From Lysinibacillus parviboronicapiens (lineage in GTDB: Bacteria > Bacillota > Bacilli > Bacillales_A > Planococcaceae), in NCBI RefSeq assembly GCF_003049575.1, contig NZ_PYWI01000002.1, positions 124,001 through 188,000 on the forward strand: 64,000 bases of DNA. The letters run 5' to 3'. The position numbers and the translations under genes are program-made. Of the stretch, positions 1 through 64,000 are shown one piece after another (position 1 is the stretch's first letter; the number at the start of each line of letters is the position of its first letter). The notes beneath the pieces are model-generated. The model was not told where the DNA came from. It did not search any database and was given only the letters and a program-made list of their open reading frames with translations.

Positions 1-467
1 AAAATATCTTTTAAGCCCGTGGAGACAATTTGAATTGGGTATTTATTGTCTATAGCTTTAATGTCAAAACAGTCGATGAACTCGTTTGGAGATACAACAT
101 CATAGAATATCGGTTTGTTTTGTTCCATGAATATGATGTCATCTTTTATGGTAATAGTAAGAACACCGCTGTTCGTTTCAATCGTATAGCGATTCCTGAA
201 AAGTTTATTTAAATGCATCAGTATCGCGAAAGAGCCAATTGTGGCATGACCACATAAATCAACTTCTTCTTTTGGTGTAAAATACTCTAATTTATAATCA
301 GCAATTTCAGATTCTGATATAAATGCGGTTTCCGCATAGCCCAGTTGTTTGGCTATTGCCATTTTTTGAGTAGTGGTCAATGTATTCTCCATAAATACCA
401 CTCCTGCTTTATTTCCGCCTTTATGATCCTTGCTAAATGCACTTGCAACATAAACGGATATTTTCAT
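1..467 (-). CDS. PhzF-family isomerase/epimerase-like protein, partial (C-terminus beyond left edge)
   Basis: The frame is open from an ATG at 467 to the window edge, giving about 155 N-terminal residues. The start has a good ribosome site (GGAAGGAAG). The opening residues (MKISVYVASAF), the GYAETAF stretch near residue 45, and DLCGHAT are typical of the PhzF / diaminopimelate-epimerase-like fold; the Glu in GYAETAF matches the family's usual catalytic acid. These proteins isomerise small metabolites, and most Bacillus members have no known substrate. An extended -10 (TGC TACAAT at 497-505) sits just upstream, so it is probably a single-gene transcript. The family call is firm; the substrate is unknown. 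Confidence 0.88.
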   Translation of the reverse strand, partial: MKISVYVASAFSKDHKGGNKAGVVFMENTLTTTQKMAIAKQLGYAETAFISESEIADYKLEYFTPKEEVDLCGHATIGSFAILMHLNKLFRNRYTIETNSGVLTITIKDDIIFMEQNKPIFYDVVSPNEFIDCFDIKAIDNKYPIQIVSTGLKDI

Positions 468-496
468 AAGACATCTTCCTTCCTCACTTATAATAA

Positions 497-505
497 ATTG
501 TAGCA
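497..505 (-). promoter_or_regulatory. Extended -10 promoter of the PhzF-family gene
   Basis: On the minus strand TGC is followed directly by TACAAT, about 30 bases before the start codon. No convincing -35 is seen, which fits an extended -10 promoter. Confidence 0.45.
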
Positions 506-555
506 TAGAAAGCACTACGTATAAATGTTATTGGATAAATTTTCCGTAAAACAAG

Positions 556-602
556 AGACAAACTATTTTTTAGCATCTGAACTCTCCAAAAATAGTTTGT
601 CT
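556..602. repeat. 15-bp perfect inverted repeat in a gene-poor interval
   Basis: Arms 556-570 and 588-602 (agacaaactattttt and its complement) are separated by 17 bases. A second, smaller inverted repeat (tcactcatt) lies at 613-621/629-637. The interval 468-802 otherwise holds no supportable gene. The hairpins may be terminators or remnants of a small repeat element. Confidence 0.5.
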
Positions 603-802
603 ATAGTCTGAGTCACTCATTTGAAAATAATGAGTGATTTTCTTCTATTATTGTATATATTTGTATAACTAAAATTGTATCAATAATGGAAAATGTTATC
701 AGTGTATAATCAGGTGTGAGAATGTACCTAGTTGATTTTATTGAAATAAATGTACACCTGTCCGTAACCCTCATTTTTTTCCGAATATAAGAACATAAAC
801 AA

Positions 803-841
803 AAACCTCGCAAACACTTGTATAACAAGGTTGCGAGGTTT
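803..841 (-). terminator. Rho-independent terminator of rpsD
   Basis: The stem aaacctcgcaa/ttgcgaggttt (831-841 with 803-813) is followed on the minus strand by a short T-run, directly after the rpsD stop. Confidence 0.85.
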
Positions 842-871
842 AAGAAACCGAAGTATTCTAACTCTAAAAGA

Positions 872-1474
872 TTATCGAGAGTAGAACTCTACGATGAATG
901 CTTCGTTGATTTCAGCAGATAGTTCAGAACGTTCTGGAAGGCGAGTGAATGTACCTTCTTTTTTGTCTGCATCAAATGCTAAGTAGTCAGGTACGAAGTT
1001 ATTTACTTCGATTGCTTCGCCAACTACAGATAGGTTTTGAGATTTTTCGCGAAGAGAAATCGTTTGACCTGGTTTAACGCTGTATGATGGAATATCAACG
1101 CGTTTACCGTCTACCATAACGTGACCGTGGTTTACTAATTGACGAGCTCCACGACGAGTGCGAGCTAAACCTAAACGGTAAACTAAGTTGTCAAGGCGAG
1201 TTTCAAGAAGGATCATGAAGTTTTCACCGTGAACACCTTTCATTTTACCAGCGCGGTCAAATACAGTACGGAATTGACGTTCAGTCATACCATACATATG
1301 ACGAAGTTTTTGTTTCTCTTGTAATTGTAAACCGTATTCTGATAATTTTTTACGTTGGTTCGGGCCGTGTTGACCTGGTGCGTAAGGGCGTTTTTCGATT
1401 TCTTTACCAGTACCGCTTAGTGAGATACCAAGACGACGTGATAATTTCCAAGATGGACCTGTATAACGAGACAT
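872..1474 (-). CDS. rpsD: 30S ribosomal protein S4
   Basis: This 200-aa protein binds 16S rRNA early in 30S assembly. The start [16 protein letters not shown], the PYAPGQHG segment and the central S4 RNA-binding domain (about residues 90-150, [27 protein letters not shown]) identify it. The ATG at 1474 is preferred over a longer frame because AGGAGG lies 8-9 bases upstream and the length equals that of the B. subtilis protein. It is monocistronic, with a strong sigma-A promoter about 230 bases upstream and a terminator just after the stop. The long leader fits S4 autoregulation, which is known for Bacillus rpsD. Confidence 0.98.
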
Positions 1475-1699
1475 ATTGTTGTCTCCTCCTTTAAATTTGG
1501 TTTTTTTGTTGTAAAACAAAAACCAGTAGTACCCATTCTTAAATGCATTTTATTTTCATGTATTTTCGCCTATGCAGCCGTTAGGTTACACGATACACCA
1601 TCTATTTTCATAGAAGAAAAACTGTTTAGTAATACTCTTTAAAATAGAGGAATAAAATACTATATTAAGCTCATACCACTGCTGCGTTTATTTTACACA
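1475..1699 (-). promoter_or_regulatory. Long 5' leader of rpsD, probable S4 autoregulatory leader
   Basis: About 225 untranslated bases separate the predicted transcription start from the rpsD start codon. In Bacillus, S4 represses its own mRNA through a leader that mimics its 16S rRNA site. The leader has several short complementary segments, but I could not fold it reliably, so the role is inferred from position and family knowledge. Confidence 0.45.
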
Positions 1700-1705
1700 A
1701 ACTTC

Positions 1706-1734
1706 ATTGTAACTGCTTATGTCATAGACGTCAA
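1706..1734 (-). promoter_or_regulatory. Sigma-A promoter of rpsD
   Basis: Minus strand TTGACG (1729-1734), exactly 17 bases, then TACAAT (1706-1711). This is close to consensus and upstream of the long rpsD leader. Confidence 0.8.
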
Positions 1735-1942
1735 TTATTAGTATTGCTATTTTTAAAAAGGGACAATAGTAGGAAATTCCTTTTCATACATTTTACACTA
1801 TTTCGAAATAGTTAATGATATGGTATTAAATGGTAAATATAAAAGTAAAACAGAATAACATAGTCAAAATGACACAAATTATGTATAATATATCATAAGT
1901 TAATAGTAATTGATTTGTACGTTATATAGAAAAGGTGATTTC

Positions 1943-3826
1943 ATGACAGACCATTTACAAACGCTAAAATATATAAAATCAGATGTTTTGAGCTTTTGGG
2001 TGAGTTCGAATGGAGAGCTCACCGGTTTTAATGAGTATTTTTATTCATTAAAGCAGTGTCTAAAGAAGCACTTGAAAATTGTAAATGCTGCTTTTCTTAG
2101 CTATGAAGGTAATAGTTTAATACCCATAGAAGAATTAGCTACTTTAACAATCGAAACAAAACTAAATGCTGTGTCATGGCTGATGATTGAAACTAGCTTT
2201 TATCAACAAAAAATGGTAAAACTCCCTTATATATTAAAAGAAAAAGAAGCCTATAACATGATGACTGACATGGTGCTTTTCCAACCAGAGGGCAAAGACC
2301 CCATTGGTGTTTTACTGGTTGAAGCAACAGATGCTTGGACGGACTTTATGGCTTCTGATTATGGTGAAGAATGTGTAGAAACGCTTATGAGAGTTTTGCA
2401 GATTTTCAGGGAGAATTTAGAAGTAAAATCAAATGAAGACCAATATAGAAAACTGTATAATATGACTGATTTATTTCATTCAACTATGGATATCGATTTA
2501 ATTTTAGAAAATGTTCTAAAAAATATTAGGGATAATTTCCCAGAATTTAATGTTGAGCTTATACTATCGAATGATCAAGACCGCCATACGACCATCGATA
2601 TTAAACTTTTTGATTATTTATCCGAAAGACCTGCAACTATAGAAGCTTTTGTCTCAGGAGACCTGACAACCGAATTGGCAGGTGACTTGAATTGTCGTTT
2701 ATTAAATGCGCCTATTAAAGGAAGGCAAGCTATTTACGGTATTTTACAAGTTAGCGCACCCACAACATATCTTTTTTCAACGACTGAAAAGGATTTTGTG
2801 CGAATGCTAGCGCAAGCATCAGGAAATGCACTAGAAAATGCAAAATTATATCATCAATCGCATCGTCTCGTAAGTGACTTACAACTAATAAATGAAACAT
2901 CGCATCGTTTAAATATGCGAATTGATATTCATGAAATGTTGCTTTTCCTACAAAAACAGTTAATGAAATCTTTTCAACCGATGGAAGTTTGTTTCGCTTT
3001 TAAAAATAATGATACCTTTGAAGTGACGGATGCCAGTACAACATTATTCACGACAGAGGAAGGGCAAACGTATATAAAACATGTTGAACAACATTTTGAA
3101 CATACCAATGACCCATTGTTTATTGCCGATTTTAGCCGATTAACACCTAATCAAATCGAATATCGTTCAATTATGGCCATTCCAATTTTGATGGAAGAAA
3201 AAATAAATGGTTTTAGTATCGTACTACATAAAGAGCCATATTTCTTTTCATTTGACAGCTTTAAGTTAATGCAGTCTTTAATCCATCATTCATCTTTAGC
3301 GATTGCAAACTCCATTTTACGGAATCAACTGCAAGAAATGGTAGATAGGGACCATCTAACTAAATTATATGCAAGAAGTTATTTAGATCAGTATGTAGAA
3401 AAATCCCTTAAGAAAGATCATTCTGGGATGTTTTTACTTATCGATATTGATAATTTTAAGCGCGTCAACGACACCTACGGCCACCAAATTGGCGATAAAA
3501 TTCTTGTGCAAATTGCAATGAAATTAAATGAAACGATTGGTACACAGGGGATTTGTGCACGGTGGGGTGGAGAGGAAATGTCAGTCTATGTGCCAAATAT
3601 TGATGAAAAAGAATCAATCCAATTGGCGTCGACTATTGTTGCAATGATCCCGGACGCAACTGATCCCCAAGTAACAATTTCAGCAGGGCTCATTACATGG
3701 GATCAAAATTATCGACCAGCATTTCAATCTGTTTTTTTACATGCAGATACAGCTCTATATGAAGCTAAAAATAGTGGGAAAAATCGATTTTGTATTCATG
3801 ATCGTTTCCTCCAAACAAATGCATAG
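1943..3826 (+). CDS. dgcP: GAF-domain diguanylate cyclase (GGDEF protein, DgcP/YtrP-like)
   Basis: A 627-aa soluble protein with an N-terminal GAF-like sensory region (about residues 1-440, two GAF-like repeats) and a C-terminal GGDEF domain (about 455-625). The active site reads RWGGEEM, a GGEEF-class signature, with the metal-binding LLIDIDNFKRVNDTYGH upstream; the enzyme should make cyclic di-GMP from GTP. No transmembrane segment is evident. The ATG at 1943 is chosen over one 11 codons earlier because aaaggtga sits 6-8 bases upstream. B. subtilis carries a GAF-GGDEF gene (ytrP/dgcP) beside rpsD, which supports the symbol. No EAL or HD-GYP phosphodiesterase is nearby. Confidence 0.85.
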   Translation: MTDHLQTLKYIKSDVLSFWVSSNGELTGFNEYFYSLKQCLKKHLKIVNAAFLSYEGNSLIPIEELATLTIETKLNAVSWLMIETSFYQQKMVKLPYILKEKEAYNMMTDMVLFQPEGKDPIGVLLVEATDAWTDFMASDYGEECVETLMRVLQIFRENLEVKSNEDQYRKLYNMTDLFHSTMDIDLILENVLKNIRDNFPEFNVELILSNDQDRHTTIDIKLFDYLSERPATIEAFVSGDLTTELAGDLNCRLLNAPIKGRQAIYGILQVSAPTTYLFSTTEKDFVRMLAQASGNALENAKLYHQSHRLVSDLQLINETSHRLNMRIDIHEMLLFLQKQLMKSFQPMEVCFAFKNNDTFEVTDASTTLFTTEEGQTYIKHVEQHFEHTNDPLFIADFSRLTPNQIEYRSIMAIPILMEEKINGFSIVLHKEPYFFSFDSFKLMQSLIHHSSLAIANSILRNQLQEMVDRDHLTKLYARSYLDQYVEKSLKKDHSGMFLLIDIDNFKRVNDTYGHQIGDKILVQIAMKLNETIGTQGICARWGGEEMSVYVPNIDEKESIQLASTIVAMIPDATDPQVTISAGLITWDQNYRPAFQSVFLHADTALYEAKNSGKNRFCIHDRFLQTNA

Positions 3827-3844
3827 AAAAAATAAAATATAGAT

Positions 3845-3890
3845 TTGCCCCGAAATGATATGTAAAAAAACAACATTTCAGGGCAATTTT
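3845..3890 (+). terminator. Terminator between dgcP and the convergent fRMsr gene
   Basis: The stem ttgccccgaaatg/catttcagggcaa (3845-3857, 3873-3885) has one mismatch and is followed by a T-run. It probably serves both convergent genes. Confidence 0.75.
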
Positions 3891-3921
3891 TAATGTGCAA
3901 GTTTAGAATGGTGAATAGCTT

Positions 3922-4401
3922 TTATAGATGTAGCAGCAATGCTTTAACAAATTGCTCTAAGCCAACTCGATCTTCGATGGAGAAGCGATTTGTAACTGGG
4001 CTATCGATATCGAGCACAGCTATTACTTTATCTTGCTTAATAAGAGGTATGACAATTTCAGATTGCGAGGCAGCATCGCAAGCAATGTGCCCAGGAAAAG
4101 CATGGACATCTTTTACAACAATTGTTTCTTTTTCTTTCACAGCTGTACCACAAACACCGCGACCAATTGGAATTCTAACGCAAGCAGGTAAGCCTTGGAA
4201 TGGACCTAAAACTAGTTCCTCTCCCTGTAAAATATAAAAACCAACCCAGTTAATATTTGTTAGAAATTGGTTAAGTAAAGCGGAAGCATTACTTAAATTA
4301 GCGATTTGATCGGTTTCACCTGTTAGCAACGCATCTAATTGTTTTGCTAATGAATTGTATTGGTCAGCGATAGGACCTTCATAATTTATTTGTGTAAACA
4401 T
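3922..4401 (-). CDS. Free methionine-R-sulfoxide reductase (GAF-type fRMsr, YtsP-like)
   Basis: A single GAF domain of 159 aa. Three cysteines at residues 74, 84 and 108 (LPACVRI, GRGVCGTA, GHIACDAAS) have the spacing of the catalytic and resolving cysteines of E. coli fRMsr (84, 94, 118 in that protein, from memory). It reduces free methionine-(R)-sulfoxide with thioredoxin, repairing oxidised methionine in the cytosol. The B. subtilis counterpart ytsP also lies between the cyclase gene and hisJ. The 3' end converges on dgcP, and the start is about 25 bases from the hisJ stop, so hisJ and this gene may be co-transcribed. Confidence 0.88.
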   Translation of the reverse strand: MFTQINYEGPIADQYNSLAKQLDALLTGETDQIANLSNASALLNQFLTNINWVGFYILQGEELVLGPFQGLPACVRIPIGRGVCGTAVKEKETIVVKDVHAFPGHIACDAASQSEIVIPLIKQDKVIAVLDIDSPVTNRFSIEDRVGLEQFVKALLLHL

Positions 4402-4425
4402 AATAGCACCTCGTTTAAAAGTTAT

Positions 4426-5220
4426 TCATATTGGAAATATAACATTATAATGCTGATGTAAATCAACTGCGGCGTGGGCATCAGAGCCAAAAACAAAAGG
4501 CAATCCAATTGACTTGCTATAATCAATTAAGGAGAATGGTGGATAGGGTTCTTGACAATGTGCTTTACTTAAACCTGCACTATTCAAATCGAGCTCGTAC
4601 CCTTGTTTCTTCATAACATCTAAAATCTCTCGAATACGAATTGTATCATCAATTTTCACATTGTGTGCTAATTGAAACTTATGAATGAGAGATGGATGTC
4701 CAATACGTTTAGGTTTGTATTGTCCTAAATCAGCATGGATTGATTGAAGGACAGTATCATAATATAGATGATAGACATGTTCTACGGAGCCTAACTTTCT
4801 TGAAAAATCTTTAAAGGTTTCCGCTGAATAGTCGATACATACAAAGTTATCTTGCCATTTTAGAAAATGAACGGACAAAATAGCATCATCTAAAAAGTGA
4901 CCATATGTATCAAGGAAACTTCGAGTTTCTCGCTCAAAACCTATAATGTAGTCAATTTCTAACCCGATACGGATACGGATGTCCTGCGCGTATTGCTTTT
5001 GTAAGTGCTGTAAATCTTCAAAATAAGGCATCAAGTACGCTGGATTCATACCACTATCCTTGTTAGGTGTAGGGTCAACAAAGCCAAGCGGCAATGGAGC
5101 ATGTTCTGTAAACGTAATATCCGTAAATCTTTCTGCAATTGCTTTTTCGATATATTGCGTAAATGTATCTGTTGTACCGTGTGGACAATAAGGGCTATGG
5201 ATATGCCCGTCTCTTTTCAT
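4426..5220 (-). CDS. hisJ: Histidinol-phosphatase, PHP family
   Basis: A 264-aa PHP-fold metallophosphatase that dephosphorylates histidinol phosphate in histidine synthesis. Metal ligands are visible in DGHIHSPYCPHG (residues 4-14), FTEHAP, GLEIDYI, SVHFLKW and FGSDAHAA. The start at 5220 is preferred over a frame 38 codons longer because AAAGGAGTG precedes it and MKRDGHIHS is the typical family start. No other his genes are in the window, as in B. subtilis, where hisJ is also separate from the main his cluster. Confidence 0.9.
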   Translation of the reverse strand: MKRDGHIHSPYCPHGTTDTFTQYIEKAIAERFTDITFTEHAPLPLGFVDPTPNKDSGMNPAYLMPYFEDLQHLQKQYAQDIRIRIGLEIDYIIGFERETRSFLDTYGHFLDDAILSVHFLKWQDNFVCIDYSAETFKDFSRKLGSVEHVYHLYYDTVLQSIHADLGQYKPKRIGHPSLIHKFQLAHNVKIDDTIRIREILDVMKKQGYELDLNSAGLSKAHCQEPYPPFSLIDYSKSIGLPFVFGSDAHAAVDLHQHYNVIFPI

Positions 5221-5418
5221 AAAGTAAACACTCCTTTGGCTATTTGAATGATGTCTAGATATTAACGCCATACGTTCAAGGACAGGAGTTGCCAGTTTGT
5301 CTGTTGGGCGTGAATACACTTTTCTGAAAAACACTTAAATTTTAGTACAAAAGGGGAAAACATAGTATATAATAAATACAACTAGCCAATTCGTATATTG
5401 TAGAATAGGAGGCTTACG

Positions 5419-7119
5419 ATGGAGTATATCATCATTCCGATTATCCTACTATTAATTTTAGCCATAGTAGGATTTATGATGCGACGAAAACATACAGCAA
5501 TTATTGCACAACTTGAAAATGAAAAATTACAAATACAAAACAATCCCATAAATGAGGAAATTTCTAAAGTTAAATCATTAAACATGAATGGTGAAACGGA
5601 GGAAATGTTTGAACGATGGCGCAATAGCTGGGATGAAGTCATCGATGTACATATGACAAAAATTGATTCACTCCTATTCGATGCGGAGGACCAAGTCAAT
5701 CATCTTCGTTTTAAAAAAGCAACGTTGATTGAACGTGAAATTGAGGATTATGTTCGTAAGTGTGAACAAGACAAAGATAAAATTTTAGAAGAATTAAATG
5801 AATTGATTGGCAGCGAAGAAAAAAATCGTATTGAAATTGAACAACTAAAGGAATATTATCGATCAGCCCGTAAAACTTTGCTTGCCCACCAACACTCATT
5901 TGGCATAGCGTTACCAGCACTTGAGCAAAAATTAGAAGTATTTGTTCAAAAGTTTGAAGAGTTTGATGAACTTACGCGCGATGGTAACTATTTGCAGGCA
6001 CGTGAAATTGTTATTGGCTTGAATCAGGAATCACAAGAGACATTTGAATATATCAATGACGTACCAACTATTTTGACAGAACTGCAAGTGAAATTACCAG
6101 GTGCTGTTCAAGAATTACGCAATGGTCAACGAGAAATGGAAGAGAAATCTTATTATTTACATCATTTAGAGCTAACAGAAGCACTGGACAACCTAGAGAC
6201 GGAGTTTACTGCTTTAAAGGGTGAATTGGCTGAACTTAATTTATCTGCTGTAAAACCGCGAGTTGTTGAAATAAATGAAGAAATCGACCATTTCTACGAT
6301 TTGCTTGAAAAAGAGGTTATTGCGAAAAACTACGTAGATCAAAATTGTGAACGTTTATTAGGTTCCATCACAAATGTCATTAGCTCAACCCGCTTAGTTA
6401 GCGATGAGGCAACTTTTGTTCAGCAAAGCTACCATCTTAATGAAAAGGATGCTGAAATACCAAAAGCGGCATTAAAACAATTAGAAGCACTTCAACGCCG
6501 TTATGATTTACTGGCAATGCGTGTAACAGAAGAAAAGTCTGCATATTCAAGTTTGCAAGAAGAACTGATTGAAATCAGTGAGGAGCTTGAACGTATTCAT
6601 GAGGAGCAAGATCACTTATCGAATACGATGAAAAAGCTTCGGATTGACGAAAATAAGGCACGTTCACAAGTTGAAAATCTGAAAAAAACGTTGCAGGATA
6701 CAGACCGTCTGTTAAATAAGGCGAATATTCCCGGTATTCCCGAAGAGATGGATGCACGTTTAGATGAGGCTGCAGAGCACATTTATGTGGTGATGCAAAG
6801 TTTACAAGAAGTACCACTCAATATGGGAACAGTTCACAATAACTTAAATGCAGCCACTCTTTGTGTGGAAGATGTTCATTCAAAGGCACATGAATTGATT
6901 GAAAATGTAATGCTGATTGAACGTATTATTCAATATGGCAACCGTCATCGAGCAACAAATCCAAAATTAAATGCTCGTTTAAAAGAAGCAGAAGAAGCAT
7001 TCCATCAATTCCGTTATACAAAAGCGCTAGAAGAGGCAGGGACAGCTGTTGAAGAAATGGAGCCGGGTGCATTAAAACGTATCCAAGAAATTGTCGCAGA
7101 GGATTTAGTTTCCCGTTAG
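5419..7119 (+). CDS. ezrA: Septation ring formation regulator EzrA
   Basis: A 566-aa protein with one N-terminal transmembrane segment (about residues 3-20) followed by arginines and a long, almost entirely coiled-coil cytoplasmic part. This is the architecture and length of EzrA, which binds FtsZ, limits Z-ring assembly to mid-cell and links it to the wall machinery. The segment FERWRNSWDEV near residue 60 is typical of the start of the spectrin-like repeats. AGGAGG lies 7 bases before the ATG, and TATAAT (5368-5373) is a plausible -10. A terminator follows. The position after hisJ matches B. subtilis. Confidence 0.95.
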   Translation: MEYIIIPIILLLILAIVGFMMRRKHTAIIAQLENEKLQIQNNPINEEISKVKSLNMNGETEEMFERWRNSWDEVIDVHMTKIDSLLFDAEDQVNHLRFKKATLIEREIEDYVRKCEQDKDKILEELNELIGSEEKNRIEIEQLKEYYRSARKTLLAHQHSFGIALPALEQKLEVFVQKFEEFDELTRDGNYLQAREIVIGLNQESQETFEYINDVPTILTELQVKLPGAVQELRNGQREMEEKSYYLHHLELTEALDNLETEFTALKGELAELNLSAVKPRVVEINEEIDHFYDLLEKEVIAKNYVDQNCERLLGSITNVISSTRLVSDEATFVQQSYHLNEKDAEIPKAALKQLEALQRRYDLLAMRVTEEKSAYSSLQEELIEISEELERIHEEQDHLSNTMKKLRIDENKARSQVENLKKTLQDTDRLLNKANIPGIPEEMDARLDEAAEHIYVVMQSLQEVPLNMGTVHNNLNAATLCVEDVHSKAHELIENVMLIERIIQYGNRHRATNPKLNARLKEAEEAFHQFRYTKALEEAGTAVEEMEPGALKRIQEIVAEDLVSR

Positions 7120-7176
7120 CTCCACCATATAGATGTCGAGGATAAAATTAAAAATATTATTATAATGAAAAAAAGT

Positions 7177-7210
7177 AACCACCACACTGGATTTAAGTTG
7201 GTGGTTTTCT
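7177..7210 (+). terminator. Terminator of ezrA
   Basis: The stem aaccacca/tggtggtt (7177-7184, 7199-7206) is followed by tttctt. Confidence 0.75.
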
Positions 7211-7305
7211 TATGAGAATAAGGAGTTCGGGTGGGGGATTTTTTAAAGTTTAATTTTTTATACAAAATTGAACAAAGAAGATGAAGGGAGGTACGATTAA
7301 AAACG

Positions 7306-10300
7306 ATGGCAAAGTTTAAGGAGTTAGGCTTTTCGCCAGGTTTTTTTATAAGAAAAGGAAAAATTTTTATTATAGTAAGCTTGTTTTTAATGATTCTTAC
7401 AGGGGCACGAATTTTGTGGATTGTGACGTTACATAATTCACAGCAACCACATGCTATAAACGGACAACTTGATTTACGACAATGGGATGCAAATAAAGGT
7501 CGTACGGTTACATTAGATGGGCAGTGGGAGTTTTATCCTGACATTCAGCTAATGAGTGTGGAAAAGGTTATTGACGATAAAGCTCAATTTATCCAAGTCC
7601 CGGGTGGGTGGAATCAGTCAATATCAGCCGAGAATTCTCCATACGGCTATGGTTCCTATCGCTTACAAGTTCTTGTCAATCCAAAAGACGAAGTAACCTA
7701 CAGTGTTCGAATTCCGAGCATTCGAAGTTCTTCAGAATTATATGTAAATGGACGGTTGTTAAGTAAATCAGGTCAACCTGGGAAAACTGCCCAAGAAACG
7801 ATTGCATATAATATACCTTACTCTGCCTCCTTCACAACGAATGGTCGCAATGTAATTGATATAGTAATTCATGTTGCAAATTTTAAGGATCCCCGTAACA
7901 GTGGTATTGTTCGTTCCATAAAATTTGGGAAAGAAGAGGCGATTGCACGCGAGGCACAATTTTCTGTGACAATGCAGCAAATGGTGGCCATCGTATTTTT
8001 GATGCATGCGGTTTATGCACTTATTTTATATCTAGTTGGTAATAGAGAGAAGCGGTTACTCTATTTTGCTCTATTGACCATCAGTGCCATGTTCACTAAT
8101 TTGCTGGGTAGTGATGAGAAATTATTATCTTATTGGTTTCCGATAAATTATGAATGGGGATTTAAGCTAGTCCACCTTTCTATGGTTAGTCTTGCCTATG
8201 CTTTATTACAATGTGTGAAACATCAATTCCCAACTAGTTGGAGAAAATTTTTTCCATATTTCTTTGCCCTTTGTGGTTTATCTATCTTAATGTCACTACT
8301 TTTATCAGCTCATTATGTTATAATTCTACAGCCCTTATACACAACTCTTATGGGCATATCGATAACGTTAACGATTATATCTATGTTTTATACGTCCATT
8401 AAGAAAATTAAGGATAATACCTTATTACTTTTAGCTATTATGGCATTTGGTAACAACCTGATTTGGTGGGGTTTATTTCTTATAACGGGTATTAAAATTG
8501 TTTATTATCCATTTGATTTAATAATAGCGGTAGCCTGCTTTGCTTCATTCTGGTTTAAACGCTATTTTAAGGTTCACTCAGAAGCACATGAATTGACGAA
8601 AAAGCTTCAGAGAAGTGATAAGCTAAAGGATGAATTTCTTGCAAATACGTCCCATGAGCTACGAAATCCACTTCACGGTATATTGAATATTTCAAAAGCA
8701 GTATTAGAACGAGAACAGTTAACACTACACAATAAAAGTATTAAGGATTTGGAAACTGTTCTTTCTGTAGGTCGCCGAATGACTCTCATGTTAAACGATT
8801 TATTGGATACGATGAGTCTAAAAGAACATACATACCGTTTGAAGTATCAAACCTTTTCAATCGATACAGTCGCAACGGGTGTATTAGATATGCTTCAATT
8901 TATGACGGAGGGGAAACAAATACGGTTAATAAACGATATTCCTGAAGATTTCCCGCAAGTGTTTGCCGACGAAAATCGAGTCATCCAAATCGTTTTTAAT
9001 GTTCTACACAATGCTGTTAAATATACAGATGAAGGTACAATTGCTATACGTAGTTTTGTAAAAGACGGACGTGCACAAATTGTCATTTCAGATACTGGCG
9101 TTGGCATAGATGAGGAAACGATGAAAAGGATTTTTGAACCTTATGAGCAAGCTTATCTAGGCAATACGATAATTGAAGGTGGATTTGGTCTGGGTCTGAG
9201 CATTAGCAAACAATTGGTTGAATTACATGGAGGTACATTGCAGGTTAAATCTGTTCTAGGTCAAGGGTCGGAATTCAGCTTTACATTACAATTAGCCGAT
9301 GACACAATTGACCAACAAGACGCAGTGAACGTGAGTACAATTCTTTCGTCTTATAATATAGCACGCTCAGCATTGGCCGCGACTGCTATCCATGTTGATG
9401 ATAGAACTGAACCACAACTCAAGATTGTAGAAAATCGCCCTCGTGTTTTAGTAGTAGACGACGATCCGATTAATCTAAGAGTAATAGAAAGCATTCTTAC
9501 ATTAGAAAAATTTGATATAGTAACGGTGACAAGCGGTAAAAAAGCATTGGCTATTTTAGATACTAAAGAATGGGATTTGATTATTTCAGATGTAATGATG
9601 CCACAAATGTCTGGTTATGAGTTGACTCGAAGAATTCGTCAACGTTTCACCATTGCAGAACTTCCAATCCTCCTCCTCACTGCGCGGAGTCAGTCACAGG
9701 ACATTGAAAATGGATTTTTAGCGGGTGCCAACGATTATGTAGTAAAGCCTGTAGATGCCTTGGAAATAAGATCTCGAGTTAGGGCTTTAACTGAAGTGAA
9801 ACAATCTACTCATGAGCGATTACGAATGGAAGCTGCGTGGCTTCAGGCACAAATACAACCTCATTTCTTCTTCAATACATTAAATGCAATTTTAGCGTTA
9901 AGTGAAATTGATATGAAGCGGATGCGTAATCTACTCGAAGCGTTTAGTGACTATTTGAGGGAATCATTTAAGTTTCAAAATCTCGATGAACTCGTGTCAA
10001 TCGAGGAAGAGTTAAGTCTTGTTCGATCCTATCTTTTTATTGAGAAGGAACGATTTGGAGATCGCTTACAAGTAACTTGGGACATAGAAGAAAATATACA
10101 GTTGTTGATTCCTGCGCTAACCATTCAACCAATAGTTGAAAATGCTGTTAGACATGGCATTACGAAGCAAGTTCAAGGTGGAAATATTCGAATTCGAGTT
10201 TTAGACTATGTAAACTATGTTGAGATATCAGTGACAGATGATGGTGTTGGAATGGATGAAGTGATGGTACAACGCTTACTGGTAAGGCAAACAGCTAATA

Positions 10301-10437
10301 AATCTGGCGTTGGGCTATTAAACACAAATCTCCGATTAAAACAGCACTATGGTGAGGGCCTTCAAATTAATAGTAAGCTAGAGGTTGGTACGACGATATC
10401 GTTTATCGTTTTAAAAAATAATGCAAAGTCACATTAA
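7306..10437 (+). CDS. Hybrid sensor kinase: extracytoplasmic sensor, 7TM, HisKA-HATPase, receiver, LytS-type kinase
   Basis: A 1043-aa membrane protein. Order: TM near 20-40; extracytoplasmic beta-rich domain about 45-215 (7TMR-DISM-like); several TM segments about 225-415; HisKA with EFLANTSHELRNP (H450); HATPase with VFNVLHNAVKYT, ISDTGVGI and GGFGLGLSI; receiver domain about 710-830 with VLVVDDDP and phospho-acceptor D762 (SDVMMPQMSGYE); then a second, LytS/HPK7-type kinase with LQAQIQPHFFFNTLN (H853) and its own HATPase (QPIVENAVRHG, VTDDGVGM). It should pass phosphate internally and probably to a separate regulator, but no response-regulator gene is adjacent. The ribosome site (gggagg) is about 16 bases from the ATG, unusually far, so the exact start is less certain. 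Ligand unknown. Confidence 0.85.
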   Translation: MAKFKELGFSPGFFIRKGKIFIIVSLFLMILTGARILWIVTLHNSQQPHAINGQLDLRQWDANKGRTVTLDGQWEFYPDIQLMSVEKVIDDKAQFIQVPGGWNQSISAENSPYGYGSYRLQVLVNPKDEVTYSVRIPSIRSSSELYVNGRLLSKSGQPGKTAQETIAYNIPYSASFTTNGRNVIDIVIHVANFKDPRNSGIVRSIKFGKEEAIAREAQFSVTMQQMVAIVFLMHAVYALILYLVGNREKRLLYFALLTISAMFTNLLGSDEKLLSYWFPINYEWGFKLVHLSMVSLAYALLQCVKHQFPTSWRKFFPYFFALCGLSILMSLLLSAHYVIILQPLYTTLMGISITLTIISMFYTSIKKIKDNTLLLLAIMAFGNNLIWWGLFLITGIKIVYYPFDLIIAVACFASFWFKRYFKVHSEAHELTKKLQRSDKLKDEFLANTSHELRNPLHGILNISKAVLEREQLTLHNKSIKDLETVLSVGRRMTLMLNDLLDTMSLKEHTYRLKYQTFSIDTVATGVLDMLQFMTEGKQIRLINDIPEDFPQVFADENRVIQIVFNVLHNAVKYTDEGTIAIRSFVKDGRAQIVISDTGVGIDEETMKRIFEPYEQAYLGNTIIEGGFGLGLSISKQLVELHGGTLQVKSVLGQGSEFSFTLQLADDTIDQQDAVNVSTILSSYNIARSALAATAIHVDDRTEPQLKIVENRPRVLVVDDDPINLRVIESILTLEKFDIVTVTSGKKALAILDTKEWDLIISDVMMPQMSGYELTRRIRQRFTIAELPILLLTARSQSQDIENGFLAGANDYVVKPVDALEIRSRVRALTEVKQSTHERLRMEAAWLQAQIQPHFFFNTLNAILALSEIDMKRMRNLLEAFSDYLRESFKFQNLDELVSIEEELSLVRSYLFIEKERFGDRLQVTWDIEENIQLLIPALTIQPIVENAVRHGITKQVQGGNIRIRVLDYVNYVEISVTDDGVGMDEVMVQRLLVRQTANKSGVGLLNTNLRLKQHYGEGLQINSKLEVGTTISFIVLKNNAKSH

Positions 10438-10571
10438 TTCTTATCATTAACAGACAAAAATGGATTGAATAGAAATTTTTTTGTCGTGTAATTATAGTTA
10501 ATGGTTTTATAAGTAAGTTTGAACTATAATAAATACCGTTAAATTAACGTTTTGAAAGTGTGTGAATAACA

Positions 10572-11732
10572 ATGAAAGAAAATACAATCTATCTAGATAA
10601 CAGTGCAACAACTAAACCTTATGAAGAAGTGATGCAAGCATTTATGGCAGTAAATGAGCAGTATTACGCCAATCCTTCATCGATTCATGCAATGGGTGTA
10701 GAATCAAATGAATTATTAATGCGAGCTCGTGAACAAGTAGCAAATATTTTGCATACTGAGGCAAAAAATGTCCTGTTTACTTCAGGAGGAACTGAATCCA
10801 ATAATACAGCTATTTTCGGTTTAGCGCATGGTAATACTCATAAAGGCAACCATATTTTGACGACAGAAATCGAACATCCATCTGTGTTAGAATCAGTAAA
10901 GCAGCTTGAGAAAGAGGGCTTTGAGATAGAATATCTACAAGTCGACAACATGGGAGTAGTGTCGTTAGATGAGCTAAGACAAAAAGTTCGCAAGGATACT
11001 ATTTTAGTAAGCATGATGCATGTCAATAATGAGATGGGTGCCATCCAGCCGATTTTTGAAGCGGCCAAAATTATCCATGAAGCAAGTCGTGCCGCATTTC
11101 ATGTGGATGCAGTGCAAAGCTTTGGGAAATTGCCCCTAACATTTAATGAAGATGAAGGTCCAGACTGTATCACCATATCAGGTCATAAAATTCATGGTTT
11201 TAAAGGTTCTGGTATATTAGCTTTTCGTAAAAAAATGCAATGGCAGCCATATGCACTTGGTGGTGGACAGGAATTTGGCTTACGTAGTGGTACAGTAGCT
11301 GTCCCGCAAGCTGTTGCATTATCGAAAGCAGCGCGCATTGCAATAGAAACTATGAGCGAACGTGCAAAAAAATATCGTAATTGGCAGGATGAAATATGCA
11401 CAGAGTTAAAAAAATATGGTGACGCTGTGACTATTTTATCGACACCTCAAGGCGCACCACATATTTTATCGTTTAGTATACGCGACTTAAAAGGTGAAAT
11501 TATGATAAATGCATTTCAGAAACGTGGAGTTATTGTGTCAACATCTAGTGCATGTTCTTCTAAACAAACGAAAACGAGTCATGTAGTAGAAGCTTTAAAC
11601 ATCGATGAACATTTTAAAAAAGGTGTTATTCGCATAAGCTTTGGTGCACATGTAACGGACGAAGATATTGCGCAATTTAAACAAGTATTACATGAAGTAC
11701 TAATGGAACTTAAAGGAGAATATGTTTTATGA
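10572..11732 (+). CDS. nifZ: Cysteine desulfurase (IscS/NifS family) partnered with ThiI
   Basis: A 386-aa PLP enzyme that moves sulfur from cysteine to an acceptor persulfide. The PLP lysine is K206 in ISGHKIHG, and the catalytic cysteine is C328 in STSSACSSK on the mobile loop. The stop codon overlaps the thiI start by 4 bases (ATGA), so the two are translationally coupled. In B. subtilis the desulfurase beside thiI (NifZ) feeds sulfur to ThiI for tRNA 4-thiouridine, and the same role is inferred here. The ATG at 10572 has only a weak ribosome site (gaaagtg). Confidence 0.9.
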   Translation: MKENTIYLDNSATTKPYEEVMQAFMAVNEQYYANPSSIHAMGVESNELLMRAREQVANILHTEAKNVLFTSGGTESNNTAIFGLAHGNTHKGNHILTTEIEHPSVLESVKQLEKEGFEIEYLQVDNMGVVSLDELRQKVRKDTILVSMMHVNNEMGAIQPIFEAAKIIHEASRAAFHVDAVQSFGKLPLTFNEDEGPDCITISGHKIHGFKGSGILAFRKKMQWQPYALGGGQEFGLRSGTVAVPQAVALSKAARIAIETMSERAKKYRNWQDEICTELKKYGDAVTILSTPQGAPHILSFSIRDLKGEIMINAFQKRGVIVSTSSACSSKQTKTSHVVEALNIDEHFKKGVIRISFGAHVTDEDIAQFKQVLHEVLMELKGEYVL

Positions 11733-12937
11733 TTTGGAAAGAAATTTTAATTCGATATGGTGAGCTATCTACAAAAGGACGCAATAAGATGGATTTTATC
11801 CGTCGCTTGCGTGAAAATATTCGCCATGCATTTGCAGATTTAGGCCATCTACACATTCGTACAGAGCGAGACCGTATGTTCATTGCAATTCAAGATGAGG
11901 CACAAATGGACGTATTACTAAACGGATTACCAAAAATTTTCGGAATCCAATCATTTAGTCCAGTTGCCGCATGTAATAAAGACATGGAAGCAATGAAATC
12001 ACTAGCGATTACAATTATGGATACATTTAAAAGTGAAAAATTGACTTTTAAAGTTGAAGTAAAACGGACAGATAAAACATTCCCATTAGATTCGCATGCT
12101 ATTCAGCGTGAAATTGGGGGATATGTGTTACCACAGTATCAAAATTTATCAGTTAAAGTGAAAAAACCAGATGTTGAGCTTCGTGTTGAGGTGCGCCATG
12201 ATGCAACTTATATGATGGCGCAAGTTATTGCGGGTGCTGGTGGCATGCCAGTTGGCTCTAACGGTAAATCTTTATTGATGCTTTCAGGTGGTATCGATAG
12301 CCCAGTAGCAGGATATTTAATGATGAAACGTGGCGTTCGCTTAGAAGCAATTCATTTCTTCAGCCCACCATATACAAGTCAAAATTCATTAGAAAAAGTA
12401 AAAGTACTTGCCAATGAATTAACGAAATTTGGTGCAAGTATTCGTCTACATGTTATTCCTTTTACAGAGGTTCAAGTTCTTATTAAAGAAAAAGTACCAT
12501 CAAATGTGTCGATGACAACAACGCGTCGTATGATGTTAAAAATTGCGGACAAAGTACGTGAAGAAATCGGTGCACTTGCAATTGTAACAGGAGAAAGTCT
12601 TGGGCAAGTAGCAAGTCAAACACTTGAAAGCTTAACAGCAATTAACGCTGTGACAAGCACACCGATATTACGTCCGCTAATTTCAAATGATAAATTAGAA
12701 ATCATTGATATTGCGCAGAAAATCGGCACATACGAAACGTCTATTCAACCATTCGAAGACTGCTGTACAATTTTCACGCCGGCTAGTCCAAAAACGAAAC
12801 CAAAACTTGAAAAAGTGGAGCATTATGAAAGCTTTTCTGATTTCGATGAACTCATTGAACGAGCTGTGAAAAATCGTGAGGTCTATATTTTCCCGAAAAA
12901 AGAGCAGCCTGCAGATAAATTTGCAGATCTTTTATAA
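11729..12937 (+). CDS. thiI: tRNA 4-thiouridine synthetase ThiI
   Basis: A 402-aa protein. An N-terminal ferredoxin-like/THUMP region (about 1-165) binds tRNA, and the PP-loop ATP-pyrophosphatase motif SGGIDSP is at residues 186-192. It adenylates and thiolates U8 of tRNA, using sulfur from the adjacent desulfurase. The E. coli-type C-terminal rhodanese domain is absent, as usual in Bacillus (E. coli ThiI is about 482 aa), so the paired desulfurase must deliver sulfur directly. Despite the name, a role in thiamine synthesis is not implied. Confidence 0.95.
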   Translation: MIWKEILIRYGELSTKGRNKMDFIRRLRENIRHAFADLGHLHIRTERDRMFIAIQDEAQMDVLLNGLPKIFGIQSFSPVAACNKDMEAMKSLAITIMDTFKSEKLTFKVEVKRTDKTFPLDSHAIQREIGGYVLPQYQNLSVKVKKPDVELRVEVRHDATYMMAQVIAGAGGMPVGSNGKSLLMLSGGIDSPVAGYLMMKRGVRLEAIHFFSPPYTSQNSLEKVKVLANELTKFGASIRLHVIPFTEVQVLIKEKVPSNVSMTTTRRMMLKIADKVREEIGALAIVTGESLGQVASQTLESLTAINAVTSTPILRPLISNDKLEIIDIAQKIGTYETSIQPFEDCCTIFTPASPKTKPKLEKVEHYESFSDFDELIERAVKNREVYIFPKKEQPADKFADLL

Positions 12938-12999
12938 AAAAAGCCTACAATTGTTTTGCTGTTTATGCAAACTTGAATTTGTTATATATATAGGAAAGA

Positions 13000-13036
13000 A
13001 ACCATCTCAAAATTCAATTTTGAGATGGTTTTTTAT
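13000..13036 (+). terminator. Terminator of nifZ-thiI
   Basis: The 15-bp stem aaccatctcaaaatt/aattttgagatggtt (13000-13014, 13016-13030) runs into a T-run. Confidence 0.85.
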
Positions 13037-13086
13037 TTGATTGTCAATAGGTTTCCTTTGCAGTTACATTTTACCTATAAAATTTT

Positions 13087-13116
13087 TGTATTAAAAAACA
13101 AATAACGCACATTCTA
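13087..13116 (+). promoter_or_regulatory. Sigma-G-like (forespore) promoter of sspA
   Basis: TGTATT (13087-13092), 17 bases, then CATTCTA (13110-13116). This resembles the forespore sigma-G pattern TGnATA-N18-CATnnTA and lies about 23 bases before the SASP start codon. Confidence 0.55.
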
Positions 13117-13138
13117 TATTCACAAGGAGGTGAGAAAC

Positions 13139-13357
13139 ATGACAAACAACAACAACCGCAGTTCTAACAAGCTTGCAGTACCTGGTGTACAACAAGCACT
13201 AGATCAAATGAAATACGAAATTGCACAAGAATTTGGTGTTCAATTAGGAGCTGACGCATCAGCTCGTGCCAACGGTTCCGTTGGTGGTGAAATCACTAAA
13301 CGTCTTGTACAAATGGCAGAATCTCAATTAAAAGGTATGCCAAACAACAACCAATAA
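13139..13357 (+). CDS. sspA: Alpha/beta-type small acid-soluble spore protein
   Basis: A 72-aa spore protein that coats forespore DNA and protects it from UV and heat, then is cut by the GPR protease at germination. The segment [17 protein letters not shown] holds the conserved GPR recognition region, and [16 protein letters not shown] is the second conserved block. The ATG at 13139 sits 7 bases after AAGGAGGTG; an upstream in-frame ATG overlaps the ribosome site and is rejected. An SASP gene also follows thiI in B. subtilis (sspA), which supports the symbol, although paralogues are nearly identical. This is direct evidence of a spore former. Confidence 0.93.
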
Positions 13358-13382
13358 ATGCAGCATAAGCATTTATAAGCTT

Positions 13383-13418
13383 AAAACCAGTGACCGTAAA
13401 AGGCACTGGTTTTAGTTT
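13383..13418. terminator. Bidirectional terminator between sspA and thiE
   Basis: The stem aaaaccagtg/cactggtttt (13383-13392, 13404-13413) lies between convergent genes, with T-rich flanks on the plus strand. Confidence 0.8.
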
Positions 13419-13444
13419 GTTTAAATTTGCTTTTTTTATCCCGT

Positions 13445-14080
13445 TTAAGAAGGTTGAATTGATGTCAAAGTTAAGACAGTATCTTTAATATTTACACTTT
13501 CACATATAGCAGAAATAACAGCAATTCCATGTGCACCAGCTTTAAATACTAGTTGTGCATTGGACTCATCAATTCCGCCAATTGCCACGATAGGCAAGTC
13601 AGGGTGTTCAGAACGAACTTGTTGTAGAAATTCAGTACCACTTGGAGGTTTGGCATCACTTTTAGAAGTGGTTGCGAAAATAGGACCGATACCTACATAA
13701 TCAGCTGCGTACTGTAAAGCAGTGTGCACTTCATCTTTTGTATGAACAGACACACCAAGTAACATATCTCCAATTTTCTCGCGGATAACTGCAACAGGAA
13801 AATCATCTTGCCCAATATGAATGCCATCCGCACCAAGTTTTAAAGCAAGCTCAATATCATCATTGACGATAAACGGAATATGATACTGCTTACATAGCTT
13901 TTGACAACTTTGAGCAAAAATTTCATAAGCTTGCCCAGTTAATGCATCTGGCCCCTTTTCGCGAAATTGAAACATGGTAATGCCTGATTGTAACGCCTCT
14001 TCAAGTACTTCTAATGGAGGTCGTTTATGAACGTTTGCCGAACCCATAATAAAATAGAGCTTTAAATCGTGGTTATTCAT
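13445..14080 (-). CDS. thiE: Thiamine-phosphate synthase
   Basis: A 211-aa TIM-barrel enzyme joining HMP-pyrophosphate and thiazole phosphate to make thiamine phosphate. Family motifs include FQFREKG (residues 37-43), PFIVNDDIELA, GADGIHIGQDD, GIGPIFATTSK and VAIGGID. The start overlaps the thiD stop by 8 bases. It is the last gene of thiMDE, ending at the shared terminator with sspA. Expression should follow the upstream TPP riboswitch. Confidence 0.95.
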   Translation of the reverse strand: MNNHDLKLYFIMGSANVHKRPPLEVLEEALQSGITMFQFREKGPDALTGQAYEIFAQSCQKLCKQYHIPFIVNDDIELALKLGADGIHIGQDDFPVAVIREKIGDMLLGVSVHTKDEVHTALQYAADYVGIGPIFATTSKSDAKPPSGTEFLQQVRSEHPDLPIVAIGGIDESNAQLVFKAGAHGIAVISAICESVNIKDTVLTLTSIQPS

Positions 14081-14894
14081 GAATAATCACCTCGCAAAAA
14101 CCTTTGTATTTATGGTAGGCAAAATGATTGGTCGGACCGTGTCCATTGCCAATAGATAAATCATGTGTAATGGCAAGCTGAATAAATTTTTTCGCTTCCA
14201 AAATAGCCTGATCTATTGGTAAGTTAGACCCAATAAAAGCTGTTAATGCAGCAGAAAATGTGCAGCCTGTACCGTGTGTATTGTTTGTTGCAATACGTGC
14301 CGTTTGCATGGAAAATGATCGACCATCTTTAAAAAATACATAATCAGTCGCAAATTTTTTGTCAGATAAATGTCCACCTTTAATGACAACACATCGTGCG
14401 CCTAGTTGCAAAAGTGTATGAGCAGCTTGCTTAATTGATGCTGGGGTATCAATCTTTTTGCCTGTTAATACTTCTGCTTCCGGGATATTTGGCGTAATAA
14501 CAGTTGCTAATGGTAATAAATAACATCGCAATGCCTCGATTGCTTGTTGTTGCAATAAGCTTTCGCCACCTTTAGCAATCATTACTGGATCAATGATAAG
14601 TGGTATATCCAAGTCAGCCATTATATTTGCAATGGTCTGAATAACATCAGCAGAAAAAAGCATTCCTGTTTTGATAGCACTAATTGAAAAATCCTCTAAT
14701 AGTGCATAAAATTGTTTTTCGATAAAGTTTGGATCAATGGATAAAACATCATACACACCTAATGTATTTTGAGCAGTTAACGCTGTAATCACAGATGTGC
14801 CAAATACCTTTAATTCTTGAAATGTTTTTAAATCTGCTTGAATGCCTGCACCGCCGCCACTATCTGAGCCTGCAATTGTAGTCACGATGTGCAC
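14073..14894 (-). CDS. thiD: Hydroxymethylpyrimidine/phosphomethylpyrimidine kinase
   Basis: A 273-aa ribokinase-fold enzyme that phosphorylates HMP and then HMP-phosphate. The N-terminus TIAGSDSGGGAGIQADLKTF and the C-terminal anion hole HGTGCTFSAAL are diagnostic. The start is GTG at 14894, overlapping the thiM stop by one base (TAGTG), so translation is coupled. The downstream overlap with thiE is 8 bases. Confidence 0.95.
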   Translation of the reverse strand: MHIVTTIAGSDSGGGAGIQADLKTFQELKVFGTSVITALTAQNTLGVYDVLSIDPNFIEKQFYALLEDFSISAIKTGMLFSADVIQTIANIMADLDIPLIIDPVMIAKGGESLLQQQAIEALRCYLLPLATVITPNIPEAEVLTGKKIDTPASIKQAAHTLLQLGARCVVIKGGHLSDKKFATDYVFFKDGRSFSMQTARIATNNTHGTGCTFSAALTAFIGSNLPIDQAILEAKKFIQLAITHDLSIGNGHGPTNHFAYHKYKGFCEVIIHE

Positions 14895-15649
14895 TATTTT
14901 TCACCGTCCTTTGAAAGACGATGTAACTCATTTAAGACAGCAATTTGAAAATCACCAATATATTGAGTAGAGCAAGCAGCATGTTCAGCTATTTTTTTAT
15001 AGGCCAATAAGGTATTTACTAATTGTTTATATGGCTCATTTTGTGCAACATAAGCGGCTGCGCAAATTGCACTTAATAGGCAGCCTGTCCCTGTGACTTC
15101 TGTCATTTGCTGATGTCCCCCATCAATCCAATGCATTTGTTTACCATCAGTTATAAAATCTTTTTCACCGGTCACAATAACTATACAATCATAGCGTTGA
15201 GCAACTTGCTTTGCCTCATCCTCCATACAAATTGACCCGCTGCCACTGTCGACGCCTTTTTGTTGCCAATTTACATTGGCAATAGCAGCAAGCTCACCAA
15301 CATTGCAACGAATAACAGCAAATTTAACTTGCGTTAATAAATGCTGTATTGTTTTTTTGCGAAAAGTAGTCGCTCCTGCACCAACGGGATCTAAAATAAT
15401 TGGGATGCCAAGTGTGTTGGCCATTTCTCCCGCACGTAACATAGATCCTTTTGTACGATCATTTATCGTACCCGTATTTAATAATAGCGCGGAAGCGATT
15501 TTTACCATTTCTGTAACTTCATCGATTTCATCGGCCATTACAGGAGAAGCACCAATTGCCAGTAAGCCATTTGCTTGAAAATTGGCCACGACATAATTTG
15601 TGATACAGTGAATAAGTGGCTGTTGTTTACGTATTGTTTGTAAAATCAT
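14894..15649 (-). CDS. thiM: Hydroxyethylthiazole kinase
   Basis: A 251-aa kinase that salvages the thiazole moiety of thiamine. Motifs: PLIHCITNYVVANF near the start, MADEIDEV, ILDPVGAGAT, and GTGCLLSA at the phosphate-binding loop. The ATG at 15649 follows AAAGGAGGACTT and gives the normal length; a longer frame would run into the riboswitch terminator and is rejected. First gene of thiMDE. Together with thiD and thiE this is a thiamine salvage operon; no thiazole-synthesis genes (thiG, thiS, thiF, thiO) or thiC are in the window. Confidence 0.95.
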   Translation of the reverse strand: MILQTIRKQQPLIHCITNYVVANFQANGLLAIGASPVMADEIDEVTEMVKIASALLLNTGTINDRTKGSMLRAGEMANTLGIPIILDPVGAGATTFRKKTIQHLLTQVKFAVIRCNVGELAAIANVNWQQKGVDSGSGSICMEDEAKQVAQRYDCIVIVTGEKDFITDGKQMHWIDGGHQQMTEVTGTGCLLSAICAAAYVAQNEPYKQLVNTLLAYKKIAEHAACSTQYIGDFQIAVLNELHRLSKDGEK

Positions 15650-15683
15650 AGTAAGTCCTCCTTTTTGGGTGGACGTAAGCATG

Positions 15684-15730
15684 CAAAAAAAGCTCTTTTC
15701 GTGCAAAGAGTACACGTAAAAAGAGCTTTT
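15684..15730 (-). terminator. Attenuator terminator of the TPP riboswitch
   Basis: On the minus strand the stem aaaagctcttttt...cacgaaaagagctttt is followed by seven T residues, between the aptamer and thiM. Confidence 0.85.
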
Positions 15731-15750
15731 CATCAATAACAAGATGTATT

Positions 15751-15826
15751 GCTCCCTACGTCAGTATTAACTAACAGGTTCAAAGGGTCAGGTTTTACCT
15801 TCTCAACTCAAGACGAGTCCCCCTGC
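15751..15826 (-). promoter_or_regulatory. TPP riboswitch (THI element) of thiMDE
   Basis: The minus strand carries the THI-box blocks in order: agggggac, gttgagaaggt, acctgaccctttgaacctg, taatactgacgtagggagca. These form the thiamine pyrophosphate aptamer. An intrinsic terminator follows, so TPP binding should stop transcription of thiMDE. Confidence 0.95.
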
Positions 15827-16024
15827 AATCATGATTTTAGTTGACCAAAATGTACCATACTTTTTCTCGGTGTTCAATAGCGATTTCCAATTATCATAAA
15901 AGCAGTGACTGTTGCCATATAAAGAAGTATGATAGTTGTCATGACTTTTCAAAATTAAGGCTTCTTCCATTGAAAATCAAGAAAAATGAGTTTTATAATG
16001 GGCATAGCGAAGGGGGCATATGCC

Positions 16025-17611
16025 ATGAATAGACAAGATTTACTCGCACCAGAGTGGTATAACATTGCAGAAGAAATTGAAAAGTATGCACAGAATCCAA
16101 CCAAAAATGCTTTAATAGTTTATAACGAAAACGAAGATATACAATATATTACATATGCAACTTTACTTGAAAAGGCAAATCAGGCAGCACATGTATTCAC
16201 ATCTCAAGGATTAGTCAAAGGAGATGTAATTTTAGTTATGGTGCCAAGATCAGTTGAGGCGTACATTGTTTATATTGCTGCATTAAAGGCTGGCTTAACA
16301 ATTATTCCAAGCTCTGAGATGTTGCGTGCAAAGGATATAGACTATCGAATCACACATGCTGATGCAAAGGCGGTTATTGCCTATGAGCCATATATTGAAC
16401 AATTTGATGAGGTGGAAAATTTAGAGGACGTGCAGCAGTTTGTCATTGGTCAGGCACATGCACCATGGCAACCTTTGCTAGAGCAAATGAAAAATAAACC
16501 CACTACCTATACAAGCGCCACACCAACGAAATGTACGGATCTTGCATTTCTTGCCTACACAAGTGGCACAACAGGCAATCCAAAGGCTGCTGTTCATACA
16601 CACAGTTGGGGTTACGCACATTTGCGGACAACAGCACCAAATTGGTTAGGCGTTGAAGAAAATGATATAGTGTGGGCTACTGCAGCTCCAGGGTGGCAAA
16701 AATGGATATGGAGTCCATTCCTTGCAACATTGGGTAGTGGAGCAACAGCTTTTGTTTACAAAGGAAAATTTGATGCAGCTACATACTTAACGTTACTTGA
16801 AAAATTTAATATTAATGTTCTGTGCTGTACGCCCACTGAATATCGTTTTATGGCAGCACTTGAAAATTTACAACACTACAATTTGAGTAGCATTCGTCAA
16901 GCTGTATCTGCAGGAGAACCGCTGAACAGTGAGGTTACGAAAATATTCTTACAAAACTTTAAACTTCAGGTACGTGATGGCTACGGTCAAACTGAAAATA
17001 CATTACTTGTTGGAACAATGGTAGGTATGGAGCCACGTGTTGGCTCAATGGGTCAACCAACGCCAGGAAATACGGTAGAAATTATTGATGATTTTGGTAA
17101 CCCTGTTGCAGATGGTGCCGTTGGTGATATAGCGGTTCATCGTGAAACACCAGCATTATTTAAAAAATATTTTAAAGACCCAGAACGTACAAGCTTACAA
17201 TTCCGTGGTGATTGGTATATCACTGGAGACCGTGCATATAAAGATAAAGATGGTTATTTTTGGTTTGAGGGGCGCAGTGATGATGTCATTATTTCTTCAG
17301 GCTACACCATTGGACCATTTGAGGTTGAAGATGCATTAATGAAACATCCAACTGTGAAAGAAGTTGCAGTAGTTGCGAGTCCTGATGAAGTACGTGGTAA
17401 TATTGTAAAGGCATTTGTAGTATTGCATGATAGAAGAATAGGCATTGCATCACTTATTCAAGAACTCCAAAATCATGTAAAAGCATTAACAGCGCCCTAC
17501 AAGTATCCACGTGCGATTGAATTTGTTGAGGAGTTGCCAAAGACCGCATCGGGTAAAATTCGCCGTGTCGAACTACGTCAGCTTGAAAAGTATCAGTATA
17601 CGCAAAAATAA
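16025..17611 (+). CDS. mbcS: Acyl-CoA synthetase, MbcS-like (medium/branched-chain)
   Basis: A 528-aa ANL-superfamily ligase converting short or branched acids to acyl-CoA via an acyl-adenylate. Motifs: AYTSGTTGNPKAAVH (ATP loop), DGYGQTENT, YITGDRAYKDKDGYFWFEGR with the hinge region SDDVIISSGYTIGPFEVE, and catalytic lysine in PKTASGKIRR. The ATG at 16025 is preceded by aaggggg. B. subtilis has a similar gene (ytcI) upstream of sppA. MbcS in Staphylococcus supplies branched precursors for membrane lipids; the same substrate class is inferred, not shown. Confidence 0.85.
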   Translation: MNRQDLLAPEWYNIAEEIEKYAQNPTKNALIVYNENEDIQYITYATLLEKANQAAHVFTSQGLVKGDVILVMVPRSVEAYIVYIAALKAGLTIIPSSEMLRAKDIDYRITHADAKAVIAYEPYIEQFDEVENLEDVQQFVIGQAHAPWQPLLEQMKNKPTTYTSATPTKCTDLAFLAYTSGTTGNPKAAVHTHSWGYAHLRTTAPNWLGVEENDIVWATAAPGWQKWIWSPFLATLGSGATAFVYKGKFDAATYLTLLEKFNINVLCCTPTEYRFMAALENLQHYNLSSIRQAVSAGEPLNSEVTKIFLQNFKLQVRDGYGQTENTLLVGTMVGMEPRVGSMGQPTPGNTVEIIDDFGNPVADGAVGDIAVHRETPALFKKYFKDPERTSLQFRGDWYITGDRAYKDKDGYFWFEGRSDDVIISSGYTIGPFEVEDALMKHPTVKEVAVVASPDEVRGNIVKAFVVLHDRRIGIASLIQELQNHVKALTAPYKYPRAIEFVEELPKTASGKIRRVELRQLEKYQYTQK

Positions 17612-17636
17612 TTTCCTAGGAAATAATGTCGAAAAT

Positions 17637-17673
17637 CAAAGTTCATGCCAAATTTATGAACTTTGGTTTTTTT
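17637..17673 (+). terminator. Terminator of mbcS
   Basis: The stem caaagttcat/atgaactttg (17637-17646, 17656-17665) is followed by a long T-run. Confidence 0.85.
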
Positions 17674-17740
17674 TATGTGTAAAGAGCTTTTTTATGGCAA
17701 AATGTATAAGATAAAACTATTGCATAATATTGCAAAAAAG

Positions 17741-17768
17741 TGAAACATTTTAGACGTTTACACGTATA
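17741..17768 (+). promoter_or_regulatory. Sigma-W promoter of sppA-yteJ
   Basis: TGAAAC (17741-17746), exactly 16 bases, then CGTATA (17763-17768). This is the consensus sigma-W (envelope-stress ECF) promoter; sppA (yteI) is a known sigma-W regulon member in B. subtilis. Confidence 0.85.
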
Positions 17769-17791
17769 AGGTGTTGAGGAGGCGGAAAGAC

Positions 17792-18805
17792 ATGAATGTT
17801 AAAAGGTGGGTAGCCTTAATTATTGCAAGTGTATTATTGGTAGTTTCACTAGGTATTAACACCGTATTTGCAATATTTAAAGCAGACTTCTTTGGTAGTT
17901 TTGACAGCTTAATGGCTGGTAATAATTTAGAAGTATTTGAAACGGTGATTGAGGGTGAGGATTATAATAAACGAATCGCGTACTTAAAAGTCGATGGGAC
18001 GATTCAAGATATTGGGTCTAGTTCCTTATGGCAGCCGGTAGCTTATGATCACCAGTTTTTCTTAGAACAATTAGACAATATTTTATATGATGAAACAGTA
18101 CAGGCAGTTGTGTTGAGTGTTAATTCGCCAGGTGGTGGTGTAAAAGAATCAGCAGAAATTTATAAAAAGCTTTTAGAAATTAAAGAGGAGCGCCAAATTC
18201 CGATTTATGTATCAATGGACTCAATGGCAGCTTCAGGCGGTTATTATATTGCCGCACCTGCAGATAAAATTTTCGCGCATCGCGATACGATAACAGGCTC
18301 TATTGGCGTTATTATGCAATCAATTAATTACCAGGAGCTAGCAGAAAAAGTGGGCGTGAAATTTCAGACATTTAAATCAGGTGAACATAAGGATATGTTA
18401 AGCCCGATGCGTGATGTTACGGAAGAAGAACGTGCGATGATGCAAGATATGATTAATGAAACCTACGAAGAATTCGTTGATATTGTTGAAAAAGGTCGTA
18501 ATATGTCTGAAGCCGATGTTAAAAAGGTAGCGGATGGTCGAATTCTTGGAGGAACAAAGGCACTTGAAGCAGGCTTAATCGATGAAATCGGTGACGAAGA
18601 AGCAACGATTGCCGCTTTACGTGCTGATTATGGTTTAGAGGATGCAGCACTGTTTGAATACACATACGATATGGGTGGCTGGCAGTCTTATGTTGGCATG
18701 AAGATTGGTTCAATGTTTGGTCCATCTGCTGAGGAAAAAATGCTAATGAAGATTATGGCTGACTATAGAGCGCCAAAAATGATGTACTTATACGGTGAAT
18801 ACTAA
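17792..18805 (+). CDS. sppA: Signal peptide peptidase SppA
   Basis: A 337-aa membrane serine protease with one N-terminal TM segment (about 6-28), active site outside. The Ser-Lys dyad is visible: S148 in MAASGGYY and K200 in SGEHKDML, with SPGGG at 112-116 forming the oxyanion region. It degrades cleaved signal peptides and, in Bacillus, is linked to resistance to certain lantibiotics. The ATG at 17792 follows GAGGAGG. It is co-transcribed with yteJ, 12 bases downstream, from a textbook sigma-W promoter. Confidence 0.95.
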   Translation: MNVKRWVALIIASVLLVVSLGINTVFAIFKADFFGSFDSLMAGNNLEVFETVIEGEDYNKRIAYLKVDGTIQDIGSSSLWQPVAYDHQFFLEQLDNILYDETVQAVVLSVNSPGGGVKESAEIYKKLLEIKEERQIPIYVSMDSMAASGGYYIAAPADKIFAHRDTITGSIGVIMQSINYQELAEKVGVKFQTFKSGEHKDMLSPMRDVTEEERAMMQDMINETYEEFVDIVEKGRNMSEADVKKVADGRILGGTKALEAGLIDEIGDEEATIAALRADYGLEDAALFEYTYDMGGWQSYVGMKIGSMFGPSAEEKMLMKIMADYRAPKMMYLYGEY

Positions 18806-18817
18806 GGAGGGTGTACC

Positions 18818-19429
18818 ATGACAAATAATGAATTCGTTATACAAGGGCAACCCTCTTTTGATTTAGAGCGTTTTCCTGATAAGGAAGAAACGCTGTTAGC
18901 AACTAAACACTACGCATTAAAAACGGCAGGCTTTTGGATACGCCTTTGGGCCTTCTTATTGGACGGCCTCATTATTAGTGCTGTTGTCGGCATACTTGTT
19001 AACCCGATTTTTTATTTAATGGATTGGTCGTTATCGGAAACAGTATGGTATGCACCAATTTCAATTATTTCAGCGATTATATATTATGGCTATTTCGTAT
19101 TGATGACGAAATTTCTCGGTCAAACTTTAGGGAAAATGGCTTGTGGTTTGCGTGTTGTGTCATTAAAGCATGATAAGTTAACATGGTCAGATGTGCTTTT
19201 CCGAGATTGGATTGGCCGCTTTATTAGTAATATCTTTATGCCACTGTATATTTTTGTAGCGATATTGCCAGACAATCAAGGCTTACATGATTTTTTTGCG
19301 GAGACAACAGTTGTCCATGAGAAAATTTATGTAGAAAAAAAAGAAGAGTCTGTAGCTTCACCTCTTCAGAAGAAAGTTCCTGAGCCTGAAAAACTGGAAC
19401 AAACGATAGATGAAAAAATAGAAGAGTGA
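18818..19429 (+). CDS. yteJ: RDD-family membrane protein (YteJ-like)
   Basis: A 203-aa protein with an RDD domain: WIRLWAFLLDGLII starts TM1 near residue 45, then TM2 near 80-100 and FLGQTLGKMACGLRVV, with the conserved RDWIGRF (about 136-142) before the last TM. A charged, Glu/Lys-rich tail follows. Second gene of the sigma-W operon with sppA; in B. subtilis YteJ modulates SppA (from memory), so the pair probably acts together on membrane stress. Confidence 0.88.
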   Translation: MTNNEFVIQGQPSFDLERFPDKEETLLATKHYALKTAGFWIRLWAFLLDGLIISAVVGILVNPIFYLMDWSLSETVWYAPISIISAIIYYGYFVLMTKFLGQTLGKMACGLRVVSLKHDKLTWSDVLFRDWIGRFISNIFMPLYIFVAILPDNQGLHDFFAETTVVHEKIYVEKKEESVASPLQKKVPEPEKLEQTIDEKIEE

Positions 19430-19434
19430 TGATT

Positions 19435-19467
19435 GGGCTGTCTCAAAAAAATTGAGACAGCCCTTTC
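19435..19467 (+). terminator. Terminator of sppA-yteJ
   Basis: The stem gggctgtctca/tgagacagccc (19435-19445, 19453-19463) is followed by tttct. Confidence 0.85.
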
Positions 19468-19625
19468 TAACACAACAGTATAAAGGATAGAAAATTTCCA
19501 AACAATGACGTGTCAACAACATAAATGGTATGATAAAAATTCCACTAATTTTATCAATACAATTAAAGCTAGAAACTAAATCACTCGGACTTAAAAAGAT
19601 CATTTTTCAGTTTAAGCTGTCTCAG

Positions 19626-19655
19626 TTGCAATTAATTCCCTACATTTAGTAAGAT
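19626..19655 (+). promoter_or_regulatory. Candidate sigma-A promoter of tpx
   Basis: TTGCAA (19626-19631), 18 bases, TAAGAT (19650-19655), about 30 bases before the tpx start. Confidence 0.4.
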
Positions 19656-19684
19656 TATGTACATATGATGAAGGAGGCGTTAAT

Positions 19685-20188
19685 ATGGCACAAGTAACAT
19701 TTAAACATGGTCCAGTAACACTAGTAGGGAACGAAGTAAAGGTTGGAGACCAAGCACCAGATTTCACTGTATTAGCTAATGACTTATCAGCTGTTTCTTT
19801 AAAGGATTCAGAGGGGAAAATTCGTTTATTTAGTGTTGTCCCATCATTAGATACAGGTGTATGCGATGCGCAAACACGTCGTTTTAATGAAGAAGCAGCA
19901 AATTTAGGTGATAATGTCGTTATTTACACAGTATCTGTGGATCTACCATTTGCACAAAAACGCTGGTGTGGCGCTGCAGGCATCGATGCCGTTCAAACAG
20001 TTTCTGACCACCGTGACCTGTCATTTGGTGAAGCATATGGCGTGTACATTCAAGAATTACGACTTCTAACTCGTGCCGTATTTGTTGTGGATGCTGCAGG
20101 TAAAGTAACGTATGTTGAATATGTTCCAGAAGCTACAGATCATCCAAACTATGAATCAGCAATTGCAGCTGTAAAAGCACTAGCATAA
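19685..20188 (+). CDS. tpx: Thiol peroxidase
   Basis: A 167-aa atypical 2-Cys peroxiredoxin that reduces alkyl hydroperoxides with thioredoxin. The peroxidatic C60 lies in [15 protein letters not shown] and the resolving C95 in KRWCGAAG, the usual Tpx spacing. AAGGAGGCG is 6 bases before the ATG. It sits between sppA-yteJ and ytxK, as in B. subtilis. Confidence 0.96.
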
Positions 20189-20220
20189 TCTGCTTCTTTT
20201 AGGCTAAGATAATACTAGAC

Positions 20221-20256
20221 AAAGGAGCTGTGACAAGTTTTTGTCACGGCTCCTTT
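20221..20256 (+). terminator. Terminator of tpx
   Basis: The 16-bp stem aaaggagctgtgacaa/ttgtcacggctccttt (one wobble) is tight against the next gene's ribosome site. The T-run is short (ttt), so some read-through into ytxK is likely. Confidence 0.6.
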
Positions 20257-20277
20257 CTGCGTGAAAGGAAGTTTTGT

Positions 20278-21207
20278 ATGGAAAAAATCGAGAAATTATT
20301 TGCAATGCTAAATGAGCATGCCGAAAAGCAAGAAAAAGAGCACAATACAACACTATTAGAGGGCATACTGGATGGTTTAGAGGCATGGCTAGATGGAGAA
20401 GTCGATTTCTCACAGCAAGGTGCGACGAAAGAAGATGTACGAAAAGCAATTCAAATTGCCATTTTAAAGGGAATGCGTAAAGGCTCTCAGCCAAATCATC
20501 AAATGACGCCAGATACGCTTGGTTTATTAGTCGGCTATTTTGTTGAGCAAATTTTTGCAGAGCGTTTAGAAAAAGAAAAAATTTCTATAATGGATCCAGC
20601 GGTTGGTACAGGTAATTTACTATTGACGGTTATGAACCTATTAGATGGGAAAACCGAAGCATCGGGTGTAGAGGTAGATGAGTTACTCATACGTTTAGCA
20701 GCAGCAACTGCAGACTTGACGGAGCAACCCGTATCACTATTCCGCCAAGATGCACTACAGGATTTACTAGTAGATCCTGTGGATGCAATTGTTTGTGATT
20801 TACCTGTTGGTTATTATCCAAATGAAGAGGTAGCATTGGATTACGAAGTGTGTGCACCAGAAGGAATGAGCTATGCACATCATTTGTTCATTGAGCAGTC
20901 TGTTAATTATACAAAGGACGGCGGTTATTTATTTTTCCTAGCTCCAACTCATCTTTTTGAATCAGAGCAATCAAAGCAATTGCATAAGTATATTCAAAAA
21001 CATGCATGGATTCAGGCTATTATCCAATTACCAGATACGATGTTCGCGAATAAAGCACATGAAAAAAGCATTGTTATTTTACAAAAGCAAAGTGAGCATT
21101 TTAAGGCGCCAAAAGAGGTGTTACTTGCGAAGGTACCAAACATGCAAAATAAACAAGCGCTTGCCATGTTCTTCGAAAAAGTGAAAATGTGGCAAGAGGG
21201 GAAATGA
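20278..21207 (+). CDS. ytxK: SAM-dependent methyltransferase, YtxK-like
   Basis: A 309-aa class I methyltransferase. An N-terminal helical part (1-90) precedes a Rossmann fold with motif I MDPAVGTGNLLL (about 103-114), an acidic residue after strand 2 (SGVEVDEL), and motif IV CDLPVGYYP, a variant of the N6-adenine NPPF-type motif. It resembles type I HsdM-like adenine methyltransferases without a target-recognition domain; the substrate is unknown. The ATG at 20278 follows AAAGGAAG. In B. subtilis it is followed by ackA, which is missing here. Confidence 0.82.
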   Translation: MEKIEKLFAMLNEHAEKQEKEHNTTLLEGILDGLEAWLDGEVDFSQQGATKEDVRKAIQIAILKGMRKGSQPNHQMTPDTLGLLVGYFVEQIFAERLEKEKISIMDPAVGTGNLLLTVMNLLDGKTEASGVEVDELLIRLAAATADLTEQPVSLFRQDALQDLLVDPVDAIVCDLPVGYYPNEEVALDYEVCAPEGMSYAHHLFIEQSVNYTKDGGYLFFLAPTHLFESEQSKQLHKYIQKHAWIQAIIQLPDTMFANKAHEKSIVILQKQSEHFKAPKEVLLAKVPNMQNKQALAMFFEKVKMWQEGK

Positions 21208-21236
21208 CCGGACGCATGTTCTAAAATAATAGATTA

Positions 21237-21272
21237 AAAAAGGTATCCAAGAGTCCTTGGATACCTTTTTAT
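21237..21272. terminator. Bidirectional terminator between ytxK and usp
   Basis: The stem aaaaaggtatccaag/cttggatacctttt lies between convergent genes, with T-runs on both strands. Confidence 0.85.
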
Positions 21273-21279
21273 GTATTAC

Positions 21280-21732
21280 TTAATTACCTTCTGGTGTACG
21301 GATTACAAGTACATCACATTTAGCTGAACGTACGATTGCTTCAGAAACAGAACCAATTAGGAAACGTTCTACAGCGTTAAGACCAGTAGCACCACAGATG
21401 ATTAAGTCTGCGTCTACGATGTTAGAAAGCTCTTTTGTGATAATATTTTTTGGAGAACCGTATTCGATTACAAGGTTTACATTTGTTAAGCCTTCTTCTT
21501 CAGCTTGCTTTTTGTAACCGTTTAGTAAATCTTCAGAGAATGCTTGTGCGCGTTCCGCGATTGAACGGTCATATGCTTCGATTGCAGCAAATGAACGAGT
21601 GTCAATAACGTTTACTAGATTTAATACAGCACCCTCGTTACGTTTTGCAACGTCGATCGATTTACGGAAAGCGTATTCAGCTTCTTTTGAACCGTCTACA
21701 GCAACTACAATGCTTTTATAATGATTAGCCAT
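21280..21732 (-). CDS. Universal stress protein (UspA family)
   Basis: A 150-aa nucleotide-binding stress protein. The N-terminal VVAVDGSKEAEYAF and the ATP-binding GATGLNAVERFLIGSVSE near the C-terminus (G-x2-G-x9-G-S pattern) are both present, so it should bind ATP. AGGGAGGTAA precedes the ATG. It is monocistronic with an extended -10 promoter. This position is taken by ackA in B. subtilis; the function is general stress survival, with no known specific target. Confidence 0.93.
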   Translation of the reverse strand: MANHYKSIVVAVDGSKEAEYAFRKSIDVAKRNEGAVLNLVNVIDTRSFAAIEAYDRSIAERAQAFSEDLLNGYKKQAEEEGLTNVNLVIEYGSPKNIITKELSNIVDADLIICGATGLNAVERFLIGSVSEAIVRSAKCDVLVIRTPEGN

Positions 21733-21761
21733 TTGTATTACCTCCCTATATTTATATTCTG

Positions 21762-21770
21762 ATTATACCA
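21762..21770 (-). promoter_or_regulatory. Extended -10 promoter of usp
   Basis: Minus strand TGG TATAAT (21770-21762) lies about 30 bases before the usp start codon; no clear -35 is seen. Confidence 0.5.
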
Positions 21771-22032
21771 AATGATTTCCTAAAGGAAATACTTTCCGAA
21801 GGAAAAATTGTGAAAAACTAAAGGCGTTTACTGCTAAATTCATATTTGTTATTAAAAATCTTACTATTCAGCATTATGAAAATCTTATAAATTTCACTTG
21901 AAGCCGCATTAATTAAAGCATTTTTTGCACTTTTTTGGTAAGATGGAAGTGCATAAGGGGTGTATCAATTATGCTAATGCAGAATTGATGAAACAATGCT
22001 TATTTCAAAGGTTACGGAAGGGGACAGGAAAC

Positions 22033-23154
22033 ATGAAGATTGGTATTCCAAAAGAAATTAAAAACAATGAAAATCGTGTAGCAATGACACCAGCAGGAGT
22101 TGTAACATTAACACATGCAGGCCATGAAGTGCACATCGAAGCAGGAGCTGGTCTAGGCTCAAGCTTCACAGATGCAGATTACCTAGCTGCTGGAGCTCAC
22201 ATTGTTGCAACTGCAAAAGAAGCATGGGCACAGGAAATGATATTAAAAGTAAAAGAACCTGTAGCAGCGGAATTCGATTATTTTTATGAAGGCCAAATAT
22301 TATTTACTTATTTACATTTAGCGCCGGAGCGTGAGCTGACGCAGGCACTTTTAGATAAGAAAGTTGTAGGTATTGCCTATGAAACAGTACAGTTAGCAAA
22401 TGGTTCTTTACCTTTACTAACACCAATGAGTGAAGTTGCTGGCAAAATGGCGACACAAATCGGTGCACAATTTTTAGAAAGAAATCATGGTGGTAAAGGG
22501 ATTTTACTAGGAGGCGTATCGGGCGTGCCTCGTGGAAAAGTTACAGTTATCGGTGGAGGTATCGCTGGAACAAATGCAGCAAAAATAGCTGTTGGAATGG
22601 GTGCAGATGTAACTGTAATTGATTTAAGTCCAGAGCGTCTACGTCAAATAGAAGATTTATTTGGGCGTGAAGTTCAAACATTAATGTCAAACCCTTATAA
22701 TATTGCGGAATCGGTGAAAAATTCGGATTTAGTTATTGGAGCTGTTCTAATTCCTGGAGCAAAGGCACCAAAGCTTGTTTCGGAGGAGATGATTCTTTCA
22801 ATGCAACCGGGTTCTGTAGTAGTTGATATTGCAATTGACCAAGGGGGAATTTTTGCATCGTCTGATCGTGTAACTACACATGACGATCCTACGTATATTA
22901 AACATGGTGTTGTGCACTATGCAGTGGCAAATATGCCAGGCGCTGTACCACGTACATCAACAATTGCTTTAACAAATAACACAATTCCATATGCATTGCA
23001 AATTGCAAATAAAGGCTATAAGCAAGCATGTATCGATAATCCAGCACTGAAAAAAGGTTTAAATACTTTTGACGGGCATATTGTGTATAAAGCAGTTGCA
23101 GACGCACAAGAATTACCATACATCCATGTCGATGATTTAATGACATTAAGCTAA
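22033..23154 (+). CDS. ald: Alanine dehydrogenase
   Basis: A 373-aa NAD-dependent enzyme interconverting alanine and pyruvate plus ammonia, needed for alanine use and normal sporulation in Bacillus. The N-terminus [20 protein letters not shown], the NAD-binding [22 protein letters not shown] and the signature [11 protein letters not shown] are diagnostic. The ATG at 22033 follows ggaaggggacagg; the frame extends 36 codons upstream but those residues are not family-like. The upstream 300 bases hold only promoter-like AT-rich DNA (TGG TAAGAT at 21936-21944) and no gene. Confidence 0.96.
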
Positions 23155-23225
23155 TTAAAGTGGCAGTTAAGCGGTGAGGCTAGTGTCTTCAGCGCTTAAC
23201 ATGTGAACTTTTTGTATAACATAAA

Positions 23226-23263
23226 AAGGGAAGCACCATTGAAAAATGGATGCTTCCTTTATT
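23226..23263 (+). terminator. Terminator of ald
   Basis: The stem aaagggaagca/tgcttccttt with an inner ccatt/aatgg helix (23226-23260) is followed by T-rich sequence. Confidence 0.7.
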
Positions 23264-23372
23264 TGTTTTATCGGCACTAACTTAAGTTGAAGGTAAAGCC
23301 ATCAACAACTCTACGTCCTGTCGCGCTTCATAAATCAATTATTCTTTATGACATTGCGATTAAAATTTTACG

Positions 23373-24461
23373 CTACAGAACAATTAATTCTTTTGGGAAT
23401 TTTGTTAGCACTTCTACGCCATCATTTGTAACAACGACATCGTCTTCGATGCGAACACCTGTTACATCAGACTTGTAAATACCTGGCTCAATAGTGAATA
23501 CCATACCTGGCTCCATCGTCATATCGTTAGCACCTGTAACAGAAGGGAATTCGTGTACAGAAATGCCAAGACCATGACCTAGACGATGCGTAAAATATTG
23601 TCCGTAGCCAGCGTCAGTAATGGTATCACGTGCAATTTTATCTAAGTCCATTGCGCGAACACCTGGTTTTACGGCTGCAATCGCATTGTTATTAGCTGCT
23701 AGTACTGCATGATATATTTCCTTCTGTGCATCCGTAGGTTGGCCAAAAGCAACAGTACGTGTAATATCAGAGCAATACCCCTCGTAAATAACACCGAGGT
23801 CGAATAATACCATATCGCCTTTTTCAACTTTCCGGGCACCTGGTTTACCGTGAGGGGAAGCAGTTTTAGGACCACTTAATACCATTGTTTCAAAGGACAT
23901 CTTACAACCCTTTTCTTGAATCGCACTTTCAATGGCAGTTAAAATCTCCATTTCTGTTTTACCTTCAGCAACCTCTTTGCATCCAACTTCAATAGCATAA
24001 TCTGCTAGTTCTGCAGCTTTTCTTAATTTATCTAACTCATCTTCATCTTTGATAACGCGCATTGCATTAATTTGTTCGTCAAGGCGAACAAAACTTGCCT
24101 GTGGGAATGAGTGCTGTAAAGCTTCTAAACGTTCCACGATGAGCTGCAATTTTTCAATTGCACATGTAGATGGATCTCCATTTCGAGCTTTGATAGCTTG
24201 AGCAAGTATTTCCATAGCATTTTCCGTATCTTGGTGACCAATTACTTCATATGGCCAACCGGCATCCTTTGCATCTGGCATCTCCATTTGAGGACAAATT
24301 AAAAAGGGCTCCGACTCTTTAAAAATCATCACACCTAGTAATCTTTCATGGGGATTGCTTTTAAAACCTGAAACGTAAAAAACATTATCTGGTGTCGTTA
24401 CAAAAGCAGCATCAATTTGATTTTGTTGTAAATAATTTTGAATTTCTTCAACCTTTGACAT
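23373..24461 (-). CDS. pepQ: M24-family Xaa-Pro peptidase (PepQ-like)
   Basis: A 362-aa creatinase/prolidase-fold metallopeptidase cleaving before proline in short peptides. Dinuclear metal ligands are visible: FDLGVIYEGYCSDITRT (two Asp), HRLGHGLGISVHEF (His), EPGMVFTIEPGIY (Glu) and GVRIEDDV (Glu). The ATG at 24461 is chosen because AGGAGG lies 8 bases upstream; an ATG two codons earlier is too close to it. It is divergent from ytkL. Whether it prefers dipeptides (prolidase) or longer peptides cannot be told from sequence alone. Confidence 0.85.
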   Translation of the reverse strand: MSKVEEIQNYLQQNQIDAAFVTTPDNVFYVSGFKSNPHERLLGVMIFKESEPFLICPQMEMPDAKDAGWPYEVIGHQDTENAMEILAQAIKARNGDPSTCAIEKLQLIVERLEALQHSFPQASFVRLDEQINAMRVIKDEDELDKLRKAAELADYAIEVGCKEVAEGKTEMEILTAIESAIQEKGCKMSFETMVLSGPKTASPHGKPGARKVEKGDMVLFDLGVIYEGYCSDITRTVAFGQPTDAQKEIYHAVLAANNNAIAAVKPGVRAMDLDKIARDTITDAGYGQYFTHRLGHGLGISVHEFPSVTGANDMTMEPGMVFTIEPGIYKSDVTGVRIEDDVVVTNDGVEVLTKFPKELIVL

Positions 24462-24588
24462 TATCATTTCCTCCTCATATTTCTCTATAGTTTTTATCCT
24501 GTACAAGCATATCAAAAAAAGGGAAAAAGCGCATGGGTAGCGAATTAAAATGATGAAGCAAAAAATGTAATGCAAGGAGGAATGACAA

Positions 24589-25272
24589 ATGGAAATAAGT
24601 TATCATGGACATTCTGTTGTCAAAATTCAATCAAATGGTAAGACGATATTAATTGATCCTTTCATTAATGGAAATGGACAAACTGATTTGCAGGTTTCTG
24701 AGGAAGCACCGGATATTATATTACTTACACATGGGCATAATGACCATGTGGGCGATACGGTAGAGCTTGCCCGAAAAAAAGATGCGCTTGTCATTGCACC
24801 AAACGAGCTGGCAAACTGGATCTCATGGCAAGGCGTAAAAGCGCATCCAATGCATATTGGCGGTGCGAAAGAATTTGATTTCGGTAAAGTGAAATTTACA
24901 CAAGCTTTCCATGGCTCCTCCTATACAACTGAAAATAATGAAATTATTTATATGGGTATGCCAGCCGGAATCTTACTATTTATCGAAGGTATAACGATCT
25001 ATCATGCAGGTGATACGGCATTATTTAGCGATATGGAACTAATTGGCGAAAGACATCCAATTGATGTGGCGTTTTTACCAATAGGTGACAATTTTACAAT
25101 GGGGCCAGAGGATGCGGCTTGTGCCGTGGCGTTTTTAAAGCCGAAAATTGTCGTTCCGGTGCATTACAATACATTCCCTCCAATCGAACAAGATCCTCAA
25201 ATTTTTGCAGATTTAGTTCAAAATGCAGAGGTTCAAATTTTAAAAGCCGGTGAAAAAGTAAACTGTTTCTAA
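24589..25272 (+). CDS. ytkL: UPF0173 metal-dependent hydrolase (YtkL-like)
   Basis: A 227-aa metallo-beta-lactamase-fold protein. The metal-binding [12 protein letters not shown] (about 45-56), [15 protein letters not shown] and VPVHYNTFP motifs are all present. The family is conserved but without an assigned substrate. AAGGAGGAATGACAA precedes the ATG. It is followed by ytoI, as in B. subtilis. Confidence 0.9.
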
Positions 25273-25425
25273 TTTGTGACGTCGCTGTACTATATAGACT
25301 GACACCACGTGCGTAGTTGAAACGGTGGGCAAAGTTCAACAATTTCACCACTTTATACTCAATATTTTTATAAAAAATATGGTACACTAAGAGCAGAATT
25401 GATTGCTTGAGAAATAGGTGATATT

Positions 25426-26733
25426 TTGTCTACAAAACATGAGAAGATTTTACAATATATCGAGTCACTACCCGTGGGCGATAAAATTTCAGTACGTCAA
25501 ATTGCAAAAGAAATGCAAGTGAGTGAAGGAACAGCTTACCGTGCCATTAAGGAAGCCGAAAATCGCCGTTTAGTGAGCTCCATTGAACGTGTCGGAACGA
25601 TTCGTATTGAAAAGAAAAAGAAGGAAAACATTGAGCGATTAACTTTTGCGGAAATTGTTAATATTGTAGATGGCCAAGTTTTAGGTGGTAAAACAGGTCT
25701 ACATAAAACGTTAACAAAATTTGTTATAGGAGCAATGCAATTAGAAGATATGATGCGTTATACAGATGCAGGGAGCTTACTGATCGTAGGTAACCGTATA
25801 AGAGCACATGAAAATGCGTTGCGAGCAGGTGCTGCTGTGTTAATCACAGGTGGTTTTGATACAACGGAGGCTAACAAACAGCTGGCAGATTCATTAGATT
25901 TACCGATAATTTCAACGAGCTATGATACTTTTACCGTAGCGACAATGATTAACCGTGCAATTTATGACCAATTAATCAAAAAAGATATATTATTTATTGA
26001 GGATATTTATGTACCGATGACAGATACATCAGTACTTCGCAATGATGAAACGATTCATCATTTCCATAAGCTGAATGAGCGTACGACGCATGGTGCATTT
26101 CCTGTCGTAACGATGAATAATAAGCTGATTGGCATGGTAACTGTAAAAGACGTTATAGGTAGGGAAGAAGATGAGCTAATTGAAAAGGTCATGACGAAAA
26201 ATCCAATTGCTGGATCCATGAAGATGAGTGTTGCTTCAGCAGGACACCGCATGATTTGGGAGGGCATTGACCTACTGCCAATTGTTAACGATGATAATGT
26301 TTTACAAGGAGTTATTAGTCGTCAAGATGTGCTGAAGGCATTACAACTTGCACAAAGACAGCCACAGCATGGAGAGACAATTGATGATTTAGTTAAGAAT
26401 GAAATGAAGGTGCTTGGCGATGAGAATTTAATCGTTGAGTTTAAAGTGACACCACAAATGACAAACCAATATGGGGCGATTTCCTACGGAGCATTTACAA
26501 CGCTACTTGCAGAGGTTGGTTCATTTGCATTGAAGCGTCGAAAGCGTGGAGATGCAGTGGCAGAGAACATGACGATTTATTTCATTAAGCCTGTGCAAAT
26601 GGAAAGCACCCTTACTGTTAAACCTCGAATTTTAGATATGAGCCGTAAGTTCGTGAAGATGGACTTCGAAGTATTTAATCATCAAGTACTTGTTGGTAAG
26701 GCAATGATGATGTTCCAGCTACTAGAGCGTTAA
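25426..26733 (+). CDS. ytoI: CBS/DRTGG/hotdog-domain transcriptional regulator-like protein (YtoI)
   Basis: A 435-aa multidomain protein: winged helix (about 1-60, VRQIAKEMQVSEGTAYRAIKEAENRRLV), DRTGG domain (about 70-180), two CBS domains (about 190-305, probable adenine-nucleotide sensing), and a C-terminal thioesterase-like hotdog domain (about 320-430). The build suggests a nucleotide- or acyl-CoA-sensing regulator, but targets are unknown. Translation starts at TTG (25426) after aataggtgat. It lies next to ytpI and nrnA, as in B. subtilis. Confidence 0.88.
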   Translation: MSTKHEKILQYIESLPVGDKISVRQIAKEMQVSEGTAYRAIKEAENRRLVSSIERVGTIRIEKKKKENIERLTFAEIVNIVDGQVLGGKTGLHKTLTKFVIGAMQLEDMMRYTDAGSLLIVGNRIRAHENALRAGAAVLITGGFDTTEANKQLADSLDLPIISTSYDTFTVATMINRAIYDQLIKKDILFIEDIYVPMTDTSVLRNDETIHHFHKLNERTTHGAFPVVTMNNKLIGMVTVKDVIGREEDELIEKVMTKNPIAGSMKMSVASAGHRMIWEGIDLLPIVNDDNVLQGVISRQDVLKALQLAQRQPQHGETIDDLVKNEMKVLGDENLIVEFKVTPQMTNQYGAISYGAFTTLLAEVGSFALKRRKRGDAVAENMTIYFIKPVQMESTLTVKPRILDMSRKFVKMDFEVFNHQVLVGKAMMMFQLLER

Positions 26734-26742
26734 GCGTACAAA

Positions 26743-26780
26743 AAAGGGATGGTCTAGCGCAAATACTAGGTCATCCCTTT
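26743..26780. terminator. Terminator between ytoI and ytpI
   Basis: The stem aaagggatggtctag/ctaggtcatcccttt lies between convergent genes. The better T-run is on the minus strand, so it may serve ytpI as well as ytoI. Confidence 0.65.
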
Positions 26781-26879
26781 ATGGCTTTATGCAGTTTAAC
26801 GGTTACTGTAACTTCCGTTGTCATAACTCAAAAAGTGAGCACAAATCAGACTCTGGTTAATGTCCGATTAAGTTATTAC

Positions 26880-27185
26880 TTATTGGTTAATACGGAATTC
26901 TTCTTTAACGTATTGACCGTAGTGACGGACCTTTTTAACATTCTCTATTACAACAAAGATGCCTAAAACGACAAGAATTGCTACAATAATAAAGGTATAC
27001 GTACCAGGGAATAAATACGCCTGGTTTAAGGCGAACAATAAGATAAACGCGCCTAGACCTACGTTTGCTTTACTTTTATACCAGTTTTTAGCGATTGGTA
27101 AAGTAGAACGGAATTGTCTTGTTTTAAAATAAAAATAAAATACAAACGCTATGATAATCGCAAATACAAAAATTAAATTGAGCAT
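26880..27185 (-). CDS. ytpI: YtpI-family small membrane protein
   Basis: A 101-aa protein with three predicted TM segments (about 1-19, 44-60, 65-85) and a charged C-terminal tail. The segment FRSTLPIAKNWYKSKANVGLGAF is typical of the YtpI family, whose function is unknown. The ATG at 27185 follows TAGGAGGTTTACT; a longer frame lacks a ribosome site. It is divergent from nrnA and close to ytoI, as in other Bacilli. Confidence 0.82.
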   Translation of the reverse strand: MLNLIFVFAIIIAFVFYFYFKTRQFRSTLPIAKNWYKSKANVGLGAFILLFALNQAYLFPGTYTFIIVAILVVLGIFVVIENVKKVRHYGQYVKEEFRINQ

Positions 27186-27275
27186 AGTAAACCTCCTAGC
27201 ATAACTAGTCATTATTGTAACGATAATTTAAGAAAATTGCTAACGGTTATTACTATCATTTTGGGGGAAACCATT

Positions 27276-28220
27276 TTGAAAAGACAAATCATCGACACAA
27301 TTGCTTCATATGAAACAATCGTTATCCACCGACATGTGCGCCCTGATCCCGATGCATATGGGTCACAAATTGGCTTAAAGGAGTTACTTTTAGCAAATTA
27401 CCCAGAAAAGAAAGTTTATGCAGTTGGTGAGCATGATACATCCTTGTCATTTTTAGCAATGCCAGATCAAGTTGCAGATGATGTATATGCAGATGCACTA
27501 GTCATTGTTACGGATACAGCAAACACTGAACGAGTAGATGACCAACGCTATACGAAAGGTAAAATGGTCATTAAAATTGATCATCATCCAAATGACGATG
27601 CATATGGGGACTTACTGTGGGTTGATACGACAGCAAGTTCATGTAGTGAAATGATTTATGAACTTTTTGAGGAAGGCAAAGAAGTAGCTAACTGGACGCT
27701 ATCTGCTGCAGCGGCAAGATTATTATTTGGTGGAATTGTTGGTGATACTGGTCGTTTCCAATTCCCAAGCACGACCGTGAAAACCTTTAAAATTGCTGGC
27801 GAGCTCATTACATATGATTTTGATCGAAATCAAATCTTCGATGGTATGTATGAAATGGAACGTAAACTATTAAATTTACAAGGCTATATTTATCAGCATT
27901 TCCAAATGGATGATAACGGTGCAGCTTTTGTGAAGCTTACGAAGGAATTGCTTGCTGATAATAATGTTGTGCCATCAGAAGCATCACTTTTAGTAGGTTG
28001 TCTTGGAAGTGTAAAAGGGATTTGTGCATGGGTAGTCTTTATTGAAGAAGGCGATCAAATTCGCGTACGTTTACGTTCAAAAGGGCCTATTATTAATACA
28101 TTGGCCAAGGAATTTAATGGTGGTGGACATCCGCTCGCTTCAGGCGCAACTGCGTATTCATGGGAAGAGGCGGACCGTGTCACAAAACGTTTACAGGAAA
28201 TCTGTCAGGCATATCAATAA
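27276..28220 (+). CDS. nrnA: Bifunctional oligoribonuclease / pAp phosphatase NrnA
   Basis: A 314-aa DHH-DHHA1 phosphoesterase that degrades nano-RNA and dephosphorylates 3'-phosphoadenosine-5'-phosphate. Motifs: VIHRHVRPDPDAYGSQIG, VTDTANTERVDD, IDHHPNDD (DHH), and GGGHPLASGA in DHHA1. The start is taken as TTG at 27276, which follows ggggga; an earlier TTG at 27237 has no ribosome site. It lies directly upstream of dnaE (26 bases). The intervening ytrH-ytrI seen in B. subtilis are absent. Confidence 0.92.
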   Translation: MKRQIIDTIASYETIVIHRHVRPDPDAYGSQIGLKELLLANYPEKKVYAVGEHDTSLSFLAMPDQVADDVYADALVIVTDTANTERVDDQRYTKGKMVIKIDHHPNDDAYGDLLWVDTTASSCSEMIYELFEEGKEVANWTLSAAAARLLFGGIVGDTGRFQFPSTTVKTFKIAGELITYDFDRNQIFDGMYEMERKLLNLQGYIYQHFQMDDNGAAFVKLTKELLADNNVVPSEASLLVGCLGSVKGICAWVVFIEEGDQIRVRLRSKGPIINTLAKEFNGGGHPLASGATAYSWEEADRVTKRLQEICQAYQ

Positions 28221-28246
28221 AAATGGAATGAGAGGAAGGGATTCTT

Positions 28247-31200
28247 TTGACACATGTGTATACACAAATGCATACGAGTGCGGATTTATTGAAAAGTACG
28301 ATTCGACTTGAGCAATTGATCCCTTTTTTACAAGAGCAGAATACACAGGCCTGTGCAATCGTCAATTCGAAATTGTACGGGCTTTTGCCTTTTTGTAAAG
28401 CAATGCAGCAGGCCAATATTCATGCTGTATTAGGGCTAACGGTGAATGTGCAGTGGCAGGAAACTGTCATTCCAGTTGTTTTGTATGCACAAACACAAGA
28501 AGGCTACCAACATCTATTAAAGATTAGTAGTGCCGTTTCGATTAAAGAGAACGAGGTATTACCATGGAAATGGCTTAAAGGCTATTCGGCAGGCTGTCTG
28601 GCAATGCTTCCTACAAGTAGCTCACTAGAGATAGATGAATGGACTAAGGTTGCAAGTGCGCTGCACCATGTCTTTATAGAACGTTTTTATGTAGGTATTG
28701 CAAGACCAGCAGGCATTGTTTCGGCAACGGAAACAGCTATTTCACGATGGTGTGAAGCTGAACATATACAGATTGTCGCCACACATGATAGCTATTTTTT
28801 ACGCCCAGAAGATCATTTTGCCTATGAAGTTGCTAGAGCCATTGATCAAGGAGCAAAGCTCAGTGAAACAATGTTAACAGCCCATTTACAAGGGAATTTT
28901 GCACCAACTAAAGAAGAGATGCTTGCATGGTTTGATGATCGTCCACAATGGCTTGAAACAAGTTCAGTCATGCTCGCTAGTTGTAGAGCGGAAATTCCGA
29001 AAGCGCAAATCCAAATGCCGAAGTATCCTGTACCAGCAGATGACACGGCTGACAACCTTCTTATAAAAGCAGCTTTTTTGGGACTTGCCACACGCTTGCA
29101 ACAAAATGACATACCGACAGCCTATCGCGAACGACTCCATTATGAGTTAGATGTTATCTGTTCAATGGGCTATGCAGATTATTTTTTAATTGTTGCTGAT
29201 TTTATGCGCTTTGCCAAAGAAAATCATATTTTAACTGGTCCGGGGCGGGGGTCATCGGCAAGCTCACTTGTTGCCTATAGCTTATCTATTACCCGTGTTG
29301 ATCCACTTGAATATGGTTTATTATTTGAACGTTTTTTAAATCCTGAACGAGTAACATTACCTGATATAGATATTGATTTTGTTGATAGCAAAAGACAAAC
29401 AGTTATCCAATACGTCGCACAAAAATATGGCAAGGCAAATGTAGCACAAATCATTACCTTTGGAACATTGTCTGCGAAAGCAGTTGCTAGAGATGTAGCG
29501 CGTGTTTTTGGATTTGAGGCAGAGGAACTTGAAAAAATATCAAAAATGATTCCTAATAAGCCAAGGATGACGATACAAAGAGCGGTAGCAGAGTCTCAGA
29601 ATTTTCAAGCTTGGCTAGCTGAAAATGAATACCATCGTCGTTGGTATGAGGTGGCGTTAAAGCTAGAGGGCTTACCGAGAAATTCTTCTACACATGCGGC
29701 TGGAATTGTACTATCACCAACACCATTAGTGAATACTGTACCGATTGAAAATGGCCATGACGATATTTATTTAACGCAATGGCCAATGGGCGATGTTGAA
29801 GCCAGAGGTCTTGTAAAAATGGACTTTTTAGGCTTACGTAATTTGACTATTTTAGAGCAAATACGTTGGTCAATTTATAAAGCGGGCGGGCCTTGGATTG
29901 AATTTGATCTCATTCCAATGCAAGATGAGAAGACGTTACAGCTATTACAAACTGGTGATACGGTAGGAATATTCCAATTAGAATCCGAAGGGATGAAGCA
30001 AGCATTACGTGATATTCATCCTACACATTTTTTGGATATTGTGGCAGTCAATGCACTTTATCGTCCAGGTCCGATGGATTTTATACCAGTCTATGCACGA
30101 CGAAAAGCAGGTAAAGAGCCTGTTATAATGCCACATCCGATACTGGAACCAATTTTGCAAGAGACGTTTGGCGTCATTGTCTACCAGGAGCAGATTATGC
30201 ACATTGCTTCAGTTATGGCTGGATTTACGATGGGGCAGGCTGATTTACTGCGTCGTGCGGTTAGTAAGAAAAAGCGTGAGGTCCTTGAGGAGCAACGTGC
30301 TGCATTTGTCAGTGGAGCTAGTAGGCAAGGGTTTGAAAGCCACATAGCAGAAGAGGTGTATGCGTTAATTGTTCGCTTTGCAGACTATGGTTTTCCAAAA
30401 AGCCATGCGGTGGCCTATAGTATAATCTCTTATCATATGGCCTATTTAAAGGCACATTTCCCACAAAGTTTCTATGCGGCGTTATTATCGAATGCAACAG
30501 GCAATGCCGATAAAATTCAGCAGCTTGTCGCTGAAGCAAAGGAAAAAGGTATTCCGTTTTACCCGCCTTCCTTACAGCGCAGCACAAAGTTTTTTACTGT
30601 CGAAAGTGGGGGCATTCGCTATAGTTTATCGGGCGTTAAAGGGGTGCCGCAACCGTTTTTAGAAAAGCTAGTTGCCTTGCGAAAAACCAATCAAGATGCC
30701 TTTCATAATTTATTTGATTTGGCTGTTGCTTTAAGTGCGCAACATTTTAAACCAAAAGTGATGGAGTCTTTAATTTTTGCAGGAGCACTGGATTATTTAG
30801 GCAAGGATCGTGCAGTGTTGCTGACGACTTTAGAGGCGGCCCTTAAGCAGGCGGAGCTCTTACGCCCAACAGAGGATATCGATATTGAAACAGCTACAGC
30901 TTTTGACTTTGGTAAACCGAAGTATATGGAGGCACATGCAATGTCACAAAAGGAAAAGTTGCAGCATGAAAAAGAAAGTTTGGGCTTTTATATAACAGCA
31001 CATCCAGTCACTGAGGAAAGAGTATCTTGGGGCAATGTGAATGCTACGTGCCGTGAGTTGAAAAATTTGCGTGAAGGTACGTATGTTAAAATGATTGGCA
31101 TGATTGAAGAAGTGAAAAAAATTCGTACAAAAAAAGGTGAGCAAATGGCTTTTGTTCAACTTCAAGATGAATTTGGTACTGTATCCGTAACATTATTCCC

Positions 31201-31330
31201 TCAGGTGTTTCAGTTAGTCGAGGAAATGTTGCTAGAGGACGAACTGCTTTACATTGAAGGGTCACTAGAACTACGTTTTGGCAAGCCACAAGTAAAAGCA
31301 AAACATGCGCAAACGACAAAAAAAATATGA
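28247..31330 (+). CDS. dnaE: DNA polymerase III alpha subunit DnaE
   Basis: A 1027-aa C-family polymerase, the DnaE3-type that in Bacillus extends RNA primers before PolC takes over. Catalytic aspartates sit in LPDIDIDFVD; GPGRGSSASSLVAYSL, RPGPMDFIPVYARRK and YGFPKSHAVAYS are family signatures. A helix-hairpin-helix region and a C-terminal OB fold (MIGMIEEVKKI, DEFGTVSVTLFP) follow. It is shorter than B. subtilis DnaE (about 1115 aa), and the N-terminal PHP domain has lost most of its metal histidines (VYTQMHTSADLL). Start TTG at 28247 after gaggaaggga. Confidence 0.95.
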   Translation: MTHVYTQMHTSADLLKSTIRLEQLIPFLQEQNTQACAIVNSKLYGLLPFCKAMQQANIHAVLGLTVNVQWQETVIPVVLYAQTQEGYQHLLKISSAVSIKENEVLPWKWLKGYSAGCLAMLPTSSSLEIDEWTKVASALHHVFIERFYVGIARPAGIVSATETAISRWCEAEHIQIVATHDSYFLRPEDHFAYEVARAIDQGAKLSETMLTAHLQGNFAPTKEEMLAWFDDRPQWLETSSVMLASCRAEIPKAQIQMPKYPVPADDTADNLLIKAAFLGLATRLQQNDIPTAYRERLHYELDVICSMGYADYFLIVADFMRFAKENHILTGPGRGSSASSLVAYSLSITRVDPLEYGLLFERFLNPERVTLPDIDIDFVDSKRQTVIQYVAQKYGKANVAQIITFGTLSAKAVARDVARVFGFEAEELEKISKMIPNKPRMTIQRAVAESQNFQAWLAENEYHRRWYEVALKLEGLPRNSSTHAAGIVLSPTPLVNTVPIENGHDDIYLTQWPMGDVEARGLVKMDFLGLRNLTILEQIRWSIYKAGGPWIEFDLIPMQDEKTLQLLQTGDTVGIFQLESEGMKQALRDIHPTHFLDIVAVNALYRPGPMDFIPVYARRKAGKEPVIMPHPILEPILQETFGVIVYQEQIMHIASVMAGFTMGQADLLRRAVSKKKREVLEEQRAAFVSGASRQGFESHIAEEVYALIVRFADYGFPKSHAVAYSIISYHMAYLKAHFPQSFYAALLSNATGNADKIQQLVAEAKEKGIPFYPPSLQRSTKFFTVESGGIRYSLSGVKGVPQPFLEKLVALRKTNQDAFHNLFDLAVALSAQHFKPKVMESLIFAGALDYLGKDRAVLLTTLEAALKQAELLRPTEDIDIETATAFDFGKPKYMEAHAMSQKEKLQHEKESLGFYITAHPVTEERVSWGNVNATCRELKNLREGTYVKMIGMIEEVKKIRTKKGEQMAFVQLQDEFGTVSVTLFPQVFQLVEEMLLEDELLYIEGSLELRFGKPQVKAKHAQTTKKI

Positions 31331-31348
31331 AATTAAACAAGATTTTAG

Positions 31349-31380
31349 AAACTGCATAACTTTTATGCAGTTTTTTCTTT
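31349..31380 (+). terminator. Terminator of dnaE
   Basis: The stem aaactgcata/tatgcagttt (31349-31358, 31364-31373) runs into a T-run. Confidence 0.85.
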
Positions 31381-31418
31381 ACTTTTAAACAGTTATTTTG
31401 TAAGCTAGAGTCAACGTT

Positions 31419-31441
31419 AAAAAGTGGTCAGACCACTTTTT
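31419..31441. promoter_or_regulatory. FadR/GntR-type operator-like palindrome
   Basis: A perfect 23-bp palindrome, aaaaagtggtc-a-gaccacttttt, lies 18 bases before the start codon of a FadR-type regulator gene. The core TGGTCAGACCA has the dyad expected for this family. One unpaired centre base leaves no room for a hairpin loop, favouring a protein site over a terminator. Confidence 0.6.
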
Positions 31442-31459
31442 TGATAGGGGAGTTATCAT

Positions 31460-32092
31460 ATGGATAAACAAACCGAACAGAAGAAAGTGTTTTTAGAAAT
31501 CGTTCAGCAACTGCGTCAGCTTATTCGCTTGGAGAAAATTCAAGCTGGAGAGAAGCTACCTTCTGAACGAGTCCTATCAGAGCGTCTAGGTGTCGGTCGT
31601 TCCTCTGTGAGAGAGGCCCTTCGAAGTTTAGAATTGTTGGGACTTATAGAAACGAGACACGGTGGAGGGACTTTTCTTGCCGCAACACATAAGCATCAGC
31701 TCGTAGAAGTCTTGTCGATGTTTATATTAGAAGATGAAAAATCAAAAAAAGATGTCGAATATACGCGACAAATTCATGAAAAGGAAGCTATCCGCGTAAT
31801 AAGTTGTACAGAGATTCTGCGAACACTACCCGTGTGGGACAGTTTTTTTGTGAAACTAGAAATAGAAGGGGCGGTAAATTGTCGGGATGTTTTACGAGAG
31901 GTATTAATTACGACAGGCAATCGCCTTGCGCTAAAAATCTGGTTTCAATTGGCAGCTTATGACGGTGACCGTTTAAATCGAAACTCAACAGATGAAGAAA
32001 AAATAATCATTCAAACAATGTTGAAATCGATGCAGCTTGGCTATGAGAAAGAGGCATTACAAGCTTACGAGCAGTGGATGGGTACTGTATAA
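31460..32092 (+). CDS. FadR-type GntR-family transcriptional regulator
   Basis: A 210-aa regulator. The N-terminal winged helix (about 8-78) carries the GntR signature GEKLPSERVLSERLGVGRSSVREALRSLELLGLIE. The helical C-terminal part (about 95-210) is shorter than in a full FCD domain and lacks an obvious His-rich metal site. It lies 30 bases upstream of accD, and a FadR-like palindrome overlaps its 5' region. Autoregulation and control of accDA are inferred from this; the effector (acyl-CoA or another ligand) is unknown. Confidence 0.85.
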   Translation: MDKQTEQKKVFLEIVQQLRQLIRLEKIQAGEKLPSERVLSERLGVGRSSVREALRSLELLGLIETRHGGGTFLAATHKHQLVEVLSMFILEDEKSKKDVEYTRQIHEKEAIRVISCTEILRTLPVWDSFFVKLEIEGAVNCRDVLREVLITTGNRLALKIWFQLAAYDGDRLNRNSTDEEKIIIQTMLKSMQLGYEKEALQAYEQWMGTV

Positions 32093-32122
32093 AGCATTTA
32101 GACAACAAAGGGGGAGTCAGAC

Positions 32123-32980
32123 ATGGCAATACGCAATTTATTTAGTGGCAACCGAAAAAAGAAGCAGGATGGGCAGGAAAAGGCATTTCCAGAAGGACTC
32201 ATGACAAAATGTCCTGAATGCCGTCATATCCAACTGACGAAAGAATTAGAAAAGCATCACAAAGTATGTACAAAATGTGGGCATCATTTTAAAATGACCG
32301 CACAGGAGCGTGTAACGTACTTCTTAGACGAAGGTTCATTTGTGTCTATGGACGACCATTTACAAACGAGTAATCCACTTGGTTTCCCAGCCTATGTAGA
32401 GAAAATTACTGCCGATCAACAAAAAACCGGTTTAAATGAGGCTGTATTAACGGGTCTAGGTACACTTGACGGTGAAGAAATTGTTGTAGCGATTATGGAT
32501 TCTCATTTCCGTATGGGTTCAATGGGTTCAGTAGTGGGTGAAAAGATTACACGTGCTGTTGAAAAAGCAACAGAATTACGTTTACCATTTATTATTTTTA
32601 CAGCAAGTGGCGGTGCACGTATGCAAGAAGGTGTTCTATCGTTAATGCAAATGGCAAAAACGAGTGTAGCATTAAAGCGCCATAGTGAACACGGTCTACT
32701 ATTTATTTCAATTTTAACGCATCCAACAACGGGCGGCGTTTCTGCAAGTTTTGCCTCTGTTGGTGATATTAATATTGCTGAACCACAAGCACTGATTGGC
32801 TTTGCTGGTCGACGAGTAATTGAAGAAACAGTTAGAGAAAAGCTCCCAAGCGATTTCCAAACGGCAGAATTTTTATTAGAACACGGCCAGCTTGATGCAA
32901 TTTTCCATCGTAAGGATTTACGTAACCAAGTAGCAGTGCTTGTAAAAATGCATACGAAGGGTGGCGTGCAACATGTCTAA
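32123..32980 (+). CDS. accD: Acetyl-CoA carboxylase carboxyltransferase beta subunit
   Basis: A 285-aa subunit that, with AccA, moves the carboxyl group from biotin to acetyl-CoA to make malonyl-CoA. The N-terminal zinc ribbon has CPEC (32-ish) and CTKCGHHF; the crotonase-type core has [12 protein letters not shown] and [11 protein letters not shown] ggggga ribosome site precedes the ATG. Its 3' end overlaps the accA start by 8 bases, giving coupled, equimolar synthesis. Confidence 0.97.
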
Positions 32981-33929
32981 AACATTAGCTTTTGAAGAAC
33001 CAGTTGTACAATTACGAGAAAAAATAGATGAACTTAAGACAATTGCTGCCGAAGCAGATGTAGATATGACAGGCGAAATTGAAAAGTTAGAAACGCGTTT
33101 AACACAGTTAGAACAATCTATTTATGCAAATATGAAACCATGGGATCGTGTACAAGTCGCACGTCATCCAGAGCGTCCAACAACGCTTCAATATATTGAA
33201 GCAATGTGTGAAAATTTTATTGAACTACATGGAGATCGTACATTTGGAGACGATGCGGCAATTCTTGGAGGCGTTGCTCTTTTCGAAGGACAGCCAGTAA
33301 CGATTATCGGACATCAACGTGGAAAGTCTACAAAAGAGAATATCCGTCGTAATTTTGGTATGCCTCATCCAGAAGGATACCGAAAAGCATTGCGATTAAT
33401 GAAACAGGCAGAGAAGTTCAATCGTCCAATTATTTGTTTTATTGATACGAAAGGTGCTTACCCAGGTAAGGCGGCTGAAGAGCGGGGGCAAAGTGAAGCG
33501 ATTGCTCGCAATCTAGTGGAAATGGCAGGTCTATCAGTGCCAGTTATTAGCATTGTTATTGGAGAAGGCGGAAGCGGGGGTGCACTTGCATTGGGTGTAG
33601 CAAACCGTGTCTTTATGCTTGAAAACTCAACATATTCGGTAATCTCCCCTGAAGGTGCTGCATCTATTTTATGGCGTGATGGTAGTCTTGCGAAGCAAGC
33701 CGCTGAAGCAATGCGAATTACAGCACCTGATTTAAAAGAACTTGGTGTTATTGATGGTATTGTTCCAGAAGTAACCGGTGGCGCGCATCGCAATGTGGCC
33801 AAACAAGCACTCTATTTAAAAGAATGCATAAGTGATACATTAAAGGCTTTAAATTCTTTGAACGGTGAGCAATTGATTGAAGACCGTTACGAGAAGTTTA
33901 AAAAAATCGGGCAATATACTGAAGTATAA
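32973..33929 (+). CDS. accA: Acetyl-CoA carboxylase carboxyltransferase alpha subunit
   Basis: A 318-aa partner of AccD. Motifs: [48 protein letters not shown] and [17 protein letters not shown]. The ATG at 32973 overlaps accD and follows gaagggtgg; a start four codons earlier is poorer. Last gene of the regulator-accD-accA group. I see no strong terminator before pfkA. Confidence 0.97.
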
Positions 33930-34021
33930 TCTCGTTTAGAGTCGAGGTGATGAGGGTATAAAATAAGTACAATAATACATAGGTATTATTGGAAAAATGG
34001 TATATTTTAGATTTTTTTTGA

Positions 34022-35119
<1,098 letters not shown>

Positions 35120-35145
35120 TTTAGCAAAAACGGAGTGGGCAGATA

Positions 35146-36906
35146 ATGAGAAAAACAAAAATTGTATGTACAATTGGACCGGCAAGTGAATCACCAGAAA
35201 CTTTAGAAAAATTGATTGAGGCAGGTATGAACGTAGCCCGTTTAAATTTTTCGCACGGCACACACGAAGAACATGAAGTGCGCATTAATTTAATCCGAGA
35301 AGTAGCGGAGAAGTTAGGTAAACCTGTCGGTATTTTACTTGATACAAAAGGGCCTGAAATTCGTACGCATAACATGCAAAATGGCGAGCTACATCTGACA
35401 ACAGGTCAAGTTATTGATATTTCAATGACTGAAGTAGAAGGAACAGAAGCAAGTTTCTCTGTCACTTATAATCGATTAATTGAAGATGTTGAACAAAACT
35501 CTATTATTTTATTAGATGATGGATTAATCCAATTACGTGTATTAGCTACTGACACAGAAAAAGGCCTGATTCACACGATTGTGGAAAATGCCGGTGTCTT
35601 AAAAAATAAAAAAGGTGTTAATGTACCTGGAGTTTCTGTACAGCTTCCTGGCATTACTGAAAAAGATGCCCAAGATATTTTATTCGGCATAAAGCAAGGT
35701 GTCGATTTCATTGCGGCTTCATTCGTACGACGAGCAAAGGATGTGTTAGAAATCCGAGAGTTGCTTGAGCAAAACGGTGGTAGTCATATTCAAATTATCC
35801 CGAAAATCGAAAACCAAGAAGGTGTCGACAATATCGACGAAATCATCTTAGTATCCGACGGGTTAATGGTAGCACGTGGAGACCTTGGCGTGGAAATTCC
35901 TGCTGAAGAGGTACCTCTTGTACAAAAGAAATTAATTTTAAAATGTAACCAAGTTGGTAAACCCGTAATTACAGCAACACAAATGTTAGACTCGATGCAA
36001 CGTAACCCTCGTCCAACACGTGCAGAGGCAAGTGACGTGGCAAACGCCATTATCGATGGAACAGACGCCATTATGCTTTCAGGGGAAACTGCTGCTGGGC
36101 TTTATCCAGTTGAATCTGTACAAACAATGAATAAAATTGCAGAACGTACAGAACATTCATTGGATTATAAGGCAATCGTCTCTACAAGAAGTCGTGAAAA
36201 AGAAGCAAATATGACAGAAGCGATTTCACAGGCAGTTGCTTATACTTCGATTAACTTAGGCGTTAAAGCCGTACTTGCACCAACAGAAAGTGGTAACACC
36301 GCTCGCATGATTGCAAAATATCGACCAGGTGTGCCAATCGTTGCAGTAACAGGTTCTGCTAATACTGCACATACATTAACACTTGTTTGGGGTGTAAATC
36401 CAGTTGTATGTCAACGTGTTACAACGACAGACGAAATTTTAGAGCTTGCTGTTGACGAAAGCTTAAAGCATGGTTATGTAACGCATGGTGATGCAGTTGT
36501 TATTACAGCTGGTGTACCAGTGGGCGAAGCAGGTACAACAAACTTAATGAAAGTTCACATTATAGGAGATTTACTTGCTCGTGGACAAGGTATTGGCAAA
36601 GCTTCAGTCATTGGTAAAACAGTTGTTGCAAAAAATGCAGCAGAAGCACTTGCTTATGATACTGAAGGTTGTATTTTAGTGACAGTTGGTACGGATCGTG
36701 ATATGATGCCAGCGCTTGAAAATTGCAGTGGTCTTATTACGGAGGAAGGTGGACTTACAAGTCATGCAGCTGTTGTTGGGCTCAGCCTTGGAATTCCAGT
36801 CATTGTTGGTGTTAAAGAAGCAACAACATTAATTCGTCACGGTCAAGAAATAACAATGGACGCTGAAACAGGTGTCATTTATAAAGGGCATGCGAGTGTT
36901 CTTTAA
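35146..36906 (+). CDS. pyk: Pyruvate kinase with C-terminal PEP-utiliser-like domain
   Basis: A 586-aa enzyme making pyruvate and ATP from PEP and [38 protein letters not shown] and the core helices define the barrel and allosteric parts (1-475). Residues about 480-586 form the extra C-terminal sequence typical of Bacillus pyruvate kinases, related to the phosphohistidine domain of PEP synthases ([21 protein letters not shown]). Second gene of pfkA-pyk, followed by a strong terminator. Confidence 0.97.
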
Positions 36907-36915
36907 TAGCTAATG

Positions 36916-36954
36916 AAAAAGCTCTAATACATAAAACTGTATTAGAGCTTTTTT
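36916..36954 (+). terminator. Terminator of pfkA-pyk
   Basis: The 15-bp stem aaaaagctctaatac/gtattagagcttttt is followed by a T-run. Confidence 0.9.
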
Positions 36955-37131
36955 GTTTAAAGATAAATAGTACGGGGTAAATATTAGTTACACCTATTGC
37001 TATTGTTCGAATAAAGTTACACACTAGCTAGAGCTTTTTCTTATAATTTAGGCTCTTTGTTTTTTATATGAAACTAATTGGGCTATAATAACGTATAAAA
37101 GGTATAGCTTTTCAATAGGAAGGGGAAAAAT

Positions 37132-37521
37132 ATGCGAAAATTTTTTCTTGGTTTCATTGTGTATGCATTAGCCGAATTGGCGTTATTAATAGCAGTTGGT
37201 CAAAAAATAGGTGTATTGAGTACTTTATTGCTCATCATGGCGACGAGTGTTATAGGTATTTATGTAGCAAAAAATAAAGGTATGAATTCTGTACAAAAAG
37301 TAAAAAATACGATAGCTAAGGGTGAAGCACCCGGACCTGCTTTGATTGATGCATTACTGAATTTTAGCGGTGCTGTGCTGTTAGCCTTACCTGGTTTTTT
37401 AACTGATATTATAGGGTTATTACTACTCATGCCCATCTCAAGAAAGTTGTTCCAGCCAATTGCATTTTATTGGATTCGAAAAAAAATGAAAAAAGGTCAA
37501 TTTATCATCGTTCAAAGATAG
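37132..37521 (+). CDS. fxsA: FxsA-family membrane protein
   Basis: A 129-aa protein with TM segments near residues 5-22, 27-45 and 78-100, ending in a basic tail (RKKMKKGQF). ALPGFLTDIIGLLLLMP is the family signature. In E. coli FxsA affects exclusion of phage T7; the role in Firmicutes is unknown. AGGAAGGGG precedes the ATG. Its 3' end overlaps the convergent ytvI gene by 17 bases. Confidence 0.88.
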   Translation: MRKFFLGFIVYALAELALLIAVGQKIGVLSTLLLIMATSVIGIYVAKNKGMNSVQKVKNTIAKGEAPGPALIDALLNFSGAVLLALPGFLTDIIGLLLLMPISRKLFQPIAFYWIRKKMKKGQFIIVQR

Positions 37522-38470
37522 ATTTTTCTTTAAGTTTAACGGCCAAAAATAAAAATATGGGGCTGAGTAAAATCCCGTAAAAACCAAATAATAAAATAGA
37601 TGCAGCACTGATGAAAAAAGTGTGAAAAGTACGCAATTGTAATGTATTAGACCACAGCATAGAATCAGCTAACTGCCTTGTTAATTGGACAAATAAATAC
37701 AAAAGTAAAATAGCAACGCATAAAAAAGTATTGCCATTGAAATAAAAGTAAATACTCATGGGAATGAGAAAGACTCCGATACCGAAGAATGGAAGTACAT
37801 CTGCGAATGCAACGATAAATGCTTTAATAATGGCTTGTTCGAATTGAAAAATCATAAAGCCTGCACACAGGATGAAGAGTGTAATGGTGAATAACTGAAA
37901 TTCTACAAATATAAAGTAATGAAAGAGTTGCATAATTTTTGAAAAATGCGATCGCCATTCGTTGCGAAATTTCTTAGGCACATATTGAAAAAACCAATAA
38001 CGGGATTTACGTGTTTCTAGTAGCGCAAAATAGTACGCGACAAGGAAAATAAACACTTCAATGACGTGCTTCATGAATAATTGTAATAGGTTTGCTGTGT
38101 AAACGAGGATAGAATCAAAAATTGACAACGATTTTTCTTGTAAGACTTGTATAAACATGGACTCGTATTCAGTGAATAATTGGAAATTTTGCAGTGTATC
38201 TCTTATTTCAGGGAAGATCAGAATGATGCTGTTAATGGATATAATGATGAGGAGAAAAATACAAGTTAGTATAAGTATTTCTACCAATATTGCTGCGAGC
38301 CAATATGGGATTTTACAATAAGCATTGAGAAATTTTATAATAGGATACGTAGAAAAAGATAAAAATATTGCAAGGGATACAGGTAATACGAACCAAAGAA
38401 TTAACAGATAAAAAATAAATAGTAGAACATTTATGGTTCTTTCGTATGAAAAATACTTAATATTCCTCAT
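37505..38470 (-). CDS. ytvI: AI-2E/PerM-family transporter (YtvI-like)
   Basis: A 321-aa membrane protein with about seven or eight hydrophobic segments and the family pattern of a central soluble stretch (about 90-160) and C-terminal ADVLPFFGIGVFLIP. The family includes exporters and Na/Li-H antiporters; the substrate here is unknown. In B. subtilis ytvI is a sporulation-associated gene between fxsA and citZ, matching this place. The ATG at 38470 follows GGGGTGAAA; a frame 17 codons longer has no ribosome site. Confidence 0.82.
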   Translation of the reverse strand: MRNIKYFSYERTINVLLFIFYLLILWFVLPVSLAIFLSFSTYPIIKFLNAYCKIPYWLAAILVEILILTCIFLLIIISINSIILIFPEIRDTLQNFQLFTEYESMFIQVLQEKSLSIFDSILVYTANLLQLFMKHVIEVFIFLVAYYFALLETRKSRYWFFQYVPKKFRNEWRSHFSKIMQLFHYFIFVEFQLFTITLFILCAGFMIFQFEQAIIKAFIVAFADVLPFFGIGVFLIPMSIYFYFNGNTFLCVAILLLYLFVQLTRQLADSMLWSNTLQLRTFHTFFISAASILLFGFYGILLSPIFLFLAVKLKEKSIFER

Positions 38471-38586
38471 TTTTACAATTTCACCCCGATTCAAATAAAA
38501 AAATAATGTCAAAAAATACAAAAAAATCTCTTTGGAACGTCTTTATAGTCGCTCGGGCGGCATTTTCTTAATTTGAAGGTTTTTCA

Positions 38587-38615
38587 TTCACAAAGCTGTC
38601 AAAAATGATTATAAT
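38587..38615 (+). promoter_or_regulatory. Sigma-A promoter of citZ
   Basis: TTCACA (38587-38592), 17 bases, TATAAT (38610-38615). This is near consensus. Confidence 0.75.
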
Positions 38616-38620
38616 AGCAA

Positions 38621-38634
38621 TGTAAGCGATTTAC
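38621..38634. promoter_or_regulatory. Candidate CcpA (cre) site at the citZ transcription start
   Basis: Read on the minus strand, GTAAATCGCTTACA matches 12 of 14 positions of TGWAANCGNTNWCA. It covers the predicted +1 of citZ, where CcpA would block initiation. CcpA control of citZ is known in B. subtilis. Confidence 0.45.
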
Positions 38635-38723
38635 TTAATGGTTCATATGAGCAAAAACCGTAAATGTTAACAAATTAAAATGCATTTACAACAAAATTTA
38701 AAAGTATGAGGGAGCGATAATTT

Positions 38724-39839
38724 ATGTCAGCAACAAAAGGTTTAGAAGGTATCGTAGCGGCGGAATCTAAAATCAGCTCAATTATCGATGACACACTTAC
38801 ATATGTTGGTTACAACATTGATGATTTAGCAGATAACGCATCATTTGAAGAGGTAATTTATCTATTATGGCACACTCGTTTACCAAAAGCGGACGAGCTA
38901 GCTGAGTTAAAACAACAATTAGCAGACAACATGTCTATTCCACAAGCAATTGTAGACCAATTCAAAACATACCCACTATCAACTGTACATCCAATGGCTG
39001 CGCTACGTACTGCAGTATCTTTACTTGGTGTATTCGATGAAGAAGCGGATGTCATGGATCCAGAAGCTAACTACCGTAAAGCTATCCGTCTACAAGCTAA
39101 AATTGCTACAGTAGTAACTGCGTTTGCGCGTGTTCGTAAAGGCTTAGAGCCAGTTGCACCAAAACCAGAACTAGGTTATGCAGCGAACTTCTTATACATG
39201 TTAAAAGGTGAAGAACCAGCAGCAATCGAAATCGAAGCATTCGATAAAGCATTAGTATTACATGCCGATCATGAATTAAATGCCTCTACATTCACAGCAC
39301 GTGTATGTGTAGCTACATTATCAGACGTTTATTCAGGTGTAACTGCAGCTATCGGCGCATTAAAAGGACCACTTCATGGTGGTGCGAATGAACAAGTTAT
39401 GAAAATGTTAAGTGAAATCGGTTCTCTTGATAATGTTGAATCTTATATTCAAAATAAATTAGATAACAAAGAAAAAATCATGGGCTTCGGTCACCGTGTT
39501 TACCGTAAAGGCGACCCACGTGCACCACACCTACGTGTAATGTCACAAAAATTAACTGAACTAACTGGTAAACCAGAGCTTTATGAAATGTCAGTTAAAA
39601 TCCATGACATGATTGTTGAACAAAAGAAATTACCTGCTAATGTAGACTTCTTCTCTGCGTCAGTGTATGATTCTTTAGGCATCGATCATGACCTATTCAC
39701 ACCAATTTTCGCAGTATCACGTACTTCTGGTTGGGTAGCACATATTCTTGAACAATATGCTAACAACCGCTTGATTCGTCCACGTGCAGAGTATGTTGGA
39801 CCAGGTATGCAAAAATATGTTCCAATCAGCGAGCGCTAA
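38724..39839 (+). CDS. citZ: Citrate synthase
   Basis: A 371-aa enzyme condensing acetyl-CoA and oxaloacetate. Active-site segments PLHGGANEQV, GFGHRVYRKGDPRA and DFFSASVYDSLG are visible. The ribosome site (tgaggga) is 10 bases from the ATG. First gene of citZ-icd-mdh, which turns acetyl-CoA into 2-oxoglutarate and regenerates oxaloacetate. The upstream 250 bases hold a near-consensus promoter and a cre-like site. Confidence 0.97.
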   Translation: MSATKGLEGIVAAESKISSIIDDTLTYVGYNIDDLADNASFEEVIYLLWHTRLPKADELAELKQQLADNMSIPQAIVDQFKTYPLSTVHPMAALRTAVSLLGVFDEEADVMDPEANYRKAIRLQAKIATVVTAFARVRKGLEPVAPKPELGYAANFLYMLKGEEPAAIEIEAFDKALVLHADHELNASTFTARVCVATLSDVYSGVTAAIGALKGPLHGGANEQVMKMLSEIGSLDNVESYIQNKLDNKEKIMGFGHRVYRKGDPRAPHLRVMSQKLTELTGKPELYEMSVKIHDMIVEQKKLPANVDFFSASVYDSLGIDHDLFTPIFAVSRTSGWVAHILEQYANNRLIRPRAEYVGPGMQKYVPISER

Positions 39840-39864
39840 TTTGGAAAATATGCTAGAATATTTG

Positions 39865-39890
39865 GGACTGTGTTACCTATAACACAGTCC
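39865..39890 (+). other. Hairpin without T-run between citZ and icd
   Basis: A perfect 11-bp stem, ggactgtgtta/taacacagtcc, has a 4-base loop and no T-run, so it is not a classical terminator. It may stabilise or process the citZ-icd mRNA. Confidence 0.6.
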
Positions 39891-39919
39891 TATGATTATG
39901 AATTTAGGAGGCAACAATA

Positions 39920-41182
39920 ATGTCAAACAAAATTGTAGTTGAAAATGGCGTACTTAATGTACCAAACAATCCAGTAATCCCGTTCATCGAAGGTGATGGA
40001 ATCGGTCCAGATATTTGGGCTGCAGCATCTCGTGTTATTGACGCAGCTGTTGAAAAAGCTTATAACGGTGAAAAGAAAATCGAATGGTTAGAAGTTTTAG
40101 CTGGTGAAAAAGCGTTCAACCAAACGGGTGAATGGTTACCACAAGAAACTTTAGACAAAATTAACGAATACCTTATCGCAATCAAAGGTCCTCTTACAAC
40201 TCCAATCGGTGGCGGTATCCGCTCACTAAACGTAGCATTACGTCAACAACTTGATCTATATGTTTGCTTACGTCCTGTACGTCACTTTGACGGAGTACCT
40301 TCTCCAGTTAAACGCCCAGAAGACGTTGAAATGGTTATCTTCCGCGAAAACACTGAAGACATCTACGCTGGTATCGAGTTCGAATCAGGCTCTGAACAAG
40401 CTAAAAAAATCATCAACTTCCTACAAACTGAATTTGGTGTTAACCAAATCCGCTTCCCAGAAACTTCTGGTATCGGTGTAAAACCTGTATCTAAAGAAGG
40501 TACTGAGCGTTTAGTGCGTTCTGCTATTGAATATGCTATTAAACATAACCGCCCATCTGTAACATTAGTTCACAAAGGGAACATTATGAAATTCACTGAA
40601 GGTGGATTCAAAAAATGGGGTTATGAATTAGCTGAAACTGAATTTGCTGATAAAACTTTCACTTGGAATCAATATGATGCAATCAAAGCTGAACAAGGTG
40701 AAGAAGCAGCAAACAAAGCACAAGCTGACGCTTTAGCTTCTGGTAAAATCTTAGTGAAAGATTCTATCGCTGACATCTTCTTACAACAAATCTTAACTCG
40801 TCCAACTGAGTTTGATGTAGTAGCTACAATGAACTTAAACGGTGACTATATTTCTGATGCACTGGCTGCACAAGTTGGTGGTATCGGTATTGCTCCAGGT
40901 GCGAACATTAACTACGTAACTGGTCACGCAATCTTCGAAGCTACTCATGGTACAGCTCCAAAATATGCTGGTTTAGATAAAGTAAACCCATCTTCAGTAT
41001 TACTTTCAGGCGTATTAATGCTTGAACACTTAGGATGGCAAGAAGCAGCTGATAGCATTACAGCATCAGTTGAAAAAACAATCTCTTCTAAAGTTGTAAC
41101 TTACGACTTTGCACGTCTAATGGACGGTGCTACAGAAGTGAAATGTTCTGAGTTCGCTGACGAGCTAATCAAAAACTTATAA
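39920..41182 (+). CDS. icd: NADP-dependent isocitrate dehydrogenase
   Basis: A 420-aa enzyme oxidising isocitrate to 2-oxoglutarate. [14 protein letters not shown], the substrate loop [35 protein letters not shown] and [16 protein letters not shown] are typical, and the length matches the bacterial NADP enzyme. AGGAGGCAA precedes the ATG. Codon use is very regular, as expected for a highly expressed gene. Confidence 0.97.
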
Positions 41183-41294
41183 TTTTTCCAACATTAGTTG
41201 CATAAAATTATCTGTAATGAATGCAAAATCTGTCGAAATATGTTTGTTTAACTATTGTCTTTTTTTCAATAAAGTGTTTACGAACTTGTTTAAG

Positions 41295-41329
41295 CAAGGG
41301 AGAGAGAGTTATTCTCCTCCCTTTTTTTT
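41295..41329 (+). terminator. Terminator-like hairpin between icd and mdh
   Basis: An imperfect stem, agggagagag/ctcctccct, is followed by nine T residues, 35 bases before mdh. It could partly terminate citZ-icd and reduce mdh, or separate the units. Confidence 0.6.
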
Positions 41330-41363
41330 TAACATAAAACCCAAATCAAAGGAGCGTATTCAA

Positions 41364-42302
41364 ATGTCTTTGAAACGTAAAAAAATCTCAGTAATCGGTG
41401 GCGGATTCACTGGCGCTACTGCAGCATTTTTAGCAGCTCAAAAAGAACTTGGTGATGTAGTATTAGTAGACATTCCTCAAGCTGAAAACCCAACAAAAGG
41501 TAAAGCTTTAGATATGTGGGAAGCTGCTCCAATTCAAGGTTTTGATTCTTATGTTAAAGGTACTTCTGACTATGCAGATACTGCGGATTCTGATGTAGTC
41601 ATCATCACTGCAGGTGTTGCTCGAAAACCTGGTATGAGTCGTGACGACTTAGTTCAAATCAACCAAGGCGTTATGAAAACTGTTTCTAAAGAAATTGCGA
41701 CTCATTCACCAAACGCAACTATTCTCGTTTTGACAAACCCAGTTGATGCAATGACTTACACTGTATACAAAGAAACTGGATTCCCTAAAAATCGTGTAAT
41801 CGGTCAATCTGGTGTTCTGGATACAGCTCGTTTCCGTTCTTTTATCGCCGAAGAACTTAACATTTCTGTTAAAGACATCACAGGATTCGTATTAGGCGGG
41901 CATGGTGATACAATGGTGCCACTTACTCGCTACTCTTTCGCTGGTGGTATTCCACTAGAGACTTTAATCGCTCCTGAGCGTTTACAAGAAATTGTTGACC
42001 GTACTCGTAACGGTGGTGCTGAAATCGTAAACCTACTTGGTAACGGTTCTGCCTATTACGCTCCAGCTGCTGCACTTATAGAAATGGCTGAAGCGATTCT
42101 TAAAGACCAAAAACGTATTCTTCCATCTATCGCTCTGCTTGAAGGTGAGTATGGCTACAACGATATTTACTTAGGTGTACCTACACTTTTAGGTGCAGAT
42201 GGTATTGAAAAAATTTATGAACTTGAATTAACGGATAAAGAAAAAGCTGCATTAGACAGCTCTGCAGAAGCTGTAAAAGCAGTTATGAAAGTTTTAGCTT
42301 AA
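41364..42302 (+). CDS. mdh: Malate dehydrogenase
   Basis: A 312-aa LDH-like malate dehydrogenase making oxaloacetate. The NAD fold starts [17 protein letters not shown]; substrate arginine in [13 protein letters not shown]; catalytic His in [14 protein letters not shown]. The ATG at 41364 follows AAAGGAGCG; the frame runs upstream through the icd-mdh hairpin and is not coding there. Third gene of the citZ-icd-mdh group. Confidence 0.97.
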
Positions 42303-42315
42303 TAAAAAGTTTATG

Positions 42316-42350
42316 AAATCGAGTGGGAATCATTCCTACTCGATTTTTTA
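42316..42350 (+). terminator. Terminator of mdh
   Basis: The stem aatcgagt/actcgatt with inner ggga/tcct pairing is followed by a T-run. The rest of 42351-42576 shows no gene. Confidence 0.8.
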
Positions 42351-42576
42351 TTATGCTGTAAATTAAGTATTGATTAAGGGAAGTTGTTTGGCGTACCTGT
42401 AGCATCAAGACCTAGTGGCATCTTTTTACTGCAAAAAACGCATTTATAGATATAGAAATATACAACTTAACTTTAATAGAATTTAGTTGATGTGAAGATA
42501 CTTTGACATATCCGTCGTTAAGTTAAACGCTTAGTGCATAGTATGCATATTTATGAAATGGTTATTCTGCTTTTCA

Positions 42577-42605
42577 TTGTACTTTTAGAATAAAATTGAT
42601 ACTAT
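42577..42605 (+). promoter_or_regulatory. Sigma-A promoter of the MaoC-like gene
   Basis: TTGTAC (42577-42582), 17 bases, TACTAT (42600-42605), preceded by TGA (extended -10). Confidence 0.55.
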
Positions 42606-42640
42606 GAAGGTAGTATGATAGAAAAGGGGTTGGCGTATCT

Positions 42641-43081
42641 TTGCTTCAAAAGAACAGTAAGCTTGGTCTCACTATAGATGAAATCACGATTGGCGAGAAA
42701 ATTCATATTACTGAAAAAGTAGAGGATAAAGATTTATTGCTTTATTTAGGGCTTACAAATGATAGCAATCCGCTCTATATTCAACATGATTATGCAGCAA
42801 TGACGCCATTTAAAAAGCCCATTGTACCAACAATTATGTTAAATGGTATCATTACGTCAGCTGTGTCGAAGTATATCCCTGGACCAGGTGCACGCATCAT
42901 TGAACAGCATCTAAAATACTTAGGTCCACTCTATCATTATGAACTATTTGATACGCTATTAGAGGTAACCGCAGTCAATAAAGGACAAAATACAATTACG
43001 GTTTCAGTGAACTCATATAATGAGCAAAAGCAGCTTGTGATTGAAGGTACATTACTGGTAACGCCACCACTTGCGTTATAG
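42641..43081 (+). CDS. MaoC-like hotdog-fold protein
   Basis: A 146-aa single hotdog domain related to (R)-specific enoyl-CoA hydratases. The expected active-site motif G-D-x-N-P-[LI]-H appears as NDSNPLY at residues 40-46: the Asp (D41) is kept, but the catalytic His is Tyr46. It may therefore bind acyl-CoA without hydratase activity, or catalyse something else. The TTG start at 42641 follows aaaagggg. It precedes phoPR by about 55 bases, so it may be co-transcribed. Function unassigned. Confidence 0.8.
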   Translation: MLQKNSKLGLTIDEITIGEKIHITEKVEDKDLLLYLGLTNDSNPLYIQHDYAAMTPFKKPIVPTIMLNGIITSAVSKYIPGPGARIIEQHLKYLGPLYHYELFDTLLEVTAVNKGQNTITVSVNSYNEQKQLVIEGTLLVTPPLAL

Positions 43082-43137
43082 TAAACGTCTTGTAGATTTG
43101 AAATGGGGGTTTCAAATCACTAACGGAGGCATTATAC

Positions 43138-43854
43138 ATGACAAAGACAATTTTAGTTGTAGAAGATGAATTTTCAATTGCAACATTACTAAAATATAAT
43201 TTAGAGCAGGCTGGCTATGTTGTTGAAACAGCTGTGGATGGTCAAGAAGGTTTAGAGAAGGCTATTGCGCTACAGCCAGATTTAATGCTATTAGATTTAA
43301 TGCTGCCGAAGCTAGATGGTATGGAAGTGTGTAAGCAAATTCGACAGCAACGCTTGAATACACCCATTATTATGCTAACGGCAAAAGATGATGAGTTCGA
43401 TAAGGTGCTTGGTTTGGAACTCGGAGCAGATGATTATATGACGAAGCCCTTTAGCCCACGTGAGGTTTTAGCACGTGTGAAAGCAGTATTACGACGTTTT
43501 ACACAAAATGTAGTAGCTGAGGATAAGGATGAACCGCTAGAAAAAATGTATGAATTTGGTCAACTCCGTGTGTATCCTGAGCGTTTTGAGGTATTTTTAC
43601 AAGATGAAGCACTTGAATTTACACCAAAGGAATTTGAGCTTCTTATTTATTTACTCGAAAATAAAAACCGTGTATTAACGCGTGATCAGTTATTAAGTGC
43701 TGTATGGAAATATGATTTTGCAGGAGATACTCGTATTGTGGATGTGCATATTAGTCACCTTCGCGATAAAATTGAAGAAAATAGCCGTAAACCAATCTTT
43801 ATTAAAACGATTCGTGGTCTTGGCTATAAATTTGAGGAGCCGAAATCGTCATGA
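43138..43854 (+). CDS. phoP: Phosphate-type response regulator PhoP
   Basis: A 238-aa OmpR-family regulator. The receiver domain (1-120) has phospho-acceptor D53 (LLDLMLPKLDGME) and conserved K in MTKPFSP; the winged-helix DNA-binding domain spans about 135-235. ACGGAGG precedes the ATG. It overlaps phoR by 4 bases (ATGA). In Bacillus the PhoPR pair runs the phosphate-starvation response; the name rests on mdh-phoP-phoR-polA gene order plus the sequence. Confidence 0.9.
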   Translation: MTKTILVVEDEFSIATLLKYNLEQAGYVVETAVDGQEGLEKAIALQPDLMLLDLMLPKLDGMEVCKQIRQQRLNTPIIMLTAKDDEFDKVLGLELGADDYMTKPFSPREVLARVKAVLRRFTQNVVAEDKDEPLEKMYEFGQLRVYPERFEVFLQDEALEFTPKEFELLIYLLENKNRVLTRDQLLSAVWKYDFAGDTRIVDVHISHLRDKIEENSRKPIFIKTIRGLGYKFEEPKSS

Positions 43855-45404
43855 AATCAATGAGCAACCGCTTATTCTTGACATTCATGCTATTGCTCGG
43901 AACAATACTAGCTGTCCTAATTATTGTTATAGGTCAGCTTTTTCCTGTTTATATAGAACAATACAATGAACAGGCGAGCCCGCAGATGCAAGAAGCGATA
44001 GAAAAAGTATTAGAGGAACGACAGATTACATTATCTGCTGACGACAAAGAGGCGTTACTAGCAGTACAAACAATTGAAAATAATGATTCGCTATTATCCT
44101 ATCTACATGCGCGTCTCTATATAGTGCTCGCGATTTTATTTTTCATAACCATTATTTTAATAGCCATAGTAAGTCGCTATATGATAGTGAATTTCACTGC
44201 ACCTATTGATAATGTGACGGAAACGGCACTTGAGCTTGCAAAAGGGAATTATCGAGCACGTGCTCATGAAAATGAGCAGGAACGCACGATGCCGCTTAGT
44301 CATTCTATCAATATTTTGGCGCGAAATTTGCAGGACATTACAACGATTCGTGAAGTTGAAGAGGAAAGACTTAAAACTTTAATCGAGAACATGGGAAGTT
44401 CGCTCATGATGATCGGGCGCGAAGGTAATATATCGATTGTCAATCGTGTATTTTTGGAGCGCTTTGGCATGCAGCTGGAAGATGTACAAGGAAAGGTATT
44501 TCGTACAATTGGCTTGCCAAAATCGCTAGAGCAATTTATCGACCATGTGTTTTTAACAGAGATGCCATATCGACAGCAAATTAAAATGGAAGTTCAACAA
44601 GAGCTATATAATAAAGAAGTATATGGTGCACCGGTCATCGGTGATCACGGACGATGGCTCGGAGTTGTGATTGTTATGCATGATATTACGGAGCTTGTGC
44701 GTTTAGAGCAAATTCGGAAAGACTTTGTCGCAAATGTCTCCCATGAACTTCGTACGCCTATTACATCTATTAAAGGTTTTTCGGAGACATTGCTGGACGG
44801 AGCCTATAAGGATGAAAAGATGTTGCTGTCATTTTTAGAGATTATTCATAAAGAAAGTAATCGTCTACAAATGCTCATTCAAGATTTACTAGAGCTTTCG
44901 AAAATTGAACAACATGGTTTTACTGTTAATATTATGCCTATGTATTTACAAGATGTGCTTATACGAGGAGCAGAGCTAACTGGCCCACGTCTGGATGAGA
45001 AAAATATGAGCTTTAACGTTGATATTGCACGTGATGTAGAGGTAATGGGTGACGCCAATCGCATTATACAAATTGTTATGAATTTAATTACCAATGCGAT
45101 AACATATTCACCAGAAAATACGACTGTGACAATTCGATTGAAGGAAGATGAAACATACGGCATTCTAGAAATTGAGGATGAAGGTATCGGAATTGAAAAA
45201 CATGAAATTGCTCGTGTCTTTGAACGATTTTATCGAGTAGACCGTGCCCGAAGTCGAAATTCTGGTGGGACAGGCTTAGGACTTGCCATTGTCAAGCATT
45301 TAGTGGAGGCACATCATGGGCGTATTCAAGTGGAAAGTGAAGTTGGCGTCGGAACAAAAATGATTGTCATGATTCCTAAAGAATTAACGAATTCTTTACA
45401 ATAA
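43851..45404 (+). CDS. phoR: Sensor histidine kinase PhoR
   Basis: A 517-aa membrane kinase: TM1 about 8-30, TM2 about 89-112, HAMP about 112-165, PAS about 172-280, HisKA with H298 (DFVANVSHELRTP), and HATPase with NLITNAITYSPEN, DEGIGI and GGTGLGLAI. The outside loop is only about 58 residues, shorter than the PDC domain of B. subtilis PhoR (about 579 aa in total), so sensing probably relies on the PAS/HAMP region or a partner. Coupled to phoP. Confidence 0.9.
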   Translation: MKSMSNRLFLTFMLLLGTILAVLIIVIGQLFPVYIEQYNEQASPQMQEAIEKVLEERQITLSADDKEALLAVQTIENNDSLLSYLHARLYIVLAILFFITIILIAIVSRYMIVNFTAPIDNVTETALELAKGNYRARAHENEQERTMPLSHSINILARNLQDITTIREVEEERLKTLIENMGSSLMMIGREGNISIVNRVFLERFGMQLEDVQGKVFRTIGLPKSLEQFIDHVFLTEMPYRQQIKMEVQQELYNKEVYGAPVIGDHGRWLGVVIVMHDITELVRLEQIRKDFVANVSHELRTPITSIKGFSETLLDGAYKDEKMLLSFLEIIHKESNRLQMLIQDLLELSKIEQHGFTVNIMPMYLQDVLIRGAELTGPRLDEKNMSFNVDIARDVEVMGDANRIIQIVMNLITNAITYSPENTTVTIRLKEDETYGILEIEDEGIGIEKHEIARVFERFYRVDRARSRNSGGTGLGLAIVKHLVEAHHGRIQVESEVGVGTKMIVMIPKELTNSLQ

Positions 45405-45526
45405 TAGCATGTAAGATTCACATTACGGGGCTATACTAATTTATAGAAACCCCCTATATAGTTTGATAAGACGAAAAGTTGCTTGCTAAGCATTCATGCA
45501 CATGCATAGATGTTTTATCCCGCATA

Positions 45527-45708
45527 ACGGTCAGTAATTTATCTGTTCCGAAAGCGAAGCGTCAGGTACAAAACGCCCACCTCAAGTTGAAAGATGAGCA
45601 CGAGTCAACTTGGTTATCGATCAACTGACCGTAAAAGCCCAATTGGTTCGGGGCAACAGGATGTTGGTCACACAAGCCTTTTCACAGGATGTGAAGGTTG
45701 TAGCTTGT
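45527..45708 (+). ncRNA. Candidate structured RNA element, copy 1 (multi-hairpin, 3' of phoR)
   Basis: The long-range stem acggtcagt/actgaccgt (45527-45535 with 45624-45632) encloses hairpin A (45544-45570, tgttcc/ggtaca with loop aaagcgaagcgtcag) and hairpin B (8-bp stem caagttga/tcaacttg, 45583-45590/45605-45612). Two more hairpins follow: caac-AGGAT-gttg (45654-45666) and ttcaca-gga-tgtgaa (45681-45695), the latter inside acaagc/gcttgt (45672-45677/45703-45708). A plus-strand terminator lies about 80 bases on. No protein is supported here. The nested complementarity suggests RNA; the function is unknown, and it could be a 3'-UTR element or a separate small RNA. Confidence 0.5.
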
Positions 45709-45789
45709 ATTCCTCTATTTATTGTGGGGAATGTAGAAATCCCTCCACTGATTGGAGTTTCATTTTATAGTTGTTGCTACACCGCATAA

Positions 45790-45834
45790 AGAATCTATTT
45801 CCAAAGTTTTTTGGAGATGGGTTCTTTTTGTGTT
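45790..45834 (+). terminator. Terminator after phoR and the structured element
   Basis: The stem agaatctatttcca/tggagatgggttct (with G-U pairs) is followed by ttttt. It would end either the phoPR transcript or a small RNA. Confidence 0.7.
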
Positions 45835-45896
45835 TTACTCTTACGCAAAAGAGGTGTAAAGTATAGTAGCATAATAAGATTGAGAGAAGGTTGACC

Positions 45897-46265
45897 ATGA
45901 AAATCGCCAAAAGTCTCGTGCAAATTGGCTATCTTTATATATTATTATTTATCGGAAATAGTATTGCACGTTTACTTCACTTGCCGATTCCAGGGAGCAT
46001 AATAGGTTTAATATTATTGTTTTTATTATTACAGTTCCATATCATAAAACTTGAATGGATTGAGCTAGGTGCTGGATTATTACTGAGTGAATTACTATTG
46101 TTTTTCATTCCATCTGCAATTGGTGTTATCGATTATGATGCATTATTCGGTGTTCAGGGCGTGAAAGTCGTTCTTGTCATCGTAGTGAGTGCCATTGTTG
46201 TCATGCTCGTAACGGGTTACACAGCCCAATGGCTAGAGCAACGAAAGAAGGGGAATGCTGCATGA
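45897..46265 (+). CDS. CidA/LrgA-family holin-like membrane protein
   Basis: A 122-aa protein with about four TM segments. LLHLPIPGSIIGLILLFLLL and LLLSELLLFFIPSAIGVIDY are the CidA/LrgA signatures. With the next gene it forms a pair thought to control murein hydrolase activity or to carry pyruvate or other small acids. The ATG at 45897 follows gagaagg; the TTG two codons earlier overlaps that site. It is translationally coupled to the LrgB-like gene. This pair is not at this place in B. subtilis as I recall it. Confidence 0.88.
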   Translation: MKIAKSLVQIGYLYILLFIGNSIARLLHLPIPGSIIGLILLFLLLQFHIIKLEWIELGAGLLLSELLLFFIPSAIGVIDYDALFGVQGVKVVLVIVVSAIVVMLVTGYTAQWLEQRKKGNAA

Positions 46266-46975
46266 GTATCCTGATTGCTGTAGTTAGTTTACTAGGGACA
46301 ATTGCCATTTTTTACACTTGCAAAGTCTTCTATCAAAAGTTTAAAAAGGAATGGCTAACGCCTATGCTCATAACACCGCTAGTCATCATCTTTGTTTTGC
46401 TGCTAACAGGAACATCCTATGATTCCTATAATGCAGGAGCCAATATTTTAACAAACTTACTTGGGCCGGCGACAATTGCCTTTGCCGTACCGATTTATAA
46501 AAATTTCTCGCTTCTAAAACAACATGCCTTTGAAATTTTTCTTAGTATTGCTATTGGTTCGGCTGTTGCGATTATATCATCATTTTTCATCGCATTAGTG
46601 GTTGGCCTAAATGACAAATTAGTGCATAGCTTAGTACCACGGTCTGTTACAACACCAATCGCCATGGATATTTCAAATATGATTGGTGGTTCTCCTACAC
46701 TTACGGCTGTTTTCGTGATGACGACGGGTATACTTGGTAGTTTACTTGCCCCAATCATTATTCGCATAAGTCATTTCCGTTCACCATCCGCAAAAGGTTT
46801 AATGCTAGGGATGGGGGCGCACGGAACAGGGACTTCAAAAGCATTTGAGTTTGGTGAGTTGGAAGGTACTTTTGCAAGTCTTGCCATGGTTGTTGCGGCA
46901 TTAATTAGTATAGTTTTATCTACAATGTTTTTCCCTATATTCGAACAATTTGTAATGAATATCCTGTTGCCTTAA
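46262..46975 (+). CDS. LrgB/CidB-family membrane protein
   Basis: A 237-aa multi-TM protein, the partner of the preceding CidA/LrgA-like gene. SYDSYNAGANILTNLLGPATIAFAVP and SVTTPIAMDISNMIGG are conserved family blocks, as is GMGAHGTGTSKAFE near the C-terminus. The ATG at 46262 overlaps the preceding stop (ATGA), with AAGGGG as ribosome site. A terminator overlaps its last codons. No lytSR regulator is adjacent. Confidence 0.9.
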   Translation: MSILIAVVSLLGTIAIFYTCKVFYQKFKKEWLTPMLITPLVIIFVLLLTGTSYDSYNAGANILTNLLGPATIAFAVPIYKNFSLLKQHAFEIFLSIAIGSAVAIISSFFIALVVGLNDKLVHSLVPRSVTTPIAMDISNMIGGSPTLTAVFVMTTGILGSLLAPIIIRISHFRSPSAKGLMLGMGAHGTGTSKAFEFGELEGTFASLAMVVAALISIVLSTMFFPIFEQFVMNILLP

Positions 46976-46994
46976 TTGGTGACAGGATATTTTG
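46959..46994 (+). terminator. Terminator overlapping the end of the LrgB-like gene
   Basis: The stem atatcctgttgcc/ggtgacaggatat (46959-46971, 46978-46990) is followed by ttt; its left arm is inside the coding region. Confidence 0.65.
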
Positions 46995-47095
46995 ATTTAT
47001 ATAACTGTGTGAAAAGCTCAAAAAATATTATTTTCTTGAAACTTTTTGTAAGTTTTCCCGTAAACAATAGTACTAAGTAAAAGGGAGGAACAGAC

Positions 47096-48082
47096 ATGAG
47101 TGTGAAAAGAACACTAATGATGGTGGGACTTGGAATTTTCGGCATTGTGGCACTGATCGCTGTCTTTACATCGTGGTATACAGTGGATGAATCGGAGCAA
47201 GCAGTTGTCGTTACATTTGGTCGTGCTGATGATATGGTTACAAATCCTGGTTTACATTTTAAATTACCTTGGCCAGTACAGTCGGTTGAGATTTTATCGA
47301 AAGAAACATTTAGTTTACAGTTTGGTTATAAACAAAATAAGGCTGGAGAAATGGAAGCTTATGATGCTGAAATCAAAATGATTACGGGAGATGAAAATAT
47401 AGTCTTAACGGATCTTGTTGTGCAATGGAAAATTACAGATCCACGCAAGTATTTATTCAATGCACAAGATCCAGAAGAAATTTTACATAGTGCCACATCA
47501 AGCGCGATTCGTTCAATTATCGGCAGTTCAACTATTGATGCAGCGCTAACAGATGGAAAGGCAGAGATTGAAGCAAATACTCGAGATTTACTCGTATCAT
47601 TAGTAGAAAAATATGATATTGGTGTTGGGATTTTGGGCGTTAAATTGCAAGATGTAGAGCTACCAAATTCAGAAGTACGAGCAGCCTTTACAGCGGTAAC
47701 AGATGCACGTGAAACAAAAAACACCAAAACTAATGAAGCACAAAAGTATAAAAACCAACGCATCAGTGAAGCAGAAGGTGAAAAGGATGCCATCATTTCA
47801 AAGGCTGAAGGTGCGAAAAAGGCGCGAACAGAGCAAGCCCAAGGTGATGTAGCTGTCTTTAATAAAATGTATGAGCAATATAAAGGCAATCAACAAATTA
47901 CACGTGAGCGCTTAGTATTGGAAACACTTGAAAACGTCCTACCGAAAGCACAAATATACTTTATGAATGATGATGGCAGTACCATGAAGTACTTACCATT
48001 GCAAGCATTGCAACCAACAGAACAGCAAAAGTCTACAGAGACAAAAGAGACAAAAGAGACAAAAGAGGGGAGCGGTAACTAA
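47096..48082 (+). CDS. hflK: HflK-like SPFH/band-7 membrane protein
   Basis: A 328-aa protein with an N-terminal TM segment (about 8-28) and an SPFH domain (about 30-215) starting ESEQAVVVTFGR, then an Ala/Glu/Lys-rich coiled coil (about 215-290). HflK and HflC form a large cage around the FtsH protease in E. coli. The tail contains three ETK repeats from a 9-base tandem repeat (48038-48064). It overlaps hflC by one base (TAATG). GGGAGG precedes the ATG. The ortholog is absent from this locus in B. subtilis. Confidence 0.88.
   Translation: MSVKRTLMMVGLGIFGIVALIAVFTSWYTVDESEQAVVVTFGRADDMVTNPGLHFKLPWPVQSVEILSKETFSLQFGYKQNKAGEMEAYDAEIKMITGDENIVLTDLVVQWKITDPRKYLFNAQDPEEILHSATSSAIRSIIGSSTIDAALTDGKAEIEANTRDLLVSLVEKYDIGVGILGVKLQDVELPNSEVRAAFTAVTDARETKNTKTNEAQKYKNQRISEAEGEKDAIISKAEGAKKARTEQAQGDVAVFNKMYEQYKGNQQITRERLVLETLENVLPKAQIYFMNDDGSTMKYLPLQALQPTEQQKSTETKETKETKEGSGN
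48038..48064. repeat. Three 9-base tandem repeats (gagacaaaa) inside hflK
   Basis: Three exact copies encode ETK-ETK-ETK in the hydrophilic tail. Being in-frame, copy-number changes would not break the gene. Confidence 0.9.
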
Positions 48083-49092
48083 TGGATCAAAAAAATAAGG
48101 ACCTTGATAAATTTCTAAGTTTTTTATCAGGTAAATCAAAAACTACCGCTTCTAGTGATGGTGACAAGGGCGACAACGTTGTGAAAATGTCTAAAAAGAG
48201 TCCGCTAAATCCGAAGAAACTTCTTTCGCTAGTTGTTACTTTAACTGTTGTATTTGCGATTGTAGTAATTTTATTTGCAAATGTTTATATTGTGAAAGAA
48301 TCGGAGTATGCCGTTGTACGTCAATTTGGTGAAGTGGTAAAATTTGAGCGTGAGCCAGGATTGAATATGACAGTACCGTTTATTCAAAGTGTGACAAGAT
48401 TACCAAAAAACCAAATGACATATGATATTTCTGAAGAGGAAATTAATACAAAAGATAAAAAACGGATAATTATCGATAACTATGCAGTGTGGCGTATTAC
48501 AGATCCGAAGGCACTTATTTCAAATGCTGGTACACTGAGCAAAGCAGAATCTCGTATGGAGGAGTTTATCTATTCAGTTATTCGTACGGAACTTGGGCAA
48601 TTAAAGTATGAAGAAATAATTAATGATGAAAATTCCTCTCGTGGTAGCTTAAATGATCGTGTCACTGAACGTGTCAATGAACTATTGTTAAATGACAAAT
48701 ATGGTATTGAAGTAGTCGATGTTCGAATTCGTCGTACCGATTTACCATCTGAAAATGAGCAATCTGTTTACACAAGGATGGTATCTGAGCGTCAATCTAT
48801 TGCACAGCTTTACTTATCCGAAGGGGATGCAGAAAAACGGCGCATTGAAGCACAAACAGATCGTCAAGTGCAGGAAATGCTTGCTACGGCAAATAAAGAA
48901 GCATCTTTAATACAAGCCGAAGGAGAAGCTGAGGCGGCCAAAATTTATAATAGCTCATTCTCAAAAGATCCTGAGTTTTATTCACTGTATCGTACGCTTG
49001 AATCATATAAGAAAACTGTAGGTGAAGATACGGTCATTATTTTGCCATCAACCTCACCTTATGCGAAACTTTTATCGGGCTATATACAATAA
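48082..49092 (+). CDS. hflC: HflC-like SPFH/band-7 membrane protein
   Basis: A 336-aa partner of HflK. It has a cytoplasmic N-terminal stretch of about 50 residues, a TM segment about 50-70, an SPFH domain about 72-250 (YIVKESEYAVVRQFGEVV) and a coiled coil rich in E/A/K. The C-terminal DTVIILPSTSPYAKLLSG matches HflC. It should modulate membrane protease (FtsH) activity. The N-terminal extension before the TM is longer than in E. coli HflC. A strong terminator follows. Confidence 0.88.
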   Translation: MDQKNKDLDKFLSFLSGKSKTTASSDGDKGDNVVKMSKKSPLNPKKLLSLVVTLTVVFAIVVILFANVYIVKESEYAVVRQFGEVVKFEREPGLNMTVPFIQSVTRLPKNQMTYDISEEEINTKDKKRIIIDNYAVWRITDPKALISNAGTLSKAESRMEEFIYSVIRTELGQLKYEEIINDENSSRGSLNDRVTERVNELLLNDKYGIEVVDVRIRRTDLPSENEQSVYTRMVSERQSIAQLYLSEGDAEKRRIEAQTDRQVQEMLATANKEASLIQAEGEAEAAKIYNSSFSKDPEFYSLYRTLESYKKTVGEDTVIILPSTSPYAKLLSGYIQ

Positions 49093-49118
49093 TCTAGTAA
49101 TCCTTGCAGGGATTTGTA

Positions 49119-49167
49119 AAAGTGGCAATCACGTACGTATAAAGTACGTGATTTCCGCTTTTTTTGT
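49119..49167 (+). terminator. Terminator of hflKC
   Basis: A long stem around aatcacgtac/gtacgtgatt, extended by agtggc/tccgct pairing, runs into seven T residues. Confidence 0.9.
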
Positions 49168-49255
49168 TATAGTAAATTCATAATTTAGTGTTTCATAGAT
49201 AGCTATTTTCTGATAGAATTATGATGTTTAGAAATGATAAATGGGGGTAATAGCT

Positions 49256-49684
49256 GTGAAATTACAAATTAGCACATGGCTCCAAAATTTAGGGATAGCT
49301 TGTAGTATGGCATCGTTGTTTACACTTTTCTTCCGCATAACGGATTTTGCATGGGTGACGAAAAGTGTTTATTATATACCGGTATTTTTTGTAGTTTTAG
49401 TTTTATTAGGTTTAGTGATCGCAGAAGATGTACGTAAGGCATTTAAAAAAATGTTCTGGTACGAGAAACGCAAAGTACAGCGTCCTATTTGGCAGGTTGG
49501 GGTTGGATTTATTTTCTTCATGGCGCAAATTGGTACTGTCATGGTATTTAGTTCAGAGCTTACACAGCCTGAGCTTGGTGGCATGCCTTTATTTTTAGTG
49601 ATTGCTTTTATGAATGCTTTTATCATGACGGTTATTTACGAGGAAATTTTCTTTCGTAAAGATCAAGCAAGTAGAGTGAGTTAA
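49256..49684 (+). CDS. Hypothetical membrane protein
   Basis: I do not recognise this gene. It encodes about 142 aa with hydrophobic segments near residues 10-27, 38-58, 84-103 and 113-131 and a basic loop (RKAFKKMFWYEKRKVQRP) between the second and third, so it is a four-TM membrane protein. The GTG at 49256 is chosen because gggggt lies about 8 bases before it; an ATG five codons earlier overlaps that site. It stands alone between two terminators, in front of polA. Confidence 0.65.
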   Translation: MKLQISTWLQNLGIACSMASLFTLFFRITDFAWVTKSVYYIPVFFVVLVLLGLVIAEDVRKAFKKMFWYEKRKVQRPIWQVGVGFIFFMAQIGTVMVFSSELTQPELGGMPLFLVIAFMNAFIMTVIYEEIFFRKDQASRVS

Positions 49685-49696
49685 TATTGTGTGGGA

Positions 49697-49731
49697 AGTC
49701 GATTGCAACGTATGTGCAATTGGCTTTTTTT
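49697..49731 (+). terminator. Terminator upstream of polA
   Basis: The stem agtcgattgca/tgcaattggct (two wobbles) is followed by seven T residues. Confidence 0.8.
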
Positions 49732-49908
49732 GTGATCATGTGAATGCGAATTGCTCCTGATTTATGTTATTTATAAATTTTAACGAAATTTCGTCTCTAT
49801 GATTGGTAAAAAGTTTGTTTTCCCGATAAAGTAATGGGAAGAGGCATTTTCAAACATACGTTTTCGTTTTACAATAGAATGACGACGACAACGCAGGAGG
49901 AATATAAA

Positions 49909-52536
49909 ATGACAAAGGAAAAATTGTTATTATTGGACGGCAATAGTTTAGCGTATCGCGCGTTTTTTGCGTTGCCATTGTTAACGAATGATAGTGGAAT
50001 TCATACCAATGCAGTATACGGATTTACGACAATGTTACAAAGAATTTTGGAGGAGGAGCAGCCGACAAAGATGCTCGTTGCCTTTGATGCGGGAAAGACT
50101 ACTTTCCGTCATGATACGTTTACAGAATATAAAGGTGGACGTCAAAAAACCCCACCAGAATTGTCTGAGCAGTTTCCCTATATACGCAAGCTAATCGATG
50201 CCTATGGTATTAAGCGCTATGAGCTTGAAATGTATGAAGCAGACGATATTATTGGGACATTGGCTAAGGAAGCGGCGTCTCAGGAGATCGACGTTATTAT
50301 CGTGTCTGGAGACCGCGACCTAACACAGCTCGCAACAGAACAGGTAACCGTGTATATTACGAAAAAGGGTATAACGGAAATTGAAAAAAATACCCCTGCC
50401 TTTATCGAGGAAAAATACGGCTTAACGCCATTGCAAATCATTGATATGAAGGGTCTAATGGGGGATGCTTCCGACAATATTCCAGGTGTACCAGGCGTGG
50501 GTGAAAAGACTGCGGTTAAATTGTTAAAAGAGTACGGATCTGTTGAGGCACTTTACGAGGCGATGGATTCCGTAAAGGCTTCTAAAATGAAAGAAAAGCT
50601 TGTGGCGAACGAAGAACAGGCAATTATGAGTAAACAGCTGGCAACGATTTTTACAGAGGCACCGATTGAAATAGCACTGACAGAGCTTAGCTACAGCGGT
50701 CCGAATGAAGAAGCGTTAATCGATGTATGGCAAGAGCTTGGCTTTAAATCACTGCTCGAAAAAAGTGATTTTACGGTTGAAGAAGAAGAACGTGCGCCAT
50801 TTGCCTATGATATTGTCCAAGAAGTAAAACCTGAGTTCCTAAAGGATGTAATGGCACTGCATGTAGAGCTTGCGGACGAGCACTACCATACATGTCAGCA
50901 ACTTGGGATTGCTTTTACAGACGGTACAGCTACAAAATATGTTCCGTTTGATGTTGCGGTAAAATCAGATGTACTTCGTCGCTGGTTAGAAGATGCCACA
51001 AAGGTGAAGTATATGGCAGATTCAAAAGCATCTCAGGCAGCGTTAAAGCGTGAGGGTATTCGTTTAGCAGGTGTTGACTTTGATTTACTGCTTGCATCCT
51101 ACATTAATAATCCTGCACTCAGTGGCGATGATGTAGCAACCCTTGCAAAGGATGTTGGCTATCGTGATGTACAAGCCAATGAATCCGTTTACGGAAAAGG
51201 AGCAAAACGTGCTGTGCCAGACACAGAGGTACTTGCAGAACATGCAAGCCGTAAAGCCTTTACTGTGTGGACATTACAACCCAAGCTTGAGGAATTATTG
51301 CGTGAAAACGAACAGTATGACCTTTATAAAAATTTAGAACTTCCCCTTGCAGCCATCTTAAGTGATATGGAAAGTGAAGGTATTACCGTGAACCGTGCCA
51401 CGCTGGAAGAAATGGGGCAGGAGCTGAATGAGAAGTTAGTAGTTATAGAGCAAGCTATTTATGCTGAAGCAGGCGAGGCATTTAATATTAATTCACCAAA
51501 ACAGCTAGGGGTTATACTCTTTGATAAGCTTGGCCTTCCAGTAATTAAAAAAACAAAGACAGGCTACTCCACAGCTGCAGATGTATTAGAAAAATTAAAA
51601 CCTGAGCATGCCATTATTGAACATATTTTATTGTACCGTCAATTAGGCAAGTTACAATCCACATATATTGAGGGTCTACTAAAAGAAATTCATAAAAAAG
51701 ATAGCAAGGTGCATACGCGCTTCCAACAGGCACTAACAGCAACAGGACGCCTGAGCTCGACAGACCCGAACTTGCAAAACATTCCTATCCGTTTGGAGGA
51801 AGGGCGTAAAATTCGTCAGGCATTTGTACCTTCACAAGAGGATTGGATTTTATTCTCTGCCGATTATTCGCAAATCGAACTGCGCGTACTTGCTCATATG
51901 ACTGAAGATCCAAACTTAGTAGAAGCTTTCCGTGAAGGTATGGATGTGCATACACGTACTGCAATGGATGTCTTCCACGTATCGGCCGAAGAAGTCGATA
52001 GCAATATGCGTCGAGCTGCTAAAGCAGTTAATTTTGGAATAGTTTACGGAATTAGTGATTATGGTTTATCGCAAAATTTAGATATCACGCGTAAAGAAGC
52101 TGCTACATTTATTGACAAGTATTTTGCAAGTTTCCCGGGTGTGAAGCGCTATATGGATGAAATCGTACAGGATGCCAAATTTAATGGCTTTGTGACAACC
52201 ATTTTAAATCGACGTCGCTATCTGCCTGATATTACTAGTTCGAACTTTAATCTACGAAGCTTTGCGGAGCGCACAGCCATGAATACGCCAATTCAAGGTA
52301 GTGCAGCGGACATTATTAAAAAAGCGATGATTGATATGGATGCTCGTTTGAAAAAAGAAAATATGCAGGCAAAGCTTCTTTTACAAGTGCACGATGAATT
52401 AATCTTCGAAGCACCAAGAGAAGAGATTGCCTTACTTGAAAAAATCGTACCAGACGTAATGGAGAATGCCATCAAGCTTACTGTGCCACTAAAAGTGGAC
52501 TTCAACTATGGGGCAACATGGTACGAAGCGAAGTAG
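49909..52536 (+). CDS. polA: DNA polymerase I
   Basis: An 875-aa A-family polymerase for Okazaki-fragment processing and repair. The 5'-nuclease domain (1-290) begins LLLLDGNSLAYRAFFALP and has VIVSGDRDLTQL and MGDASDNIPGVPGVGEKTA. The middle 3'-5' exonuclease-like domain (about 310-470) lacks the acidic DxE pair (ALHVELAD replaces it), so proofreading should be inactive, as in other Bacillus Pol I. The polymerase core has FSADYSQIELRVLAHM, RRAAKAVNFGIVYGIS and QVHDELIFE. The ATG at 49909 follows CAGGAGG. Followed after 12 bases by mutM. Confidence 0.97.
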   Translation: MTKEKLLLLDGNSLAYRAFFALPLLTNDSGIHTNAVYGFTTMLQRILEEEQPTKMLVAFDAGKTTFRHDTFTEYKGGRQKTPPELSEQFPYIRKLIDAYGIKRYELEMYEADDIIGTLAKEAASQEIDVIIVSGDRDLTQLATEQVTVYITKKGITEIEKNTPAFIEEKYGLTPLQIIDMKGLMGDASDNIPGVPGVGEKTAVKLLKEYGSVEALYEAMDSVKASKMKEKLVANEEQAIMSKQLATIFTEAPIEIALTELSYSGPNEEALIDVWQELGFKSLLEKSDFTVEEEERAPFAYDIVQEVKPEFLKDVMALHVELADEHYHTCQQLGIAFTDGTATKYVPFDVAVKSDVLRRWLEDATKVKYMADSKASQAALKREGIRLAGVDFDLLLASYINNPALSGDDVATLAKDVGYRDVQANESVYGKGAKRAVPDTEVLAEHASRKAFTVWTLQPKLEELLRENEQYDLYKNLELPLAAILSDMESEGITVNRATLEEMGQELNEKLVVIEQAIYAEAGEAFNINSPKQLGVILFDKLGLPVIKKTKTGYSTAADVLEKLKPEHAIIEHILLYRQLGKLQSTYIEGLLKEIHKKDSKVHTRFQQALTATGRLSSTDPNLQNIPIRLEEGRKIRQAFVPSQEDWILFSADYSQIELRVLAHMTEDPNLVEAFREGMDVHTRTAMDVFHVSAEEVDSNMRRAAKAVNFGIVYGISDYGLSQNLDITRKEAATFIDKYFASFPGVKRYMDEIVQDAKFNGFVTTILNRRRYLPDITSSNFNLRSFAERTAMNTPIQGSAADIIKKAMIDMDARLKKENMQAKLLLQVHDELIFEAPREEIALLEKIVPDVMENAIKLTVPLKVDFNYGATWYEAK

Positions 52537-52548
52537 GAGGTGTTATAA

Positions 52549-53421
52549 ATGCCTGAATTACCAGAGGTGGAAGGTGTTGTACAGGCGTTAAAACCTGAAA
52601 TTGAAGGACGTACAATTAAACAGGTTCAGTTATCTGAAATTATTCGCTTTTCCTTTAGTGAGGGAAAACAATGTATCGTTAAACAATCGGAGCCGGATGC
52701 TTTTGAAATGGCACTAACGCAAATGACGATTCAAAAGATTGAGCGTCGTGCAAAATACATCTTTTTTCATCTGTTAAAAGAGGATGTGTCTTATATTTTA
52801 GTGAGTCATTTAGGGATGACTGGTGCGTGGTTCGTGGTCAATTCACCTGAGGAAATCGGGGAGGCTAAATTTAAAAAGCATATTCATGCAACATTCCAAA
52901 TGACAGATGGAGGCTATTTAATATACTCTGATATTCGTCGCTTTGGTGAACTACGTTTTTTAGCACAACTAGCAGATCATGCCCCTCTCACAAAAATGGC
53001 ACCTGAGCCGTTTGATGAGGCAGCAAGTGATTTCTTTATTGCCAAATCGTTGCTACCGAAATACGAGAAAAAGGCTGTTAAAGAAGTGATTATGGATGGG
53101 CAAGTGATTTCTGGCTGTGGCAATATATATGCCACTGAAGCTTTGTTTGCTCAAAAAATTCATCCTGCTCGCAAGATGAATCGTATTAGTGAAAAGCGGA
53201 AACGTCAATTATTTGAGGCGATTGTAGCAGTGCTACGTCAAAGTATTGAAGCTGGTGGTTCAACAATTTCAGACTATCGCAATATTAACGGTGGGGCAGG
53301 AAGCATGCAAAACCGTCTAAAAATGTATGGGAAGAAGATATGCCTTGAGTGTGGAACCGACACGAGTCAAATGACGATTGGCGGGCGCACATCAGTCTTT
53401 TGCCCAAATTGTCAACATTAA
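52549..53421 (+). CDS. mutM: Formamidopyrimidine-DNA glycosylase
   Basis: A 290-aa base-excision enzyme removing 8-oxoguanine. The start PELPEVEGV supplies the catalytic Pro and Glu; K in the beta-wing, the H2TH region (ISGCGNIYATEALF) and the C-terminal zinc finger CLEC...CPNC are present. AGGAGGTG precedes the ATG. It forms a repair operon with polA and coaE, matching B. subtilis. Confidence 0.96.
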   Translation: MPELPEVEGVVQALKPEIEGRTIKQVQLSEIIRFSFSEGKQCIVKQSEPDAFEMALTQMTIQKIERRAKYIFFHLLKEDVSYILVSHLGMTGAWFVVNSPEEIGEAKFKKHIHATFQMTDGGYLIYSDIRRFGELRFLAQLADHAPLTKMAPEPFDEAASDFFIAKSLLPKYEKKAVKEVIMDGQVISGCGNIYATEALFAQKIHPARKMNRISEKRKRQLFEAIVAVLRQSIEAGGSTISDYRNINGGAGSMQNRLKMYGKKICLECGTDTSQMTIGGRTSVFCPNCQH

Positions 53422-53434
53422 AGGGGAATTTACT

Positions 53435-54028
53435 ATGATTATCGGACTAACAGGAAGTATTGCGAGCGGAAAAAGTACAGTAGCGAAAATGATGACAGCG
53501 CTCGGTTTACCGATTGTCGATGCGGATATTGTAGCACGTGATGTCGTAGAACCAGGTACAAAGACGTTAACATTAATTGCTGAAAATTTTGGTGAAGATA
53601 TCTTACTTGAAGATGGTAGTTTAAATCGCGCGAAGCTTGGCGAAATCATTTTCCATGAGCCTGCAAAGCGTAAAATCTTAAATGATATTATGCATCCTGC
53701 TATTCGGGAAGAAATGCTTCGTCAACGCGATGCTTTTATAAAAGCGGGTCAAAAACATATTGTTATGGATATTCCACTGCTGTTTGAAAGTAAATTACAG
53801 CATTTCGTAGAGCTCATTATCGTTGTATCAGTCAGAGAAGATGTGCAACTCCGCCGTTTAATGGAACGTAATCATTTAACGAAGGAGGATGCGTTAGCCC
53901 GCATTCATTCCCAGTTGCCATTGTCCGTAAAGGAAAAAGGTGCTCATGCAGTGATTTACAATAATGAAAATCTGGAACAAACGGAAGAGCAACTAAAGAA
54001 AATCCTGCACCATTGGGGCGTTCTTTAA
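53435..54028 (+). CDS. coaE: Dephospho-CoA kinase
   Basis: A 197-aa P-loop kinase for the last step of coenzyme A synthesis. GLTGSIASGKSTVAKMM (Walker A), VDADIVARDVVEPG and DIPLLFES are diagnostic. The ATG at 53435 follows aaagggg, 13 bases after mutM. Last gene of polA-mutM-coaE, closed by a strong terminator. Confidence 0.96.
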   Translation: MIIGLTGSIASGKSTVAKMMTALGLPIVDADIVARDVVEPGTKTLTLIAENFGEDILLEDGSLNRAKLGEIIFHEPAKRKILNDIMHPAIREEMLRQRDAFIKAGQKHIVMDIPLLFESKLQHFVELIIVVSVREDVQLRRLMERNHLTKEDALARIHSQLPLSVKEKGAHAVIYNNENLEQTEEQLKKILHHWGVL

Positions 54029-54034
54029 TATTAA

Positions 54035-54069
54035 GTGCGTAGCGAGAACATATCGCTACGCATTTTTTT
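54035..54069 (+). terminator. Terminator of polA-mutM-coaE
   Basis: The stem tgcgtagcga/tcgctacgca (54035-54044, 54053-54062) runs into seven T residues. Confidence 0.9.
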
Positions 54070-54259
54070 GCGTGTAAGCGCCATAATAAAAATAAAGTAA
54101 AAACTTTCATCGATGGGAGTTTTCTTCGATTTTTTAGTTGAAGCAAACGGTTGCTACGGTGGAGTATCCGTTAGTATGAGAGGAACTTATTGGTCATTTA
54201 TTTTTCAGAAAATAAGAACTTTTTTATTATGAGTATATAATGTTCATCTTTTTTAAAAT

Positions 54260-54270
54260 TGTGTTATACT
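54260..54270 (+). promoter_or_regulatory. CcpN-box match in the gapB promoter
   Basis: TGTGTTATACT fits the CcpN consensus TRTGHYATAYW (from memory) at all 11 positions. It also contains an extended -10 (TGT TATACT). CcpN represses gapB and pckA on glucose in B. subtilis. A second -10 candidate is at 54284-54289. Confidence 0.65.
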
Positions 54271-54294
54271 AATCAGCATAAAGTATAATTAATA

Positions 54295-54308
54295 TGAGTA
54301 CGTACTCA
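54295..54308. repeat. Perfect 14-bp palindrome before gapB
   Basis: TGAGTACGTACTCA lies between the promoter and the gapB ribosome site. It may be an operator or an mRNA structure near the start. Confidence 0.6.
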
Positions 54309-54324
54309 CAGGAGGATTTTATAA

Positions 54325-55347
54325 ATGACAGTATCAATTGCTATTAATGGTTTCGGACGTATCGGACGTATGGTTTTCCGCCAAGCGATCGTACAAGAAG
54401 ATTTAAATATCGTTGCGATTAACGCGAGCTATCCAGCTGAAACGTTAGCACATTTGATTAAGTATGACACAAATCACGGAACATTCGAAGGTACGATTGA
54501 ACCTGCAGGCGATGCTTTAATTGTAAACGGTAAACACGTGCAAATTATTAGCGAACGTGATCCTTTACAATTACCATGGGCAAAAATGGGTGTGGATATC
54601 GTTATCGAAGCAACTGGTAAATTCAATGAGCGTGAGAAAGCAGCAATGCACTTAGAAGCGGGAGCAAAAAAAGTCATCTTGACAGCACCAGGTAAAAATG
54701 AAGACATCACAATTGTGTTAGGTGTAAACGATGAAAAACTGGATGTTGAAAAACATGACGTTATTTCTAACGCTTCTTGTACAACAAACTGCTTAGCGCC
54801 AGTGGCAAAAGTATTGAATGACACATTTGGTATCGAGAGCGGTTTAATGACAACAGTTCACGCTTATACAAATGACCAAAAGAACCTAGACAATCCGCAC
54901 AAAGACTTACGTCGTGCACGTGGTTGCGCACAATCCATCATTCCAACATCAACAGGTGCTGCAAAAGCATTACGATTAGTGTTACCAGAGTTAGATGGCA
55001 AAATTCATGGTATGGCACTTCGTGTTCCAACACCAAACGTATCATTAGTTGACCTTGTTGTAGATTTAAATACAGACGTAACAGTAGAATCTGTGAATGC
55101 TGCATTTGTGAAAGCTGCTACTGAGGGGCCAATGAAAGGCATCTTAAACCTCTCAATCGAGCCGCTTGTATCGATTGATTACAATACAACAACTTTCTCA
55201 TCAACAGTAGATGGTCTTTCGACTATGGTAATGGGCGACCGTAAAGTGAAAGTTCTTGCTTGGTATGACAACGAGTGGGGCTACTCAGCGCGTGTTGTCG
55301 ATCTGATGAAAAAAGTGGCAAAAGCATTAGAAACAGTTAACGCCTAA
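54325..55347 (+). CDS. gapB: Glyceraldehyde-3-phosphate dehydrogenase, gluconeogenic type (GapB)
   Basis: A 340-aa GAPDH with catalytic Cys in SNASCTTNCLAP. NAD(P)-binding starts IAINGFGRIGRMVFRQ, and the substrate segment YTNDQKNLDNPHKDLRRAR is present. It is assigned to GapB (NADP-preferring, gluconeogenic) rather than GapA from length, position after coaE and the CcpN-type box in its promoter. CAGGAGG precedes the ATG. The B. subtilis neighbour speD is not here. Confidence 0.88.
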   Translation: MTVSIAINGFGRIGRMVFRQAIVQEDLNIVAINASYPAETLAHLIKYDTNHGTFEGTIEPAGDALIVNGKHVQIISERDPLQLPWAKMGVDIVIEATGKFNEREKAAMHLEAGAKKVILTAPGKNEDITIVLGVNDEKLDVEKHDVISNASCTTNCLAPVAKVLNDTFGIESGLMTTVHAYTNDQKNLDNPHKDLRRARGCAQSIIPTSTGAAKALRLVLPELDGKIHGMALRVPTPNVSLVDLVVDLNTDVTVESVNAAFVKAATEGPMKGILNLSIEPLVSIDYNTTTFSSTVDGLSTMVMGDRKVKVLAWYDNEWGYSARVVDLMKKVAKALETVNA

Positions 55348-55413
55348 TTTATCGGATATGTAATACGGGCTATAAAAGGTACTAATAGCGACCTTTCCCA
55401 TTTATTTTTTAAT

Positions 55414-55452
55414 GAGCACATTGAAATCCTCGTGGTTTCGATGTGCTTTTTT
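55414..55452 (+). terminator. Terminator of gapB
   Basis: The stem agcacattgaaatc/ggtttcgatgtgct (two wobbles) is followed by a T-run. Confidence 0.8.
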
Positions 55453-55515
55453 GTTGGACAAATATACTACATCTTGCCAGAAAAAACGAAAGTGATTTTT
55501 TACAAGCGGGAAATT

Positions 55516-55524
55516 TGTTATAAT
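55516..55524 (+). promoter_or_regulatory. Extended -10 promoter of nrdR-dnaB-dnaI
   Basis: TGT TATAAT (55516-55524) lies about 40 bases before the nrdR start; the -35 is weak. Confidence 0.55.
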
Positions 55525-55563
55525 AGAAATATTAAATTGTTGTGGAATCAGGAGAGTAAATAT

Positions 55564-56034
55564 ATGAGATGTCCATCTTGCCAATTTAACGGAACACGTG
55601 TAGTGGATTCGAGGCCTGTAGATGATAATAAAGAAATTCGTAGACGTCGTGAATGTGAGTCATGTGGCTTCCGCTTTACAACGTTTGAAAAAATTGAAGA
55701 GACACCATTAGTCGTTGTAAAAAAAGAAGGCTCACGGGAAGAGTTTAGCCGCGAAAAGGTATTACGCGGTTTAATTCGTGCTTGTGAAAAACGTCCTGTT
55801 GCACTTGAAGTACTAGAGGGACTTGTATTATCTATTGAAAAAGATTTGCGTCGTATAGGGAATGCAGAAGTACGATCAGAGGATGTCGGAGAAATGGTGA
55901 TGGATCGCTTAGCGAAAATTGATGAGGTTGCCTATGTGCGCTTTGCATCGGTTTACCGTCAGTTTAAGGACATCAATGTCTTTATTGAGGAAATTAAAGA
56001 AATTATTCAACGTCAAACTGAAAAAAAATCATAA
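55564..56034 (+). CDS. nrdR: Transcriptional repressor NrdR
   Basis: A 156-aa regulator that represses ribonucleotide reductase genes when dATP is high. The zinc ribbon has C3, C6, C31 and C34, and an ATP-cone domain (about 46-136) follows with [16 protein letters not shown]. The ATG at 55564 follows cAGGAGAg. It heads nrdR-dnaB-dnaI, as in B. subtilis. No NrdR box is recognisable here. Confidence 0.95.
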
Positions 56035-56052
56035 AGCAAACAGAGAGGGTGA

Positions 56053-57420
56053 ATGACGTTGATTCATTTGTATAAGGAGTTACAGCCAGCTGATACTTTT
56101 GACATTCGTCTACCTCATGCGCTTTCTACACAGGAACGTCAGTTAGTAACATTGTTTTATCAGCCTTTAACTGGAGCAGAGCCCATCAGTCTGTACTTAA
56201 CGTTATGGGCAGAAGCAGAGCAAATGCCCGGACAGCAAATGACGCATTATTATTTAATGAATGTATTAGGTTTACCCATTGGCAAAGTTTTCGAGGCACG
56301 TATTGCACTTGAAGCAATTGGCTTATTGCGAACGTGGAAAAAAGAAGACGCTGAACAACGGAGCTTTTTGTATGAGCTTATGCGTCCGCTTGATGCCGAT
56401 AGCTTTATGAAGGATCCATTGTTGTCGATGTTTTTGTTCAGTAAAATCGGAGAACAAGCGTATCGGAAGCTACGTCAACGATTTATTCGACCTGTAAGAG
56501 ATAGTGAGTTTAAGGATGTATCACGTGCCTTTATCGATGTATTTAAGCCAGTCAGTACACATATTCCTGCAGAGCTTCAGGTCGGTACTGCAAGCGATAA
56601 ACCACAAAAAGTCTATCCGTTCTATTTTGAACAGTTTGACTTTGAGTTGCTGCAGGCTGGTTTATCGGACCAACTCGTACCAGCGAGTTTATTAACGCTT
56701 GATGTACGTGAATCCATTGCAAAATTAGCTTTCTTATATCACCTAACTGCATTGGATATGCAAAAAGTTGTCATTTTAGCACTTGATGATGACTTAGGCA
56801 TCTCACAAGATCGATTGCGCAAAGCGGCAGCTGATTTTTATAAACTGACCGTGTCCAAGGAACCGCCAAAACTTGCTAGAGTTTATGAGGTACCAGTTGC
56901 TGTAGAGGATTCGATGCAAAAAACGAAAGATCAAGAGTTACAGCATTATTTAGAAACGACTGCACCTGTTCAAGTGTTACGTGATATTAATAATGGGAAA
57001 GAGCCATTGCAAACATCTGTCCAACTTGCTGAAAGCTTAATCGTTCAGCATGGTATGCCAGTAGGCGTGGTCAATGCGTTACTGGAATATGTCATGTTAA
57101 CGACCGACATGAAACTACCTAAGAAATATGTAGAGACGATTGCTGACCATTGGGTACGTAAAAATATCCAAACAGCAAAGCAAGCAATGGAACTTGCACG
57201 GCAGGAGCATGATAAATATACAACGTGGAAGAATAAGCCTCAGACATCGGCGAAAAAGAACACCTATTCAAAGAAACGCCGCGAAGAAAAAGTACCAGAT
57301 TGGTTTTATAAGAGAAATGATAAGCAAGTAGAGGTTCAATCAGAAGCAACTGTTGATGCAACAGATTTTGAAAAGGAACGTCAAAAAATATTAGAGAAGT
57401 TAAGCAACCAGCAGGAATAA
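56053..57420 (+). CDS. dnaB: Replication initiation and membrane attachment protein DnaB (Firmicutes type)
   Basis: A 455-aa Firmicutes-specific primosome protein (unrelated to E. coli DnaB helicase) that with DnaD and DnaI helps load the helicase at oriC. It contains DnaB/DnaD-type helical domains (about 10-160 and 290-400) with ESLIVQHGMPVGVVNALLEYV, and a basic, charged C-terminus. B. subtilis DnaB is about 472 aa. GAGAGGG precedes the ATG. It is directly upstream of dnaI. Confidence 0.9.
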   Translation: MTLIHLYKELQPADTFDIRLPHALSTQERQLVTLFYQPLTGAEPISLYLTLWAEAEQMPGQQMTHYYLMNVLGLPIGKVFEARIALEAIGLLRTWKKEDAEQRSFLYELMRPLDADSFMKDPLLSMFLFSKIGEQAYRKLRQRFIRPVRDSEFKDVSRAFIDVFKPVSTHIPAELQVGTASDKPQKVYPFYFEQFDFELLQAGLSDQLVPASLLTLDVRESIAKLAFLYHLTALDMQKVVILALDDDLGISQDRLRKAAADFYKLTVSKEPPKLARVYEVPVAVEDSMQKTKDQELQHYLETTAPVQVLRDINNGKEPLQTSVQLAESLIVQHGMPVGVVNALLEYVMLTTDMKLPKKYVETIADHWVRKNIQTAKQAMELARQEHDKYTTWKNKPQTSAKKNTYSKKRREEKVPDWFYKRNDKQVEVQSEATVDATDFEKERQKILEKLSNQQE

Positions 57421-57435
57421 GGTAGGTGAACAACA

Positions 57436-58374
57436 ATCGAACCAATTAATGGACCACTACAACGGGCGATTAAAATGCCATCTTTTCAAGAACGTTATGA
57501 AGCGATGCGTAAGGAAATATTAGAACACTCTCGTGTGCAGACATTTTTAGCAGAACATGCAGAGGAGTTAAGTTGTGAAGCAATCGAACGTAATTTGCCA
57601 AAACTACATGAATTTATAAGTCAATCAACAGAATGCTGTGGGTGCGACCATACTGCACATTGTACAAACTATTTAAAGGGTTTTATTCCAAAGCTGCGAG
57701 TAGTAAGGAATTCGGTAGAAATTGATTATGTACGTTGTGAGCAAAAGGTTCGTGAGGATGAACGTCGTGATATCACTAATTTGATTGCGAGCATGCATAT
57801 GCCAAAGGATGTTTTACAGGCGACCATTACGGATTTATTTATTGATGATTATTCGCGTGTGGACATTGCAAACCGTGCAGCAGATTTTGTGCAACGTACT
57901 CGTGAAACCGGGATATTGCCTACAAAGGGCTTTTATTTATATGGGCAATTTGGTGTCGGAAAATCGTTTGTGTTAGGTGCATTAGCCAATGAACTTGCAA
58001 CAATTAAAGTGAGATCTGTTGTCGTTTTTGTCCCTGAATTTTTACGTGAGATGAAAAATGCAATCGGTGACAATTCCCTACAAGAGAAAATTGACTACGT
58101 CAAAAAGGCACCAGTTTTGATGCTGGATGATTTAGGGGCAGAAACAATGTCGGCTTGGACACGAGATGAAATATTAGGAACGATTTTCCATTATCGAATG
58201 GCAGAACAATTACCAACTTTCATTACGTCTAATTTTAACTATGATGAATTAGAACATCATTTAGCACAGTCGCAAAAAGGGGACTTGGAAGTAGTCAAAG
58301 CTGCTCGAATAATGGAGCGTATAAAAGCCATTACGGAGCCTGTGCAAATGGGTGGCAAAAATCGACGCGGGTAA
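57436..58374 (+). CDS. dnaI: Primosomal protein DnaI (helicase loader), probable AUC start
   Basis: An AAA+ ATPase that loads the replicative helicase. It has an N-terminal helicase-binding zinc region (CCGC, HTAHC near residues 66-76), Walker A GQFGVGKSF and Walker B LMLDDLGAE. The first ATG (57475) lacks a ribosome site. Upstream, the frame stays open to a stop at 57427 and reads IEPINGPLQ, aligning with MEPIGRSLQ of B. subtilis DnaI; AGGTG lies 8 bases before this ATC. From 57436 the length is 312 aa, as expected (about 311). I infer an AUC start, or an ATG mutated to ATC; 57475 is the fallback. Confidence 0.85.
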   Translation: MEPINGPLQRAIKMPSFQERYEAMRKEILEHSRVQTFLAEHAEELSCEAIERNLPKLHEFISQSTECCGCDHTAHCTNYLKGFIPKLRVVRNSVEIDYVRCEQKVREDERRDITNLIASMHMPKDVLQATITDLFIDDYSRVDIANRAADFVQRTRETGILPTKGFYLYGQFGVGKSFVLGALANELATIKVRSVVVFVPEFLREMKNAIGDNSLQEKIDYVKKAPVLMLDDLGAETMSAWTRDEILGTIFHYRMAEQLPTFITSNFNYDELEHHLAQSQKGDLEVVKAARIMERIKAITEPVQMGGKNRRG

Positions 58375-58383
58375 TATTGACGG

Positions 58384-58412
58384 TTGCAATTTACGACAAT
58401 CGCGCGTATACT
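58384..58412 (+). promoter_or_regulatory. Sigma-A promoter of the thrS T-box transcript
   Basis: TTGCAA (58384-58389), exactly 17 bases, TATACT (58407-58412). A second TATACT follows at 58418-58423. Confidence 0.75.
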
Positions 58413-58439
58413 TTCCATATACTAAATAACAAAATGCAT

Positions 58440-58672
58440 TGATGAGGACATGAATTTTGTGTATCAGCTTAAAGAGAGGGAAGTCATCGGCTGTAAACTT
58501 CCTAGTGTGAACACATTATTTACTACCTACTGAGCAGCGAGAGGGCATATCTTTCGCCGGTCCCTAGCCCGTTAGCTAGCCTTGAGCTTCGTCTGACTTT
58601 ATAGTCGGAAGGAAGAAGGGTGGAACCACGAGCATACGCTTCGTCCCTTTTATTAGGGACGGGGCTTTTTTG
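58440..58672 (+). promoter_or_regulatory. T-box leader of thrS
   Basis: The conserved T-box AAGGGTGGAACCACG is at 58616-58630, with an upstream stem I region and the terminator gcttcgtccct/agggacggggc plus T-run (58638-58671). The stretch tttACTACCtact (58519-58530) offers two threonine codons in the expected specifier region; ACC (58525-58527) is the likelier specifier. Uncharged tRNA-Thr would prevent termination and allow thrS expression. Confidence 0.93.
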
Positions 58673-58775
58673 TTTTTACGGTTTGTTTTTCGATAAATGC
58701 TCCATCATCAATTTGAAGATGCTTATTCCCACATCATTATGCATCAAAAAAACAACTATAAGGAGTGCAAACAAT

Positions 58776-60710
58776 ATGTCAGACATGATTAAATTAACGT
58801 TTCCAGATGGCGCTGTAAAGGAATATGCAAAGGGTACGTCAACTGACGACGTAGCAGCATCTATTAGCCCAGGACTTCGTAAAAAAGCTTATGCAGGTAA
58901 AGTGAATGGTGAATTGCTTGACTTAAAAACACCAATTGAAGAGGATGCAACAATTGCTATTATTACGCAAGATGATCAAGAAGCACTAGAAATCCTTCGT
59001 CACTCAACAGCACACTTAACTGCACAAGCCATTAAACGCCTTTTCCCAGATGTAAAGCTTGGTATCGGTCCAGTGATTGAAGGTGGATTCTACTACGATA
59101 TTGATGCACCTACACCAATTACTGCTGAGGACCTACCAGCAATTGAAAAAGAAATGAAAAAAATCATTGCTGAGAACTTAGAGGTTGAGCGCAAAAATGT
59201 TAGCCGTGCTGACGCCCAAGCTATTTATGAAGAAGTTGGCGATGAATATAAATTAGAGTTACTTGAAGCAATTCCAGCTGACGAGCAAGTATCTATTTAC
59301 TATCAAGGTGAATTTTTCGACCTTTGCCGCGGTATTCACGTACCATCAACTGGGAAATTACGTGAATTCAAACTTCTTTCTTTAGCAGGTGCTTACTGGC
59401 GAGGAAATTCTGATAACAAAATGCTCCAACGTATTTACGGTACAGCCTTCTTCAAAAAGGAAGAGCTAAAACATCATCTACAAATGCTTGAAGAAGCAAA
59501 AGAACGAGATCATCGTAAAATCGGTAAAGAGTTAGAGCTATTCACAACTTCTCAAAAAGTTGGTCAAGGTCTACCGCTTTGGTTACCAAATGGCGCAACA
59601 ATCCGCCGTGTTATCGAACGTTATATCGTGGATAAAGAATTGTCGCTTGGTTATAAACATGTGTATACACCAGTGCTTGGTTCAAAAGAGCTGTATCAAA
59701 CTTCAGGCCATTGGGATCATTACCAAGATTCAATTTTCCCGCCAATGGAAATGGACAACGAAACATTAATCATGCGTCCAATGAACTGCCCGCACCATAT
59801 GATGGTGTACAAAAACAGCATGCACTCTTATCGTAATTTACCATTGCGTATTGCAGAGCTAGGTACAATGCATCGTTACGAAATGTCAGGTGCTGTTTCA
59901 GGGCTACAACGTGTACGCGGGATGACGCTAAATGATGCGCATATCTTTGTTCGTCCAGACCAAATTAAAGTGGAGTTCCAAAAAGTAGTACAATTAATCT
60001 TAGAAGTTTATAAAGACTTCGATTTAAAAGATTACTCGTTCCGTTTATCTTATCGTGACCCAGCGGATACAGAGAAATACTTTGATGACGATGCAATGTG
60101 GGAAAAAGCACAAAGCATGTTAAAAGAAGCAATGGATGAGCTTGGCTTAGATTACTTCGAAGCCGAGGGGGAAGCTGCTTTCTACGGCCCTAAACTTGAC
60201 GTACAAGTAAAAACAGCTATTGGTAAAGAAGAAACTTTATCAACAGTTCAGCTGGACTTCCTTTTACCTGAACGTTTTGACTTAACTTACGTTGGCGAAG
60301 ATGGTAAACCACATCGTCCAGTTGTTATTCACCGTGGCGTTGTATCAACAATGGAACGTTTTGTTGCCTTCTTAATTGAAGAATACAAAGGTGCATTCCC
60401 AACTTGGTTAGCACCTGTACAAGTAGAAGTAATTCCTGTATCAAATGAAGCGCATTTCGATTATGCAAAACAAGTTGAAGAGCAATTAACAGCTGCTGGC
60501 TTACGTGTAGAGATGGATGATCGCGAAGAAAAGCTTGGCTATAAAATCCGAGAAGCACAAATGAAAAAAATCCCATACATGCTTGTGATAGGGGATAAAG
60601 AAGTTGAGGCAAATGGCGTAAATGTTCGTCGCTATGGCTCAAAAGATTCACAAACAATTAGTTTCGAGGATTTCCTAGCAAATATTAAAGCGGAAGTTGC
60701 ACGCTTCTAA
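58776..60710 (+). CDS. thrS: Threonyl-tRNA synthetase
   Basis: A 644-aa class II synthetase. Order: TGS domain (1-62, [12 protein letters not shown]), editing domain with [16 protein letters not shown], catalytic core with motif 2 ([19 protein letters not shown]) and motif 3, and anticodon-binding C-terminus. Zinc ligand Cys in [10 protein letters not shown]. The ATG at 58776 follows ATAAGGAG; the frame runs upstream through the T-box and is not coding there. Controlled by the T-box leader. The ytxB-ytxC genes between dnaI and thrS in B. subtilis are absent. Confidence 0.97.
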
Positions 60711-60722
60711 TAAAACATATGA

Positions 60723-60757
60723 AAACCTCGCTCGCGCAAAAAAGTGAGTGAGGTTTT
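60723..60757 (+). terminator. Terminator of thrS
   Basis: The stem aaaacctcgctc/gagtgaggtttt (one wobble) runs into T residues. Confidence 0.8.
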
Positions 60758-60796
60758 TGTAGGTTAATAGAAAATGAGCTAATTAAAAATAATTGT

Positions 60797-60828
60797 TTGA
60801 CAGCTTGTTAAGTACATGCTAATATAAT
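60797..60828 (+). promoter_or_regulatory. Promoter of infC-rpmI-rplT
   Basis: TTGACA (60797-60802) is followed after 17 bases by TAATAT with TGC before it (extended -10), or after 20 bases by TATAAT (60823-60828). Confidence 0.6.
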
Positions 60829-60854
60829 GAAGGTTAATGAATACAAAGTTTGTG

Positions 60855-60995
60855 GTTGAAGTAGAGGCTGCCCGCTTCTCACCTGATACAACGCTTAGGC
60901 TGTGAACAGGTATGACACGTTGAATTGTTTTGCGTAAACTTGCGCATGCACATATAGCGGGCGGACATCTTCAAAAATGTCCGTCCTTTTTTTAT
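60855..60995 (+). promoter_or_regulatory. L20-type leader with attenuator terminator, upstream of infC
   Basis: A long structured leader (about 230 bases to infC) includes ggctgcccgcttctcacctg and a terminator, gcggacat/atgtccgt plus T-run (60961-60993). In B. subtilis L20 binds such a leader and terminates transcription of infC-rpmI-rplT; the same feedback is inferred. Confidence 0.65.
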
Positions 60996-61081
60996 GGACA
61001 TGACGAGAGGATGTACCGTTCAACCGGGCAAGGCTTTGCCCAAACCATGTATTCGCGACAACTACTTGGAGGTGGATTACT

Positions 61082-61597
61082 ATTAGCAAAGACATGTATG
61101 TAAACGAAGGCATTCGCGCACGTGAACTTCGATTAATCGATCACAATGGTGACCAGCTTGGTGTAAAGACACGTAATGAAGCGCTAGAAATCGCCGCTCG
61201 TGTAAACTTGGATCTTGTCCTTGTGGCCCCTCAAGCCAAGCCGCCAGTCGCTCGTATCATGGACTATGGTAAATTTAAGTTTGAACAGCAAAAGAAAGAC
61301 CGTGAAATTCGTAAAAATCAAAAAGTCATCGTGTTAAAAGAGGTTCGTTTGAGCCCATCTATCGATGAACATGATTTCCAAACGAAGCTTCGTAATGCTA
61401 TTAAATTCCTTGAAAAAGGCGATAAAGTAAAATGTAGTCTACGATTCAAAGGTCGTGCGATTACACACAAAGAGATTGGTCAACGTGTGTTAGATCGTTT
61501 TGCTGAAGCTTGTGCTGAAGTATCGACGGTTGAACAAAAACCGAAGATGGAAGGCCGAAGCATGTTCTTAGTTCTTCAACCAAAGAACGAGAAATAA
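61082..61597 (+). CDS. infC: Translation initiation factor IF-3
   Basis: A 171-aa factor that keeps 30S subunits free and checks start codons. The N-domain ([19 protein letters not shown]) and C-domain ([31 protein letters not shown]) are complete. The start is ATT at 61082: GGAGGTG lies 8 bases upstream and the residues from there match the family. The ATG four codons later has no ribosome site. Rare AUU starts are known for infC in other bacteria and allow IF-3 to limit its own synthesis. Confidence 0.93.
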
Positions 61598-61628
61598 TAT
61601 TAGACGAACAGTTTAGGAGGAATTCGAT

Positions 61629-61829
61629 ATGCCAAAAATGAAAACACACCGTGGAGCTGCGAAACGTTTCAAAAGAACGGGTTCAGGTAAATTAAAATAT
61701 GACCGTGCTTACGGTAGCCACTTATTTGCAAACAAATCTACGAAACAAAAACGTCACCTACGTAAAGCAAACGTAGTTTCATCTGGTGACTTCAAACGCA
61801 TTAAATCATTACTTGTTTACATGAAATGA
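61629..61829 (+). CDS. rpmI: 50S ribosomal protein L35
   Basis: A 66-aa basic ribosomal protein ([21 protein letters not shown]). TAGGAGGAA precedes the ATG. Middle gene of infC-rpmI-rplT. Confidence 0.97.
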
Positions 61830-61846
61830 TTAACTACACAAAATAA

Positions 61847-62248
<402 letters not shown>

Positions 62249-62250
62249 TA

Positions 62251-62301
62251 TTTGACATAGTCAAATTATTTCTGCGATGAAAGCGAAGCGTCAGTCGCAG
62301 G
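62251..62301 (+). ncRNA. Candidate structured RNA element, copy 2 (3' of rplT)
   Basis: The hairpin tttgac/gtcaaa (62251-62265) is followed by hairpin ctgcga/tcgcag (62272-62277, 62296-62301). Its loop contains aaagcgaagcgtcag (62281-62295), identical to the hairpin A loop of copy 1 near 45.55 kb. The stem bases differ from copy 1 but are complementary. A terminator lies about 40 bases downstream. Confidence 0.5.
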
Positions 62302-62338
62302 TGTGAAACAAGCAAACACTAAATAAGTGTATCGTAAA

Positions 62339-62370
62339 GATTGATGGATTTTTCCATCAGTCTTTTTTTA
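62339..62370 (+). terminator. Terminator of infC-rpmI-rplT
   Basis: The stem agattgatgga/tccatcagtct (one wobble) runs into seven T residues. Confidence 0.9.
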
Positions 62371-62492
62371 TGTTACACTAGTGAAAAATAGAAAGAGTAG
62401 TGGATTTTTATGCTGCCACTAACATTTCTGGCGAACTGCTATTTTTGAAGCAATGCAAGAGCAGTGCAAAATAATCGGACTCTATATTTGCG

Positions 62493-62798
62493 ATGACAGG
62501 GCGAAGGGAACAATCTAGTTATAGCGAAATCGAGTTTTGTTTGAGCAAGTGGAAAATTCCCTGTGAGCTTATTCAGTACGAAGGCAGTGGCAAAGAACGT
62601 CAGTCAAATACAATGAGTTGGCAATTCAAGCGCAGTAATTTCTCTGGAGAGCTCCAACAAGCCCTCGAGGAAATAACAACTTTCGCAAAGAATAGTGGTC
62701 CTGCTATCGATTGCTCAGCAGAATCTATTGCTTTTATGTTTCAACAAATAGATAGAAACGAAAAACAGGTGATACTACATATTGCAAAGGTATATTAA
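62493..62798 (+). CDS. Hypothetical small protein
   Basis: I do not recognise this gene. It encodes 101 aa, mixed charged and polar, no TM segment or signal peptide, Cys-containing (FCLSKWKIPCELI). Frame length and composition look coding, but no good ribosome site precedes the ATG at 62493, and it is absent between rplT and ysdA in B. subtilis. It lies 24 bases before ysdA, so it may be the first gene of that transcript. Could also be a degraded remnant. Confidence 0.45.
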   Translation: MTGRREQSSYSEIEFCLSKWKIPCELIQYEGSGKERQSNTMSWQFKRSNFSGELQQALEEITTFAKNSGPAIDCSAESIAFMFQQIDRNEKQVILHIAKVY

Positions 62799-62822
62799 GT
62801 AAGTCACCAAAAGGAGTTTTTT

Positions 62823-63095
62823 ATGGTACAAGCATTACTTGCTTATATGGCGATTGTATCAATTGTCCTGCTAGTTATGATGGGGATGGATAAATCGCGT
62901 GCGAAAAAGCATGAATGGCGCATTGCTGAGCGTACATTATTTACATTAGCAATTGCTGGTGGTGCAGTTGGAGGCGTGCTAGGGATGTATTTATTCCGTC
63001 ATAAAACACGCCATAACAGCTTTGCTTTCGGCTTTCCACTGCTTGCAGCTATTCAAATTTTTATTATTGTGCAATTATGGGGTAGCTCTCTGTAG
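62823..63095 (+). CDS. ysdA: DUF1294 membrane protein (YsdA-like)
   Basis: A 90-aa protein with three hydrophobic segments (about 4-22, 38-58, 70-86). MGMDKSRAKKHEWRIAERTLFTLAIAGGAVGG and FRHKTRHNSF are the DUF1294 signature. Function unknown. AAAGGAG precedes the ATG. It follows rplT, as ysdA does in B. subtilis. Confidence 0.9.
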   Translation: MVQALLAYMAIVSIVLLVMMGMDKSRAKKHEWRIAERTLFTLAIAGGAVGGVLGMYLFRHKTRHNSFAFGFPLLAAIQIFIIVQLWGSSL

Positions 63096-63183
63096 GGTGC
63101 GTCCTTTTTTATGGATAACTGAGTAAGTTAAGCGATAAACAGAAAAAAATAGGCGATAATTACAAAAGGAACATGAAAACACA

Positions 63184-63206
63184 TCCTCATTAAGAGGATG
63201 AGTCGC
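63184..63206 (-). terminator. Weak terminator at the end of ysdB
   Basis: The hairpin catcctc/gaggatg, with its loop across the ysdB stop codon, is followed on the minus strand by tgtttt. Confidence 0.4.
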
Positions 63207-63582
63207 GCATAAGCTGTTCAATGGGTTGTTTCCAGTTGATTTTGGCGTTTGGATAATTCATTAAGATTTCCTGTTGCAGGTACATGAAGTCACTTTTAGT
63301 AAAACCTTGTAGTGTCGCAGCATCTCGAGCACCAACGAAAATTGTGACAACCTCAAATGCATCTTCGGTTGTGCCTAAGTATTTTTCGCCTTCAAAAAGT
63401 GCACCCTTAAAAGAAATAAAGAAATTTTTTCTTACATTTTTAACGTCATCATAAAAGTAGTAATGGCCATTTTCATAGGCTTCATCAAGTTTTCGCTTAG
63501 GATCAGTTATATAACGAATCGCTTTATAAAATACATAAATAATAAGCGCAATGACAGCAAGTCGAATTAGTAAAGGTAACAT
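63190..63582 (-). CDS. ysdB: Sigma-W pathway protein YsdB
   Basis: A 130-aa protein with one N-terminal TM anchor (about 2-22) and a soluble domain (RYITDPKRKLDEAYENGHYYFYDD and FISFKGALFEGEKYLG are family-like). Function unknown; in B. subtilis it belongs to the sigma-W envelope-stress regulon. A sigma-W-like promoter is found at 63620-63648. The ATG at 63582 follows CAAGGGGGAA. Confidence 0.88.
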   Translation of the reverse strand: MLPLLIRLAVIALIIYVFYKAIRYITDPKRKLDEAYENGHYYFYDDVKNVRKNFFISFKGALFEGEKYLGTTEDAFEVVTIFVGARDAATLQGFTKSDFMYLQQEILMNYPNAKINWKQPIEQLMRDSSS

Positions 63583-63619
63583 TTTTTAAATTCCCCCTTG
63601 AAGAAAGGTTATTCCTTCC

Positions 63620-63648
63620 TATACGATTAGAGGAGGCAATTAGTTTCA
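63620..63648 (-). promoter_or_regulatory. Sigma-W-type promoter of ysdB
   Basis: Minus strand TGAAAC (63643-63648), 17 bases, CGTATA (63620-63625). The spacer is one base longer than in the sppA promoter, but both boxes are exact. Confidence 0.75.
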
Positions 63649-63686
63649 CTATTTATAAATATTTTTAAGAAATTTAGGAGAAAAAC

Positions 63687-64000
63687 ATGAATTTACAACA
63701 ATTGTTTAAAATGCAAAAAGAGCTTGATGAATTTATTGAGAAAACACAAAATATTGAACATGATGTTTTTAAAGAAAAAGGTTTAGCATTAATGGTCGAA
63801 CTAGCAGAACTTGCGAACGAAACTCGTTGTTTTAAGTTTTGGAGCACAAAAGGGCCTTCAGCACGTGACGTCATTTTAGAGGAATATGTGGATTCTATTC
63901 ATTTTATATTATCACTGGGATTACTAAAAGGTTTTACAACCATTGAAAAATGGCCAGTCATAGAAGAAAAACGTGATTTAACGGAAACATTTTTAATGAC
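63687..64000 (+). CDS. Dimeric dUTPase (all-alpha MazG-like), partial (C-terminus beyond right edge)
   Basis: The frame is open from ATG 63687 to the window edge, giving 104 residues. TTTAGGAG precedes the start. The NTP-pyrophosphohydrolase metal ligands appear as VELAELANETRCFKFW (ExxxE) and EEYVDSIHFILS (ExxxD). The family hydrolyses dUTP to dUMP, limiting uracil in DNA. It is divergent from ysdB. Confidence 0.85.
   Translation, partial: MNLQQLFKMQKELDEFIEKTQNIEHDVFKEKGLALMVELAELANETRCFKFWSTKGPSARDVILEEYVDSIHFILSLGLLKGFTTIEKWPVIEEKRDLTETFLM

Follow-up and report, generated by a model that had tools for sequence, protein, structure and literature searches.

A conserved-loop hairpin module dispersed across Lysinibacillus genomes, with a separate class of copies downstream of rplT

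Results

Two copies of a 15-mer lie downstream of plus-strand genes

The window is the whole stretch of DNA analyzed here, 64,000 nucleotides of Lysinibacillus parviboronicapiens (contig NZ_PYWI01000002.1, positions 124,001 to 188,000). The same 15-mer occurs twice on its plus strand, at 45551-45565 (copy 1) and at 62280-62294 (copy 2). The first-pass annotation had seen both, starting the second one base off, at 62281. It had also placed both between plus-strand genes and terminators, which agrees with our data: a PAS/HisKA/HATPase kinase gene, named phoR in that annotation, precedes copy 1 and an LrgA-like gene follows it, while copy 2 follows the gene of ribosomal protein L20. The features needed below are these.

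45513-45768, plus strand: composite mobile-type repeat of 256 bases with TTTTAT at 45513-45518 and 45763-45768, delimited by relatives with a single TTTTAT and by copies in the genome
45527-45535 and 45624-45632, plus strand: outer 9-bp arms of this repeat, found as pairing arms in the sequence
45538-45571, plus strand: 34 bases absent at the same place in a close relative (G011), by comparison with its locus L239; ends uncertain by a base or two
45544-45570, plus strand: copy 1 hairpin, arms 45544-45549 and 45565-45570, loop 45550-45564, from the sequence and covariance model R1
45583-45590 and 45605-45612, plus strand: 8-bp arms of an inner hairpin, found as pairing arms in the sequence
45653-45719, minus strand: Rfam RF01690 Bacillaceae-1, 60.2 bits (gathering score 35)
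45788-45827, plus strand: terminator-like hairpin after copy 1, consensus match only
61889-62248, plus strand: rplT, ribosomal protein L20 (Pfam PF00453, E 2.9e-50)
62272-62300, plus strand: copy 2 hairpin, arms 62272-62278 and 62294-62300 (one T-G pair), loop 62279-62293, from the sequence, folding, and covariation of orthologues
62336-62365, plus strand: terminator-like hairpin after copy 2, consensus match only

Two copies per 64 kb are by themselves thin evidence. With up to three mismatches, the 15-mer has 5 sites in the window against 1.43 expected, and 3 of 100 shuffles give 5 or more; it is the genus-wide counts given below that place it beyond chance.

The two stems had been described as different in sequence yet each paired. 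This holds fully for copy 2, whose stem (ctgcga/tcgcag) is a perfect 6 bp, or 7 bp counting the T-G pair, and whose folding energy of −14.7 kcal/mol (z −2.07) is equalled in 9 of 200 shuffles. It holds in part for copy 1, in which tgttcc/ggtaca pairs at 5 of 6 positions with one T-T mismatch and is weak alone (−4.6 kcal/mol); model R1 gives this copy 47 bits (E 1.1e-11 in its own genome), the sequence being part of the model's training set. The larger structure proposed around copy 1 fared similarly: its outer 9-bp stem and 8-bp hairpin exist, but the 182 nt of 45527-45708 are no more stable than shuffled sequence (z 0.32, with 121 of 200 shuffles folding at least as well), and we reject a single stable fold. 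That larger structure is a mobile-type repeat together with the reverse complement of Bacillaceae-1.

Stem sequence varies around a conserved loop

In each module, a hairpin of about 33 to 37 nt, the 15-mer forms the loop. The outer stem varies freely in sequence; inside it come an internal loop, with GAAA on its 5' side and GNCA on its 3' side, and an inner 2-bp mini-hairpin (pairs G-C and C-G) whose triloop ends in A. We examined 168 copies selected for good outer-stem pairing and an inner loop of 3 nt. Of these, 165 have a triloop with a final A (GAA in 125, AAA in 24, GTA in 11); at the second inner pair, C-G occurs in 154, T-A in 4, T-G in 3, and no pairing in 7. The L. parviboronicapiens genome (G000) also holds variants whose inner stem is GGC/GCC or whose inner loop is long. 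In DNA, GNA loops have unusual stability when closed by GC/GC, and such DNA mini-hairpins are treated in part of the literature.

Stems covary around this loop. With a search pattern that leaves two stem positions free per side, 84 of 111 distinct sites have Watson-Crick pairs at both; across 5,000 shuffles the mean was 43.8 and the highest count 57. All five outer positions are paired in 141 of 372 hairpin windows (32.1 in shuffles), and 125 pair only at three of five without a bulge. The commonest dispersed stem, TGTGC/GCAAC (74 of 350), needs a bulge to pair well. Where exactly one of six pairs is non-Watson-Crick, hairpins outside the rplT set show no excess of G-T (6 G-T, 10 A-C), and the 4 G-T to 1 A-C at rplT are too few to prove an RNA strand.

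The module is abundant in Lysinibacillus

The module is repeated many times across Lysinibacillus genomes and is also present in some other genera of the family. The exact 15-mer was found in 32 of 201 relatives (24 of the 32 genus genomes and 8 others), whereas the reversed 15-mer, our control, was absent from all 32 genus genomes and occurred once in each of two others. Exact copies per genome range from 0 to 179 across the genus (179 in G007, 140 in G015, 128 in G003). A covariance model, R1, built from 41 chosen copies, found at least 53 copies at E ≤ 1 and at least 31 at E ≤ 0.001 in L. parviboronicapiens, with 150 of 2,116 candidates scored. At E ≤ 0.001 it matched 55 of 151 genomes: all 32 of the genus, 21 others of the family, and 2 others of the class. 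Its range within the genus, 3 to 88 copies, is a lower bound with at most 47 candidates scored per genome. In a pattern scan of named species genomes, 64 of 80 loci among the matches listed lie in Lysinibacillus records (94 stretches in total). One of these, from a Lysinibacillus boronitolerans record (L157), and a locus of genome G014 (L057) are alike around the hairpin. The unit is about 36 to 37 nt and often tandem, with 105 of 145 neighbor spacings below 200 nt measuring 36 or 37 nt.

The dispersed, genus-wide family that the first-pass annotation had suspected is thus real: further copies abound and most stems pair, many dispersed ones only with a bulge, so neither of the outcomes named there against the proposal (no further copies, stems that do not stay complementary) was found.

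Two hairpin loci (L112, L116) come from a record titled Arthrobacter beigongshangensis, with 42 to 44% G+C. This is low for Arthrobacter and possibly reflects a naming or mixing problem.

Most copies are intergenic repeats beside or inside larger repeats

We grouped the hairpins of 154 loci, picked for holding the hairpin, into 169 clusters. Only 4 clusters lie inside genes, though 74% of the bases are coding according to a home-made, hexamer-scored gene caller; we used this figure instead of that from a crude open reading frame list, which had put 75 of 257 hairpins inside frames. Multiple copies are present in 78 clusters, 13 of which are strand-mixed. Placement was read from 121 clusters, namely the 139 that lie between two genes minus loci with similar flanking genes: 49 are co-directional in sense, 29 antisense (p 0.03), 25 convergent, and 18 divergent. 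A dispersed 3'-UTR element or small RNA had been suggested, and here the dispersal and the 3'-UTR position of copy 2 stand, but the many antisense, convergent, and divergent clusters do not fit.

Several larger repeat kinds recur within 160 nt of the 169 clusters. The GGAACGGAAATC motif was found at 60 (4 in random windows), a CTTCTTTCAGCA-type arm at 37 (5), a bcr-like arm at 13 (2), and a Bacillaceae-1-type hairpin at 11 (3), with none of these repeats at 49; composite repeats vary in hairpin number. Most copies, copy 1 among them, are dispersed intergenic repeats beside or inside such larger units.

We found no support for mobilization by a Y1 (RAYT) transposase in a genome-level comparison. 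Y1 matches are present in 21 of the 32 genus genomes, but none of the eight genomes with at least 40 exact copies has a full-length match, and Y1 and R1 counts are not correlated across the genus (rank correlation −0.22, p 0.22, 32 genomes). Nor did 14 pairs of loci with and without the unit yield a clean lone insertion, most being paralogous composite repeats or changes of array length.

Copy 1 is a module nested in a mobile-type repeat

As a 34-nt module, copy 1 lies within a younger, TTTTAT-flanked, mobile-type repeat that also carries Bacillaceae-1 in reverse complement. At the corresponding place, four relatives (L241, L242, L243, L248) have a single TTTTAT and no element, and G006 has a remnant of the repeat. 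The gap at this locus is 139 to 166 nt in 15 of 15 anchor-parsed relatives, with 14 further loci outside the parse, against 407 nt in the window. The composite repeat is also present in the close relative G011, which reads CAGTAA-GACGCCC at the point where the window has the 34 additional bases with the hairpin; the difference may be a gain in L. parviboronicapiens or a loss in G011. The two copies are therefore not the same kind of locus, as had been assumed, and copy 1 is not a conserved 3'-UTR element of the kinase gene, its site being empty or without the hairpin in relatives.

The region of this repeat gives 98 matches in its own genome, often partial ones within tandem arrays; a copy on contig C32, with 91% identity across 263 nt, also includes the 15-mer. 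The bcr1-like unit forms tandem arrays, with a period of roughly 107 to 154 bp, at C65:44352-44733, C87:68543-69111, C57:99-450, and C31:33127-33495.

Bacillaceae-1 is a recurrent neighbor

A search of the window with Rfam 15 gave only two families at or above the gathering score, TPP and Bacillaceae-1; the former is an ordinary TPP riboswitch at 15736-15834 on the minus strand. No family reached this score at the 15-mer hairpin, and the best lower match at copy 2 had 25.5 bits against a cut-off of 77, in line with the earlier remark that no Rfam family with this loop was apparent; lower-threshold matches are far under their cut-offs.

The likeness of copy 1 to Bacillaceae-1 (RF01690; PMC2864571 and PMC4333381, each in part) is a true match inside the composite repeat, though one that covers 45653-45719 on the minus strand, outside the 15-mer hairpin. 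Eleven Bacillaceae-1 copies score above the cut-off in the genome, and five of these lie less than 200 nt from hairpin modules, each on the opposite strand. They are the copy in the window (minus strand) and those at C43:219081-219146, C38:13942-14007, C36:38527-38593, and C32:116788-116854. In other genomes both relative orientations occur (e.g., at L189). Part of PMC4333381 describes two CsrA-type sites on the reverse complement of Bacillaceae-1 and an uncertain strand for the family. The opposite-strand copies beside hairpins, together with the one CsrA match in the L. parviboronicapiens genome, fit this published view of the reverse complement as a CsrA-binding RNA.

Copy 2 belongs to a separate class downstream of rplT

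Copy 2 represents a separate class, a hairpin between the rplT stop codon and the terminator that is present in most of the genus and has compensatory changes in place. We inspected the rplT 3' region in 28 genus genomes (L208 to L235, its own included) and found the hairpin in 21, diverged in two of these (L216, L227). Of the others, one kept the stem and lost the loop (L210), one has decayed (L233), and five have no hairpin in the 190 nt shown; the hairpin is hence dispensable. It was not found in two rplT loci of other families (L236, L237).

Among 20 distinct orthologues, identified by position, 96.9% of cells are paired (87.2% in shuffles) and 13 cells show double changes (2.3 in shuffles), a significance that shuffles overstate since the orthologues are related. 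Sliding the structures by 1 to 3 columns gave far lower scores. The number of further pair types is not outstanding, 100 of 500 shuffles being as high.

The class also differs from the dispersed copies in sequence. Counting array members singly, stems of the type GC[ACG][CA][CT] account for 32 of 37 hairpins downstream of rplT and 4 of 350 others, and the loop position preceding CA carries A in 32 of 37 rplT hairpins and T in 208 of 350 elsewhere. The loop columns at rplT are nearly invariant save for the triloop and one position. A stem class nearly its own indicates that the rplT stems evolved at their site, with hardly any renewal from dispersed copies. The occurrence in 21 of 28 genomes and the excess of double changes uphold the earlier reading of copy 2 as a 3'-UTR hairpin, and the sequence comparison suggests a selected RNA hairpin that has long been kept. 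Autoregulation by L20 was considered and rejected, as the Rfam L20_leader match at the rplT 3' end aligns mainly to the terminator and lies 39 bits under the cut-off.

Tandem arrays also occur after rplT, with 4 units in L221 and 11 in L226. The units of the latter (G016) are spaced 39 to 45 nt apart, with some changes between them.

Discussion

The hairpin resembles REP elements in several respects: these, too, are short, dispersed intergenic hairpins with many copies, clustered and carried with other repeats (GTAG and CGTC families; PMC3733652, in part). Unlike REP as described in the part of that paper used here, its loop is conserved and its stem free, no constant GTAG or CGTC tag stands at the foot, and the loop measures 15 nt, against 4 to 5 in the CGTC families. 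It also differs from the RAYT-linked GTAG type in having no genome-level tie to a Y1-type transposase in these genomes. An end-tag comparison failed, as stems vary; among 350 dispersed hairpins, the two most frequent stem types that start with GTAG number 66 and 21, and none of the rplT stem types shown starts in this way. The sequence GGAAAGCGAAGCG, which we take to be the core of Bacillales REP, was rejected as a source of the loop: it matches 58 of 201 genomes with at most 7 copies per genome and is therefore not an abundant repeat.

The host repeat of copy 1 recalls another family, the bcr elements of the Bacillus cereus group, which are tied to TTTAT motifs (PMC6542083 and PMC3446304, each in part). 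It has TTTAT-type flanks (TTTTAT on both sides) and a plain form of 159 nt in L. parviboronicapiens, and is a candidate relative of bcr1. The 15-mer hairpin, which most copies of the repeat in this genome lack, is an addition relative to bcr1. The plain repeat was found in two plasmid records, Pseudalkalibacillus and Klebsiella, and in none named Bacillus. Half of the bcr1-like repeat matches positions 221561-221642 of CP079755.1, a 361-kb Klebsiella grimontii record, with 78% identity, which is unexpected for a Bacillales repeat.

Among titles and abstract openings of openly licensed papers, we recognized no work describing the hairpin; novelty was judged beside parts of PMC2864571, PMC9029176, PMC4333381, PMC8208703, PMC3446304, PMC6542083, PMC2267715, and PMC3733652. 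In behavior the hairpin is REP-like, yet it fails the REP features that were tested.

How did one module come to be both scattered and fixed? We lean, without great confidence, toward two tiers, a dispersed REP-like module that spreads passively and an rplT copy that is kept as a cis-acting 3'-UTR RNA structure. The dispersed copies would spread through slippage and recombination and by being carried on larger repeats; those that are transcribed would be incidental 3'-UTR hairpins. Copy 2 would act in cis as RNA on its own message, presumably by giving the rplT message a structured 3' end that shields it or aids its processing; a protein might read the loop. The sense bias of the dispersed copies (49 to 29, p 0.03) fits a purely passive repeat imperfectly.

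A minimal mobile DNA hairpin is a possible but doubtful explanation. The 36-nt unit would be recognized as single-stranded DNA by a mobilizing enzyme and copied into the junctions and loops of other repeats. Such an origin would agree with the inner GC-GNA-GC, which by the GNA rule is of the extra-stable DNA mini-hairpin type, with the A that ends nearly all triloops (165 of 168), and with the lack of a G-T excess in dispersed stems (6 G-T to 10 A-C); the high and very uneven copy number, the strand-mixed clusters (13 of 78), and the presence or absence of 34 nt at one site point the same way. However, the eight high-copy genomes have no full-length member of Y1, the enzyme family examined, whose counts do not follow those of the hairpin (correlation −0.22), and the 14 with/without pairs include no clean lone insertion.

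Stems could also be maintained neutrally, at rplT as elsewhere, by quasipalindrome correction, that is, by template switching inside the hairpin. This would explain the double changes without function, and 7 of 28 genomes have lost the rplT hairpin, show it decayed, or lack its loop. We consider it unlikely, for correction of stems would not preserve a loop, yet the rplT loop is nearly invariant outside the triloop and one position, and the rplT stems differ from those of the dispersed donors.

That the dispersed 3'-UTR or small RNA copies bind one factor and form a genome-wide regulon, an extension of the idea in the first-pass annotation, is improbable: a conserved loop, a weak sense bias (49 to 29, p 0.03), and the rarity of clusters inside genes (4 of 169) would suit it, but divergent (18 of 121) and antisense (29 of 121) placements are common, exact copies vary from 0 to 179 per genome within one genus, and G-T pairs are not in excess.

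We can also sketch a rather improbable reading in which a 36-nt unit recognized by its loop (GAAA, mini-hairpin, GNCA), and not by its stem, would seed itself into the junctions of several unrelated repeats independently of Y1, and at rplT would have been co-opted as an mRNA 3' end read by a loop-binding protein.

A constant loop on a free stem, with none to well over 100 exact copies per genome in one genus and no transposase of the expected type found, turns the mode of spread into a testable question. The fixed rplT copy beside dispersed copies offers a clean pair in which a selected RNA structure can be set against a mobile DNA palindrome. For annotation, the genus would gain a structured family with a recurrent neighbor, Bacillaceae-1.

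Beyond the rplT terminator, a 101-amino-acid open reading frame without a Pfam match (62493-62798, plus strand) precedes a DUF1294 gene. In several relatives (e.g., L211), a protein start resembling that of the DUF1294 gene lies closely after the rplT terminator.
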